Below are positions 1-64,000 of a stretch of 64,000 bases of DNA, in pieces. Origin of the DNA: Cytospora piceicola (lineage: Eukaryota > Ascomycota > Sordariomycetes > Diaporthales > Cytosporaceae); NCBI GenBank assembly GCA_023375675.1, contig JALQBC010000015.1, positions 434,001 to 498,000 of the forward strand, read 5' to 3'. The translations under genes and the position numbers were made by a program. The notes beneath the pieces are model-generated. The model saw only the letters and a program-made list of their open reading frames with translations. It made no database searches and was not told the origin of the DNA. The first letter of the stretch is position 1; each line of letters starts with the position of its first letter.

Positions 1-267
1 GACTGGGTCCCGGAAGTAGCACGACGGCCCCGTCAGACGCTCGTAAAGATGTACACGGTGGAGCCATGAGAGGACGAAAAGCAAGAGGATTAGCCCGTAA
101 GCTAGGCGCGCTGGTTTTGATCTCAGCACCTGTGCAAAGCTAGCAGGCTTGGGCCTGGCTGTTCTTGTTGGCTCCGCATCATTCCAGACCGGCAAGAAGG
201 GCGAGTTCTCTAGGAAGTCGGGTAGTAGGTCCTCATCAGCTTTCCGCAACCCCAGCTTGGTCGGCAT
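1..267 (-). CDS. Glycosyltransferase-like type II membrane protein, N-terminal fragment cut by window edge
   Basis: An open frame of 89 codons starts with ATG at 267 (reverse strand) and continues past base 1. The first ~55 residues are polar (MPTKLGLRKADEDLLPDFLE...). One hydrophobic segment follows at about residues 62-75 (LAYGLILLLFVLSWL), then the stretch LYERLTGPSCYFRDPV at the cut edge. A short cytoplasmic tail plus a signal anchor is the Golgi type II topology. The FRDPV-like end resembles the stem of fungal GT8-like glycosyltransferases, whose catalytic domain would lie outside the window. The coding frame is clear; the family is a recollection that cannot be verified because the catalytic part is missing. 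The preceding 1.1 kb separates it from the diterpene cyclase, so it probably marks the outer flank of that cluster. Confidence 0.5.
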   Translation of the reverse strand, partial: MPTKLGLRKADEDLLPDFLENSPFLPVWNDAEPTRTARPKPASFAQVLRSKPARLAYGLILLLFVLSWLHRVHLYERLTGPSCYFRDPV

Positions 268-1419
268 AACCAAAAGCTGGCCGCGTTGTGAAGGTTAGAA
301 ACAACACACTTTAAGGTGAAGACGACTTCGGGACCAGCAATGCTCGGAGCGAGTATTCTTATCCTTGGGGTGCAGCAAAATGTGCCATAAATCCAATGTA
401 ATACTACAGTGGTTCGGATAGAATAATTGGGATAACAGACCGGGTAATGAAGTGGCCGATGGTGCATGAAAGGCCGGATGCATCGGTGAGTTGAGAGGTA
501 TTCTCCAGGGTTCAATGTTTTCATCCGGCCCCTGAATGGCCACCAAAGCTGACTCAGCGAGCCCCTGAATCGATCGTTGCAGCGACCCCTGTCTGACGTT
601 CGGGTGGCACGGTATCCCTATCATTATCGTTGGCCAGGCACCGCCGCACCGATGATTCCCAAAGGTTATTGGGGATAAATGACTGCATGACAGGCTCTCG
701 TTGTGAAGGGGGCCGATGTAGTGGGATTCCCCGTAATCATTTCAAGTCAGGATCTCAACGAAGTCACCCTGGAGCAGGTTGGATATGTATACTATACTTC
801 TTGCCATCGATCAAACCACAAGTCAGAGATAGCCTCACGTAAACAAACGCATGGAAGGAAGAGGTGGAAACCGAGAAATGCGTATTTACTTACTCGCCTC
901 GCCAATGCCAGTTTTCATCGTAACCCGGCATGTATGATATTGGTGTAAAACCAGGGCGAAACAGGCATCACCTGGGCATATACTGGGACTGCAGCTCTGT
1001 CGAACCGGAGAACTCTTCCAGATACTGGAGATAGGAAGCGTCGACATAAGTGTTCATCATTGATGTCCAAACCTCGCCGTGGCCACCAGCACAATTGAAC
1101 AGTCCATCGATAACACCGGTCGGCAATCTGAGGGCGCCTTTGGCACCTTCCGATGATCAGTCCGGTATGAAGAAGCAGTCTGTTTCGCTGTCACTTGGGC
1201 TACCACAGCCCTGAGACCCACCCAAGTATCTAACTCTGAAGAGTCCGGGGATGACAGATAGGCTGGCGTGTTGTGCTCCAGCTTTCGAAGACGACACGCA
1301 GCCTTGGCACGAGGATACATGCACAATGGAACATATCACGGCTCATCGGCGGTTGCTTCATATCTTTGTTTCGACACCAGAATGGCCTCCTTGAGATTGT
1401 ACCCAGCCATCTCTGTACC
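268..1419. other. Intergenic, no gene seen
   Basis: Only short overlapping frames without recognisable domains occur here. The stretch would hold the promoter of the left-edge gene and the 3' flank of the diterpene cyclase, both transcribed leftward. Confidence 0.5.
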
Positions 1420-4400
1420 CTATCGGGTACGTGTGCCCACATCCTCAAGAACATAAATCTGACCGTACAAGTCCGTCACGTCGACGAACAGGCGCAATGC
1501 ACCCGCCAACTCGCCGCGCCCCAACTCTTCCTCCAGCGATTTCATCGCCGTCTCCAGCCCTCGCCGCTCGTACTCAGCGATCCAGAAGAGGTCTGCCTTG
1601 GCGCTTTCGGGCATTGCCTCCGGCGCAGCCGTCGTGGCCGACGCCGTCCCGGCCACGCGGTAGAAGAACTCAGGGAAGTTGACCGAGTTGAGGGCGCGTT
1701 CGTCGGCATCGCGCGCCATCGACCCGATGTCATTGTACATGCGGCATAGGCTGGCGAGGTGGCGGCACGCGTCTTCGGCAACGTATGCAGTACGCGCCGA
1801 GGCATGGATGCCGCCATGCTTGGTCTGGCTGGTGTCGGAAGACGCGGCTGCGTGGACCAGGCAGTTGAAAAAGATGAAGGAGAATGGACAGGATGTGTGG
1901 TCAGCCGAGGTGCTGCGCACCCAGTGGTAGAAGGACCGTCCTGGTTCACGGTATTGCGTGGTGGGCAACCCCTCTTCACCTGCGCTCGTGTCGCCTCCGC
2001 TGGTGTGCGGCGTCTGGTCGCCGTTGTCTTGCCACTGCTTGCGGAGGCGTTGATTATCCTGCGCGTGCGTAATGTGGGCGAGGAGGTAGATCTGTAACTC
2101 GAAGACTAGTTGGGTCTGGAGGCTGGCCGGGCTAGACAGTACTGCTGGGTGGCGCAGAATGCGTGTCACGAACCGATCAAGTACGGCCCTGACATCTCCT
2201 GTCGATAGCCGGTCTTCTGGAGCATCATAGCCGGCCTGCTTTCCCGGTACCGGGTTACGCTTGTCGGGGTCTGTTACGGGCCCCTCCAAGTTCTGGCTTG
2301 TCATCTTTGCTCCTTCCTCCAAGACATTGCTCAAGCCAACCTGGGCACTGGTGTGGAGGTCTCTGAAAATTTGCCGGACAAGGCTGCGGACGGAATCCAG
2401 GCTTTCAGCAAAGTATATTTCCACGACGCCCTCCATGTACTCGTCTGCGTGGAAATTCATAATGGACAAAAGCATCATCTCGTACAAGACCGAAAGGCTC
2501 ACTGAGCACCCATGGGCTTCCGCACATACCGTCAAGGCCAGTGGTATGAGGAAGATATACTTGTCACTGCCCTTGGCTGTTCGTGGAAAGACATTCGGGG
2601 GCTGGCGCTGAAGTGCCTGCATAGCAAAACAGGCCTGCATCTCCGCAATGCGTAAAGTCCATGGGTCGGTCTTGCAAAACATAGGAGTGCGTGCCAGGAG
2701 GTTTCCGGTCTTTCTCATGCCTAGCAACAATCCATCGGCTATAAGATGGGACCGGCTGCTCGAGGGGACTGCGGCATCAGGATGTACTGTGGAAGGTATG
2801 GGAGCCAACGCCGCGGCCAGACAGTATGCTTCACTGAGAACGCCTGAGCTATACGTCACCTTCTCAATCCAAAGATAATGGCCTCTTCCCCATTCGCCCC
2901 TGTTTGAATGAAGGAATGACTTCCCCAGCGCCATGGTGGCAATAATTCTGCCCTGATCTAGCTGTTGGATCCAGGGAAGTTTTGCCAAGGATGCTAGCGC
3001 CAGGATGCCGTATGATGTTACTTCACAGACACCGTCCCATGAACCGTTCGTTTCTTGATCACGCAGTAAATGCATGAGGATGCGCAGAGATACCATAGGT
3101 ATCTCTTCCCGCAAGCTGGGAGCAAGGTCGAAGACCCCCGAAGCTACATCGTGGTGCTGAAAGAGGAGCTGGTATGCGCGGGCTAGGAGCATCATCCAAT
3201 ACAGCTCGCTGAGATGCTTCGCGAATCACTGGTTAGTTTGGACCCTTTACAGCAAACAGAAAGGGACCTGGGAAGGGAGGGGCGTGAGTTTATCTCACCC
3301 ATTTTTCTTTCACCTTCCCCTTGAAGGCTTGGGTTGTCAAGAACCGGGCGGCTTTGGTGACTTGGGACATATGGCGAACTCGGTCTTCCCGCACTAATAA
3401 AGTAATGATAACGTTGCAATTTGCACTGAAGCTGGAGTTGCGTTCCCCTGGATACGTTATGAAGTGCTCATCGGCTTCATATGTCTGGATGAGCCTGTCA
3501 ACACCCCCGGTGCGGCCGATGTAACTGAGAGTCTCGAGCCCTTTGGCTGTGTCATCCGCGTCAGGGAAATTTCCTGGAGCTGTTCATCGTCGGGTATCAG
3601 TCTATATGTACCATGTACAGCTCTGACGTGTGAATGACTGCCTCACCGAACCCGATGAGCCCCTCCTGCGCCGCCAGCGTCCCCTGTAGCAGCTGACCAA
3701 AAGCCTCCGCCTCTGCCTCACCGATCGGAACCCCGGCCGACGCAAGTGTGGTTACGACCTGGTAATGGAAAAGCAACCCCGAACGTCAGCATTAAAATGG
3801 CCATCTCGGGTTTGGGTGTGATCTGAACTTACCCAGCTAACTTCGAATGTGGTGGTCGGCCAGGCACATGGCACACCTCCGCGGCCGAGTGCCTCGGCTC
3901 GATGCAGAACGTCCCTGAGGTAGGCCTCCGCTTCGTCGTCCCAGGTCGTCGAACTCATCAAGTAGGCAGCCGTGGACCTTAAAACAGTCAGCGCGCTGTC
4001 CCGAAATTTTGTGAAGCCGCGGTCGCTTACGCTGGAGATCCCATCATCGATCCGTTTGCCTCTCTCCAGCGACGCACACGGTCGAAGTCAATGTGTCCAA
4101 TGAATGCCTCGAGAGAATGATACAGGGTAGATGGGGACTCATAAAGCGTCGAGGGCGGGAGCTTTGCCAGTTTAGCATTACGGGCATCAAGCAGGGCACT
4201 AAGCTGGGGGAAATCCAGATAGAGACCTTCCTGCTCGAGGAGGCTCAAGAGGGAGATGACCAGAATCTCAAAGCCAACCTGGTCGGCCGAGTCCATATCC
4301 CAGCCATGTAGTAGTTCCTTCAAGGCCGTTTCGGCCTTCTGGCTCCTCGGCAGCAAGTCATGGTGCCCCGGTTCCAACCGCAGGCGCTTTTTCAACGACA

Positions 4401-4710
4401 AGAGTGCCGCAGCCGTGTTGAGGATGCCGTCAACGGGTGTGGCGTAGGACTCCCAAGCTCCGGACGGTAGCTGTTGTGCCAATATGAAATCGAAGGACTC
4501 TGGGAATAGCCATGTGCCTGCGCCAGAGTCTGCCGGCCTCCGGATCATTGAGAGCCAGGCTGTATCATAGACGGATGCCGACATGGAGCCGAAGCCTTGG
4601 CCTGCCGAGCACTGTGCAGCCAGTGAGGTGAGAAGGGCCTGTGCCTGGTCGTTTAATGACGCACACATTACTGCTAGTTCAGACTGAGTAATGAAAAGTA
4701 AGTTGGGCAT
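1420..4710 (-). CDS. Bifunctional labdane-type diterpene cyclase (copalyl diphosphate synthase / kaurene synthase-like)
   Basis: Five exons were read on the reverse strand: 4710-4031, 3977-3833, 3758-3647, 3573-3299 and 3216-1420, giving about 1002 residues, close to the ~950 usual for fungal CPS/KS. The N-terminal half has the beta-domain signature SASVYDTAW and the class II acid motif DADD at about residues 317-320, which protonates GGPP. The C-terminal half has the class I metal motif DEYME at about 662-666, followed near 899 by an NSE-type motif NDIGSMARD that ends in Asp instead of Glu, and LNSVNFPEF. Both active sites therefore look intact, so one protein could make copalyl diphosphate and then the polycyclic diterpene. 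The exact product (kaurene, phyllocladane, aphidicolane, pimarane or other) cannot be read from sequence. ATG 4668 is an alternative start: a splice-acceptor-like TTACTCAG lies just upstream of it. It is divergent from the methyltransferase gene. Confidence 0.9.
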
Positions 4711-6296
4711 CTAAGTGTTACAGCAGGTATCCTCCTCAATAGCTGAAGTGTGTGAAAATTGTAGCGGAAGACACGTTCAGAAGTATCCGAGGCCCAGAAA
4801 GGGTTCTTCGCCGCGTTGCTATTCTGCATTACCGGACCTCAGTCCGTAGTACTTTATGTCGAGGGCATCGAAACGCCATCATCCACGAAGGGAACCAAAC
4901 TTGTGAATACCTGCATATAATGTAACATCGGACGGGTGAGCGGCAACAGTCGGGATAGTCGTTTTCCAAGTAGCGATCCGTAATGTTTGCGTGCAGATAT
5001 GGGCGTCAAGAATCACGTACGTGTACCGAATGACCAACTGCGGAAGGTCACTACTGCCTTACTGGGACCGGCTCGTATTACCACACCTGGGTGTGTTTCT
5101 TCTGGGTTCATGGGCTGTGCTCAAGCGGGATTGATCGATGCGGTCCGGTCAAGCTGGCCTGGCTGGCAGGTCAACTGGTTACAACGACGCGTGATCGAGA
5201 CACAGACCACGCAACATCATGCAGATAAGATTTCAACGGGCTCTAATTCGCGAGGTGTGTAGACTTGGGGTTGACGAATCATAATATCACAATTTTGCAA
5301 GTGGTATGCGGCATGTTCGCTCCTGACTTTATTCCTATAGATTCATGTCGGCAGGTTGGCTACAAACAACCACTGCGCACTTCTCTACGAATCAATCCTT
5401 CTCAGCTGATCGACGCGATGGAACATTGTCCAAGCGGGGTTGTGAAACTAAAGCAACATGCAATATGTTCAGGCAACTCAGCAAAAGTTATGCATCTACT
5501 TACAGCACATGTGGATAGTTGTAACATATTGCCACATGCACCAGTTAAGGTGCATATCTTCGGGAGCCAGGAGAAGCTCAGCCCCACCAACATACGAAAA
5601 TTGGAGGGTATACAGTACGTTACGAAGTACTAAGCGGGCCGATCATATGCCGTTTTTACCTACGAAAGGCTGCGGCCCAGGGAATACGTACCCTCAAAAG
5701 GACACCAAAGGATAAAGCCTTGCAGTGACCCTCGGGGAAACCAGGGATAGCCAAACACAACGCCATTGGTGTCTTGACGGCTTGTACTTTCAACGGGTTA
5801 CTAAAGGGTGCCGAAATGCAACCCAAATCAAATTCGTCTGAAGTAACAGGTAAACAATTGACTGTTGCCAACCCAACCAATTATTGATACTGTTGGGTTG
5901 GATAGAGGCTTGCATAAGACCAAGACCGGAATTCCAATGACAGGCATGTTTCCGCCAACTTTGACGTTGTGTCACCTGGAAAAACAAAATGTTGGCAGAT
6001 AATATGCACGGTACTTCTGGTTACCACCTATTTTGCGACCAATAAGATCCATATATGGATGCAAGATGACCTTTCCGGGTCAGGACATGCCAAGAATCAG
6101 TGAGATTGTGGGGGCGCCCGCCCCGAAGGACTTTCTCAGAATCACCTCCTCTCTGTTCTATATTCGTGTCTATCTCCTCCCAGTAGAAGACAGCTTTCAG
6201 TTTCCAGAACGCAGTCGATTTTCATTTACCGGACAGCTATCCCCAGTGTACGGCAAATTATCGACACATACTCCATCATCACCTGAGTAAAGAAAA
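4711..6296. promoter_or_regulatory. Divergent intergenic region between cyclase and methyltransferase
   Basis: About 1.6 kb separates the two divergent start codons and should contain both promoters. Small open frames (for example 5265-5633) show no domain or splice logic. No specific operator was recognised. Confidence 0.45.
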
Positions 6297-7339
6297 ATGG
6301 CGCCGAAGGTCGATTACATCTTCACCCGGGACTATCTTGATAACAACCGGTGAGTGCACCGTGAGAGTCAAAGAGCTTCATCTCTTCCAGAAGCCTACAA
6401 TTCAATTCAGGCCAGTATTTTGATTTGGCTCCAGGATTAACTTGATGCATTGTCTCTGGACGAAGGTCTTTGGTTATGTGATTCACCCGAAGATTCCTAC
6501 CAAACAACCGGATCTGCGAGTCGCAGATGTAGGTACGGGTACAGGGTAAGTCAAACTAAGATACGACCCAGCTTGCTGTAGCCCGACGATGATCTCATAA
6601 CCCTCGTTACTCAGTATCTGGCTTTTCGATGCCCGCGACCAGGTTGCCGCATCTGCTCAACTAGTAGGCTTCGATGTCTCGTTCGACGCTGCGCCGCATC
6701 CCGGAACGATACCCTCCAACATCGCATTCCACCACTGGGATGTTAAACAGAACCTACCGGAGGAGTTTACCGCCACATTCGACATCGTCCACGTGCGCTT
6801 CCTGTCCTTTGTTCTTATGAACGAAGAAGTCCCAGGAGTACTTGAAAAATTCTTCAAGATGCTTAGTACGTCGCTCTAGTATGGCTCACTGATACATCCA
6901 AGCAATGCTAATCTGATCAAACTTAGAGCCTGGAGGGCACCTCCAGTGGGGTGAACCAGATATGGAGACGCTCCGGATGGATCAAGCTGGCCCCGAAGCC
7001 AAGACGGAGAGCCTCAGCCAACTGTTCAAGTTGCTCGAAATTCAAGATCCACGACTCAAACCAACTTGGGCAGTAGATCTGCACAATCTCTTCTCCGCCG
7101 CGGGATTTGTTGATGTTAGAGTAGATAGGATTGACCCTCCGCCGCATTGGGCCTACATCTTTCATGAGTGCGGCTTGATGATGCATGATATTATCTCTCG
7201 CAAGACGAAGAGCGAGAGAATGCAACAGGAACTGCAGCGTCTACTGCCTCAGGCTGTGGAGGAAACACAGAATGGGGCATGGGGGACTTCTCTGCGGTTG
7301 ACAGTGATTGGAAAGAAGCCCGAGCTTGGATTTTCGTAG
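6297..7339 (+). CDS. SAM-dependent methyltransferase of secondary metabolism (UMTA type)
   Basis: Four exons: 6297-6349, 6435-6545, 6615-6865 and 6927-7339, giving 275 residues. ATG 6297 gives MAPKVDYIFTRDY and, after splicing, DNNRINLMH, the usual N-terminus of fungal UMTA-like methyltransferases. Motif I, the glycine-rich SAM loop VADVGTGTGIW, spans the second junction. It is followed by FDIVHVRF (motif II/III region) and KPGGHLQWGEPD (the GG-L post-motif). The fold is a class I Rossmann methyltransferase. Which oxygen, nitrogen or carboxylate it methylates is unknown. Its position between the cyclase and the P450s suggests that it tailors an oxidised diterpene, for example as a methyl ester or ether (inference). 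Confidence 0.85.
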
Positions 7340-8315
7340 CTGAACACTTAAGCAGGCATTTCACTACCGATCCCAACCAGGGGGGTAGGCGAAACCATAA
7401 ACTTCGAGGTCAACTTGTGGGCCTGATTCTGAATCTTGGACAGATTAGACTGCAGTGTCCACCGAGACAACCGTTTGATACTACAGTTCGGAAGCAGTTG
7501 GCTTTTCGTTGGACCTCTCTATTTCATGGTGCCTTTTCTCGCTAGAATGCACGTGCAGAGTGCCCAAAATGGGCATCGTCAGCAGAAACAAATCAGGGCT
7601 CCTTTAGAGAACTACCTATCCAGGCTCCCAGGCTCCCAAGGTAGCAATATATCCGTCCTTTTCGGAGGGCCTTTTTACTTAAACAACCAGGTAGAGCCCG
7701 TGTATGTGGTATTGAAGGGCTCCAATTACCTCGTTATCAAGTATCGATATCAACGTGCATGGCCGGCAAGCGGTCGCACTGCATCTTGGTTTCTTTACTA
7801 GTGTACGTACAAGTACATGGTTGGTGAAGAGAAGATCAACAGCTCCATTCCATAGTGTACCTACCGAGGTAGTAATCAGATACTTACAGAAGTACTACCT
7901 ACTTAAGTAGGTAGTCGCTTACGCGTACCTATGTATGCATTAAGCCACCCAATGGGCCCTTCGGTGGTGCAACATTACGACGCTGCAGAGCTGGAACCAT
8001 TCAGTGAAGCCCATGCATCTACCTAGGTAGGTACTCTCATTGGTGCTGGGGCCCCCAGGTGAGGGAGGGGGCTGGTTAGGATCATTCTACTTCCTTAATG
8101 TCGTAGCTATGGGAGACTAAATGGTAACCTAAAGCTCCAGAGTCCTACCCTGTGTCCACTTTATTCAATGGTGGTTGTTTGCGATGTTTTCAGTTGTCCC
8201 TGATAGCTATTTGAAGGTACCCTAGGGTATCCCGGCATATCTGTTTCCTGCTACTTCGGGCTTTGGACTGCACAGCCCGCATCAATACCCTAGGGTAGTA
8301 TTCCTGACTGCCTTT
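7340..8315. other. Intergenic with palindromic CCTAGG-type motifs
   Basis: No gene was seen. The stretch is rich in self-complementary motifs: a 22-bp perfect palindrome at 7894-7915, CTACCTAGGTAGG near 8020, and TACCCTAGGGTA near 8219 and 8287. Confidence 0.5.
7894..7915. repeat. 22-bp perfect palindrome
   Basis: The arms ACTACCTACTT / AAGTAGGTAGT meet at TTAA with no mismatch and no loop. It lies in the intergenic region downstream of the methyltransferase gene. It could be a binding site for a dimeric regulator or a cruciform-prone relic. Confidence 0.7.
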
Positions 8316-9014
8316 TTAGATGACAAAAGCTATCGCAGCCAGCACTACCGCCCCAAACGCTCCCATCCGGGGGCCATGAAGACCTGTGCCGCTTGTCAAA
8401 GATAGCCCTGTGCCAGTGGTGGTTGCATTCCATGTCGTGGCCACAGTCACAGCAGAAAGTTTCTCTACCCCGGCCGTAACCATGACAGCGTACTCAGCAT
8501 AATTGTCACCCGTTATAGTGGTGGCGTAAGAGGTGGATGTGGTGCGGCCCCCGGAGTCACCCACGAACGTGTAGTTGCAGTAAGCGGCAGTGCGTCCATC
8601 TACAGCGCACGTCTCATCTAGCACTGCAGTCACATTTGCAATTGCGGTCGACAGGATACCGATCATGGTTGACGGACCATCAGTGACGGTCCAGGGCTGG
8701 TTGAACACATGGTTCGTCAGTGAACAGAACCCTGGCAAGATCTCGCAGCAAATTACATAATCACTTACCGGGTCTTTGGAATCACAAGTGGTTGTTGGAA
8801 ATCCAGGGAGATTCAGAGCGCCCGAATTGCACGTGATCTCGTACGTGGTAGCCGTGCTGTCGACCCCAACGACATCAGCTGCGAAAGAATAGTTTCCATG
8901 CCGCTTGGCTCCGAGGAACAGGTCGACGATGGTTTGCACTGGCGTCGGCGTAATAGTGGTGGTCTGGGCGCCAATCGAGCTCGCCACAAGTAAGGGGACA
9001 ATGGCGGAACGCAT
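8316..9014 (-). CDS. Small secreted, probably GPI-anchored protein
   Basis: ATG 9014 gives MRSAIVPLLVASSIGAQT, a signal peptide. The open frame also reaches an ATG at 9050, which would bury the signal. The C-terminus is a Ser/Thr/Gly-rich stretch, then GAFGAVVLAAIAFVI, a typical GPI-attachment tail. The middle is Thr-rich with NxS/T sequons and several cysteines. A 72-nt segment (8768-8697 on the reverse strand) starts GTAAGT, carries CTGAC and ends AACCAG. It contains no stop and keeps frame. Removing it joins CDSKDP to WTVTDGPSTM, so it is best read as an intron, leaving about 208 residues. Function is unknown. It sits inside the diterpene cluster, and cluster membership is unproven. Confidence 0.7.
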   Translation of the reverse strand: MRSAIVPLLVASSIGAQTTTITPTPVQTIVDLFLGAKRHGNYSFAADVVGVDSTATTYEITCNSGALNLPGFPTTTCDSKDPVSDYVICCEILPGFCSLTNHVFNQPWTVTDGPSTMIGILSTAIANVTAVLDETCAVDGRTAAYCNYTFVGDSGGRTTSTSYATTITGDNYAEYAVMVTAGVEKLSAVTVATTWNATTTGTGLSLTSGTGLHGPRMGAFGAVVLAAIAFVI

Positions 9015-9552
9015 GATGTAGACGTGAAGATTGCTGGCGTTGTATAACACCAGGTAATGTTGACAATATCGAATCTGAAATGGCTTTGGGGTGCCAATGG
9101 TTAAGGTATGTATAGTGATTCCGACAGTTAGCTACACCTGGGCATACTTGAATACTTATATACTAGTGCTGGACTGCTGACAGGCAGAGCACATCGATAA
9201 CCAGGTATGCACGCAACCCTGCCTAGTTAGGGCGCCGAGCCTGGTCAGAGCCTCATTGGCAAATTTATAATAGCGGGTTTTCGACTGATTATTGGCTTGG
9301 ATTTCAGTATCTGATAACCCTGCCTCCGGGATGGGAAGAGAACCCTAGTGGAACCAGTCCCATATGCATGTATTCCTTCATGATAACCTTGGAAGCTTCT
9401 GAGGCTTGCCACAGTATCTTTTCTACAGTCTATGTCACAGTCGGGGTGGTTCCAGTTGTTTTCATCGGATTCATAGTCAATCTCAGTAAGTCGACACCAG
9501 TTGACTCAAATCCTCACAACAATACTAGTAACGAATCAAACAACATGTTTTA
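9015..9552. other. Intergenic, no gene seen
   Basis: This is the upstream flank of the GPI-type gene and the 3' flank of the P450 at 9553. No gene is supported. Confidence 0.45.
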
Positions 9553-11280
9553 TCATAAGAACACAATTCCCGAAGATTCTTCCCTCCGGCGGAGCAGCAT
9601 CTGGTTTTCTGGGTGGAAGAAAAGAAACTCGTGCATGATACTGCGCTTGAGCGGCTTATCACCAACAAAGGCAAAGTCGTATTCATCCAGCAGTTTCACC
9701 AGCAGAATCTTGGCCGACATGTCTGTGATCAAGCGCCCCGGGCAGGACCACCTCCCCGCACCCCAAGTAAGGATGTCGGTATCAATGCTACTGAAGGGAC
9801 GCGCGCGGTGCTCTTCGATTCGGTCATCAGAGCAAAAACGCAGGCCCTTGTATTCCCTGGGGTCCTCGAAGATAGTAGGATCCATGGTTCTTGTGGCACC
9901 GGACATGGTCACGAACTGGCCCTTTTTGAGCGCCAGGCCATTGGAGAGCACGTGGTCTTTCTTCACGACGCGGCTGTAGACAAGCAGCGTGCCGGGCGTA
10001 AGTCGTGCCGACTCCTTCATGGCCGACTCGAGCTTCTCCAGGCTGGCCAGCGCCGATATATTCCAGCGCCCGTGTATCTTGACATGTTTCTTGCGGATTT
10101 CAGCACGTACAGCGTCCAGTACGTCCGGGTGCGCCACCATGTCCATAATAGTACGGCAACAGAAATTAGTGATGCTGTAGGTGGACCCGGCAGCGATAGA
10201 CCCGACAAGAGTGGTCAATACGTCGGGGTCGCGCTCCATCTCATTTCGGCCATCTTCTACCATCCATGATAGCACGTCCGGGTTCACTGTGGTCGTACTT
10301 TTCTTTTCCCTGCTGATCTTGGCATCTTTGAGCTCCAGCACCCTGGGCACCACGTAACCTTCGAGCTTGCGCCATCCACTGATGAGTCCCCACTTGGCTG
10401 GAAGCAACCAAACTAACAAGGGCTGCAAGAACTCCGGCACACAGCGCATGGCGAAGCACACTTGAAAGACTACAAAGCCTTGGTCAAAACATTGTGTCCC
10501 ATATCTGGCCAGGTGCTCCAGGGGCTCACCATTGTTTGTATGCTCATGCGTAAGGTGCACGAGCTCGGGATTGTCTGCCGTCATTTCGGCACCAAACAGC
10601 ATAAGGGCAATTGCCTCGCTGATACAGCGCACCACTGCCTTACTCGGCTTCATGACAGTCCATTCGTTGTCTTGAGGAAACTCATTCTTGATGCCTGCCG
10701 AGATGCGCGCAGCCGTTACAGTGAACAACGCCGGGAGAGCCGGGCTGATATACGACAGCAACACACGTACGTGGAAGCTCGTCTTGCGTACCACGGCCAT
10801 TCCCGTTAGATCACCGAGGAGTGAGAAGGAGTGCGACTCGCGACTGTTGAGTACGTCAATCCCCAGGCCGTTAAGCTCCGGGATCATGTTCGGGGCCAGA
10901 ATGATTTGTCCGGTATCGCCACGACAGACACGATATGGTCGACCTTGTGCCTTGAATATGAGTTTTGAGGTCAGTATTAGAGGTACCCATACCAAGTGAA
11001 CTTGGTGTGCTTGACATACCTTGTAGTCTGCAGCGTCGAGAATTTTCTGTGCATTGGTGATCCAACGGAGCCGCGCAAAGTACGCGGGCTCCCATGAAAA
11101 ACGCTTGTTGACGGTGAGGAGACCATCATGGCAGGCTCTCTTTTGTATGAGGATATAGAAGATGCTTGCGATGACTGCCAAAATCGCCAACAGCCCCAGT
11201 AGCTGCTGGCTTTTTGGCATTTGCCCAAGTACTTTAGCGTAGCGATACGAGGGATTGGGGGTTTCAGATCGACGTTCCAT
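9553..11280 (-). CDS. Cytochrome P450 monooxygenase (cluster P450 A)
   Basis: ATG 11280 opens a frame with an N-terminal membrane anchor (LLGLLAILAVIASIFYILIQ, residues ~27-46). The K-helix ExxR is ESAR. The heme-binding loop is TWGAGRWSCPGR, with the cysteine ligand present but Trp where Phe is usual. The I-helix reads AAGSTYS rather than AGxDT or the AxxHTT of its neighbour. A 69-nt in-phase segment (11019-10951) begins GTATGT, contains CTAATACTGAC and ends TTCAAG. It is almost certainly an intron; removing it joins AADYK to AQGRPYRVCRGD, the expected P450 sequence. The spliced protein is about 552 residues. It resembles the fungal kaurene-oxidase-type P450s, which suits oxidation of a diterpene. 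It is divergent from P450 B across 1.4 kb. Confidence 0.88.
   Translation of the reverse strand: MERRSETPNPSYRYAKVLGQMPKSQQLLGLLAILAVIASIFYILIQKRACHDGLLTVNKRFSWEPAYFARLRWITNAQKILDAADYKVCQAHQVHLVWVPLILTSKLIFKAQGRPYRVCRGDTGQIILAPNMIPELNGLGIDVLNSRESHSFSLLGDLTGMAVVRKTSFHVRVLLSYISPALPALFTVTAARISAGIKNEFPQDNEWTVMKPSKAVVRCISEAIALMLFGAEMTADNPELVHLTHEHTNNGEPLEHLARYGTQCFDQGFVVFQVCFAMRCVPEFLQPLLVWLLPAKWGLISGWRKLEGYVVPRVLELKDAKISREKKSTTTVNPDVLSWMVEDGRNEMERDPDVLTTLVGSIAAGSTYSITNFCCRTIMDMVAHPDVLDAVRAEIRKKHVKIHGRWNISALASLEKLESAMKESARLTPGTLLVYSRVVKKDHVLSNGLALKKGQFVTMSGATRTMDPTIFEDPREYKGLRFCSDDRIEEHRARPFSSIDTDILTWGAGRWSCPGRLITDMSAKILLVKLLDEYDFAFVGDKPLKRSIMHEFLFFHPENQMLLRRREESSGIVFL
10951..11019 (-). other. In-phase, stop-free intron in P450 A
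   Basis: The segment is 69 nt, GTATGT...TTCAAG with CTAATACTGAC as branch site. Because it keeps frame without a stop, simple ORF translation adds 23 spurious residues to the P450. Confidence 0.8.
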
Positions 11281-12706
11281 GTTTTCAAGATGTGCTGCAG
11301 GACAACTTTAAATGTTGTGTCTGGGGGAAACAAGGACGACGTGGAAATGCTGAGTCGAGGTCAGTTTATTCTAGGTATTCTTCCTTGCGGCTCTGTTCCC
11401 AATAATTAGCTGTCAAATTTGGCAGGCGATCCCGACCCAACATCTTCTGGGGTAGTTACCCGAACTTTCAATGGCTTAGCATGTACTTCGCGGGAATAAA
11501 ATTCAGCTTGATGTTGTACATATGTACTTGACCAAGTCCCGACCAGCACATGTGCATGGCCTCAACCGATACCACACTGACACTTTGCATAAAGGCACCA
11601 CGCAGGATAACATGTTTTGGGCAGTGAATGTTCACTAGCTGACCCCTTGTATTGAGGTCATCTGCGAAATGCTTTTCAATGTTTTTAAACAAGTAAGCAG
11701 ACAAGTATGTGTCATTCAGGGATCCCGAGGTATAGCTAGGAGCCAGCTGAACCACCGTTACGGCAGGGTTCCACAATGGGAAGTCAAGGAATTAATTTAC
11801 TGATGGTGTGCAGAGGCAACAAGGGTGGGTGTATTACATATTGATGTAACCTATGAAGCCGCCGCTATCGTGATGCCATCAATCAATGTTGCCATGGCCG
11901 AAAGTAAAAGGCAGCATCAAGACCTTACCTCGTGTCTCACAAATGCTCGTGGCATACATACCTCTCTGCAGTAAATACCTAGGTTATCATACACCAAGCC
12001 ATCCAGGACGGAAAGAAAAAATGGATCGACAACCGTCTCTCCTGTACCCTTCGCTCATTACCACCGTTTTCATCGTTGTCTCAGCTGTCTTTCTGTCTTG
12101 TACGACCGGTGAGACGGAACACAAGGCGCATGATGCAACACTTGTCACTTGGAGAATTTCCAGTTTGAATTGCTACCCAAATAGACATATACTTATCAGA
12201 TATGTATTTACTTTGCCACTGACTTGGAGTTCAGGCAGTGACTCTCGCGCATGCATGTGCATCATGAGATGCAACCAAGTGAAACCTGCTCACTAGCATT
12301 ACACTGCAGCACAACCTCTCACAGTAGCGCCTCAATCAGGCAGTCACGTTGTATTGCACGATATATTCGATGACTGTCACAGTGTCTGGCGAATAGGTTC
12401 CATTTGGTTTTCCCTGCGTCAGAGGCTGCAACCCTATGAAGTCATGACCGGTCCCCGCGCACCGCCGCGAATCTGATCAATCATGCCTAGGACAAACACC
12501 TTCTTGTGCCTGCAAAATACCCCCCATGTTTGAAAGTACCGTGTGAGGGCTCAAGAGACACATCCCCATCCCAGCAGGTCGTTACATGCGTTCTCCGGAT
12601 TGACTCTGATGACCAAAGTCACCCTTCGCAAGCACTACAGGAAGCCAAACGAATCTGAACCTAGGTGACATCTAGATTTGCAGCGTCCTTGACAACTTCA
12701 GGCATC
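11281..12706. promoter_or_regulatory. Shared upstream region of two divergent P450 genes
   Basis: 1.4 kb lies between the start codons at 11280 (-) and 12707 (+). No supported gene is present; the longest frames (11468-11776, 11886-12296) look random. The region is expected to hold both promoters. No motif was identified with confidence. Confidence 0.45.
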
Positions 12707-14429
12707 ATGGATCTTCTTAGTATCTCAACGACATTGTTCCCCGGCGTGTACAACTCTCTGTTCTACGTCTTGACTTTCCTCTTCCTCGCCTATTGCATAG
12801 CCGACGCAATCTCAACCAGGCAACTAGTCCGGAAACAGGCCGAGTATCCTCTTGTGGGCAGCCCCTTCACTTTTGTCCCGAAGTTCATACTCAATCTGGT
12901 GTATGCTTGGAAGGCAACCGATCTGGCTCAAGAGGGCTACGAGAAGGTACGTTTGAACCCTCACAGCCTGGACAGCTTGTCCCTTTTACGACCTCGTGAG
13001 ACGCAACCCTGACAATAACAGTATCGAAACTCGGCTTTTCAGCTTATCCGCAATGAGGGCCGAGTCTTGGTTCTGCCGCTCTCTCTGCTCGAGGAGGTCA
13101 GTCGTCTGCCATCGAACATTGCCGAGCCGACGGCGGCTCTTGAGCAGGATTTGGTTGGCTCTTTCACTGGGGTCGACCTGATACTCGAGAGCAGGCTCCA
13201 TCATTCGATCGTACAAAGGAAGCTGACGCCGCGATTGCCCCTGCTCTTGCCCCGGATGGAAGAAGCGGTCACTGTGGCTTTTGACAAGTATCTCCCCCAG
13301 AGCGAGGAGTGGACCGAGTTCCAGCCTTACAAGGCCTTCAGTTATGTTTCTGCGCGCCTTGGTGCCGAGGTTATTGTGGGTCCGGCATTCTGTGACAATT
13401 CAGATTGGTTGCATATCGCAGTCGAGTACACCGAGAACTGTATGGATGCCCAAGATAGCGGGTAGCCCCTATTGTGTTGGTCCCCAGCTGACATGCTGCG
13501 TAGTGTTCAGGACTGTGGTGGTACTGCGTTGTATTCCTAGGTGGATGCATCCCATGCTATCTCGTTGGCTCCCTTCCTACTGGGAAGGTTGGCGACTTCT
13601 TCGCGGGGGGCAGAAGCTCCTGGGTCCCAAGGTCCAGGAGCTTCTCGACAGGAACAACGCAGGGACATGGCAGCCACAGGACGACAAGCCCGAGGACTTG
13701 AACGTGCTCAGCTGGCTCGCCAGCCTTGCGAAGGGACGCGACCGCAACGCGGATATCATCGGGCACGTGCTGGTCATGGTAGCTCTCGCCGCGGTGCATA
13801 CCACACTCTTGCGCATGGTCAACGTGCTTTACGACGTGATGGGTGCCGGGCCTGAGCTGCAAGCGGATCTCCTGTCTGAGGTCTCCGCTGTTGCTGATCG
13901 TGGCTGGCACGATAACGGCAATCCTTACGATGCGCTGGAAAAGCTCGACAGTGTGCTGCGCGAGTCGCAGCGCCTGTCACCGCCGACCACTTTGGGGATG
14001 AAGCGGCTCTTCAAGGAGTCGTACACATTTCAAGACGGCACACATGTTCCATCCAGTACGTATGTTTGCCTGCCCGTATATGCCATCGAGAACGACCGTG
14101 AGAAGGTTCCCGACCGGGAGGAATTCGACGGACTGCGCGCCTATCGGGCCTCGCGCCTGGGCGATGCTGGCTCCGCCAGCGAGCACCTCTTCTCGTCGCC
14201 GGGACCGACCTTTTTGAACTTCGGCTACGGCAAGACGGCCTGCCCAGGACGCTTTTTCGCGAGCGTCGTAGTCAAGATGGTCATAGTGAAGGCACTCACC
14301 GACTACGAGTTCAAATTCACTCCGGGCTCCGGGCGGCCGAAAAACATCATCGCACACGAGTTCCTCTTCACCTGGCCTTGGACCAAAATTCTCGTGCGGC
14401 GCAAGAAGAGAGGCTCCTGCCCCTTCTGA
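12707..14429 (+). CDS. Cytochrome P450 monooxygenase (cluster P450 B)
   Basis: Three exons: 12707-12946, 13022-13439 and 13504-14429, giving 527 residues. The start is ATG 12707 (MDLLSISTTLF); the frame upstream of it opens only with GTG. An N-terminal membrane helix is present (SLFYVLTFLFLAYCIA). The I-helix carries ALAAVHTT, the K-helix ESQR, then the heme loop FLNFGYGKTACPGRFFAS with the cysteine ligand, all canonical. AxxHTT in the I-helix is typical of fungal kaurene-oxidase-like P450s. The second junction restores LFRTVVVLRCIPRW in place of a premature stop. It probably oxidises the diterpene scaffold made by the nearby cyclase. Confidence 0.9.
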
Positions 14430-15553
14430 TTGCTCTAATATCTTCGTTCTAAATCTCCCTTTTCTTTGTTTTTCCTTTTTTCGGGTTTTCTTCCTTGAAG
14501 TCTTTTGGTTTCCCTTGGGACCAGGCGGAGAGAGAGTGAGTACGGGTCGAAAATTGCTACCATACTTCCAAAGGGCCGTCAATAGGGTAGAGTGACCTCG
14601 GTGTGGACATACTTGGAGAAACTATCTACGCATATAAAACCTGATAATTGCGTCCATCGTCTTTCACGAACAAATGGCCACATGTGGTTTGTCTTCTGGA
14701 CCCCCACATTACTATCTTGGACATTTGAAACCTGGGCATCTCAGCCACCCAGCCACCTCGGCAGCGTTAGCGCTACAAACCTAAGTACCTACCCGGGTGA
14801 TTATGCACCTAGCCTCGGCACTTGCTACGTATAATCTCGCCATCCTGGGCTAGTCCACACAATAAACAAAACCTTGGGAAGCTCTGCATGTGGCGGAGCT
14901 GGGGTGGAAGAGGGAGGGTGTTGTTACTCTTTATTGACACACTCCCCAAGGTGAAGGGGTCCTTGCGTGACTGGGAAGCGGTTTGCAGCGTGCATATGCT
15001 TGAATTGTTGGCAGGAAAAAAGACGTCGTAAAAACAGCCGGACAATGAGAAGGTAAGGTAGTGTCGGGGGCCGTCGCATTGCAGTAGCGTCCATACATAT
15101 ATGTACTAGTATAAGCTGTAACCACATAACTCAGGAGAAGGACCGAACTAGACTCTCATTCGACGCTGCCGTACCCACTTGAAAGTATACACAATAATCT
15201 TCGTACACACATACATATCTACCTAGGTACGTATATATATATATACCCAGGTACGTACCATATCTCGTTACTACCCCACTACACCCCAGTGATCTGCATC
15301 GTCGCGAGGTCGTATGGGTGCCTGCTCAAGTGTTCCGGGGTTTGGAAACAAAGGGCGGGCACCAACGCGGCAGCGCCAACACTGCCACCTGCCATTCAAT
15401 GTCTCGAGCCTGAGACCTGAGATGAACCCAAGTTTGTCCTGGGTTCTCTTCTCAACCCGTCTTGCACATTCTTCCTTGGTGACCACTCCTTCCAGCTTCC
15501 ACGAAAATCCATTCAGCGTCTGGAATACTCCGCTGCCTCAGGTGTCATCCGAG
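14430..15553. other. Intergenic, with TA-rich and CCTAGGTAC tracts
   Basis: No gene was seen. A (TA)n run with flanking CCTAGGTACGTA / CCCAGGTACGTAC motifs lies at 15219-15260, about 300 bp before the transporter start. Confidence 0.45.
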
Positions 15554-17546
15554 ATGGACTCCAGCAGCACTGCCCCTACAACATCTCAAAACGTGGACAG
15601 AGCAGATGTCAAGTCAATGCAGAAGCCTGCCAGCGAGGATGCTGCGAAAACTGACATCAACGAGGACATTGATCCCGCCAACGAGGTCCAGGGCACGAAG
15701 CTGGTTCTGATACACCTGGCCATCTGTCTCTGTACATTTCTCGTTGGACTGGTAAGTTTACGGTACTGGTGTCGAAGCCGGCCCGGGAACATATGGAAGA
15801 GCTCTGGTATTGACTGTGAGACTCCTCAGGACTTCAATCTCATCGCCACCGCCGTCCCTGTTATCACAACCGACTTCCACTCCACTCGCGATATCGGCTG
15901 GTATGGCGCAGCCTTCATGGTGGCCATGTGCGCAAGCCAGCCTCTTGCCGGCAAGGTGTACACGCTGTTCTCGAAGAAGGTGTCATATCTGCTGTACCTG
16001 TTCATGTTCGAGCTGGGTAGCCTTGTATGTGGTCTGGCGCCGTCTTCGCGCGCCTTGATTGCAGGCCGTACGATTGCGGGCTTCGGCGCGTCAGGGATCC
16101 TTGCCGGAGGCTTCGCGATCATCACCACCATAATTCCGCTGCACAAGCGCGCCGTATGGACTGGCGTTATGGGCTCAACCTTCTCTATCGCGAGTATCGT
16201 TGGGCCTGTCATAGCTGGTGCACTAACACAACACGTCACATGGCGATGGTGTTTCTACATCAACGTAAGCATATACAAACAACGGCTTCCAGGTTGGATA
16301 TCTGCTGTAGTGTATTGTAATGATTTGACTAAATAGGCCTGGCAGCTACCTATCGGCGGCGCCGCAGCCGCAGTCTTCTTCCTCCTGGTCCACATCAGGC
16401 CCGCCGTGACCGCACAGAAGCCGATCAAGGTGAAATTACAAAGCCTAGATGCCCTTGGCCTCACGCTTTTCGCAGGCTCTATCACCATGCTTCTGCTCGC
16501 ACTCCAGTGGGGCGGCGTCGAGTACGCGTGGTCATCCTCGACTGTTGTCGGCCTACTTGTAGGCTTTGGCGTCGTGCTGATCCTCTTTATCTTCTGGACT
16601 GTCCGCCGTGGGGAGGCTGCCCTGATCCCGCCGCGATTATTTACCATAAACAGAAATCCAGCTTTAATCTGTGCGGCGGCTTTCTTCGTCAACGGGCCCT
16701 TCCAGGTTATCATCTATTGGCTCCCGATCTGGTTCCAGGGCGTATTAGGTGCGTCGCCCATACGCAGCGGTATAAACTTCTTCCCTACGGTTGTCTCAGA
16801 TGTGCTCGCTGCCTTTATAGGATCGGGTATCGTCACACAGCTGGGCTGGTGGAATCCATTCCTCCTGTTTGCTGAGGTTATGGTTTGTCTCGGTGGTGGC
16901 CTGCTTACCACTATTTATCCTGATATTTCCGGGGGCCACTGGGTTGGCTACCAGATATTCGGTGGCATCGGCTATTCGCTGGCGTCAAATCTGGTGAGTG
17001 ACCTGCTTTTGCTCGTCAATGTCTCCCGAGCGTATTACTGATCCAGTGCATCCTCCTCTCAACAGTCGCACCTCGCCATGCAGTCCTCGCTTCCGCAGGA
17101 CCTAGTCCCGCTGGGCTCCTCGGCACTACTTTCCATCATATCGACCAGCTGCGCTATATTCATGGCGGTCGGCCAGACGGTCTTCCAAAGGCAGCTCCAG
17201 GTGAACCTCGGGGCGGTGGTACCGGACGATGTGGTGGACAAGATCGTCGACGCGGGCGTAACCAACGTGGCCTCGTTCGTGAATGCCGAATACAAGCCCG
17301 CAGTGATCGAGAAGTATAGCTTGTCTGTCACACAGGTCTTCGTAAGTACCAGCACCTGATCCTTTCTATCTCAGTCAAAAAACGCAAAATGACCGTGAAC
17401 GACAGTACATTCCTGCGGTGGCACCAGTCATTTCGTTCTTGTTGCTCCTCAGCTGCAAATGGATCTCAACAAAGAGCAAGCAAAGCCCGGCAGCCGCAAG
17501 GGCTGTAAACGAGAAGACGGACGCCGAGCAGGGTGTTGTCAGTTAA
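15554..17546 (+). CDS. MFS transporter, 14-TM DHA2-type drug/metabolite exporter
   Basis: Five exons: 15554-15751, 15830-16264, 16337-16993, 17066-17341 and 17406-17546, all junctions in phase 0, giving 568 residues. A polar N-tail of ~50 residues precedes the first membrane helix. DHA2-type landmarks are visible: IATAVPVITTDFHSTRDIGW after TM1, GRTIAGFGASGI (motif C-like region) and GPVIAGALTQHVTWRWCFYIN. About 14 hydrophobic helices can be counted. The frame is open upstream to 15314, but ATG 15554 gives the family-typical N-terminus. As the last gene of the block with cyclase, methyltransferase and P450s, it is the likely exporter of the product or a self-resistance pump (inference). Confidence 0.9.
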
Positions 17547-19266
17547 TTTGGAAGTGTGGAAGAGTACAGAAGAGGGTCGTTCGGGGGTAACGATGTATTT
17601 TGAACTTGTCACAATTTTAATAAACTTATTTTTGTGATACAACTTTCTGAAATAGTGCCTGGGACAGAGAATTTCATCATTGTTTTTTTTTTTCAGACTA
17701 CAAAGAATACATGTACATGTTGATACGGAAGTAATGGTTCGAACCGAATTCTCTGCGTGCTCCGGAAATGTCACTTGTTTTTCTTGGCAGCCAGGAACGA
17801 GAACCGCCAGTCAGTTGTCAACCGGCGCTGCACAACCATATAGTGAGGGTTGTTTTCTACAAACCATACCGTTTTGGGAGGGAAGTAGACTCAGAACACA
17901 CATTGGTGAGAAAGCTACCGATCGACTTGGATACTGGAGAGAGAGGTAGGTCCCAGGTGCCAATGGTAATGGTCCTCCCATGCAAATCTGGGTGAGGAAG
18001 ACGGAGCCTTTCCCGGCATTGGCATTTTACACTTCCATTCCCTGTGGGTTATACGGTGGCTGAGTAGGTCCTTATACTAACCCTGGGAAGTTTCTTACCT
18101 CAGTCGCCAGTGTAACGCAGCCTGAACCAATCCAGCTTTCTCCGCGAACGGATTAGGAGTATTAGTTGGCCGTGTGCACATCATGTGGCATAATAAGGAT
18201 GCCAAGCTGCATCTGAAGTCATACGAAGTGCCGTCGGAGAAGACCCAATAGTCGCGATACCGTTGAGTCCGCAACAACCAATTGTGTGCTTGATTTTCAC
18301 ACCGGTTGATTTCTGTTGGATTCTTCGCCCCGGGCCCCCAAGTAGCAGTGCCCAGATGTGCCTTCACACCATCATCGATCAGCCAACATCCGCGACCAAC
18401 TACCTATGTAAACCGAACATATGGATTCTATATATGGGACAACTGAAACCAACGCGGGTTCTCCCCAAATCCGTCTGAGCCGTATCGTCACTTGCCACCC
18501 TTTCAGTACACCACATGCGGCTTTCTGGCCCCAGTGACCTGGCCTCCACCAGTCCCATCCCAAGCAACGCTCAGAGCACGCTGGACTGTGACGCCTTGTC
18601 CGATTAACATATCCATCCCACCGTTCATTGATGCAACCCACGTGGGCGCACACTTCGCACTGAATGTCAGCGCTTATGCCAGTCAGGCCTAGTTGTGGGA
18701 CATCGCAAGCCTGGCTCCTCTATGCTACTCGCTAGAGCAACCCCCCTACCACCTCCTCCAGCATAGCCATATAATAACACACATGTACTGTAGTTACATG
18801 CCTCTGAACCTGTTCTGTCAGCTCCTCTTGATTCTTTCTGTTCCCCCGGTTGTCGTCAACTTGGCGCTGCCAAGTATTCAGAAATACCTAGTTATGATTT
18901 CAGACGTACCATGTGCTCCCCTCATCCTTCGAATCTGGAGAGGCGGGGCCGCGGGGGGTCTTCTAAGTTGCTTTCAGCCAGTAAACTTTCGTCGACACCT
19001 TGCGTCTAACGCTGCACTTCGCCATCCTGATACCACCTTTTTGAAGTTTCTCACTAAATATATATATATATGTATATATGTATACCTAGGCAAATAGTAC
19101 AAATTGGTTTCTTACTCACAAGACCTTCGACCATTGAAAAGCCCATACACGCTCCGAAAAGTCTTACTACTAAGTCGCAACACTCTCAGCATTATCAATT
19201 GCAGTCTGACCTCTTCTCGTCGATTTGTTCTTCTTCTATTTCTTGGACTTCCTCTTCAGCATCAAA
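17547..19266. other. Intergenic, no gene seen
   Basis: 1.7 kb has only unsupported short frames (for example 18693-19097). A (TA)n/TATG tract lies at about 19058-19085. It may be the right border of the diterpene cluster. Confidence 0.45.
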
Positions 19267-20790
19267 ATGTCTTCCAGCGATCAATCAAGGGTACCGTCCG
19301 CCGCCACCATGGGTCTTGTTGTCGTCTCTGCCATATTCCCGGTGCTGTCCGCTGTCGCTCTTTACTTCCGTATGGTTGCTGTTCGCCAGAACACTAACCG
19401 GCAGTCGGGTTGGGACGAGATCTGGCTCATCATCTCGTGGATTACTACCCTCCCTCTTAGCATCGTCGTCTGGGTCGTGGCCGCCAGGTCCGGAATAGAC
19501 TACTACAAGATAGATGAAGTTACGGGGGTCAAGTACTCTCTGATGGTTAGTTCTCATCTTACTCCTCCTTGCCTTGTGACCATGGCGCCACCCAATCACT
19601 GCCTTTGATCTTGGAGGGGAAGTGAAAGAAGACGAGGAAACAGGTATGGGCACCGTTAACACTGTCTTAGTTGATCTGGCTATGCTCCGTCATTCTCAAC
19701 GGTCCCGAGGCGGCGGTCAAAATCGGGATCCTCCTCTTTTATAAACGAATATTTCCAACAAGAACGTTCGAGCTTCTCGTATGGACCGGAATCGCAGCTA
19801 TATCTGTTTGGGGGATTGTGTTCTTCTGTGTAAGTCATCTGCGCCTCTCATCCTCACCCTTCATCTGAATATGCGCGGTTTCTATGCACTAACGCTTCTT
19901 CACAGTTCACCTTGACTGATGCACGACCAGTTTCGGAGCCATGGTCAGGACATGCGACCTTTCCATACGACACGACAGCGCTCGGCTTAGCGCAAGTTGG
20001 GACCAACATTGGTCTGGATGTAGTCGTATTATGCTTCCCGCTTCCCGTAATATCGCGCCTGCACATGCCAACCAACCGGAAGATAGCGGTTTCTTTAATC
20101 TTCTGGCTGGGAGCTTTGTTAGTAGCTTCTTGCACATGCCCCTTGGTAAAGCCACCACCATGCTAACGCGCCACAGCTGTTGTATCGCCTCTATAGTGCG
20201 ATTGGTCCTGTTGAAAAGGTCCCTGGCTACTGTAATAAGTGATCCAGACGAAAACATCTGTGAGTTCCTCCCAGACAGTCCTCGGAAGACCATTGAGTCT
20301 CTCATCATTGCAACTGTTTGGGCGCAGACTAAAAGCACGTTCCGACAAAGATCTTCAGGCCAATATCATCATATGGAAAATCATCGAGCCGAACATGTCT
20401 ATAATCTCAGCATGCCTCCCCTGCTACGGCCCATTCCTCAACAGCCGCACGGCCGAGTCCCTCGTTCGGAGCGTCCGCTCCGTAATCAGTCTCCGCAGTT
20501 TGGGGAGTCGACATGGAGGCGGCGACAATGGATCACAAGGCTCAAGAGGAAAGAGAAGTCCACCTAAGACGATGAACAATCCAACGAGCGAGTCACAGAT
20601 TGAGCTGTGCAATCGGGACTGGCCAGGCAACGGCCACATGAGCTCCTGGGTTGACACGGGCAAACAGGAAAACCTCTCGAGTGAGGCTGAAAATGTATTG
20701 ATTGACGGGCGGGGCAACGAGATTCATGTCACTAATGGAGTCACGGTAACCAGGGAAACGGTCGACGATAAGCCTCAGCAAACATACTAA
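19267..20790 (+). CDS. SAT4/rhodopsin-domain integral membrane protein
   Basis: Five exons: 19267-19545, 19671-19829, 19906-20117, 20177-20259 and 20351-20790, giving 390 residues. Seven hydrophobic helices occupy the first ~280 residues. Family landmarks include a WDEIW motif after TM2 (SGWDEIWLIISW), LLFYKRIFPTRTF, PLPVISRLHMPTNRKIAVSLIFWLGAF, and IIEPNMSIISACLPCYGPFL at the end of the membrane domain. The tail is polar and ends near residue 390. The last intron was placed with acceptor AAAG at 20350 because only that phase joins SDPDENI to YLQANIIIWK. These fungal proteins lack the retinal lysine, and their biochemical role is generally unknown. The gene is next to the diterpene cluster but unlikely to be biosynthetic. 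Confidence 0.85.
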
Positions 20791-20838
20791 TATGGTTAAT
20801 CTGAGGCCTCGTCTTCCATAACAGAAAAGGTAGCCCAT

Positions 20839-21237
20839 ATGACCAGATACCCGTCTTCTTTCTCATACCTAGATTACTTTCATTACATTTACGTTCATAC
20901 CCTCGACGATCTATTGTCCCGAATCATGACCACAGTTCCTATTCCTGGCCTTCGTAAAGATGTCCCGAGACACAGCCAAGTTGATGCTTTCCTATTCTAT
21001 ATGGTGAGATACCTGGCTATTCAGACCATTTGGACTTACAATCTGAAGTGTGGTTCCAAACATTCTGAAGCCGGCATCTGTTATGGCCAGCTCACAACAG
21101 GAGGCCATGGCGCCTTTTTGGGCCTGGCTACGTTGTTTGCAATCGCGGATTGGGAGGTGGAAGAATTCCGGAAGCTTGTGTTGGGGTCTAGGAATGTAGT
21201 AAAGTCCAAGCTACTACGTGGTATCGTTGAGTCTTAA
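20839..21237 (+). CDS. Possible small ORF of 132 aa, unrecognised
   Basis: An ATG frame of 132 residues follows 48 bp after the rhodopsin-domain gene. It contains no motif I recognise and no clear intron. It could be 3'-UTR sequence of the preceding gene. Listed only for completeness. Confidence 0.2.
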   Translation: MTRYPSSFSYLDYFHYIYVHTLDDLLSRIMTTVPIPGLRKDVPRHSQVDAFLFYMVRYLAIQTIWTYNLKCGSKHSEAGICYGQLTTGGHGAFLGLATLFAIADWEVEEFRKLVLGSRNVVKSKLLRGIVES

Positions 21238-21780
21238 ACAACATAATCGTGGAATACGTCAATACATCGTTACTTGAGACCTCTGGGCCTATAACGGTAG
21301 CGTTCACGATGCAATGAAGGAACTCAAGAGATCAGACATATGGTGTGAAATACAGCCAATTCAGTCTATCGCAGAGTTTCCGTTGCGGTGTGTGTGTGTG
21401 TGTGTTAAGGGAAGGAAACCTAAAGGTTATGGTGTTGCGAGGGAAAGGCTAAGGTAGTTGGCATGGAGACTAGCCCCCATCACCAACATCTCGATCGTGG
21501 TGGATCAAAACAATTTACCGCTCATCTATTTTTCCAATGACGTCTACAGCATCTACCAAGAATCTGCGCTATTAATGATCCAAGACCATATTCCAATAAC
21601 CGCTTTCTCTCAGAGCCACGCCACCACTCTTCCAATGTTCAAAACAGACCATCGCAGTCGCTGCGCTGAGATAACCACCAGATCAACACTGATACATCAT
21701 ACCAATGCAGTCGAGCAAACCCTACACGGAAACAAGCACCACGAGTATCCCAGCTCCTTCGGTCCCAATGTCAGATCAGT
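21238..21780. other. Intergenic with a short (GT)n run
   Basis: No gene was seen. A (GT)n dinucleotide run lies near 21389-21404. The region is the 3' flank of the Argonaute gene. Confidence 0.45.
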
Positions 21781-24700
21781 TCAGATGTAGAACATAGTAT
21801 TCTTCAACTTGTCATGAACACCAACCCAGCCCGCCCCACCAGCCGTGCTGCCAGCCACAGTGCTAGCCCCATCCGAGTCCCCGTCGAACAGGTCTGCCAT
21901 GTACCGCCTCGCCCGTTCGCACAGGATATCAGCATGGTACGCCGGCGTGCAGATGGACACGGCCTTGGTGGCCCGGGAGTAGCTGTAGCACAGCGCCTGC
22001 GTTATCCTCTCCAGCTCATTGGCCGCGAACTGGTCCGGCTCCTTCATCTTCTTCGCGTGGTCGCGAAGGACTTCGTCCAACACCACGACGTAGTGCGCCG
22101 GCCGTGCCGTGCCCTTGATAGCCGCGTGCGACTGCAGGTAGAAGTCCCAGAAGCCCTCTTCCGTTACCCCGCGGTCGACTACCGTCCCGGGCTTGCAGTT
22201 ACCACTGATGTGCATGTCGTTTTGCCCCGAGGTCGTGGGGAAGAAGCGAGTATGGTGGCGCTTGCCCACGATGATGACGCTGAGGCGGGGCAAGTTCTTC
22301 TTGGTCATGTCTGGTGGGTAGGTCGCTTGACAGGCCTTGCGCAGCAGGGGCACCTCTTCCTCGAAGACAGTCTGGTATTGGCCCTCGGAGACGCCGTCGC
22401 GGTATACGAGGATATTTTCTGGGTAGTGAGCGTGCCTTCCCAGTGTCCTCCAGTTGTTGAGGTGAGTCTTGAGCATGCTCTCAAGGTCTGCGACCATTTC
22501 CTGACGGGCTGTCTGGACGCTGAGAGTACCAGGCCACTGGCCGAGATGATTGTCGATGGATGAAACCATGCCCGCCACGGATGGTGCCTTGTCGGAGGAG
22601 CCGGGGGAGGGATGCGTCACGTCGATGCCCACGATCATAGTCTTGTCGTCGTTGATGAAGGACAGGTGCGTCGACTCGACCGCCTGATTGTTGCCGCCGA
22701 GCTTGAGGTTGAATTTGAGTGCGACATTGGCGAAATACTGGTCTTGACCGCGTTCGCCAGCGAATTTGATACCCACAACACATATGGTATGGATCCCATA
22801 TTTAGTGTCGCCCAGGGTCTTGACGTAACTGTACAGATCAGTGTTGTCGCTTTTGTCTTTGCCAGGAAGGATGACAAGCAGAAGATCCGATTTGGTCGAT
22901 TCTGCCTGGAATAATTTGTCCAGGGCAGGATCACTAGGGTATGACATAGTCACCTCCTTACCAGATTCTGGGGCTTTATGGACGGTCACACCGTTCTTCA
23001 CAAGCGCTTGAGAAAATTTATCAACAGTAGCTCCGAGGTCTTCCAAGGAATGGCCAGGTCGCCCTTTCCCCACCCGGATAGCAACCCACGACCATGTCTT
23101 GAGGTTTCCGGGCTTATTGAATTTGACCTTGTCCATGTTCCAGCCGCCGAAGGCAACATTGACAGCCTTGTTTTTCTTGTGGATGTCCTTGTAGAAAACC
23201 TGGGGTGCGTCCAGAACACGAGCTGGAACGGTGATGAGGCTTTGGCCAACGTTGATGCCAAATTGTGCCTGAAATTGTTGTCAGCAGGGAGTTTGAAAGT
23301 CAGTCAGGTAACAAGATAGCCACTAACCAGCAGGGGATTTGTCTGTGATGACAGACCGCCTGTTCGAAGGCCATTCTCGACGATACTCTCCGCATTCATC
23401 CATGGCCCACGCACGGCGAAATTGATCATATTCCGTGTTTGATCACCGCTAAGCTTCGCCATGGCGCTCTGGCCTGGCAGGACGATGCAGACTTCCGCTG
23501 GCAGGTAGGAAGGATTATGATCCGAGCCGACGTTGATCACGGGGTAGTCATCGCCCGTTTGGATTCCGTAAGTGTTCTTGAAGTGATCATGAACGCTGAC
23601 ATATCGGCCTGTGCCAGATTCGGCGGGTTGCGGTCCAGCTGTTTCGGTCTTGCCTTTGCCCCCCCTACCCTTTCCTTTCTTTTTGGGTGTGGCTTGAGAG
23701 GGATCGGCACCAGGCACAGATGAAGATGGGGCTGCCGAAGTGGGCTTGTCCTCGAGCCAGAATTGCACGTTCTTTGGTCCAGCACCAAACTCTTTTACCC
23801 TCGGAGGGTGGGCTAATTGGCGACCATCAGTCTTCTTGGCCAGTCCCATGATAGGCTTGACACGATGGACGACCTCCCCCTTCCTGTTTTTCTTCTCCTT
23901 CAAATGGGTCGTCCTGACGCGGACCCGCTTGAGAAACTTCTCAAGGGCGCGCATCCCTCGGTCGTTGTAGCGCATGTCGAAGGATTCCATCAGCCTTGTC
24001 AGATGGCCCTCATGGTAGAAGGCCCCGTGACTGACGTTGATGTTGACCAGCACGCGATTAGTAGCGGCACGAACGCTGGTGAAGAAGCCACGGAGGGCAA
24101 CCAGGCCTCTGCCGAGGTCGGTAGAACCCGCATTGCCACTCATGGAGAAGGTCTTACTCGCACCGATGGTAGCCAGGTTGTTGGTCGACTTGGCATAATG
24201 CTTCAAGAAAATATTGAGGGCCTGTATCATATCGAGCTTGTTGTCGTACAGGATGGAAGGGTCCGTGGCCGTCAGGTAGGATAGTAGGTCACCAACGTTG
24301 AGTGTCTTTGTATACTTGACCGTAACCTTGTACTGAGTAGCCCGCTCCTTGGGATCATCTTCGCCCTCGTTCCGGTAGGTGACGAGGATGGTCATCTCAT
24401 TGCCTTCCATCTTGAGTTTCTTCCGGGAAATCAGGGTGGACTTGAAGTCAGTAACCATGTCGTTTCGGTACTCCGTCAGTTCTGAAGCCTCGTTGATCAT
24501 AAGACGAATGACCTGAGTGGACTTCTTGCCGGCAACTTCGGGCTTGATGTCGGAGATGTCGTAGGAGTACAGGGTCAGGCTGGGGTGGGGCATCAGCTCG
24601 ACGTAATTTGCATAGACAATGATGGGTTTGCCCTCTGAACCGTAACTTGGTCGTGGAGGCATCATGGCCTTGGATTCGTCCAGGTTCAGCGCGCGCAGGG

Positions 24701-25111
24701 CGTGGTTTGGGGATTTGCGAGCTTTCTGGCGATCATCCTCCACTGTCCTGACCTGAGCATCTGGGGTTGGGATTGGAAGTGGGTCCCCGTTGGAGGTAGG
24801 GCTTTTCACAAAGTTAGATACGGCAAGCGGCGAGATATACAGAAAGAAACTCACGTGTAGGCTGGGGGGGGTTGGCGGTCGCGTCCTCGTCCACCACGAT
24901 CACCACCACGATCACCACCACGAAAGGCACCCCGATCAAAGCCTCCACGAGATCTGCCCCGATCAAAGCCTCCGCGACCACCCGGGGGAGGACCGCCTCC
25001 GCGACCAGGCGGGAACGAACCCCCTCGGCTTACACCGCCACGAGCACTACGAGGATCTCCACGCCCTCGGAGGCCATCCCCGCGGCCGCGTCCTCTTCCA
25101 CGATCGGCCAT
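21781..25111 (-). CDS. Argonaute (QDE-2-like), slicer-competent
   Basis: Three exons: 25111-24855, 24801-23328 and 23268-21781, giving about 1072 residues. The N-terminus (~80 residues) is an RGG-rich tract (GRGRGRGDGLRGRG...). Then come the N and linker domains, a PAZ region with a Lys/Gly-rich insertion, and a full PIWI domain. The catalytic tetrad can be placed: Asp793 in GIDVTHP, Glu834 in RQEMVADL, Asp868 in YRDGVSEGQ and His1022 in PAYHADI. All four are present, so target cleavage should be possible. The C-terminus ends NTMFYI, with a terminal hydrophobic residue as in other Argonautes. The role is small-RNA-guided silencing (quelling/RNAi) of transposons and viruses. Dicer and RdRP are not in this window. 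The start was set at the first ATG; upstream codons in frame begin only at a GTG. Confidence 0.93.
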
Positions 25112-26370
25112 TTTCAGGACGTGGGTTGGCGAGGTCACAAAAAGATATGTAGAGTCTGGTGGTCAGGGTCACATAAAATGATGTCAAAGATAGATTGGGT
25201 GCCAAAAAGAAGTTGATCGGTGCTGAATGTGTTTGTTTGCTCTCAGTTTGTAAAGATGTCGGCTCAGAAATGGGTGCAACAACAGTATGGATGCAGGTGC
25301 TGACGAGTAAAGGTTGTCCCGCACCTGCACTTGGTCCAGCTAAGAGAGCAAATGTGGAATAATGCCAGAGGCAAAGAAGAGGGGGTGCGGCCGTGGTAGA
25401 CTTGACCTGCGGACTGCGGATATGGCAGAGAGAAAGAGAGAAGAAGAGGTAATGTTGCAGGAGGCGAGGAAGATGGAAGGAAGGGAGAGAGGCATGTCCT
25501 AAGTACAGTATGGGCGTACGGGTCAGGTCAGCATATATGTCGTAACCTGTCAGCCAGTAACAAACCTGGAACCTTCCTGATGCTCCAGTCGAGGCCCGTG
25601 CATCCCTCAATTGGGTGGATCGTCTTTGATCGTCTTTGACCATCCTGGACAGTCCACGCAGTCCACGCAGACACAGCATCCCAGACTTGCAGTTTACTGA
25701 GCTTGAGACATCCGTGCGCTTTGACGAGAGGCCCTTTCCCTGGTTTTTACACCTTGCTTTTACTGATTTGACTCACAAGATGCAGGAGGCCTAACCATCG
25801 ATCAATGAATGCCAGAGGCCCGATCATGGCCCCCGTTAAACGAGGCAAATTTGTTGGCATGTGGGGCGGTGTTGTCAAACGGACGGGTGGAAATGCTAAC
25901 AAGATCTGGCTGTAGGAAGACGGCAAGTGTGTTAGCGTGTTCACGTTCAATTCCTCTCCCTGACTGCCAGAGCATCCATACTCGCACTGGCACAAACAAA
26001 CAAATAAGCAGGCAGGCAGGTTGTCAGGCCATAAGAGATTCCAAGGTCAGCAAACAGAGCAAGATGATGTTCGTCCGATCCACATGTGCACTGACGATGA
26101 GATGGGTTAGCTACCTAGGTACTTACTGTGAATCGGCTTCTGCAGACACTGGAAGATCAGCGTCAACTGGTCTGAAACTCTAGGGCGTTCCCCCGCAACC
26201 GTTCCCCGCACATGCACCCGGCCGCCCGGTTCAGGGTCCAGGTTCAGAGCTCTAGTTCATTAATTTAGGATCCTTTATCTTTATTTCAACTTCTGGTCAA
26301 ACAGAGTTGACTGTTATCTAGGCTTTCAGCAGCCGAATATATGACATGACAAGAGAGGAGGTCTACAGAG
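25112..26370. other. Intergenic, upstream of Argonaute
   Basis: No gene was seen. The first few hundred bases are likely promoter and 5'-UTR of the Argonaute gene. TACCTAGGTACTTAC occurs near 26110. Confidence 0.4.
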
Positions 26371-26376
26371 CACCTC

Positions 26377-26498
26377 TGGCATCTTCTGGCATCTCCTGGC
26401 ATCTTCTGGCATCTCCTGGCATCTTCTGGCATCTCCTGGCATCTTCTGGCATCTCCTGGCATCTTCTGGCATCTCCTGGCATCTTCTGGCATCTCCTC
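26377..26498. repeat. Minisatellite of alternating 10-mers (20-bp period)
   Basis: Units CATCTTCTGG and CATCTCCTGG alternate strictly, about six copies of the 20-bp pair, ending in CATCTCCTCC. The array differs at a single position between half-units and shows no drift, implying recent expansion or conversion. Frames crossing it give artefactual DARRCQ-type peptide repeats. Confidence 0.9.
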
Positions 26499-27699
26499 CA
26501 TATCCCACGTGCATGTGCTGTTGACTTCCTCATGTCGCACTGAACCGTTTGTCCGCCACACAAACGAACTAATGATAGAACTCATTGACTGCTCCCGGGC
26601 CTCGCTCGTGGCCGAACTGGTTCCGGTAGGCTGCATGAGACCTGGCTAGTAACCGCCTCTCGGGTCTCGTTCCGCACGATTCCGGGCTACAGTGATGCCC
26701 TCAAACGCACACGCGGTACACTGGCTGGCAGCACGACAGCCTCATCTACGTCCACCCGGCCGTGGGAACAGTAACAACCACTTGGCAGCCATGTCGATCG
26801 GTCCACCAACAAGTCCAGTCCAGGGAAACCCCTGCTCCTTATGACCTCACGCCATGCCGGTGGCCAAGTTGTGCAATGAATGAAGGAGAGATGAAATCCT
26901 GAGGGTATTCGAGGGGAAAAGCAAGTAATGAAGCGGTAAGGTCGAGGGTTGAGCACGTAGGAAATTAGGTAAGAATTCCCCAGTCCCTGCCTAGGTACCT
27001 AGGTACCCTAGGGTAGGTAGGTACGTACTTGTGCAACTGCCCCGGTGGTTGGGAGGAGGCTCCTGCTGTCTGACGCTACGCTACGTATGCTTAAATTAGC
27101 TGCCGGGTCATTTCCTTCAGTCCACCCTCAGCTGGGAAACGGGTGCATTGGGTACTTGGGCTAGGGGAATCTTACTCACTTTGGAAATAATTTCCTTTTC
27201 TTTCTATCTTTTTCTTCGTCTTTTTCCAATTTTCTATCTATTTTGGGTCAGGGGAGATAGGGGATGATTTGGTGATCACTTCGAACACTTGAGCTCGAGA
27301 CAAGATTCTAACTGAAAGATTCCATGGGAGTTGAACGAAACTGAGCTGGATTCTAATTTCATCTTGTGAAATTTGGCTGATACCTAGAGGAGCAACTTTG
27401 GATTACACTGAGCAGCGTGTCCCTGACCGTTGTCTGTAGAGTCTTCGGAGTAATTGTGCAAGTATTAAGATCATTGATGGGCGGCCAGTGTTTCAGCCAT
27501 ACATACTGATGGCATCGGGTAGAAACACGCCGAAGACCCAGAAGATAAGTCAAGCTCTAGCAATAATGGTCCAGCAATCTTAGTCTTCATGACAAGCCCC
27601 CGAACATCGATCGTCATGCATGAGTGCGAAGAGAGCTACCAGTCCACTTATCAGTCATCTAGGCAGACCAGTCCCGGTAACCAGTCACGATAGAGACCG
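26499..27699. other. Intergenic, no gene seen
   Basis: Near 26990-27030 lies a dense run of overlapping CCTAGGTACC, CCCTAGGGTA and GGTAGGTACGTAC palindromic motifs. A pyrimidine-rich stretch follows at 27190-27240. No gene is supported. Confidence 0.4.
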
Positions 27700-28490
27700 C
27701 TCCCGGGGGAAAGGGTCCATACCTGCTTATTCGCTACAAGGGCGGCATAAAACCATGGGTTCGAAAGCTTAGGAGCACTGTGCGCGAGTGGTGAGTCCTT
27801 CAAGAGCGCGGCCGCACCAAGGGCTGCAGCCTTAGGGTTACTGAACTCAGCGATGGAGGGACCGGCAGCCTTGCAAGTGTAGATAATAACATCTCAGGGG
27901 TCCTGGCGTCTGTATTTGCCTTCGCTAATAGCAATAGCGACCTAAGAATCGATGGCTCCAATAGTTGATGTCGCTAGTTTGGCTGATCCGTTGGGGGTGC
28001 TGTAGTGGTGTTGGGAGATGATACGGGCAATACTTAGCAGCCGAGGCTATAGCAGCAGCATCCCGGGAACCTTGGAAGCAACGCCAGTCTTGAAAACCAT
28101 AGCGAACTCGTTGGCTGTCTCAGCGATTACATCAATCCCGACAGGATAAGGCAGCATGCCCCTGTCGAGGATCCAGACACCGGCGTCAATATTGGCACAA
28201 ATGGTCTTGATAATAGAAATAATCGCCGGGTAGTATTACGCCGATGCATCTGGAACACCCGTATGGACTGGGTTAAGTGGGACAGGGGTCAGAGTATGAT
28301 ACGGCGGTGGTTGGTCTTGCGAGCCTCGTGAATCTTGCAGAATATGAACACCTACTACGATTCGACGATGGACTGTACAGCCATTTTGTAGTTTGGCAGC
28401 CGCCATGATTGCCATTATGGCCGTCGTCGACGTCTGGAGCGACCGGGGGGGGCTGTTATGGCGTTGGGTTGAGCGCTTCTTCAGGATACT
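27700..28490 (-). pseudogene. Decayed protein-coding gene, family not recognised
   Basis: Reading the reverse strand from about 28490 to 27700, one frame stays protein-like for ~250 codons. Coherent stretches include YYPAIISIIKTICANIDAG, LPYPVGIDVIAETANEF and IAEFSNPKAAALGAAALLK. They are interrupted by four in-frame stops (TAA, TAG, TAG, TGA), of which at least two look like former CAA/CAG codons. No frameshift is needed to follow it. I do not recognise the family, and no start, splice or domain motif could be fixed. Either an old pseudogene or a gene mutated by RIP-like C-to-T change. Confidence 0.45.
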
Positions 28491-29242
28491 GAGGTTTACT
28501 GCTCGTGAAATTCTATCGTACGCAGGTTATCGGAAGAAAGAACAGTCAAAGGGAAACTGTTACGAACCATAACAAAAAGGAAGAGAGACCTACGTCCTAG
28601 GGACGCGTCTATCGCGCGGGCTGTGTGTCGTGGACTTACCTTTATGACTGTGATGAAACCCTCAGATGCCCGGGGAGGATTTCATGATGTACTGAAATAT
28701 ACCTACCCTAGGGTAGGATTATGTTGATGGTGTGTGGTTATCTCTGGTCATGCTTTTCGAGTTTATAAGTAGAGCCGAGCATCATCGAAAATTACATTTG
28801 TATCCGGGCTTTGGACAAGCTTTCTCTATCCCATATGAATCTCCACGCCTCCCCTTACAAGCGGCAAAACGACCTTTCGAGGCCAGGATATCTCTATGGG
28901 TATGGAACACAAGGCCCTGATAAGGAATACATACGTAGACAGCGTGCACAGTAACAATATCTCTTTGAGTCGTTTTGCTGGACACGCCGATCATCAGTGC
29001 ACCCCAACGGTCACCATGACCTCATCCGCCTTAATGCGTAGTCCACTGGTCATAAGGATGAATTCGTCGTCATTACCCTTCCTACACATGCGGAAGTGAT
29101 ATCAGAGTCGACACTTTATAAACCTCAATTCTCAAGGAACAACCCATACTGTCGCACCAACAGAACTTTACGCCCAGGCTCACCATTGATTACAGGTTTC
29201 TCGATCAAATTATCACAGCAACTATCATAATTATCAACCAGA
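28491..29242. other. Intergenic, no gene seen
   Basis: A 14-bp palindrome CTACCCTAGGGTAG lies near 28702-28715. No gene is supported. Confidence 0.4.
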
Positions 29243-29619
29243 ATGTCTGAGAACTACTCAAGAAAGCAAAACGGCTCCGGTGGTATGGCCGGCGCCACCA
29301 AAACACCTGCCAACTCCCACGTCGGGCTCGATAAGGCCAGGGTGTTCGACGCAGAGGGGGCGATTGGAAAGCAGTTCACAGGTACGTGTTACAGCCGGTC
29401 AGGACTCCCAAGGTTACTACTTACGTACCTATTCCAAAGCTACCTACGAGCATGTACTGACCCACATAATTAGAGGGCGGAGCTCTCGGTAGCACGGCAC
29501 AAAAGATTGGAGGTCCTCTTGCTACAGACGGAGCCATCGGCAAGCAATTCAAGACCGACGGAAGCATCGGTAGCACGGTACAAGATAATCTGGGTGGGAT
29601 AAAGTCGAAGAGCAATTAG
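29243..29619 (+). CDS. Small glycine-rich conserved-looking fungal protein (94 aa)
   Basis: Two exons, 29243-29381 and 29474-29619, give 94 residues starting MSENYSRKQNGSG. The protein is built of short related blocks: DAEGAIGKQFT, EGGALGSTAQKIGG, TDGAIGKQFKT, DGSIGSTVQDNLGG. No signal peptide or membrane helix is present. The repeated G-A/S-I/L-G pattern and the intron at a matching place between blocks make it a genuine gene rather than a chance frame. It recalls small fungal proteins of unknown function; I cannot name a family. Upstream there is a long leader rich in A and C, as in stress- or conidiation-induced small genes (weak inference). Confidence 0.7.
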
Positions 29620-30122
29620 GATTTGGGCAATGTATTGCTGAAAGCTTTAGAAAGTAATAGACTAATCAATCACCCACCACTTTTCTTCTGGTGTCTGCCG
29701 GTTTGCGTTGCAGGGCTGACGGTGACGGTTTGTAGAAATGAGAAAGTGCCTAGAGTCAATTTTTAGATACTGTGATATTCATTGAAAACTCCAAAAAGCG
29801 ATATATAATGGTTACCCTAGGGTAAAGAGCATCGATCAAGTCTTCAGCGGCATGGTTTCCGAACCCAAAATTCAAGTGCAATCCTGCATCCCAAGGGTCT
29901 CCCATGCATGTATGATACGTGCGACCCGGACTCCTAGTAACAAACTTTTGCTCGCCTCCATGTTCCCATGTTAGGTAAGCTCGAAGTGTCAACACGCGGA
30001 GACTGTTTTTAGGAAACGCACGCTGACAATAGCCCCCCCATATAACGGCCACCTAAAGCACTAACATGACCTTGCGTGTCCCCATCTGCTGAGTATGGGA
30101 CTCTGCGCTATGCCGCTCAGCC
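29620..30122. other. Intergenic between small gene and FTR1 (3' flanks)
   Basis: No gene was seen. TTACCCTAGGGTAA, another member of the recurrent palindrome set, lies at about 29812-29825. Confidence 0.4.
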
Positions 30123-31504
30123 TCAAACGTCCACTGCTGTAACAGCCGCCCTACCCTCCACGCTCTTCTCCGAGTCCACCGCTGTGACAGCCTCCCTGCC
30201 CTCCGCCCCCTTCTCCGAGTCCACCATGACACCTTCAGCTGGCTGTTCCACGTCAGTCGAAGCCGAGAAAGCCGGCTTGGGCTTCCGGAGGCCCCAGCAG
30301 GTCAGCAACGGGGTGAACACGCCCAGATTTCCGTGGATCTCATGGTACCGCAAGCCGATGAAACAGAGGATCATGAAGAGCCAGTACAAGTTGTACGAGA
30401 TAATGGTGCCGTACGTAGCCGAGTTCTGCCAACCGAGGATGGCGTTGAAGATGCCCCAGCCACCGCCGCCGTCCATTTCCGGGTTGCAACAGTTGACATG
30501 CCACACGCTCTGGGTGATATCGTAGGATCCGGGACCAGATCCAGTCTCGGAGGCATCACCGCCGATCACCAGTCCCCATTTGTAGTTCTCGAAGTACCAG
30601 ACGGCCTTGGAGAACAGACCGGCAGCAATGAGGTACAGGAAGCATGTGGAGATGATGAGGAAAATCTGCATGGAAGTCGCGTGGCCACCCCTGATACGAC
30701 GGGTCAGCAATGTTGTCCACTGGGAGATACTGTGATGAAAGAAAGCCACGTACTTGTAAATGATATACCCAACAACGCTTCCAGCCAAGATGCCACAGAT
30801 AATGGCAAGTGGGAATGAACTAGCTGGCAGGCCTGTCAAGGTGACGCCGCCAATGTACACTACGGCTTCGAGACCCTCTCGCAAGACGGTGACAAATGGC
30901 AACAAGAACATGACATGCTTCTCCGACCAGATCTTGATAGAACGGTAGATCCCACCAGCGTCATTCCAGCGGTGACTTTGCTTCTCCTGGGACTCGAGAG
31001 CCAGCTTGAGCTTGACTCGCCATTTCTCTTGCATCTTGTTGATGCGCAGCATGGCAATACCCATCAAGGAGATGATAAAGCTGGCAATGATGCCAAAGAC
31101 GCCCTCCCAGATGTCTTCGGTTTTGGAGAAGTAGTCCTGGCGAATGGTATAAAAGGCCCCGATCATACCGGCCCCGATGCAAATGCAGATGAACAGCCCT
31201 AAGGCTACGCCGATCCATACCTAAGGAACGTGGATCAGTCAAGTCCGAGAAGCAAGCCTGGGGATATATGTTGAGTGGAAAACAAACCTGTTTGTTCAGC
31301 CTCTTGCGAGTGACTTTGTCTTCTTCGCCTGACAGACTCTGCTGGAGGAAAGCAAGAAGGACCGAGACGATAACGCTTGTCTCAAGGGACTCCCGGAAGC
31401 AGATGAAGAAGACTAGAGTAGGTGATCAGCAGTGCGAGATACACATCAACAAGCTGGTCAGTTCAGGTAAGCTCACTTGAAACGGAAAAGACGTTGACGG
31501 TCAT
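30123..31504 (-). CDS. ftr1: High-affinity iron permease (FTR1 family)
   Basis: Exons on the reverse strand: 31504-31477, 31412-31288, 31220-30754 and 30690-30123, giving about 395 residues. Start MTVNVFSVSIF is the usual FTR1 N-terminus. Both iron-passage motifs are present, RESLE in TM1 and REGLE (FVTVLREGLEAVVY) in a later helix, as well as DASE in the large outer loop. Seven hydrophobic helices fit the plasma-membrane permease. A 63-nt in-phase segment, 30753-30691 (GTACGT...CTGAC...TATCAG), is an intron; removing it gives IYKGGHATSMQIF. The protein works as a complex with the FET3 ferroxidase, encoded divergently 867 bp away. SreA-type GATA motifs in between suggest repression by iron. 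Confidence 0.93.
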
Positions 31505-31884
31505 GATGGGCGATCTGTGCTGGTCGACAACACGAACATTGAATGGGCTCAAGATAGCTAGGCAGGCGGAAGGCGGCAGGAGGGGGAAGTGGTTTGGAAT
31601 GTTTCTCAGAAGCCCCGTTCGTTGTTTTTCAAGTTTCTTCTCCTGCACCACTGTGGCTCCGCACACGTCTATATTGCGTGGTAGCCGTGAGATCCTCCGG
31701 TCCTGATCCGGTACGCTCCCCACATGCAGGCATAAAACCTTGTCATGTAGAGATGAGCCCACTTTTGCCGGTATTAGCCGATTATATCTGATCGACGGAC
31801 CAGTAGTCAATGGCGATTAAAGCGGAACGTGGCGGGAGTAACCATCATCCTTGCCAATACCACTTCCCATTGCATAGAGTTGCG

Positions 31885-31903
31885 TTATCAGACCATCTGA
31901 TAA
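31885..31903. promoter_or_regulatory. Paired SreA-type GATA sites in the ftr1/fet3 shared promoter
   Basis: ATCTGATAA at 31895-31903 matches the fungal iron-GATA factor consensus ATCWGATAA exactly. TTATCAGA at 31885-31892, immediately beside it, is an inverted near-copy (8 of 9). A third, partial site, ATCTGATC, lies at 31786-31793. Confidence 0.7.
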
Positions 31904-32222
31904 AAACTTTTGCCTTCCGGTCCTTGACTAGCGCCGGCTGTACTGCAAAGTCAATAACACCCTCGGTCCAACACCGACCAACCCCGACCTTGTTATCTCA
32001 GTCTAGACTCCTTGTCTTGCTTGGATCGTCGCCATCCTCGAGTGTGTGGGACGTCGGAAAAACCAATCGATGACACAGAAGCTGTTGTCTAGTGACTCAT
32101 CGTTGCTGACGCAAAGTATACATAATACGGAAAATGGCATGGGGCTGGTAGAAAAGAGCTTAGCAAAAACGCGAAGGGTGGGGACGGGGGGTAAGGGTGG
32201 CTAAAGTGCCACTGATCCGAAG

Positions 32223-32231
32223 ATCTGATAA
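32223..32231 (+). promoter_or_regulatory. SreA-type GATA site upstream of fet3
   Basis: A perfect ATCTGATAA lies 141 bp before the FET3 start codon. Together with 31895-31903 it gives the shared promoter two perfect sites. Confidence 0.7.
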
Positions 32232-32371
32232 TATTTTGTGTATCGATCACCTTGACCGGCTCCCTGCCCTTCGTCCGAAAACTTCTACATTGAACTATCA
32301 GCCATCTCCCTCGCTTCGGCTTCCTACAGTTCACATTGGCCAGCCGGGCAACTTCACCAAGCCAAGTCAAC

Positions 32372-34347
32372 ATGATGCTGCCTACCCCATTCATCGTGGC
32401 CCTCTTTTGGGGCCTCTTCTCCCTGCGAGTCGCAGCCGAGACGTTGAACTTCGACTGGAACATCACTTGGGTGTTGGCAAATCCCGATGGCATGGCCACG
32501 CGGGCTGTCATAGGCGTCAACAACCAGTGGCCACCCCCAGTCATCAACGCCACCAAGGGTGACCGGATCGTCGCCAAGGTAACAAATGGGCTTGGAAACC
32601 AAACCACGTCCATGCATTGGCATGGTTTGTACCAGAATGGCACCAACTACATGGACGGGCCGCCTGGTGTTGTTCAGTGCCCAATTGCACCAGGGCACTC
32701 GGTTACATACAACTACACAGTTCGAACCCCCCCCCCCCAAACCGCCCTTGTAGCGGATGACTGTTTGAATAACCGTCACCCATACTAACTTGCTGATTAG
32801 GTCGACCAAGCGGGTAGTTACTGGTATCATTCCCACACCAAAGGCCAGTACCCGGACGGCTTGCGACAGGCTCTTATCATCCAAGATCCAGAGAACCCTT
32901 ATGCCGGACAATATGACGAGGAGCGCATTATAACATTATCAGACTGGTATCATGATTTCTTTCCGGAACTGCTGAAGGGCTTCATATCCTACAAGAACCC
33001 AACAGGTGCTGAGCCGGTGCCCAAGTCCGCCTTGTTGAACGACACGAGCAATTTCACCATGGCTGTTGAGCCGGGCAAGACATATTTCATCCATCTCATC
33101 AATGTCGGTGCTTTTGCGTCGCATTATTTCTGGATCCAAGGCCACACTATGAGGATTGTTGAGGTCGATGGTATCTGGGTCAATGCTTCCGATGCTGAGA
33201 TGATTTACATCTCCACTGCTCAACGATACGGCGTCCTGGTGACTATGAACAACGACACAAGCACCAACTATCCCATGATGGGAAGTATGGACACGGACCT
33301 CTTTGACACAATTCCTTCATCGCTGAACTATAACGTCACGGGATGGCTGGTGTACGACGACACAGCTGAACTTCCAGCGGCAGATGAAATCTACGACTTC
33401 GATTACTACGATGACTTTAACCTCGTCCCCACGGACGGCGAAGGTGCTCTTGGGGATCCAGACTACACCATTACGTTGGACTTAACCATGGTAATTGCCA
33501 CATACCCGTTGTTCTTAGCCATTAAGACTCGTATGCTGACCTACTTATAGAACAACCTTGGCGATGGCGCCAACTATGCATTCTTCAACGACATCTCCTA
33601 CGCTGCTCCAGTCGTGCCAACGATATTTACCGCCCTGTCAGCCCCTGCGGAGGACGTTTTAAACCCAGGAATCTACGGAAAATACACCAACCCCTTCGTC
33701 CTTCCTCATGGCCAGATCATCGAACTCGTACTCAACAACGACGACACCGGCAAGCATCCGTTCCATTTGCACGGCCACGCCTTCCAAGTCGTCTCCCGGA
33801 GCGACGACAACGCAATGCACTTCAACGGAACATTCACCGACCCTATCCCCGCTGTGCCCATGCGCCGCGACACCCTCATAGTCAAGCCGTCGGGCAACTT
33901 CGTGATCCGCTTCCGAGCTGACAACCCGGGCATGTGGTTCTTCCACTGCCACATTGAATGGCACATGGACAGCGGCCTGGCGTCGACGATGGTCGAGGCC
34001 CCGGAGGTGTTTCAGAAACAGACCGTCATCCCGCAGGACTTTTTGGACCTTTGTGAGGTGGCTGGTATAGCGACCACTGGAAATGCTGCGGGCAACACCG
34101 ACGACTTCCTTGACCTCTCGGGCCAGAATAAGATGGTCCCATGGCTGCCTTCGGGGTTCACGACCAAGGGCTATGTGGCCATGGTTTTCAGTTGTATAGC
34201 GGGTGCCCTTGGTGTGGCTACTATCGCTTGGTGAGTACACCCTTGTAGCGGCTCTCTTTTGCAGATGCTATTCATCCACAATGCGGTACTAACTTCGGAC
34301 TCCTTAGGTACGGCATGGCACCCATGAAGGAAGGGCCAACGGCGTGA
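32372..34347 (+). CDS. fet3: Iron transport multicopper oxidase (FET3-type ferroxidase)
   Basis: Four exons: 32372-32719, 32801-33490, 33551-34230 and 34308-34347, giving 585 residues. A signal peptide ([23 protein letters not shown]) leads to three cupredoxin domains. Copper ligands are in [19 protein letters not shown] and HCHIEWH. Residues specific to ferroxidases are kept: Glu in NPTGAEP, the Asp pair in MDTDLFD, Tyr in NYAFF and Asp in NNDDTG. This separates it from laccases. A C-terminal helix ([23 protein letters not shown]) anchors it, leaving a short cytosolic tail. It oxidises Fe(II) and passes Fe(III) to FTR1, its divergent neighbour. Intron 1 uses an unusual GTTCGA donor beside a C12 run. 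Confidence 0.93.
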
Positions 34348-34635
34348 GACTGGGATCTAATGTTGGCTTTTGCATGATTTTCTATGTTGTTTTTCGCGAA
34401 TACTTACAGGACTGCACCTGAAGGATGCTAGGGATGCGCTACGCCAGTTTATTGTTAGAGATAGGGCATTATCAGCAGTGTCTTCCCTTCCAGATGTCGT
34501 GAGCGCTACATCTATTCTACCCTGTGAATGATCAGCCGAACAGACATCCCCAGGGCCACGCGCGCCGCAATACGTGGTTGAACTTATACGGCAGATGTAA
34601 ATGTTCTGACGCAGCAACTTCGCATCTTGGATTTT

Positions 34636-35385
34636 GATCAGTGTTTCAACTGCGACAGCCCGCCGAACAACTCGGGACTCCGGCCAAGTACATGGCCTCC
34701 GAAGTCATCGCCGGGGAGCCGCCCAGCAAAGCATCAGACGTCTGGTCATTGGGCTGTACCTTTTTCGGCTCCGTTCGGGGCTCGACATCTTCTTCGACTT
34801 CGGCACCCGATATGCAACGGATGCTTTGCAGCAGATCCAGAGGTTCCTCGGCGATCTCCCAGATAACCTGGCCCGGGCACGGTTCGACGAGGACGGATAT
34901 GCAACCGAAGCTGAGAGCGGCACGCCCTTGACAAACCTTTTTGAGTGCAAAGTCGCTGGAGGAGGAAGCCGCGCGTATTTGGAATAACCCTGCATCGAGG
35001 ACGATGAGCAGCAACGGCGAGGTCGGTACAGCAGAGTACCGGGCGCCGTCGCCTCCTTCCACCTCTTTGTATCCAGAAGACGCTAGATTGATGATGCCGT
35101 ATCCGCCGGTCCTTGAACCAATGCTTTGGAAACCGACGGCAGTCCGTGTGGATGGAGAGTTCTACCTTGAATATGAAGAGGGAGGAAGCCCCCATTGGGG
35201 CGCCCGGGCTTTTACGAGAATTGGAGCTGAAGAGGCAAAGCTGCTGGGAGATCTTCTGTCACGGATATTTGTCTACGATCCTTCGAACCGCATAAATGCA
35301 GGAAGTTCTAGAGCATCCCTGGATTCTGAAATATGGTCGGATTTCGGGAGAAGATGTGTAGTTCTCAGGTATGCGTCAGAGATTC
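34636..35385 (+). pseudogene. Broken protein kinase (SRPK-like C-lobe remnant)
   Basis: Fragments in order: LGTPAKYMASEVI and SDVWSLGCTFF (activation-segment end and F-helix Asp region), then in another frame FGTRYATDALQQIQRFLGDLP, then back-shifted YPPVLEPMLWKP and LLGDLLSRIFVYDPSNRI. A further shift is needed to read the closing EVLEHPWILKYG. At least three frame changes occur in ~750 bp. The N-lobe (glycine loop, VAIK, HRD) is absent upstream, where only intergenic sequence follows the FET3 gene. So this is a truncated, frameshifted kinase, most like the expanded fungal SRPK-type family. It cannot be active as it stands. Confidence 0.75.
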
Positions 35386-37299
35386 GACGTCGTCGGGTAA
35401 TTGCATAATCACTAGACAGTCTGAAAGAGAGGAAAGGTCAGGAGAATCAAACTGAAATCCTGTGAAAGCACATGATGAGTTTCTCAGATCAAGAAAGACG
35501 CATATAAGTTAAATCGAAGATACTAGTACCTCATCTCACTACCTAAGTATTGTGGCTCTTGTGACCTCCGTACAATGTCGAACTGATATACGAACCTTTT
35601 TTTACTATCAAAACTCACACCCGTCCTCCCGCACCAAAATCTACTATTGCACCACTTCTCTTGCTCCGGGTCATCGCAACCCACAGATCCCCTTGGGAAT
35701 AGACTAAAGGAGTCGGACCACTGGCCGTACTCGACGCATACTACTACTAATACTCGCTTGTCTTAAAACCACCGTGCTGTACACTACACGATACTTTATT
35801 GTCATGCTCGGGGCTTTGATGATCTTTGCGGTCTCGATCTCCAGGAACCCAGATATATTTACAAGTGCAGCGGAAACAATGCTGCGAGTTACAATTTCGG
35901 ATTTTATTTTGCGTTGATAATTGGAGTATATGTTGACCACTTGCAAGGTTTTCTGCCAAGGTTCGTACAAGTCTCCCACTTGACATCTATGAGAGTCGAT
36001 GAGGGTAATTATCCGTCACAACACCAAAGCATGCTGTCATGCCTGGAAGGTGGAAAATAATACGACCTTTGGTCTGATATCCTGTTATGGTCCAATTACA
36101 TGTGATAGCGCTGGTCTCCATGGTTGCTTGAAACATTATCAAGTACTTGAGCAGCCTTGCCAGACGACCAGAACCGGGCCCACATCCAAAATGTAAGACT
36201 ATTGGTCAGCCACGCGCTACAGCTGGGCGCTCTTGAGGGTCGTAGTTTCGACAACTGTCACGTATCTGGGCCCACTCTATTATGAAGCTCGCTTCTGATA
36301 TGGTCTATATAAGGGAGCTTCCCACGCCCATTGTAAATAGCGTACGATGGTAGTCAAGTTGCTCTAATATTCGATATGCCCTGCTCTGGATCGTCTTAAC
36401 AACTCTCCACCCCAGAGTAAAGTCAGAGCCAATTGTACTAAGTGTAAGACGGTTTTATATATTTGACGAGGCCCCAATCAAAGTATACGTCGACTATGAT
36501 GTATCATTCTGGATCTCCGAGGTATGTGATGTGATGACCCGCTACAATAGCCAGGTGTATGCGAGGATCGTGATAATACTCGACAAGAAGCTATACCTAT
36601 AAAAGGGTCACAAGTAGAGATGGTGTTAGTCTGAAATAGAAGGATTGGCCATGGAGGGAACAGTCTGTATAAACGGCAGACATCATATACTTGCCTACGC
36701 AGAAGACGCATTCGTCTCAGGTGGTCAAGTTCGGTCTATGGCACATGTAGCATATCAAAGTAAAGAAGGCATCGTAGGGACAAAAGCCATCAGGGATATC
36801 CATGTCCTCTTCGGCCAAATTCTCGGCCTTCAAGCCTGAGGGTCAGCGCAAACCTACTGGAACGATAAGGTCGGTAGTCTGGGGGAAGATTTGTGTGCAG
36901 GTTGGAGAGGGCCTCCGAGGCTGAAGCTGGGAATAACCAGGATGGAGCAAGCATCGTGGAATATCGGATATGCATGTGTCCTCAATATCACAGCGTTCGG
37001 ACGCGCATACATGTAAGCAAGGACCAGCCAGATGGGACACCCGCCGACTGTGAGAATTAATCTGAGGTGCGCTGACGCCTCGTTGGGTATCGATCGTGAG
37101 TTTCAACTAATACATGTGTAAGAAGCCCCGCCCAACGAAGTCGAGAGAAAAGAGAAGAAGAAAAACACATGTGTATCATGTTCATTGCGGTCGTAGAACT
37201 CGGTTCCAAATTTTGTCGTCACTCATGTTCCTACAAGAGGTGTGTCCTGATACCAAACCAAGCAGCCCTTTTCTCCGTCCTTCACCCCTTCGCCAGATT
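35386..37299. other. Long intergenic stretch
   Basis: 1.9 kb without a supported gene. It contains copy A of a dispersed repeat (36257-36396). Confidence 0.5.
36257..36396 (+). repeat. Dispersed repeat, copy A
   Basis: Closely matches 46770-46923 in the same orientation. Shared words include AGCTCGCTTCTGATATGGTC and ATTCGATATGCCCTGCTCTG. Indels are small, and similarity stops abruptly on both sides (GTCACGTAT at the left, CGTCT at the right). The nature of the element is unknown: no terminal repeats or coding capacity were seen. Confidence 0.8.
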
Positions 37300-38108
37300 T
37301 TATTCGTGCTTGACAGAGCCCGTAGCTCGAGACGCAATGTTAATGGCGTCGAGGATTTCGGAACCAAACTGGTAGATCATGAACGACGGGACAAGGATCC
37401 AGGCGCCGCTGTGATGCAGTAATACGCGGTCAGTCGCAAGTCTCGCCACTACAATACAGTCCGTCGAGACGGAGCGGAAGGTACTCACTTGGGGATAATC
37501 CAGAGCAGAATCAAGTCCCAGGGCTTGTTGTGCCCGATATTGTCGAAGCCGGAGAAGTATTCGTTCAGCCAGTACAGGACAGTCTTGCTGACAGTCATGA
37601 CAGCAGCGGTGAAGCCAAACAGCACAGCCAGGCCTGCCGGCTTCCCTGCTATTCTCCGCCGCGAAGAGCTGTCCTTCACGCCCAGGGTCCCGGCCGTGCT
37701 GTACCAGATGACGACGTACACCAGATACATGAGCGTCTCGATGACGTTCAGTGTACTCTGGGCAGCCGTGAAGCCGTTACCCAGGTTGAACTGCTTGAAG
37801 CCGTACATATGATCGACCTCGCCGTAGAGCTCGTAGGGCGTCCAGACGGGGGAATGGGCCCACCCGCCGGGCATCGTGGCGGGTCGGCCGAGGACGTAGC
37901 CGGTGTCCCATATCACGAGGGGCAGGGAGACGGCGAGCCAGAGGAGGGTGGTAGTCGTGGGTGCGTGGGACCAGCCAGAGGGGGGAGGGGCCTGGCGTTT
38001 GGATCTGGTGAGGGCGTTCTTGCGCGTGGAGGTTTTCTGGCCTCGGTCGGAGGTGTCGACGTCGAGGGCGGGGGTAAGACCCCGGGATGCTGAGCGTGTT
38101 GCTACCAT
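37300..38108 (-). CDS. Conserved-looking multi-pass membrane protein of unknown function
   Basis: Two exons, 38108-37489 and 37408-37300, give 242 residues. After a ~50-residue basic N-terminus (a Ser/Thr/Arg-rich tail) come about five hydrophobic helices. Motifs include WDTGYVLGRPATMPGG, WTPYELYGEVDHMYG, LNVIETLMYLVYVVIWY, KTVLYWLNEYFSGFDNIGHN and, across the junction, IIPNGAWILVPSFMIYQFG. The acidic/aromatic residues inside helices (NEYFSG, NVIET) recall EXPERA/emopamil-binding-like sterol proteins, but I cannot establish that. I have a sense of close homologues in other filamentous fungi, annotated as hypothetical integral membrane proteins. Role unknown. Confidence 0.75.
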
Positions 38109-38540
38109 TGTGACGTTTCTCGAGGGGTGTTTTCGGGTCTCGAATCTCGTCTGGGGAAATGGATGGGGAGTAGAGAATATACAGAAAGAGATTCGTTCTG
38201 TTGAGGTTCCGCTACGCTACGCGTTGGCACACTGAATCAGTTGAGACTGTCGAGACTCGAACTTCCCCCACGAGCGAGTCTCTGCTTAATCAGCCACGTG
38301 AAGCTCTACTATTGGCTATTATCTGTTGTCGTCAGCGTACATGCTGTGTAGACACGACAAATGCGACGCAAGGATTGCATTATCGAATAGCAGACTCAGA
38401 TATCGCACAAGAAAATATCTAGTCATCCCACTTCAGTGACAACGCACAGTGGAGCCCATGAGCACTCCCAAATTTCACGTCATCTCGGAGCTGTCGAGGT
38501 CATAGCCTCAGACCCTAACCCTAATTGGCACGGTTGTCGC
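38109..38540. other. Intergenic with short telomere-like repeat
   Basis: The promoter side of the membrane-protein gene. CCCTAACCCTAA, two telomere-type units, lies near 38513-38524, directly beside the cyclase relic. Confidence 0.4.
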
Positions 38541-38548
38541 CGGGCCGG

Positions 38549-38740
38549 CTCGGCCGCGGGGTCGATGAACCCGGGGAACTCAACATTGAATCCGGCCGAG
38601 TTCAGGACATGCTTGTCGGCATTACACGCCATCGACTCAAGGTCATTGTCAATGCGGCAAAGAATAGCCAAGTGACAAGACACGTTTTCGACAACATACA
38701 TAGGCCATGCGTGCGCGCTGGGGCGGAGATGACGCCCAGG
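38549..38740 (-). pseudogene. Relic of a second diterpene cyclase (class I NSE region)
   Basis: The reverse strand reads YVVENVSCHLAILCRI, then DNDLESMACNADKHVLNS. It aligns without gaps to YVAEDACRHLASLCRM / YNDIGSMARDADERALNS of the intact cyclase at 1.4-4.7 kb. At DNA level the aligned blocks (about 38597-38735 versus 1682-1805) share roughly three quarters of bases by eye, and most differences are G/C in the gene against A/T in the relic. The Tyr before the metal-binding Asn and other key residues are changed (YND to DND). The rest of the cyclase is missing on both sides, so the piece cannot function. It shows that a second cyclase copy once existed here. Confidence 0.75.
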
Positions 38741-39400
38741 CGTGTAGGGACTCATCTGACTGAGGAAAAACGAGTGATAATCGTATCTACTCAGTTGTAG
38801 AAGAATTGTTCCAGCACTCGATTTGGCAGTATCCAACGGTGGGCAGCACCAGTAATTCGAATACCGAGCCAAGGTAAATAATACATCAGCCGCGTAAATA
38901 CTACTAAATCGAGCGCCAGCACAGTTCTTCTACTATGGTCAACTGAGTGGGTACGATACATTGTTTCGGCCGAGGACTATTCCGGCTTGCTGCATTTACT
39001 GCATGGATGATGCGCAAACCTTTATACATAGCTTAACGCCGCACACACCTCTAAGAACATTTACGACTTTCATTCTTCCCCTTTATCATTAGACTTGAAA
39101 TCCTGGGCTACAACAAAGTTCAATCTAATTCCTGTGTGTATCTAGGTCATCGCTAGTTGGTTTTGAGTCGAGTGAATTCCAATGTAACATTGTACGGTGG
39201 CTTTTTGTGGCTTGGGATGAAGGGGAGTTCGAGAGCACTTGAGAACTCTGAGTGCCTAGGTGATTGTGGTGTGGGTGGACAAGCTTATGATTGCATTTTC
39301 CGGGCTCCTTTTCAACCTAGCCATTATTATTCTCGCTCACCATAATCTAGTTCTTTGATACTTCCCTCATTTCATTGAGCATTTGTACATACAAACAACT
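38741..39400. other. Intergenic, promoter side of the gasdermin-like gene
   Basis: No gene was seen. Further cyclase homology upstream of the relic (toward 38872) is possible but too weak to claim. Confidence 0.4.
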
Positions 39401-40309
39401 ATGGCGAACCGCGTCCCTTTCTTTTTCTACGCCCCGACCTGGGATTTCCCCCCTGACGGCCCCATCAAACTCGGTAACGTCCTTGCATCGCTCAAAACCC
39501 CCGAGATGCCGTTGCATACTACCCCGCTCCTTATCGAGGATGAGGCGCTATCGACCGAGAAGCACGAGGTCGAAATCTCTACCGAGAAGCTACGCGAGGG
39601 CAAATTTTCGATTATCACTAAGTTCCTAAGCTTCTTGGGTGTCGGAGTCGATGCCTGCGCCGGCGGGAGTACAAGGTTCGTCCCCTTGCCTGTTCAAGCT
39701 CCAGGATTTGAAAGAACGATGTTGTGTAACAGGGTATGCAGTAGTGGAGAGACCTTTTCTTTGGAAAGCATACAGACAACGCAGTTCTTTCCGCGGGAAC
39801 AGTACTTCCGGAGATGTGTTGAGGCTGCAGGTGTGCGTCGATTTCTAGAGAAATCTCGCTACAGGAAGCCTGTCTACATCATCACGGGCTTGAAGGTTGT
39901 CAAGGGCGCCAGAGCAAAGAACTTCAAAGCCTCATCTCTTGAGGGTGAGTTGGGAATAAATGTAGATGCCACCGTGTGGACTGGGGGTGGTATACCCGTT
40001 GCAGGTGGGCCTGGCGTGTCTGGGACCGTGTCGAGAAAGCAGGGAACTTCGTGGGAGGGGAGCAGTGACTTTGTCCTGGCATATCGGGTACAGAAGCTCA
40101 AGATCAGTAGGACAGGAGCCATAAGTCGGGCGGAGGACTATAAGACAGGCGCAATGTTGGGGAACGATGTGGAGGAAAAGGAGGCGCCCGAGCTTGACAT
40201 CCTTTTGGATCTTGTAGATGTGGGTCAAGAGGTCGGATTTGTGGCGGAGGAAATTACTGAAGGGGAAGAAGTATTCTTATGCGCTGTGCCAGCGAGTATC
40301 GATTCCTGA
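39401..40309 (+). CDS. Gasdermin-like protein, candidate cell-death effector
   Basis: ATG 39401 gives MANRVPFFFYAPTWDFPPDG. The frame runs 302 codons and probably contains a 57-nt in-phase intron, 39676-39732 (GTTCGT...AACAG), leaving 283 residues. The N-terminal part begins PDGPIKLGNVL. The core has the pattern KPVYIITGLKVVKGA, a gap with a Gly-rich hairpin, then SSDFVLAYRVQKLKI. That order (VYxxT, basic strand, LAYRVxKLxI) matches the pore-forming N-domain of gasdermins. An acidic tail of about 50 residues follows a basic/flexible stretch, resembling the short C-terminal inhibitory segment of fungal gasdermins. The neighbour, convergent 249 bp away, is a subtilisin-like protease, the same pairing as HET-Q1/HET-Q2. 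Homology is inferred by eye; another beta-rich lipid-binding family is possible. Confidence 0.55.
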   Translation: MANRVPFFFYAPTWDFPPDGPIKLGNVLASLKTPEMPLHTTPLLIEDEALSTEKHEVEISTEKLREGKFSIITKFLSFLGVGVDACAGGSTRFVPLPVQAPGFERTMLCNRVCSSGETFSLESIQTTQFFPREQYFRRCVEAAGVRRFLEKSRYRKPVYIITGLKVVKGARAKNFKASSLEGELGINVDATVWTGGGIPVAGGPGVSGTVSRKQGTSWEGSSDFVLAYRVQKLKISRTGAISRAEDYKTGAMLGNDVEEKEAPELDILLDLVDVGQEVGFVAEEITEGEEVFLCAVPASIDS

Positions 40310-40558
40310 ACTTTTCGAACGCTGAAAGACCTGGCTGACTTGGGTAAGATTAGGAGCAGGGCATACTCAATGTTGTCAATTATCGCTGTCCGCAAGACAC
40401 CAAGAGACTCTTTTGCGACTGTGCCGAGCACGTTCACGAGGCTGCTGGTAAGCTGTCATAAATCACGGAAGTTCTCATACTATCAGACCACATGTGTCGA
40501 GTTTATTCGTTGTATTCCAGTGTCATGCCCCTCCACTTTGTCACGCCATGATTTAGTT

Positions 40559-43500
40559 CTAGCCGTTCAATATGTCCATGATGGTCTGATCTATATACGG
40601 TTTATCCTTCCCAAAAAGGCTATCACCAAACAGGCTCATATCCACAAAATAATATCCGTCCCTGGGCCCACCTCCTTGGACCTTCTGCGCGATCCGCTGT
40701 AACAGGGAGACCATGCGACTTCGATCTCGAAGCCGGTGCGCGGCCTTAGGCAAGTGTATACGCGCGTACAGCAAGAGAAAAGCGGCGATACCAGCCATAA
40801 TGGGCGTAGAATACGACGTGCCTGACTTGATCGTGGAATATGTTTCGTCCGCACCCTCTTCTGTCGCACCATAGTCTTCGCTGCTGTAGAGGTGCGTAGA
40901 ACAGGCTGACTCTACGGCCTGCCCTACCGTTGCCAGGTTGATATCCTCGGGTATGGCGGTTGGGCTGAAAGGTGAGCGATTGCCATGCACGTCGGTAGAA
41001 TGTACGCACACCACGTTGGCCTCACGCGCTGGGTACGCTCTCCCCAGCTGCCCGCCGCTGTTGGAGGCTGCCGCGAACAGAAGTACATCATGAAAGTAAG
41101 CATGCTTAATTGCATGATCCATATCATCATAGTCCTCGATGTTGCGAGTTGGGTATCCGAAAGACATGCTGATTATATCAACCTTCCAGATGTCTACGGC
41201 GTGCCTGATGGCCTGGTATGCCCTATCAGCAATTGCGCCAGAAGCAAATCAAAGGAAACTAGAGGTTGCAAGATGTTAGGGAATTACCTTGGCAATGACA
41301 GATGGGCTGGGGGGCTTCCTATCCGCAACTTCGGCGATATATATCTCGGCATCTGGAGCGTAGTCGAAAGCTAAACCAGCCACAAAGGTACCGTGCCCGT
41401 TGATATCATTCACAGTGGCTTTAGTACTATCGCGTAGCCAGTTGTGCTTTGCTTTGATGTTGTCGGCAAAGGCCTGTATATCTGGGTGGTTCAAGTCGAT
41501 GCCTGTATCGATAATGGCGACCTTGACGTGTGGCGCGGACACGCCAGAGCGAAGATACGGACTGATGAACTTTTCGTATACAGACTTGTATCTGCCCTTC
41601 CAATGGGAGTAGCGTGCGCACCTGGAAAAATTCATCAATATTTGTCTCTTACAGATCAAGCTACTTTAACTTACGCATCAGGAGAGTGAGCACCTGTCCC
41701 CAATTCGTCGTCGAAGAATCTTAATGCCTTATAGTCTGCTTCGCTAGTCAGATCTTGCATTGGTGCTTGATAGACTCCTGACACCAGCTGGGGGTGCAAG
41801 TACTTGTCCAGTCGCTCCACGCCAAGATGTTGTCTAGAACGCGGCGCTATGGGTGGTGAAGAGTGAGTTGAGCCGGATGGTGATGTATATTCACGATAAT
41901 GACTGGGCAGGCTGCCCAGCGGACTCAGTCTTTGCTCGCTGGAGTTGGACCAGTCATCCTGGTTGTTCGTCTGTGGGTTTCTAATGGCTTGATCCCAGCT
42001 GCTGAAGTCCAAAGTCTGGGCAAACTGATCCAACTCATCGATGGATATGGTGCTATAAGCAAGGCTGAAATCACTCTCCAGGGGCTGGACAACCTCTTGG
42101 TATATCTTGGCTTTCAAGACTTGGCTGTCAAGTCTGTTACCATTCTCGTCTTCCCACGTCGCTGTGTCTAGACATTTCTCGACGGCATAGAGGAACTGAA
42201 CATTCTCCGGTATTTCATGTCGACAGGCACTGAATACCATGCTGGCGTCCAAATATCTGAAGCATGACATATCGTCTCCGATCTCCACGTCCAGACGTTT
42301 GGCCAGAACATCAAAGGGGGTCACAAAGTAGACCTCCATCAAGATTATCGCCAGCGTGACGAGTGAGGGACACTGGTGCTGCGGCCACTCGTCGGGGTCG
42401 AATCCGTCCTCAGACCATTCATCGGATTGAGGAACCAACTTATCCACTTGAGACAAACGGGCTTTCAAAAATGGCCGTAATGGGACCTCGGAGGCTTTCG
42501 TGCGGAAGAAAATGATGTCAGATGAGTTCCACGTCGATTGCAGCCAAGGTGTGTCTTGTAGGTGCAAGACAGTGTAGCTCAGCAGCACCGCTAGGATGCG
42601 CTTCGTCTTGTCGGTGAATGCCCGTGGGCCACTATGCAGGAAGTGCTCGAGTGATACAGCGTCCTTGGTAAAATCGAACACGTGGGTGCGTGGCAATGAC
42701 CGTAACTTGAACAGACGGCCCCGCATCACCTTCAGCTCGACTCTCATGTTCTTTGGGGCCTTGCCTATGGGCTTGCATAACTCTTTAACTGGCGCAGCAA
42801 GTTCGCGTGGCTTCGGCAGCGTTGTTTGTCCTGGGAGGTCGAACTGTATAGCATTCTCTTTGACCGTGTGCACGCAAACCTCCTGCCAGTCATGTTTCAT
42901 TGAGAGGAACAAGTTGAAATCAACATCTCCAACGTCGGCGTCGATATTGGACTTGCGGTACGTTCCAAGACATAGCCTGGCACCAAAGTCATGCTCAGGC
43001 TTGCATACGCAATTTTGGCAAGAAACCAGGGTCTTGAATGCAGCCTGTGCAGCCTTGCCGACGGACAAGGGAGGGTCGACGACCTTCTTCTGTGGTGTAA
43101 AATCCTCTGTTGTCCAGGACTGGTCTTCTGGATACCGAGCTTCCACCTCATTCTCCCACGTCGCCAGGAACTCAATAAAGCTCATGCGCTGATCGTGTGT
43201 CTTGCCAAAATCAAGGGCACTGTCGATGAACTGGGATTTTGCGAGGCTATCTTTAGTGCGAACATCGTTCCACCGGGTATGGAATTCTTGTAATCTGCGC
43301 TCGCTGGATGAGTCTGTGGTGATAACTGCCCCAAGTCGTATAGCGATGGACTCGATAAGTTCTGGGGCCAAACCGAATCCGGCTCTTGCTATACGTTCCA
43401 GATCACTGCCGATGATGACGCTGTGGACCATCAAATCGGCGAAGAAAAGCCGCAGCTCGACACTGCCCACACCAGCTCTAAGAATCACCCTAACGATATC

Positions 43501-43686
43501 CAAGATAGTTCCCAGTGCTCTTTGAATTATAACTGAGCCAGTATTGAGACTGTTGAAGCTGGATCCTATCGAGGCCATCTGAAGAACAGCTGTACGCAAC
43601 TTCGTTAGCTTTCTGGCGAGCAGCAAGCTTAAAGGTTCCAGAATCAGCAGAGACTCATATGAATGGGAGGAGATTAGCGCTTCATA
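40559..43686 (-). CDS. Subtilisin-like serine protease with large N-terminal regulatory region (HET-Q2-like candidate)
   Basis: Exons read: 43686-41675, 41621-41288 and 41212-40559, roughly 1000 residues. The first exon and ATG are unresolved: the frame starts after a CTCAG acceptor at 43687 or further upstream. The N-terminal ~600 residues are helical and resemble the DUF7580-type region of fungal NLR-like proteins (LLSYTVLHLQDTPWLQSTWN). The C-terminal S8 domain keeps the triad: Asp in VAIIDTGID, His in INGHGTFVAGL, Ser in SGTSYSTPIMAG, plus oxyanion Asn in AASNSGG. There is no signal peptide or I9 prodomain, so it should act in the cytosol. It is convergent with the gasdermin-like gene, which suggests that it cleaves that protein (inference). 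The last intron uses acceptor ACCAG at 41213, which restores VIAKAIRHAVD. Confidence 0.85.
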
Positions 43687-44302
43687 CTGAGTAAGTGTAT
43701 TCCATTTGTATCCAGTCGCTTGGTGGTGGTGTTAGAGCCAGGTCTATCGTTGAGCCTGCCACCTGGGAAAGGAGAAACCCAGCACTCGAGTATTGGGAAC
43801 ATTGAATGATCCGTCGACCAAGCCCCGCCCCTGGGGTACCTAGGTAACATATGGGAGAACGACATATGCATGTACGGCGAGTGGCTAAGTAAGTACATAA
43901 GCCGGATAACAGGGAACTAATTACATTTATCCTTGTTATCTACAGAGGTTTCAACCGAAGTGGATATTGACCTCGGAGGCGAGAAGACTCCTGTCCCGAC
44001 GAAACGCCATACCTAATAAAGAAACTCAACGATTGTCAGGGCATATCTAAAAGCAGTCACTCAGTAACCGCTTTACATTCCAATTTATCGGAGCCTCGCT
44101 GCGTGGAAACTGACCACCAGACCCCGCACAACCCCGCATAAGCAGGTGAAAATATCTCGTTGTCAACACCTACTGTAGTCTGGAACCTTGCTTCATATCT
44201 ACTTACTTAAGTCAGTATGTAATTTGCGAGTTCTGAGGCCCTCCTAGGTCTCCCGCTCCTTATAAACAGGCAAGCCGCGACATGTTATACTAAATACTCA
44301 TC
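43687..44302. other. Divergent intergenic region
   Basis: Likely holds the first exon and promoter of the protease and the promoter of the zinc-finger gene. GGTACCTAGGTAAC lies near 43836. Confidence 0.4.
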
Positions 44303-46708
44303 ATGGCCACGAGTCCTGCAATGTTGCGAGAGACAACCACACTGGCAAGCCAGTCCGAGACATGCATCACCTCCTTTCAAAGATGCTTACAAAAAGCATC
44401 ATTGGTTCATCCGCGGGAGCTCTCCATAGTTGAGGATCAGATGGCGAGGTTTTCTGTTTGGACAGGCAACACGAGGGTCTTTGGCTCAAGCCGACAGTCC
44501 CTTGACCACCGGCTTCGGGAAGCCCCAGAGGTCCAGGATACTTTTGCCGCTCTACTTGAAGCAATAAATGATCGTATCGAAATTTGTAAGTGCATACCAC
44601 GACACTCCATATGCAAATTCTGTTCTTACTACCTGTCTAACTGCACGACGAAGGTGCGTCGTCTTTGGACGGCTTGATTCCAGAGCAAGCTGACGGCACA
44701 TTGGCAACTTTGGACAGAGTCTTCCAACATGCTGTTCAGGGTATTGCAGACCAGATCAGCCTATTGTACAAACTGTCCAATACCATCCGACGTGCGAGCA
44801 AAGAGATGCAAAACCTCGAGGCAGCCAATGCCATCCGGATATGCGACGATGATGGCAATGATTCTGAGTCCTCTTTCCGGCTGATACTCATGCATTACAT
44901 TCGGGATAAGTTTCCTACGACCAGCGAAGTTTTACAGGAGCGCCTAGCGGGTGCAATGATTCTTAGACGAAAGAGGATCCTGTACCGGCGGTCGCGGTAC
45001 GGAAACAATCCCATTCGATTGCCGAACATACCATCTCAGCCTGTTTTCAAAGTATCTCGGGCTCAGCACAGGGGTCAACCACAAATTGCAGACGCAGATC
45101 TAGAGGCAGGGGCTATTCTTCCCCAGACACCGAGCCGCGTCGGGTCATTGGCGCCGAGTGCAACAACACTTGAGGTAAATCTGTTTCGTAAGGCTTCGGT
45201 TCCATCCGTGGTATCCTTGTCGAAGACTGTCGCCTTGAGTAGCCATGAGACAATTATTTTCCCGCCGGCACCGACCGGCATAATCAAGCTCAAGCAGAGA
45301 CAGCTTATGCTGGAGCGATGGAAGGGCCTTCAGAAACGACTTAATCCAGAATTCGAAGATCAGTCACCCACCCGATGCTGGGAAGACGCCGTGATTGCTG
45401 TTAGGGAAGTGACCTGCCCATACTGTTTCTACGCCATACCAGCTCCAGACATCGTTGATGAGAAGAAATGGAAGTAGGTGCGCCCCTATCTATCCCAGTC
45501 GTGAGATTTGCTTGAAGATTCAATGTCCTCTACCGCCAGGCTGACGCTCATCGGCTAGACGGCATGTCATCAATGACCTCGACGCCTACATATGTCTTTT
45601 TGATGATTGCGAGTCTCCAGAGAAACTGTACAACCAAAGCTGCCAGTGGCTCCACCATATGCAACAGCACGCGCTACGCTGGCGGTGTTCCTCGAAATTA
45701 CACGCGGACTTTTTGGGGTCTTCAAAGGAGGAATATATCATGCATATGAAGACAGAACATCGATCAAGACTCACGGATGCGCAACTTCGTTTGCTAGCTG
45801 ACAAAAATGGCCGCACTATCGGGCCCCTGTTTGAATCCTGTCCTCTCTGTGGGATCGAGAGATACGACGGCAATATAGAGGAGCATATTGTCGGCCATCT
45901 CAGGCTCCTTGCAATTAGGTCTTTACCAGCGTGTGAGGATGAAGGGCCTGTAGATCCCGACAGCACCAGCGAAAGTTCTTCACTGCAACAGAGCCGGAGT
46001 ACAGTAAGGGATGCATTGGAAGACCATGCCCAAGAGAACGACAACCACCCGTGGGCCCTCCAAAGCGCGTATAACTCGGTGTTCGGCTCCCCATCATATT
46101 CGAGCACTCAAGGCCTCCCGAGACGAGACAGTCTCGATGGAAAGGGCATCAGCGACATTCTTACAGTATTGGAGGATCCCGCTCACAGACCCCGAGAGAA
46201 CCCGATTGTCGTCAAAATGGATCCAGTATGTGCCATTTGCAAAGCCCCCGCCGACATTGCATGCCTCTGCGAGGCTGAAGATCTCGAGAAACATCTTCGA
46301 CAGGCCGAAGAAAACTTCAAGAATCGCCTTGTACCCGAACCGCGTGAGTGGGTGCGCAACCACGCCCAAGCCCATATTTCTAGAGAGTTTAAAGCCGCCC
46401 AAGGGGAAGCCGCGAAGGCGGGCTTCGTATCTACCAAGCTCGCGAAGGTAGAAAAGACCGACGATATAGGCGAGCCAGAGGACGATCACATAAAGGCCAA
46501 GATCGACGTCAACGAGGTGTGGTCTGAGACCTACCAGACGTACCCACAGACCTTGGAATACTTCTACAGTCTAATTGAGTTTGAACTTCCGGGAGATGAC
46601 GAGCCTGCGGTGAGAGAACCACCTCCTATTCATCCCAAGGGCCACCAGAAACCACAACATGCCCAGTCTCCGGCTTCGGGGCATGGAAATCGGGGTGACG
46701 GGGTCTAA
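44303..46708 (+). CDS. Zinc-finger (acuF-like C2H2-type) fungal protein
   Basis: Three exons, 44303-44585, 44654-45473 and 45559-46708, give 750 residues. Residues ~1-270 are helical with no catalytic motif. The central region has spaced Cys/His groups: CPYCFYAIP, ICLFDDCESPEKLYNQSCQW with following HHMQQH, HMKTEH, and CPLCGIERYDGNIEEHIVGH. These match the degenerate C2H2 fingers of the acuF-like family, often attached to fungal STAND/NLR-type proteins. The C-terminal ~200 residues are charged and include a CAICKAPADIACLCEAEDLEKH cluster. DNA or protein binding is plausible, but the function is unknown. It is divergent from the protease gene, so a shared cell-death/non-self-recognition neighbourhood is possible (inference). 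Confidence 0.75.
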
Positions 46709-48090
46709 TATAAAATCATCCAAGCCTACTGGGTTACTTGCGTACCTTGAGTTGGTTTGGTCTCATGATGTCACGTATCGGGACGAATCTGGGTCCACTC
46801 GATTGTGGAGCTCGCTTCTGATATGGTCTATCATTGATATAAGGGAGCTCCCCACGGCCATTGTAAATAGTGTACAATGGCAGTCAAGTTGCTCTATTCG
46901 ATATGCCCTGCTCTGGACCGTCTCACATGATACAGCCGAAACGGGACGACAGGGGCTCAATTCACCCCATGTTCTGTTTTCGCATATCCTACAAGGGCTT
47001 GATCTGTGAGAACAGTCACACGATGTCCTGCAATTTGATCGGCTCGAGTGTTCCGGACTGATAACCTTTGTACGACAAATCATGTTCTCCCACTCCTGCT
47101 CCTCGTCTTATCAGTGCTGCCCCGAGCCGAGGATATTCTTTAGATGCATGTTGGCAGCACCTCACTACCAACCAACCCTCCACAGCCAATCGACACAATA
47201 AACCATGGAAGTCAACGGCTGAGCGGGGAATTAAGACTGCAGAATCACGTGTAATCAGGAATATCCCCGGGTGGACCTCCAGGGAGACCCCCCCCCCCCG
47301 GGCGCCAGACCAGTCAGTGTCTATATCATATTAGTCCAAGAGATTGCTAGAAGCAATATCAGCCATGTTTTCCAGAGTTGCCTCTTCACAACCCGGAACA
47401 ACATAGGTCTACTTCGGTCTTTGCGTGGATATACATATATATGTTCCACCGTCTATGCTGAGCAGAGTCGATGGACTCATCATCTGGTTCGATTGCCTAC
47501 CCTGGTCCTGCGATATCTGCGGCCCAGGGTGTACTGTCACCAAAAGGACACAAGAGATAAGACCTTGCGCTGGACCATGCAAGCAATGGCCCAATATGAG
47601 CATCCCTGACTTGGCCGTTGGCAACCAACTGCAGGTGTTTACAATACCTATCTGGGTATGCTGCAGACCGCCAACCGTATATGTGTCTAAGGTGGGTCAC
47701 ATTGGCTCACTATTTATATTTACACTCCGAAGAGGTTAGGCCTAGAAAGCATATCTTGATTACCACCTCGGAAGCGACTCACTTGCTCGGGCCGTCTGGT
47801 CTGGACTCGTCACAGATGCGCGGGACACATGCAAGTGACCAAGAGACAATTCCACGGTAGCTAAATCAGGTAGCGGTTCAGGGTCCAACAGGGAGTATAT
47901 CTTCAAATCCTTGAACCAACAAGGCGAGACCAGGACTGCTATTGCTTAAAAGGGCTTGATTTCCGGAACTCCCTGGAATTCTCAGATGTTCCAGGTCATC
48001 GCGTTTTCCTCTTCTTTTCTTCACCAAATTATACAACGTCTAGGTTTTATTCCAGGGCTCGCCTAAGACAGCAGAACCTAGGGTACCAAA
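46709..48090. other. Intergenic, with dispersed repeat copy B
   Basis: No supported gene. Copy B of the dispersed repeat lies at 46770-46923, and a C-run at 47289-47300. Confidence 0.45.
46770..46923 (+). repeat. Dispersed repeat, copy B
   Basis: Same sequence as 36257-36396 with a 14-bp longer left part and a few small indels; it begins 62 bp after the zinc-finger gene. Both copies are in the same orientation, 10.5 kb apart, flanking the membrane protein, gasdermin-like, protease and zinc-finger genes. Confidence 0.8.
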
Positions 48091-48990
48091 ATGGCACCCA
48101 ACCCACCGAAGCCGATTCGCGTCTGGATTACTCGTAAGTGTCTCAGCCAGGTGATGTTAGCTAGAAAGAACCTCTGACCAGAATTTCTAGCCCCTGGGCC
48201 CAACCCGTGGAAAGTAAGTGTTCAACGATATTGGCGTGGTCTCGGCGACTGCAGTATCGACCCATAGGCTGACGCTCCGCAGGCCGTTTTACTGTTTGAG
48301 GAGCTTGGTCTTAACTACGAGATCAAGTCATTCAGCTTCCAAGACGTCAAGAAGAGTCCCTTCATTGATATCAACCCTAACGGCCGCGTGCCCGCCATCG
48401 AGGACCCCAACACGGACCTGACTCTCTGGGAGTCCGGCGCCATCTACCAGTACCTGGTTGAGCAGTACGACACAGACAAGCGCCTCACGTACGGCACGCT
48501 CAAGGAGAAGCACCTCTGCAACCAGTGGCTGCACTTCCAGATGAGCGGGCAGGGCCCCTACTTCGGCCAAGCCAGCTGGTTCTTGCACCTGCACCCGGAG
48601 AAGATCCCCTCGGCCATCGAGCGCTACACCAACGAGCTCAGGCGCATACTGGGCGTCATCGAGACCGTGCTGGCCGCGAAGCCCGCGGACGCGCAGTGGC
48701 TCGTCGGCGACAAGATGACGTTTGCCGACATGGCCTTCATGCCGTGGAACTTCCGCCTCAGCGAGGTGCTGTCGCAGCCGTGGGATGAGGTCTGGGAGGG
48801 GCTGCCGCACACCCGCGCCTGGCACGAGCGCATGGTCGAGCTGCCGTCTTGGAAGAGGTCTATGGAGCACCGCGCCCGCCTCATGGATGAGCAGGGCTTG
48901 CAGTGGAATGGCGTCCCGAAGGGAATAGAGACATTTACCGACTACGAGGCCAAGATCGCCGCCGAAGCCGACACCACGCCGAAGCAGTGA
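48091..48990 (+). CDS. Glutathione S-transferase, Ure2p-like
   Basis: Three exons, 48091-48133, 48191-48213 and 48283-48990, give 257 residues. The second exon is only 23 nt and completes the thioredoxin-fold start RVWITPPGPNPWKAVLLFEEL. The N-domain continues with NPNGRVPAIED and WESGAIYQYLVEQYD (the cis-Pro and Glu-Ser glutathione-binding pair). The all-helical C-domain includes QWLVGDKMTFADMAFMPW. There is no catalytic Cys in the first helix; the GPNPWK loop is the family-typical replacement. It conjugates glutathione to electrophiles or acts as a peroxidase in the cytosol. Such GSTs also occur in secondary-metabolite clusters, but this one is 30 kb from the diterpene genes. Confidence 0.9.
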
Positions 48991-50061
48991 AACAAACATC
49001 TCGTGCTTGCACGCTACATTTTGGATATGGTTGCTGATGAATACTTTTGTATGCTCTCTATGTGCCTGCCTAGGCGCAATATTCAATATGGACTTTGCTC
49101 TTCGATCTTCTTCGGTTGCCAGTGATATTTGTGTCCGGATGTCAAGCACGACTCTCTTCGGTCCGATCTCATTTCTTTATGATTCTTAACAAGACATCTT
49201 CCGGGCAGATGGGAACGATTGGACACAGAAAAGCGATTATTATACTCAGAAGGATTAATGTAAGAAGAATGAGTCCTACTCACTCACAGAACCAACCAAG
49301 AGTTTAATGAAAGGCTACAGGATTATGTATACTGATATAAATAGGACCCCAAGAGTCCCGACAAGTTTATACATGAATAACTGGTGGGAACCATCAGGGG
49401 TGTTTCTAGGAGTTCCCCATCGCCATTACCAGGGCATAGAATAGTCAGGATATCGGCCGCCTGTGTTGCCATCGTATTGCTTGATCTAAGTATAATTCTC
49501 ATTTTGGGATTTAACATGATTAGCTGGGAATCAGAGTTATGTTCTTTGACTTCTTTTCGAGTTCTAACTGGCTCTCGTAGACTCATCTCCACCCCCATCG
49601 CCCACCCAAGACTGTCTCCTATCGAGGAAGATAATCGCAGTTGGGAGGACGATACTCACTCAACTACAGTTTTGCCCTCGAAGAAAGGGAATTATTACGC
49701 CCTCAAGATCCATCGATCCCTCTGCCATATCTTGATTATTGACTCGCTAATTCACACCATAGATTAGTAGTACAGCAAGTACCATAATTTCTGTGTGATC
49801 GCACAGCATCGATCATAGCCTCCCCGGAACTGAGGCGGTCTTAGTGTCGTCAAATTGTGGGGGGAGCAGCCCTAACCCTGGTCCCAACCCTTGGAGGGGC
49901 CGATATATGGAGATGGTGGGGATGTTGGTGGATGATTGATTGCCCATATCAACGATGGACGACAACGGCCCCTCACTTCGTGAATACTCAGGTCAGCATC
50001 AAGAGACGTTCCGTTCATGTATACTCTCTGGGCACGATTGCATCCAGTAAAAAGGCACATC
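48991..50061. other. Intergenic between the two GST genes
   Basis: No gene is supported; a frame at 49384-49767 begins with GTG and has no recognisable content. CCCTAACCC lies near 49870. Confidence 0.45.
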
Positions 50062-51164
50062 ATGACATCCGTCAGACCTACACCAACGACAGTGGCCGAC
50101 CATCTCGCCGGCAGTGCCCAGTCATGGCACGGCAAGATCACGCCTGATGGTCCGTTTAAGCCGGAGAAGGGCCGTTACAGACTCTACATCGGTAATCTTC
50201 TCCCCACCCTATCCTTGGTCCTGGACTGTGATATACAGAGTGTCTTAACAGAATAACAGGCCTTTTCTGCCCCTTCGCCCACCGCGCCAACCTTGTCCGC
50301 CACCTCAAGGGGCTCCAGGACGTAATCCCCCTAACGGTGGTCAAGCCATATCCCAAAGGTGACGAGAGGGGGTGGCCAGGTTGGCAGTTCCCCTCAACGG
50401 ACGACGAATATCCCGGTGCCACTCTTGACCCCCTCTTCGGCGCCAAGTACATGCACGAGCTGTACTTCAAGGCAGACCCTCAGTACAAGGGTCGCTATTC
50501 CGTCCCAGTATTATGGGACACCAAGACCGATACTATCGTGAACAATGAGTCGGCGGAGCTACTTCGTGACCTGCAGACGGGGTTCAACTCCATCTTGCCC
50601 GAGGACAAGGCCCAATTGACGCTCTACCCGGAACATCTACAGTCCAAGATCGACGAGATTTCAGAGTGGATGCAGCGCGACCTCAACACAGGAGTGTACA
50701 AAGCCGGCTTTGCCAAGACTCAAGAGGACTACGACAAGAACGTCCCTATAGTTTTTGCTGCGCTCAACAAGCTGGAGAACATCATTGCTGAAAACGGCGG
50801 GCCCTTCATCATGGGCAAGGATCTCACCGAGCTGGATGTCCGGGCCTATGCCACGGTGGTGAGGTTTGATACTGTCTATGTGCAGCACTTCAAGTGTAAC
50901 CTGGGGACGGTTCGGCATGACTACCCGCAGATCAACAACTGGCTAAAGAACCTCTACTGGAACGTCCCGGGATTCAGGGAGACGACGGAGTTCAGACACA
51001 TCAAAGAGAATTATACCAAAAGCCACGGGGATATCAATCCCCTCGCCATCACGCCCATGGGGCCTTGGCCAGATGTGGAGGAGGGCTATGAGGCAGATCT
51101 GAGGAAGGTCGAGGCCGGGGGAGTCAAGATGCCGCTGGTGCTTGAACTGAAAGGAAAAATGTAA
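50062..51164 (+). CDS. Glutathionyl-hydroquinone reductase / omega-xi class GST (ECM4/GTO-like)
   Basis: Two exons, 50062-50191 and 50260-51164, give 344 residues. The active-site motif LFCPFAHR, with the catalytic Cys, sits directly after the exon junction. The preceding HGKITPDGPFKPEKGRYRLYIG is the characteristic N-extension of this class. NNESAELLRDLQTGFN holds the glutathione-binding ES pair; the C-domain has GPFIMGKDLTELDVRAYATVVRFD. Length and motifs fit xi-class reductases that remove glutathione from quinone conjugates, rather than ordinary GSTs. ATG 50062 was chosen; another frame start at 50017 adds 15 residues. It is downstream of, and co-oriented with, the Ure2-like GST, but of a different class, so not a tandem duplicate. 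Confidence 0.9.
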
Positions 51165-52139
51165 TAAGGACGACACGCCATCGACGTCGATGCTGTTGAT
51201 CCACCCGCATCGAACAGCCGGTCTTCCCGGCACGAATACGGCAGAAACAGGCAACAACTTAAACGCTCAAGTCATTGGTTGGAATGGTTACATCCCCTGC
51301 GACGACGGTGCGCCACCAGTGTCAAGCATCTGACGATTGATGAACCTGGCAATCGAACTAGCCTGTTGTTCTACAAGGATCAAGTGTTCTTCATACGGCT
51401 AATTGACGACCAAGCCGAGGGGTATTTCTTATTCTCCTTGCCTTTTTCCTCCTTTCAGGGGTTACATGCAATTCGATGCTCCTGGGACGGCGTCATGTCT
51501 TCCCATTTTCATATTTTCCCTCATCCAAAACAACTCAGCTGCATCCTTCCGTGGATGCTCCCAGTCAGGCACCCACAAAACCCCGGGATTCCAAATGCAG
51601 GTAGAAATTTAACCTTAGGGCCCGTCTATTTTCGGTACCTCAGCGCGGGCTTTTACATGTGGGCGCATGTCAACTGTTCCAAAAGGGGTAATTAATACCA
51701 CTCAGGCCTGGAGTCAAGCCCTCTTTCAACGGATTTCTGTCCATCACGGACACGTTTCGTATCAACCTCAATCCTGTGCAATCTCCTGGAATCTTGTGGA
51801 CCGCACCAAGAGCCGGCCTCGGTCAGGAATGTCTTGTCCAGGCCGACGACCACCGACCACGCGATCTGGCCAGGCTTGCAGGGGATAAATCCTCCGAGAT
51901 GATGCTTGCAATGCTACACTAGATCCTTGGCTGAACGGGCCCTCACTAAGACCCCAGACATTGCTTAGGAAGACCAAACTTAAAGCCATGCTATGCTGTC
52001 TTGCAAATAACAATTGTTATATAATAGGCCTTTCCCGTTGAGCTGGATGGCCCATTATTCCGAAGTCGTGAGGCAGCTCTCACACCACCAACACCCAGAA
52101 ACAAAGTGCGGCCTCTAGCACTACATCTCCCCCTTCACG
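51165..52139. other. Intergenic, no gene seen
   Basis: Promoter region of the glucanase gene plus the 3' flank of the GST gene; nothing else is supported. Confidence 0.4.
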
Positions 52140-53677
52140 ATGATTTCGTCCTTGCTCGCCGCCCTTACCACGGGTGCGCTCGCCTCGGCAGCACCCAATC
52201 TCAAACCAAGGGCAGACGCTGTCTCATACTGCTCCTCCAGCGACAGCACCTACAAGCTCACCTCCTTCGACGCCCCAGTCTCCGGCACGGGCGACGCCAA
52301 CGGGCTGTCGACGTGGTCCCTCACCGTGGACGACACGTCCTCGGGCTACAAGCAGAAGATCACCGGGTTCGGTGCCGCCGTCACCGACGCCACCGTGTCC
52401 GTCTTCAACTCGCTCTCGGACTCTGACCTGTCAGACCTGTTGAGCACCCTGATGACCAGCAGCGGCGCCAACTTCGGCCTGATGCGGCACACCATCGGCG
52501 CGACGGACCTGTCGGCCGACCCGGCGTACACGTACGACGACAACAGCGGCAACGCGGACACGAACCTCGGCGGGTTCGGCCTCGGCGACAGGGGCTCCGC
52601 CATGGCGGCCCTGCTCGCCAAGATGCGCGGCCTCAAGTCTGGACTGACCATCCTCGGCTCCTCGTGGAGCGCGCCCGGCTGGATGAAACTCAACGGCGTC
52701 ATCGACGGGACTACGACGGATAATAATCTCAGCCCGGATCACCGCTCCGACTTGGCTAATTACTTTGTCAAGTACCTCCAGGCGTACGCCGATGCGGGGG
52801 CTTCCGTGGATGCTATTACTATCCAGAACGAGCCGCTGAATAGCCAGAGCGGGTATCCGACCATGTACGTCTACGCGGAAGAGAGCGGGAACATTATCAA
52901 TGACAATGTTGGGCCTGCTCTCGCCTCTGCCGGGCTGGATACGGTGGTTTGGGCGTATGACCACAACACAGGTAGGCAACATACTCCCTTGCTCCCCCTT
53001 TCCCTCCACTCAACCACCCTCATACTCATGTCCCTTCAATTAACCTATACTGACACGACCCAGATGAACCCTCCTACCCCCAGACCGTCCTAGACGAAGC
53101 ATCCACCTACGTCCCCGCGGTCGCGTGGCACTGCTACGCCAGCAACAACGACTGGGGCGTCCTCACCGACTTCCACGGGACCAACCCCAACACGCTGCAG
53201 TACATGACCGAGTGCTGGACGTCGTCGACCACCAGCTGGTACCAGGCGGCCGAGTTCACCATGGGGCCCCTGCAGAACTGGGCCTCGGGGGCCATGGCGT
53301 GGACGCTCGGGTCCGACACCTCGTTCGGCCCGCACCTGAGCTCGGGCGGCTGTGACACCTGCCGCGGGCTGGTGGTGGTCGACACCAGCGCCAAGACGTA
53401 CAGCTTCGCCATTGACTACTACATGATGGCGCAGTTCAGCAAGTTCATCCCGTCCGGCGCGACGGTCCTGAACGGCTCGGGGAGCTACTCGTACGACGAC
53501 GGGACCGGGGTCCAGAGCGTGGCGAGTCTGAACCCGGATGGGACGAGGACCGTGGTCATGACCAACAGGTTCTCGAACGATGTCTACGTGACGGTGTCGT
53601 TGCAGAGCGGCGATAAGTGGAGCGGACGGGTCTACCAGAACTCGGTCGTCACCTGGGTGCTGCCTGCTGCTTCCTGA
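52140..53677 (+). CDS. Secreted GH30 glycosidase, probably endo-beta-1,6-glucanase
   Basis: Two exons, 52140-52971 and 53064-53677, give 481 residues. A signal peptide (MISSLLAALTTGALASAAP) is followed by a KPR-like propeptide site. The GH30 barrel reads ITGFGAAVTDA, LMRHTIGATDLSADPAYTYDD, ILGSSWSAPGWMKLNG, then the acid/base Glu in ITIQNEPLNSQSGYP and the nucleophile Glu in YMTECWTSST. AWHCYAS and AMAWTLGSD are further barrel strands, and the C-terminal beta domain runs to VVTWVLPAAS. There is no GPI tail. The sequence is closest in character to fungal neg1/BGN16-type enzymes, which hydrolyse beta-1,6-glucan of fungal walls, in remodelling or mycoparasitism. Glucosylceramidase activity is the alternative within GH30. 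Confidence 0.9.
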
Positions 53678-53976
53678 GGGTCCAAAGGTGTTCAGGCGCC
53701 CGGGCTGGTGTTGCTTGCGGTTGTCACCGCTACGGCGACGTTGCTGGATTCGTATGTATTATAATGGTATGAGTTATGTAGATACATGTTACAATATTTA
53801 CGCGATATATTTATGGACTTCGCAATTTGCAGACCGTTTCCACATAGCCATGGATTATGTGGCCAACCGTTCGCAAGCACAGTGAGCCAAAGCGAAGGAG
53901 ATGAGTGTCCAGGTGAGTATCACGCACCTCACGATGTCTCCTTTCCCATTACTATTATGTTGACAATGAAGTCGGC

Positions 53977-54430
53977 TCACCCCAGACTTTGCGTGCTAGT
54001 CCCACCGTAGTAGTTGATGAACCTGAACACATCCTCATGCCACACGGGGGTTCTACAGAAAGTGAGTCTCGTCGGGGAAATTCAGGAACCTACTCGGCAC
54101 GCCCTTCTGCTGCAGCAGATTGACGAGCGAGACGCCCTCCGCCACCGGCAGGCGGTAGTCCAGCGAGATGTGCACGACAAAGTGCGGCGTTGCCCAGTTG
54201 TCGACGTACCTGAGCGGGTTGAAGTCGTAATATGGATTTCCCGGCTGGAAGGCAGCCGACTCGAAGAAGCCCAGGAAGTTATTGAAAGGGGGACGAGCTG
54301 GTCTGTTGGACCTTGCGCCTGTGTCAGGGTCAGACCGGTGTGCGTGATGAGGGCTTTGAACTGGTGGCCGAAGTCCTTGCCTTGGAGCCTACTCACAGCG
54401 TTGTCAATCGAGTGCATCTTTATGAGAAGG
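53977..54430 (-). pseudogene. Remnant of a secreted dipeptidyl-peptidase (S9, DPP5-like)
   Basis: The reverse strand reads [18 protein letters not shown], then after a frameshift [41 protein letters not shown] and [15 protein letters not shown], then a stop. A further shift gives TPVWHEDVFRFINYYGG. These are the C-terminal alpha/beta-hydrolase segments of fungal DPP5, including the catalytic Asp (SLDYRL) and His (DETHF) surroundings. The Ser nucleophile region and the beta-propeller are not recognisable. With at least two frame breaks and one stop it is a pseudogene. It is downstream of, and antisense to, the glucanase gene. Confidence 0.75.
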
Positions 54431-55911
54431 TGAGGTGGGCTAGATAGTGTCCCAGGACACTCATCAGTTGCACATGTCTCTCCAAAGCTCACACCAGCAT
54501 GTATTCTATTATCTACATCCATCAAGGACATGTTATTTCTGACATAATCCTAACAATTCATAAGTTCCCAGAAGGAATACGACCCCCCTCTCCTATATAC
54601 CGCGGCTGTCTCCCCGGCCATATAGTCAGTGTTTTCGTTTAAGGCGACGTTGAAACCGTGGATGAGGGCGAGGTCTTTGTGTTAATGTTAGCTTCGCCCG
54701 CATAAGGATGCCTGAAAGGTTGATGTCTTATACCCGTCGGTTTTGTGAAAGCAGGGACTTACGTATTCGCCGAGAGCATCTTGACTGGTGTGAAGGCCAG
54801 ATTAGGAAATATGACATAAGAGCTACCACTGTTCCAAATTTGCGAGCAAAGACGTGGTGGCTGTTGACGATTCCAGTCGGTGTCTTGAGTCCACGATTAT
54901 CGAGTGTTGACGTGCGGTTGGATAAGAGCTCCCCTGAGAAAGGGGATACTCGGTAAGGCTTAAGCATATAGTACTTACACGTTCCCACAGCTCGAACTCA
55001 TTATCTTGAGAAATGGTATGTCCGCATGAATAGTCGATTGATCTGGCGATTCCATGAGGACGGTTACGTGTAACCACTACACTTCCTTCTTAGGTTATAG
55101 AAGTTCTGGAGTATTGCTTCTTGGGGCCGGAATGGCAAGTAATGAGGGACAACGGGAGGTCATGATTCAACAAGACAACGGGGAGGCACATTCATATGTC
55201 TCGTTGGGCTTTGTTTCGTGTCGCTCCTAATGGACTTCAATCTCGGCCGTGGGCTGGGCGTGCTCTATCCAGACCCGACAACGGAAGTTCATATCTCAGG
55301 AGTCAGGGATAACCGACGGATAACCGACAAGTGATAGGTTCTCGCAGGATCCTATGATGAGCCCCGTAGAAGAGAGTATATGACTTACGGTACGAGACGG
55401 CACCTGGAGAAGAATGTAAGTGCAGAACGTGAATCGGGTCTGTTTGTCATTCCATGTCACATTGGGCTTGGGCTTCTGCTTCCGGACATCACACAGGACC
55501 GAGTTTTGAGATGGGATGAGATGTGGTTGGAGTTGCTTTCCTTTAGCATGTACCTTGGGCCACAAGTATTATAACAAGAATTGTCATTTTCCTTTTAGTA
55601 ATTATTTCTAGGCTTTTCAGGGGCCCAGCCTCAAATCATTTCGAAGAAAGGACAGTATGGGTATCTCCAACAACAACAACAACAACAACAGAAAAAACAA
55701 CAATTTCGCTCAACGAGTGACAGCCAAACTAGCCTTTTTGGCCCTTGGCCTCCGAGCTTTCGGAGAGATGAGATGTCGCCCCTGGCGCTTTGATTCCCTT
55801 CCCCTAAACATCCCTTGCTTCTGTATTTATTAGCGCGCCCGAATGAACAAAGAAAATTGGGTGTGTGCGTGTCTGTGTCTCCGTTTGTACGTAGACTGGT
55901 ACTACTAAACA
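54431..55911. other. Intergenic, possible further gene debris, (CAA)n microsatellite
   Basis: Reverse-strand fragments near 54600-54900 look faintly protein-like but could not be identified. A (CAA)n run occurs at about 55668-55690. No gene is supported. Confidence 0.4.
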
Positions 55912-58900
55912 TTATAATGTGGGTGAGGCAGGTTGCAGCCCACCCAGATCCGCATATTGTTCCCACGACCATGGCGGGCTGACTTCGACGGCGCTGTGCA
56001 TCGTCTTTTCCCACTCGTAGTCACTGCCATCCCAGATTCCGGCGTCTTGTTCGTCCGCATAAGCCGGCCGCGAGGCCCTCCGCCGTGTTCCGCGTGCCTT
56101 CCTAGCCCGCAGCGGCGAGGGCTCGATGTCCGAATCGGAGTCACCGTGGTCGTCTTTGTCCCTCAGAGGCGCAACGATGTCACCCAGTGTCCACCGTTTG
56201 GACGCCAATGCTTTGTTGTCGGTGCGCTTACTGTTCCTTCTCGGCAAGGGTGGTGGCTCGGCCTTGGAGTCGGTGGCGGGCATGTCATCGGTAGAGAACA
56301 TATTTCGGATGGACTTGCGTGTTGATCGGCGGCGTACGGGGGCTACCAGAATGTCAGGTTTTGGCTGGTCGGACGTGATAGTGATAGGTATTTCCGAGTA
56401 TCCAGTCGTTTCGGCTTCTTCGACGATGCCGGTATAGTCCCATTTATAGCTAGAGTAACGCGATGAGCACGAGCTTCCATCGACGGTGGTCGGTGTGGTG
56501 GACCCGCTCTGTCCGCTGTGTCCGCTGGTTGACGGGGAGAGCGACTCTGAGCCATAGCTACTCGATGAACTGCTGCTTGCTGAGCGGCCTGCCATTTGCG
56601 TTGTATCGACCTCCAAATAAGGTGGCGGATTAGGCGACTCGTTAGGGTCCGGCAGGACATCAACGTTCTCTGTAGAATTGTCGAGGTCTGTGGTGTTGAT
56701 GGCCCCGTTGCCGTACCCACGAATGATGATCTCGTGATATACCGATTTGCGATTACTCTGAGATTGCTTGTGAGACAGCGTGGCCCGAGCCTTCTCCTTG
56801 GCGGTAAGAGAGTGTTGGCTGCTAGAGATACGGAGTTTGCTGATTGACCGGCGCAGAGATATGCTCCTTGTTATACTTCCGGACCGAACAATGGGTTCGT
56901 TCAGTGTTGGCCGTTGCCTTGACGCATTTTCATCTTGGTGGGTCAATGCATAGTAGTCAATGTCAGGCTTGATCTCAATGCCGGTGCTGCTCGGCTGCGG
57001 CTCGATTTTCGGTGGCAGGGCGGAGCAGATGCCACTCGTGGAAGGGCGGCGTGCCTTCTGGTCTGGCAAAAACCTGTCCATGGCATCTGCACCATCACTG
57101 ACAGACCTCGACGAAGGGTGGGCGCCATCTTGCGCCTGCGCTTCCCACGGCAGGAGCAGACCCTTGGTTGACACCGCGAGATGGTATCTCACATCGTCCT
57201 GACAATTGACCTCCGTAGGTACCTCGGTACAGCTCCTCAACACCTGATAGGTGGCGTATACAAAGAGCCATCTTACCTTGCGAGCATCCGCGTGGCTCAG
57301 GCCAAGCTTTTCCGCACGATCGGCTTTATGTGGTGTAAGAACGAAGTTCTCCTCGAACTTGCGGTAGGCCAGAACAAGTCCGTTTGCCAGTAGGTGCACC
57401 TTTGTGCGATTAGTCGCTGTCATCACAGCTGCGTGTGTGACGAGTCGCTGGTCGGGCCGCAGTTTGGCCTCGCCTTCGGCTCGATTGGTACCGATGGGCC
57501 AATGCACAGCTTTCCGGCATCTAGATTCTTTGCCTTTCGATATCGCAGGTAAGAGCGGCAGAGGGTGTGGCAGAGGCATCAATTTGTGTCTAAGGTCGAA
57601 AGCTTGGACAATTTGGAGTGTGCATAACCCGCCTTGTGCCACCTGAGGACTGTTATCTGCCGTGTCGAACCGTTCGTCGACGAGGTACTCGTATAGCGCC
57701 TCAAAGTCCGCTCTCATGGCGCGGTATACCTCGGGTTTGAAGATGGTGTTGCATCTCGAATCCGCGGGCGGTGGCGGGAAGGATTCGAACTTAATCGAGT
57801 AAAAGCTATGAATGTACGCCCTGAAACGGTCTAGATGTGCACGAGCACCTGTCGACAGACCGAGGTGAGTTTCGGAGAGCTCTTGTTCGAGCAGGTCACG
57901 CAGCATGGCACCAGCATGGCTCAACCGATGATCCAGATCGATCCGTGCCCGTCGGATTAACTCCTGTGATGCGATGCTGAGACGCTGGAGCCACATATGT
58001 TAGCACTTGGGAGGCCAACCAAGATAAGTCCATTCCGAGTCTGGTCTTGCGTGACAGAGATGGGAGGCCCAACTCACCGAGTATCCCGGGGTCTTGTACA
58101 GTCTCTCACTCATGCCCACGCAGTGTGCTAGAGCATCAATATACAGGTCCTTGAACTGGAAAGTCTCGGCCATGTCCAAGATGGCAACCGCGTGAGTCGG
58201 ATGGTTACTCATGTCCAGATAGGCCTCTTCGTCAAGGTAGCTCAGTAAATCTTGGTAGTTGTCCACACTGTCGTCACGAAACTCGTGCAAGCTGTTCACC
58301 AAGGCAACAAGGGCGTTTCCAAGGAAGTCTCCCACCATTGAACGCCGACACACCCATGCGAAGAAATTTCGAGTGGCGACGTGGTACTGCAACGCATGTG
58401 TTCGGCTAGCCATTGGTGGCGCTGGGATGTAAAGGTCGACTCGGCCATGTTGACATGTTTCCTCCTCAGTGATGGTTCTATCCATAAATCTTTCGATCAT
58501 CGGTTCGCATTGCGCGGATATGAGGCATGCGAAAGGAATTTTGAAGGCGGGTTCCCTTCGTGACTGGCCCTTTTCGTGTAAATGCACGAAGCAATTGCCA
58601 TTTCTGTACCACAACTCCGGATCCTGCGTCAAGATTAGCCGCCTGTAACGGGTTGACGGTGAATATGGTGCGACTTGGGGGAGGCTCTTCACCTTTCTCA
58701 AATGGTCCCAGCCAGAGGTGATTCTGGCAGCGCCATCCCATCTCTTCACCCCCAACCCTCGAGGTACTTTCGAATCTTTCTCCAGTGGCCCCATTAAGCC
58801 CTTTGACGTCCAACCTCGCGACTGATTCGAGATCCCGTTGTACAGCATGCTGACAACACCAGCGGATCTCGACTCTTGAGAAAAGCAACGCAGGTCTAGA

Positions 58901-58962
58901 GGACCTGGGTCGAGTGCGGCCATTGTCCGTACTTTGTATCTGCAGAGCGTGTCGCTCACCAT
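55912..58962 (-). CDS. Large fungal protein of unknown function (DUF8004-like)
   Basis: Two exons, 58962-58078 and 57984-55912, give ~985 residues; ATG 58923 is an alternative start (MAALDPGPLD). The 93-nt intron joins LYKTPGYS to RLSIASQELIRRARIDLDHRL in phase 0. The N-terminal ~550 residues are folded-looking, with segments such as WYRNGNCFVHLHEKGQSRRE, YLDEEAYLDMSNHP and FEALYEYLVDERFDTAD. The rest is low-complexity Ser/Thr/Pro-rich, with basic patches (RRSTRKSIRNMF), typical of a disordered phosphorylated tail. I recall this architecture from DUF8004 proteins of filamentous fungi, but the recognition is tentative. No catalytic motif or membrane helix was seen. Confidence 0.8.
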
Positions 58963-60900
58963 CTGGCAAGCAAATTAAACTAGGTTCAACCCAGTAGTAG
59001 CTTGCCGAGGCCCCTGGCCCGTCAAGATGGGGCTGAGATTTGGGTGTGTTGCAGACTTCTGGTGACTTCGGATGGGTGGTGCTAGTGTTGGAAGCGGCTA
59101 GCGAGTCCCAGAAAACCTCCAGTTAATATCAATAGCTTGTGGCTAAGTACGGAGATGGGACTGTCCGAGGAACCGAGAAGCCAGTGGGCGCAATCGGAGC
59201 GTGTGCGCGGGAATTTACCCATCACCTTGCTCCTGAGAATGAACACTGCAGAAGGAATATGTACGTCTTATTCAGTTGACAGAGGGGGTTTGGAAGTTGA
59301 AATGGGATCAAAAGAGATGAGGTGATATCAAGTGGAGAAGACTCTGGACCCGTTGTTGATCAAAAGTAAGGACGTCCCGCTCATCATCAGAAGACGCCGA
59401 CCATCCCTTCAAATGACACCTTCTCCAGTAAGCGAAACCTTCTGGACAGCGGCAACAATAAGGCCTGCTATACCACTCGAAGAAGACGAACATGAGCAAT
59501 AGCTAGAAGAACAGGGGTCAGTGTGTGGTGCCTGAACTGTATTTAAAAGACCATACTGTGGTGTGGGTATGCACGTAGTACATATGTGCAACATAAGCGC
59601 GCGATGATCAAAGGCGGTGATCAATGTTCCAGAGATTGCGATGCCGCTGCTAGAGATAAAGTAGGAGTGGTAGCGTCCGGGTTGTAGGTAGCGTACGGGA
59701 TCCTGTTGTAGCTTAGACGCCATGTCTTGGAACCGGAATCCCGTATCCATCGATCGGCATGGCCGGACTGGCACATCACGACCGACGTGAGAAGCATGTA
59801 ACCGCAGCTGTGTGACGCAGTCTACAATGCTTTCCGTACATTGAGCTGGCCTGCCATGGTTGTTGCTGTAACTTGTCTGCTTGTATGGCAACACAAGCTG
59901 CGCATCCAAATGAAGCCGGACTCTCAGCGGCGCCGTGGCGGTACAAACCAGTGTCTATGGAAGATAGACTCGTTTCCTGCAACGCCGTGTTCCAGATTTC
60001 CCCAGCAATGGCTTGCAGTGTCTACATAGTAGATTCATCTCATGACGAAGACTCCTCGGGTGCAGGAGCGTGGCTTCGTCGACGGTGTCGTGGCAAGGCA
60101 ATGAAGGAGAACCAAGGAGAACCGCTGGTTTGGAACCATCTTGGAGGTGTGGGTGAACAATGACTTTGTGTTGTTACAACCGCTTCTCTCAAGCCGCTAT
60201 CAGTTGATCAACATAGAGAAAGAAAAGCAATGTCTGGTCAGACAAATGCTGTGTCGTCGAGGTGGCCGTCAGCTTCTGTTGTTGGTGGCGGCACGGAGTA
60301 AAGGTCGCTCGCTCCTGCTAGGGAGATTCGGCAGTTGAATGCATACCCCTCATGCTGCAGTGTCAACAGATGCATGTATGTTGATCTTGCCGTCAGACAT
60401 GTATGTACCTTTTGCGGAAGAGGACTGGAGGAAGATCTAGGAGAAAAAATAAGAGACATCTCACGGCTGTAAAGATGACGGAGATGCTTCAGATAGATTA
60501 ATGGTCATGTGAGGAAGCCTCGATGTTGGGGGGATGGTAATCTGCGGGGGTCTACTAACCCTAACCCGATTTGACCTTGGTGGCTTCACATTGCTCTGGA
60601 GCTTCACCGTCTCCAGCCAGAGAGGAGCGCGTTTGATGCCCCTCAATGCGCGCCTATTGCCGGCAAAATGCAAGAGGAGCACTTCTACTCTTCTGTCTGA
60701 GCTCTGAATAGCTTCTTATACGCCCCAAAAATGGATCCATGAGCCACCAAACTTCCCATCTGCTCAACCTCTCCTCTCCCCGTCCGGTCAGCCTCTCCAT
60801 CTAGACGGAGGAGATCGCATCGCGTCGCAATACCAGGGTTGACTCAACGAATACCTCCACGAAGTAGACGACGACGACAACGACGACGACGACCGCCACC
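58963..60900. other. Divergent intergenic region
   Basis: 1.9 kb contains no supported gene. TAACCCTAACCC lies near 60558, and a CGA/ACG-rich leader directly precedes the dynactin start. Confidence 0.45.
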
Positions 60901-62881
60901 ATGGCTGCTACAACTCCTTACACATACATACAATGCCCCTGCTCCGACCCAGCAAACCTCTCCCGCCACAGCCATAGCGATCTCACTTCCCCGGCACATG
61001 AACTAGACGCCTTCGAGAAGCCCTTCGATCCCAGAGCTCCCCGTGCAAACTACAGCTTGTACCCACTCGAGTACCTGCTCTACTGCGAAGACTGCCACCA
61101 GATCCGTTGTCCAAGATGTATAACAGAGGAGATCGTCACGTACTACTGTCCCAATTGCTTGTTTGAGGTGCCGGGTAGCAACATCAAGAGTGATGGCAAC
61201 AGGTGCGACCACCCCGGAACTGCAGATATTAAGCACACACGTATATATCTGTCCATGTTGGACACGCCATTCTGACCAGTTGCATTATCCATCTAGGTGC
61301 ACCCGCAGCTGCTTCCAATGTCCTGTCTGCATCGCCCCTCTCTCCGTCACAGCAATCGATCCCCCGGTCCCAGCTGACAACGACAACGACAAAGCATACT
61401 CCTCCGCCCTGCCATCCTACATCCTCACCTGTTCCTACTGCTACTGGACGTCCAACGAGATAGGCGTCAAGTTCGACAAGCCAAATGGCATCTATGCACA
61501 GCTCCAAAAGATCCGGAATGGCGGCAAGACACGGCTCACGCCCAAGGAGCGCAAGGATAAGCGGAAGAATGACCCGACTGGCACGGGCAGCCTGACTGGC
61601 GCTTCGAGCCTCGGGACATCGGCGCTGCCGCCCATAGGAGAGGAGGTGCCGCCGAGCAGGGAGAACGTTCACGACGAGAGGAGGGAAGACCTCGACGTCG
61701 AGACGCAATTTTTCAACCTCAAGGCCTTCTACCAGTCGCAGCTGGCCGACTCCTCCGAGAAGGGCGGCCTCACCTCCCTCGGGGAGCTGGGCATCGGCTC
61801 GCCGGGGTCCCTGTCGCGCATCATGAGCCTGTACACGGGCGCGGGGATCCTCGGCGACAAGAAGGCCAAGTCCCGCTCGAACATCATGCGCGAGTCCCTG
61901 GAGCCGGACGAGGGCCTGCAGCTCGCGGACCTGGACGAGGCCGGGGAGATCGAGCGGCTGTACCGGTCCGGCTGGGACGAGACCGCGTCCGCGGACCAGG
62001 CGGCTTCGCAGGCCCCCGTCAACGTCTGCGAGCCCAACCTCCACGGCAAGTCGCGCTTCGTCGACGAGCTCCGGCCCATACCGTACCTCCTGCGCACCAA
62101 GCGGTCGAAGCGGTGCCCCGTCTGCAGGCACATCGTCTCCAAGCCCGAGGCGAAGGTGACCAACACCCGGTTCCGCATCCGCCTGGTGGCGGGTAGTTAC
62201 ATCCCCAGCATTTCCATGCGGCCCCTGCAGGCCACCTCCCTCTCGCAGAGCATAACCGGGAACCCAGCCGGCACATCGCCGTCGTCGTCCTCATCACTGT
62301 CCGGCCCCGCGGCCCTGCTCGCGCCGCTGAGGCCGGTGCAGTACCTCCTGACGTTCAAGAACCCCATCTTCGAGTCGGTCAAGGTCACGCTGGCGACGCC
62401 CTCCGTGACGCCGGGCCGGTTCGCGAGCAAGGTGACGATCCTCTGCCCCGAGTTCGAGATCGACGCCAACACGGACGTCTGGGACGAGGCCCTCAAGGAC
62501 AGGCGGTCGCTCCTCCAGCAGGCCGCGAGGGAGGAGACCCCCGGCGGGTCCCAGCAGCCCTCGGTCGAGCCGGGCAAGGTGTGGGAGCGCGGCCGGAACT
62601 GGGTCACCATCGTCGTCGAGGTCGTGCCCGCGTCCCTGCGCCTGGAGAGGATGAACGCCTCGCTGGTCAGGGCGGAGCGGTTCGGCAAGCGGGAGTTGGA
62701 CCTGGGCCCGTTGAGGGAGGACGAGGATGTGTTGGAGATCCCCATGTTTGTCCGGCTGGAGTGGGAGGCGGATGTGGGACATGAGGACGCCCCCGCTAGA
62801 GACACGCCGGGTGACGGGAGAGAAAAGAGGGAGCTGGCATATTGGTGTGTTATGGGGATTGGGAAGATCAATCAGGATTGA
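60901..62881 (+). CDS. Dynactin subunit p62 (DCTN4)
   Basis: Two exons, 60901-61202 and 61297-62881, give 628 residues. The start ACCATGGCTGC is in a good Kozak setting. Zinc-ligand pairs appear in the family order: YCEDCHQIRCPRC, YYCPNCLFEVPG, CTRSCFQCPVC across the junction, LTCSYCYW, and CPVCRHIV after a long linker. The C-terminal half is a beta-rich domain (FRIRLVAGSYIPSISM, YLLTFKNPIFESVKVTL). The overall match is to dynactin p62, ro-2 in Neurospora. It caps the pointed end of the Arp1 filament and helps dynactin bind cargo and membranes in dynein transport of nuclei and vesicles. The codon usage is strongly GC-biased in the third position, unlike the relic-rich left side. Confidence 0.9.
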
Positions 62882-63269
62882 GGAATCAGAACGGATACGA
62901 GAGAAGAACAAGTCACGATACCCAAATAGAAGCAATTTTCACTATGCAAGTCGCCGCAGCCAAGAGATGAAGACAATTTGTAGGGGCGATGGATGTTTGG
63001 CGATTCATTGACAATGTTTAGACCATGCTTGTTCTATTTTGACAAGCTATCCTGTTCTTAAAACAAGACGCAGAAAACGCCGACATGCCTTCCTTTTAGT
63101 TGCCAATGCCAACCCTTGTCCCATGATCAATTAAAACATTGCCAAATTCGTGTAAGAAAAATCACCAAAACCCCTCAACACCCTTCGGGTATCCTTTTCA
63201 TTTCCTAGCCGGGGAGACAGCCGTCTCACCCGCCCAAGTCATCAAGCACTCATACCGGAGAGAGCACAT
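62882..63269. other. Convergent 3' flanks of p62 and eS7
   Basis: A 388-bp spacer between two convergent genes holds only 3'-UTR-like sequence. Confidence 0.5.
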
Positions 63270-63792
63270 CTAGTACTCAGCAGAGCTGTTCTGGGGGAAC
63301 TCGAAGACGACACCACGGCCGGTAAGCTTGCGGTAGACCTCGGAGTAGGTGTCCAGACGGTAGTCAACACCACCACGCTCCTTCTCGTCGAGGATGACCT
63401 TGAGGGTCTTGGCACCGTCCTCCTTGGTGCGGAGACGCTTGCCGACGATCTCGACGGGGAAGACGAGGTCGGTCAGGATGGCGTCGTGGACGGCAGTCAG
63501 AGTGCGGCTGCGAGGGCGCTTCTGGGTCTGGGTGTTGCGAGAGCGGGTGGAGCGCTTGGGGCGGGGTAGGATGCGACGCGAGGCCAGGATCAGGACGTGG
63601 CGGTCGGAGAACTTCTTCTCCAGCTCACGGGTGAGGCTAAAAGGACGTGGTCATCAGTATGATACGAACGATATGTGGGTGGAGGGATTTGAGGGTGTAG
63701 TAGACTTACCGCTGCTGGACGCGGTGGAATCCCTGCAGGGAAGGGACGGGGACAAAGATGACAATAGCCTTCTTGCCGTGACCAACCTCGAT
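63270..63792 (-). CDS. rps7: 40S ribosomal protein eS7 (RPS7), C-terminal exons; N-terminus outside the window
   Basis: Exons 63792-63710 and 63636-63270 encode the last ~149 residues. The first reads [19 protein letters not shown] and the second [22 protein letters not shown], then [29 protein letters not shown] and FEFPQN...AEY before the stop. These are unmistakable eS7 segments. The remainder, 63793-64000, is intron; the N-terminal exon(s) lie beyond the right edge. Codons are strongly C-ending, as for a highly expressed gene. The protein is part of the 40S small subunit and helps 18S rRNA processing. Confidence 0.95.
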
Positions 63793-64000
63793 CTATTGAA
63801 GATCACAAAGTTAGCCTGCGAGCTCCCGGATGGTCTGTCTTGTCAAGAACAGAATCCGTGGACCGCTTCCCGTCCTATTCCGCCTATTCCACATTGTACT
63901 CGAGTGTTTCTGATTGTATGTGTGCAGCGAGAATGGATCGCAATTGGATCGCAACATCTCTCGAAGTTCGAAGTATTTCGTTGCAGACAAACGGTCGTCG

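What the first reader, a model, noticed from the sequence alone, without database searches (positions are those of the whole stretch)
39401..43686. Gasdermin-like gene paired with a cytosolic subtilisin-like protease: candidate pyroptosis-type module
Seen: a protein with gasdermin-like strand motifs and a short acidic tail, convergent with a large S8 protease that keeps Asp/His/Ser but lacks a signal peptide. Known: in Podospora anserina HET-Q2, a subtilisin-like protease, cleaves the gasdermin-like HET-Q1, and such pairs are common in fungi; RCD-1 of Neurospora is related. The protease N-terminus resembles NLR-associated regions, suggesting that it senses a signal itself. The allelic specificity of this pair would be new.
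Basis: partly seen in the sequence, partly recalled or inferred. Interest (0 to 1): 0.86.

Follow-up and report, generated by a model that had tools for sequence, protein, structure and literature searches.

The report
Three-gene fungal gasdermin death module

Summary

Three additions. (1) The protease N-half is not an NLR region: it is DUF7580, predicted to be a catalytically dead kinase-like fold. (2) A third gene (44303-46708), head-to-head with the protease, encodes a zinc-finger protein. In this genome all 9 places found for it (window included) lie within 3 kb of a DUF7580 match; 20 foreign contigs hold all three genes. (3) Its front half is conserved; its back half varies. Three DUF7580 genes without protease start with a hydrophobic helix instead.

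Best reading: zinc-finger partner senses, pseudokinase-protease relays, gasdermin kills. The kill step follows HET-Q1/HET-Q2; the third gene's role is inferred from linkage. Allelic specificity could not be tested.

The parts
39401..40309 (+). Gasdermin gene, CDS 39401-39675 + 39742-40309 (280 aa)
39676..39741 (+). In-frame intron of the gasdermin gene (66 bp; alternative acceptor at 39732 would give 57 bp)
   Evidence: GT..AG boundaries and length match to homologues; 62 of 68 aligned rows lack the stretch, 5 foreign rows (P0018, P0020, P0038, P0056, P0077) carry extra residues at the same place
40148..40159 (+). GAML linker motif (residues 250-253 of the 302-codon frame), candidate cleavage region
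   Evidence: G in 99%, A in 100%, L in 90% of 68 rows, followed by a poorly conserved stretch; that it is the cleavage site is inference
40160..40306 (+). Acidic C-terminal tail, 49 residues, candidate inhibitory segment
   Evidence: 15 D/E, 1 K/R; net acidic in 68 of 68 rows
40559..43578 (-). DUF7580-subtilase gene, exons 43578-41675, 41621-41288, 41212-40559 (963 aa)
41622..41674 (-). Protease intron 1 (53 bp)
41213..41287 (-). Protease intron 2 (75 bp)
42067..43059 (-). DUF7580 region (residues 174-504), predicted pseudokinase fold
   Evidence: Pfam; model; Foldseek; VIA-align; catalytic-loop pattern in 0 of 77 rows
41704..41721 (-). RFFDDE: FFDDE motif at the junction between the disordered linker and the protease domain
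   Evidence: FFDDE invariant in 15 of 15 aligned rows; position; model of low confidence over residues 538-634
40772..41527 (-). Subtilase domain (residues 667-893), catalytic codons at 41509 (D673), 41395 (H711), 40816 (S879)
43579..44302 (.). 724-bp intergenic stretch between the divergent starts of the protease and third genes, presumably their shared promoter region
   Evidence: promoter role is inference
44303..46708 (+). Third gene: zinc-finger (C2H2-like) protein, exons 44303-44585, 44654-45473, 45559-46708 (750 aa)
   Evidence: gene model checked (one open frame, GT..AG introns); homologues; linkage

Best explanation
The locus is a three-gene regulated-cell-death module. The gasdermin (280 aa) is kept inactive by its acidic C-terminal tail. 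The neighbouring protease is a helical bundle plus pseudokinase (DUF7580) fused to an active-looking subtilase. When the module is triggered, the subtilase cuts the gasdermin in the linker near the conserved GAML, and the freed N-domain forms membrane pores that kill the hyphal compartment. The divergently transcribed zinc-finger protein is the upstream partner: its constant front half contacts the DUF7580 half, and its variable back half receives the signal, so sensing is in a separate gene. Shown here: homology, predicted fold, triad, linkage and matched divergence of the pair. Inferred: cleavage, its site, the direction of signalling and the biological trigger.
Confidence: 0.66

Rival explanations
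1. Two-gene module only: the DUF7580-protease both senses and cleaves, as proposed in reviews for HET-Q2-like proteins, and the zinc-finger gene is a neighbour with a regulatory job, such as a transcription factor for the cluster.
For: PMC10197012 describes two-gene clusters with the protease gene as the sensor (section 15). The third protein has zinc fingers. Head-to-head genes can simply share a promoter.
Against: The third gene keeps this position also at DUF7580 loci with no gasdermin hit (C87, C14 twice), and homologues carry TPR, WD40 and other modules behind the zinc block, unlike a dedicated transcription factor.
Confidence: 0.2
2. The gasdermin works without cleavage, by allelic partners as RCD-1 does, and the protease is a regulator or remover of it.
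For: Closest solved structures are RCD-1; RCD-1 is activated by two coexisting alleles without cleavage (PMC12881547).
Against: A conserved acidic tail and linker beyond the N-domain, an intact protease triad and co-divergence of the pair fit cleavage control. The N-domain also matches HET-Q1, which the reviews describe as cleaved.
Confidence: 0.1
3. The module is decayed or inactive in this species: the genes are relics.
For: Only genomic DNA was seen; no expression data. One DUF7580 locus elsewhere (C14:691107) lies only 153 bp from the zinc-finger match and shows no N-terminal helix exon.
Against: All three window genes have open frames with ordinary introns, the triad is intact, and five close pairs are retained in the genome.
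Confidence: 0.04

Closest known systems
HET-Q1 / HET-Q2 of Podospora anserina (fungal gasdermin plus subtilisin-like protease)
   Same: A linked gasdermin and S8 protease; the gasdermin profile reaches the HET-Q1 pore chain 9uv9 at 7.4e-8; short C-terminal segment beyond the N-domain.
   Different: No allelic incompatibility is known for this locus. The HET-Q2 sequence was not at hand, so it was not tested whether HET-Q2 has DUF7580 or a zinc-finger neighbour.
RCD-1 of Neurospora crassa
   Different: RCD-1 is described as activated by two alleles without cleavage (PMC12881547); here a protease is linked.
Q2L proteases clustered with fungal gasdermins (PMC10197012, section 15)
   Same: S8 protease next to a gasdermin; PMC12881547 also says that some proteases are fused to predicted kinase-like domains and that clusters have two or three genes.
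   Different: The passages seen name no zinc-finger partner and no split receptor; 'zinc' and 'C2H2' occur 0 times in the main text of PMC12881547.
MLKL and RIPK3 (necroptosis)
   Different: The MLKL alignment has rmsd 17.5, so the relative placing of the two parts is not matched; many other kinases score equally; here a protease is attached, and the hydrophobic AGL..P start seen in the DUF7580-only genes is absent (0 of 77 rows).

Membership tests
Fungal gasdermin (fGSDM) | Sequence homology to characterised gasdermins | tested here: met
   RCD-1-1 1.4e-15, HET-Q1 7.4e-8, bacterial gasdermins about 1e-3; of 8 distinct chains at E up to 10 one is unrelated, at E 0.2
Fungal gasdermin (fGSDM) | Gasdermin N-domain fold | tested here: met
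Fungal gasdermin (fGSDM) | Short C-terminal segment beyond the pore domain | tested here: met
   49 residues after GAML, net acidic in 68 of 68 rows
Fungal gasdermin (fGSDM) | Pore formation and killing | not testable with these tools
   needs expression
HET-Q2-like (Q2L) S8 protease clustered with a gasdermin | S8 domain with catalytic Asp, His, Ser | tested here: met
   Pfam 4.1e-30, D673/H711/S879, subtilisin BPN' 3.9e-16
HET-Q2-like (Q2L) S8 protease clustered with a gasdermin | Gene beside a gasdermin gene, kept in relatives | tested here: met
HET-Q2-like (Q2L) S8 protease clustered with a gasdermin | Cleaves the gasdermin | not testable with these tools
   needs biochemistry
NOD-like receptor (NLR) | NB-ARC or NACHT nucleotide-binding domain in the protease | tested here: not met
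   Pfam on the full protein, E up to 1: only DUF7580 and Peptidase_S8
Protein-kinase-like fold (DUF7580 half) | Bilobal kinase fold | tested here: met
Active protein kinase (DUF7580 half) | HRD-type catalytic loop and DFG-type motif | tested here: not met
   pattern H-R/G/C-D in 0 of 77 rows, D-F/L/Y/M-G in 7 of 77
MLKL-type / HeLo killer | Membrane-inserting N-terminal helix | tested here: inconclusive
   AGL..P-type motif in 0 of 77 protease rows and in 3 DUF7580-only genes of this genome, but the motif was written after seeing those three, and the window protease has a stretch of hydropathy 1.60 at residues 15-33 against 1.86-2.61 in the three
Heterokaryon-incompatibility (allorecognition) locus | Allelic polymorphism causing incompatibility | not testable with these tools
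   one genome only; no population data

The most novel reading that the evidence does not exclude
A kinase-pseudokinase relay of RIPK3-MLKL type has been wired to a gasdermin. The zinc-finger partner, in some copies apparently a kinase, activates the DUF7580 pseudokinase, which here appears to lack the membrane-piercing helix of its relatives and instead unleashes a fused subtilase on the gasdermin. One constant signalling pair (zinc-finger protein plus DUF7580) would then drive two kinds of death: directly through a hydrophobic helix at gasdermin-free loci, or through protease and gasdermin here. The swappable back half of the zinc-finger protein would be the sensor repertoire.
Probability: 0.27. 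Interest if true: 0.85.

Novelty: new variant of a known kind. Interest (0 to 1): 0.6.

Why it matters
PMC12881547 (passage) calls the nature of the stimuli that activate the sensors of fungal death clusters a major open question. If the divergent zinc-finger gene is the sensor, that question becomes testable: its variable back half can be swapped or deleted in model fungi, and its constant front half can be used to find further death modules by position. The gasdermin-free DUF7580 loci would also connect the fungal necroptosis-like and pyroptosis-like pathways through one signalling core.

Tried and rejected
NLR reading of the protease N-half: rejected, no nucleotide-binding domain. Pfam for the gasdermin: no family; the precomputed label PF26164 on three homologues was not reproduced by the Pfam copy here. 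Sequence search of DUF7580 against the PDB: 2 chains at E 1.2 and 1.8, neither meaningful, so the kinase claim rests on the predicted model. PF17111 (named PigL_N here), tried as a proxy for a HeLo-like N-terminus: 10 matches, none at a DUF7580 locus, so the hydrophobic helix of the DUF7580-only genes is not filed under any named family. A HET domain lies just past the C22 third gene, but with 109 HET matches in the genome this may be chance, and its membership in that gene is not shown. The N-terminal helical bundle of the protease (residues 8-148) was barely tested by the fold search (one search says so). Allelic specificity: no way to test it. The original HET-Q1/HET-Q2 paper (Clave 2022, PNAS) is not held; what is said of it comes from two reviews, so a published mention of the third gene cannot be excluded. 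Paper searches: 'DUF7580' (0 papers); gasdermin+C2H2+heterokaryon incompatibility (0); gasdermin+C2H2+fungal (2, unrelated by title and abstract start); gasdermin+pseudokinase+fungal+zinc finger (7, listing only); Q2L+gasdermin (3, only PMC10197012 relevant by listing); HeLo+pseudokinase+fungi (15, 12 listed, listing only). Rows dropped before the contig count: P0001 and P0121 (the window itself) and P0089 and P0182 (no contig length); only the 120 best rows of each search were available (of 166, 183 and 166). In one search the two third-gene rows of the unnamed contig of 15124 bases were left out (40 foreign proteins, from 40 of 41 contigs, were used).
Full report
WHAT IS THERE. The window lies in a 43.6-Mb assembly of 99 contigs, an ascomycete judging by its homologues. 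At 39401-40309 (+) a frame opens with MANRVPFFFYAPTWDFPP. In an alignment of 68 sequences, 62 lack a stretch that this frame has; 5 foreign rows carry extra residues at the same place. The DNA there has GT..AG ends. The gene therefore has an in-frame intron (39676-39741, 66 bp; the alternative acceptor at 39732 would give 57 bp) and encodes 280 residues. On the other strand, three exons (43578-41675, 41621-41288, 41212-40559) encode a 963-residue protein. Its homologues begin where MASIGSS lies, so the start is 43578 rather than 43686.

PAIRING IN THIS GENOME. Gasdermin matches fall at six places (C9, C22, C57, C41, C15, C2). DUF7580 matches fall at ten. Both searches score only their best candidates, so these are lower bounds. 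Five gasdermins lie within 2 kb of a DUF7580 match; the sixth (C2) is 6.1 kb away with the third gene between. In four of the five close pairs the two genes converge; at C15 they run in tandem. The four close pairs other than the window's carry all three catalytic motifs; at C2 my pattern found His and Ser but not Asp.

PAIRING ELSEWHERE. Using organism plus contig length as a fingerprint, 47 of 118 gasdermin rows share a contig with a protease row (two of the 47 are unnamed contigs); no contig length was shared by two genera. The remaining rows cannot be called unpaired, because only the best 120 rows per search are shown. Where both rows carry sequential locus tags, the tags are consecutive: 14 of 14. 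The shared contigs come from at least four classes: Coniochaeta (Sordariomycetes), Cudoniella (Leotiomycetes), Lepidopterella (Dothideomycetes), Penicillium (Eurotiomycetes). Distances between gasdermins follow distances between their linked proteases: Mantel r 0.749 over 46 pairs (45 named foreign ones and the window's), reached by 0 of 2000 free shuffles and 0 of 2000 shuffles within genera, whose maximum was 0.744; nearest neighbours agree in 31 of 46.

THE THIRD GENE. A whole-genome search with 403 residues of the third protein gave 12 matches at nine places, the window's own included. All nine are within 2.9 kb of a DUF7580 match, all upstream of it on the opposite strand. Three of them are weak on their own (E 0.004, 0.024, 0.044). 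The tenth DUF7580 locus, C79, was not found by that search and has only a weak tblastn match (5e-4). If places were random, the chance for nine of nine is about 1e-25, but the window's own place is not a trial, and paralogous clusters inherit their neighbours, so this counts copies, not events. Elsewhere, 20 contigs hold all three genes, 14 more hold protease and third gene, and 7 more hold gasdermin and third gene. In 6 of 6 checkable cases the tags run gasdermin, protease, third gene consecutively. Among 41 third proteins (40 from such contigs and the window's), the part before the zinc-finger block and the block itself are recognisably alike in 820 of 820 pairs, but the part behind it in only 217 of 703 pairs (38 proteins with 80 or more residues there). 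That contrast is partly built in, since homologues were found by conserved parts.

THE BACK HALVES. In this genome TPR repeats share one open frame with the zinc fingers at C87 (1.1e-8). Kinase domains follow the zinc-finger frame on the same strand at C22 (3e-27), C2 (2.2e-19) and C57 (1.3e-8), and a subtilase domain at C41 (2.1e-8); that they belong to the same gene is inferred, as introns were not mapped. Of ten foreign third proteins scanned, three on contigs shared with a protease row carry WD40 (P0310), annexin (P0308) and DUF6590 (P0280); two more such proteins carry nothing (P0241, P0256); five whose linkage was not seen carry phosphatase, TPR, BAG, SH3 and a CCCH zinc finger. Constant front and swappable back is what one expects of a receptor family; that is inference, and some fusions may be gene-model errors.

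DUF7580 WITHOUT A GASDERMIN. At C87, C14 (two places) and C79 there is a DUF7580 gene with a third gene (weak at C79) but no gasdermin hit. Three of these begin with a hydrophobic helix of the type AGLVIGVVGVIP; 0 of 77 protease sequences have that motif. The pattern was written after seeing the three, and the window protease's own value of 1.60 is not far below that of C87 (1.86), so this is a description, not a test. The fourth (C14:691107) lies 153 bp from the zinc-finger match and shows no such start.

HOW IT MOST LIKELY WORKS. Signal to zinc-finger partner, to pseudokinase-protease, to a cut in the gasdermin linker, to a pore. The last two steps follow the HET-Q1/HET-Q2 precedent as given in PMC12881547 (passages seen) and PMC10197012 (passages and section 15 seen). 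The first two steps rest on linkage, co-orientation and domain content. The rivals are a self-sufficient two-gene module with a regulatory neighbour, and an RCD-1-like gasdermin that needs no cut.

WHAT IS NEW. Gasdermin-S8 clusters are known: about 80% of fungal gasdermins lie by a protease gene and about 63% by an S8 gene, according to PMC10197012. Kinase-like fusions and two- or three-gene clusters are mentioned in passages of PMC12881547. In the papers held here I found no mention of a conserved zinc-finger partner and none of DUF7580; two searches were judged by listing only, and the primary paper was not available. I therefore rate the find a new variant of a known kind.

Noticed in passing
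window 21781-24899 (-): Argonaute gene (Piwi 6.3e-73, ArgoN, PAZ): RNA-silencing machinery about 15 kb from the module.
   Followed up: no
window 30123-34234: Divergent iron permease FTR1 and multicopper oxidase genes, presumably a reductive iron-uptake pair.
   Followed up: no
window 41704-41721 (-): FFDDE is invariant in 15 of 15 aligned proteases, at the end of a disordered linker just before the subtilase domain: possible docking or self-inhibition motif.
   Followed up: partly
window 42067-43059 (-), residues 190-196 of the protease: C-x-C-x3-H is invariant in the 77-row protease alignment: possible metal site in the kinase-like N-lobe.
   Followed up: partly
L021:3-1057 (-): Behind the third gene's zinc fingers at C41 lies a subtilase-like stretch on the same strand (Peptidase_S8 2.1e-8), so both partners there may be proteases.
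   Followed up: partly
L029:2307-3095 (+): A HET (heterokaryon incompatibility) domain, 1.4e-23, lies right behind the kinase frame at C22; another lies at C2:954110, about 3 kb from the C2 gasdermin. The genome has 109 HET matches, so this may be chance.
   Followed up: partly
P0122 / P0242 (Tolypocladium) compared with the window: The Tolypocladium protease is 61% identical to the window's, as close as Coniochaeta's: possible horizontal transfer or long-kept ancient copies.
   Followed up: no
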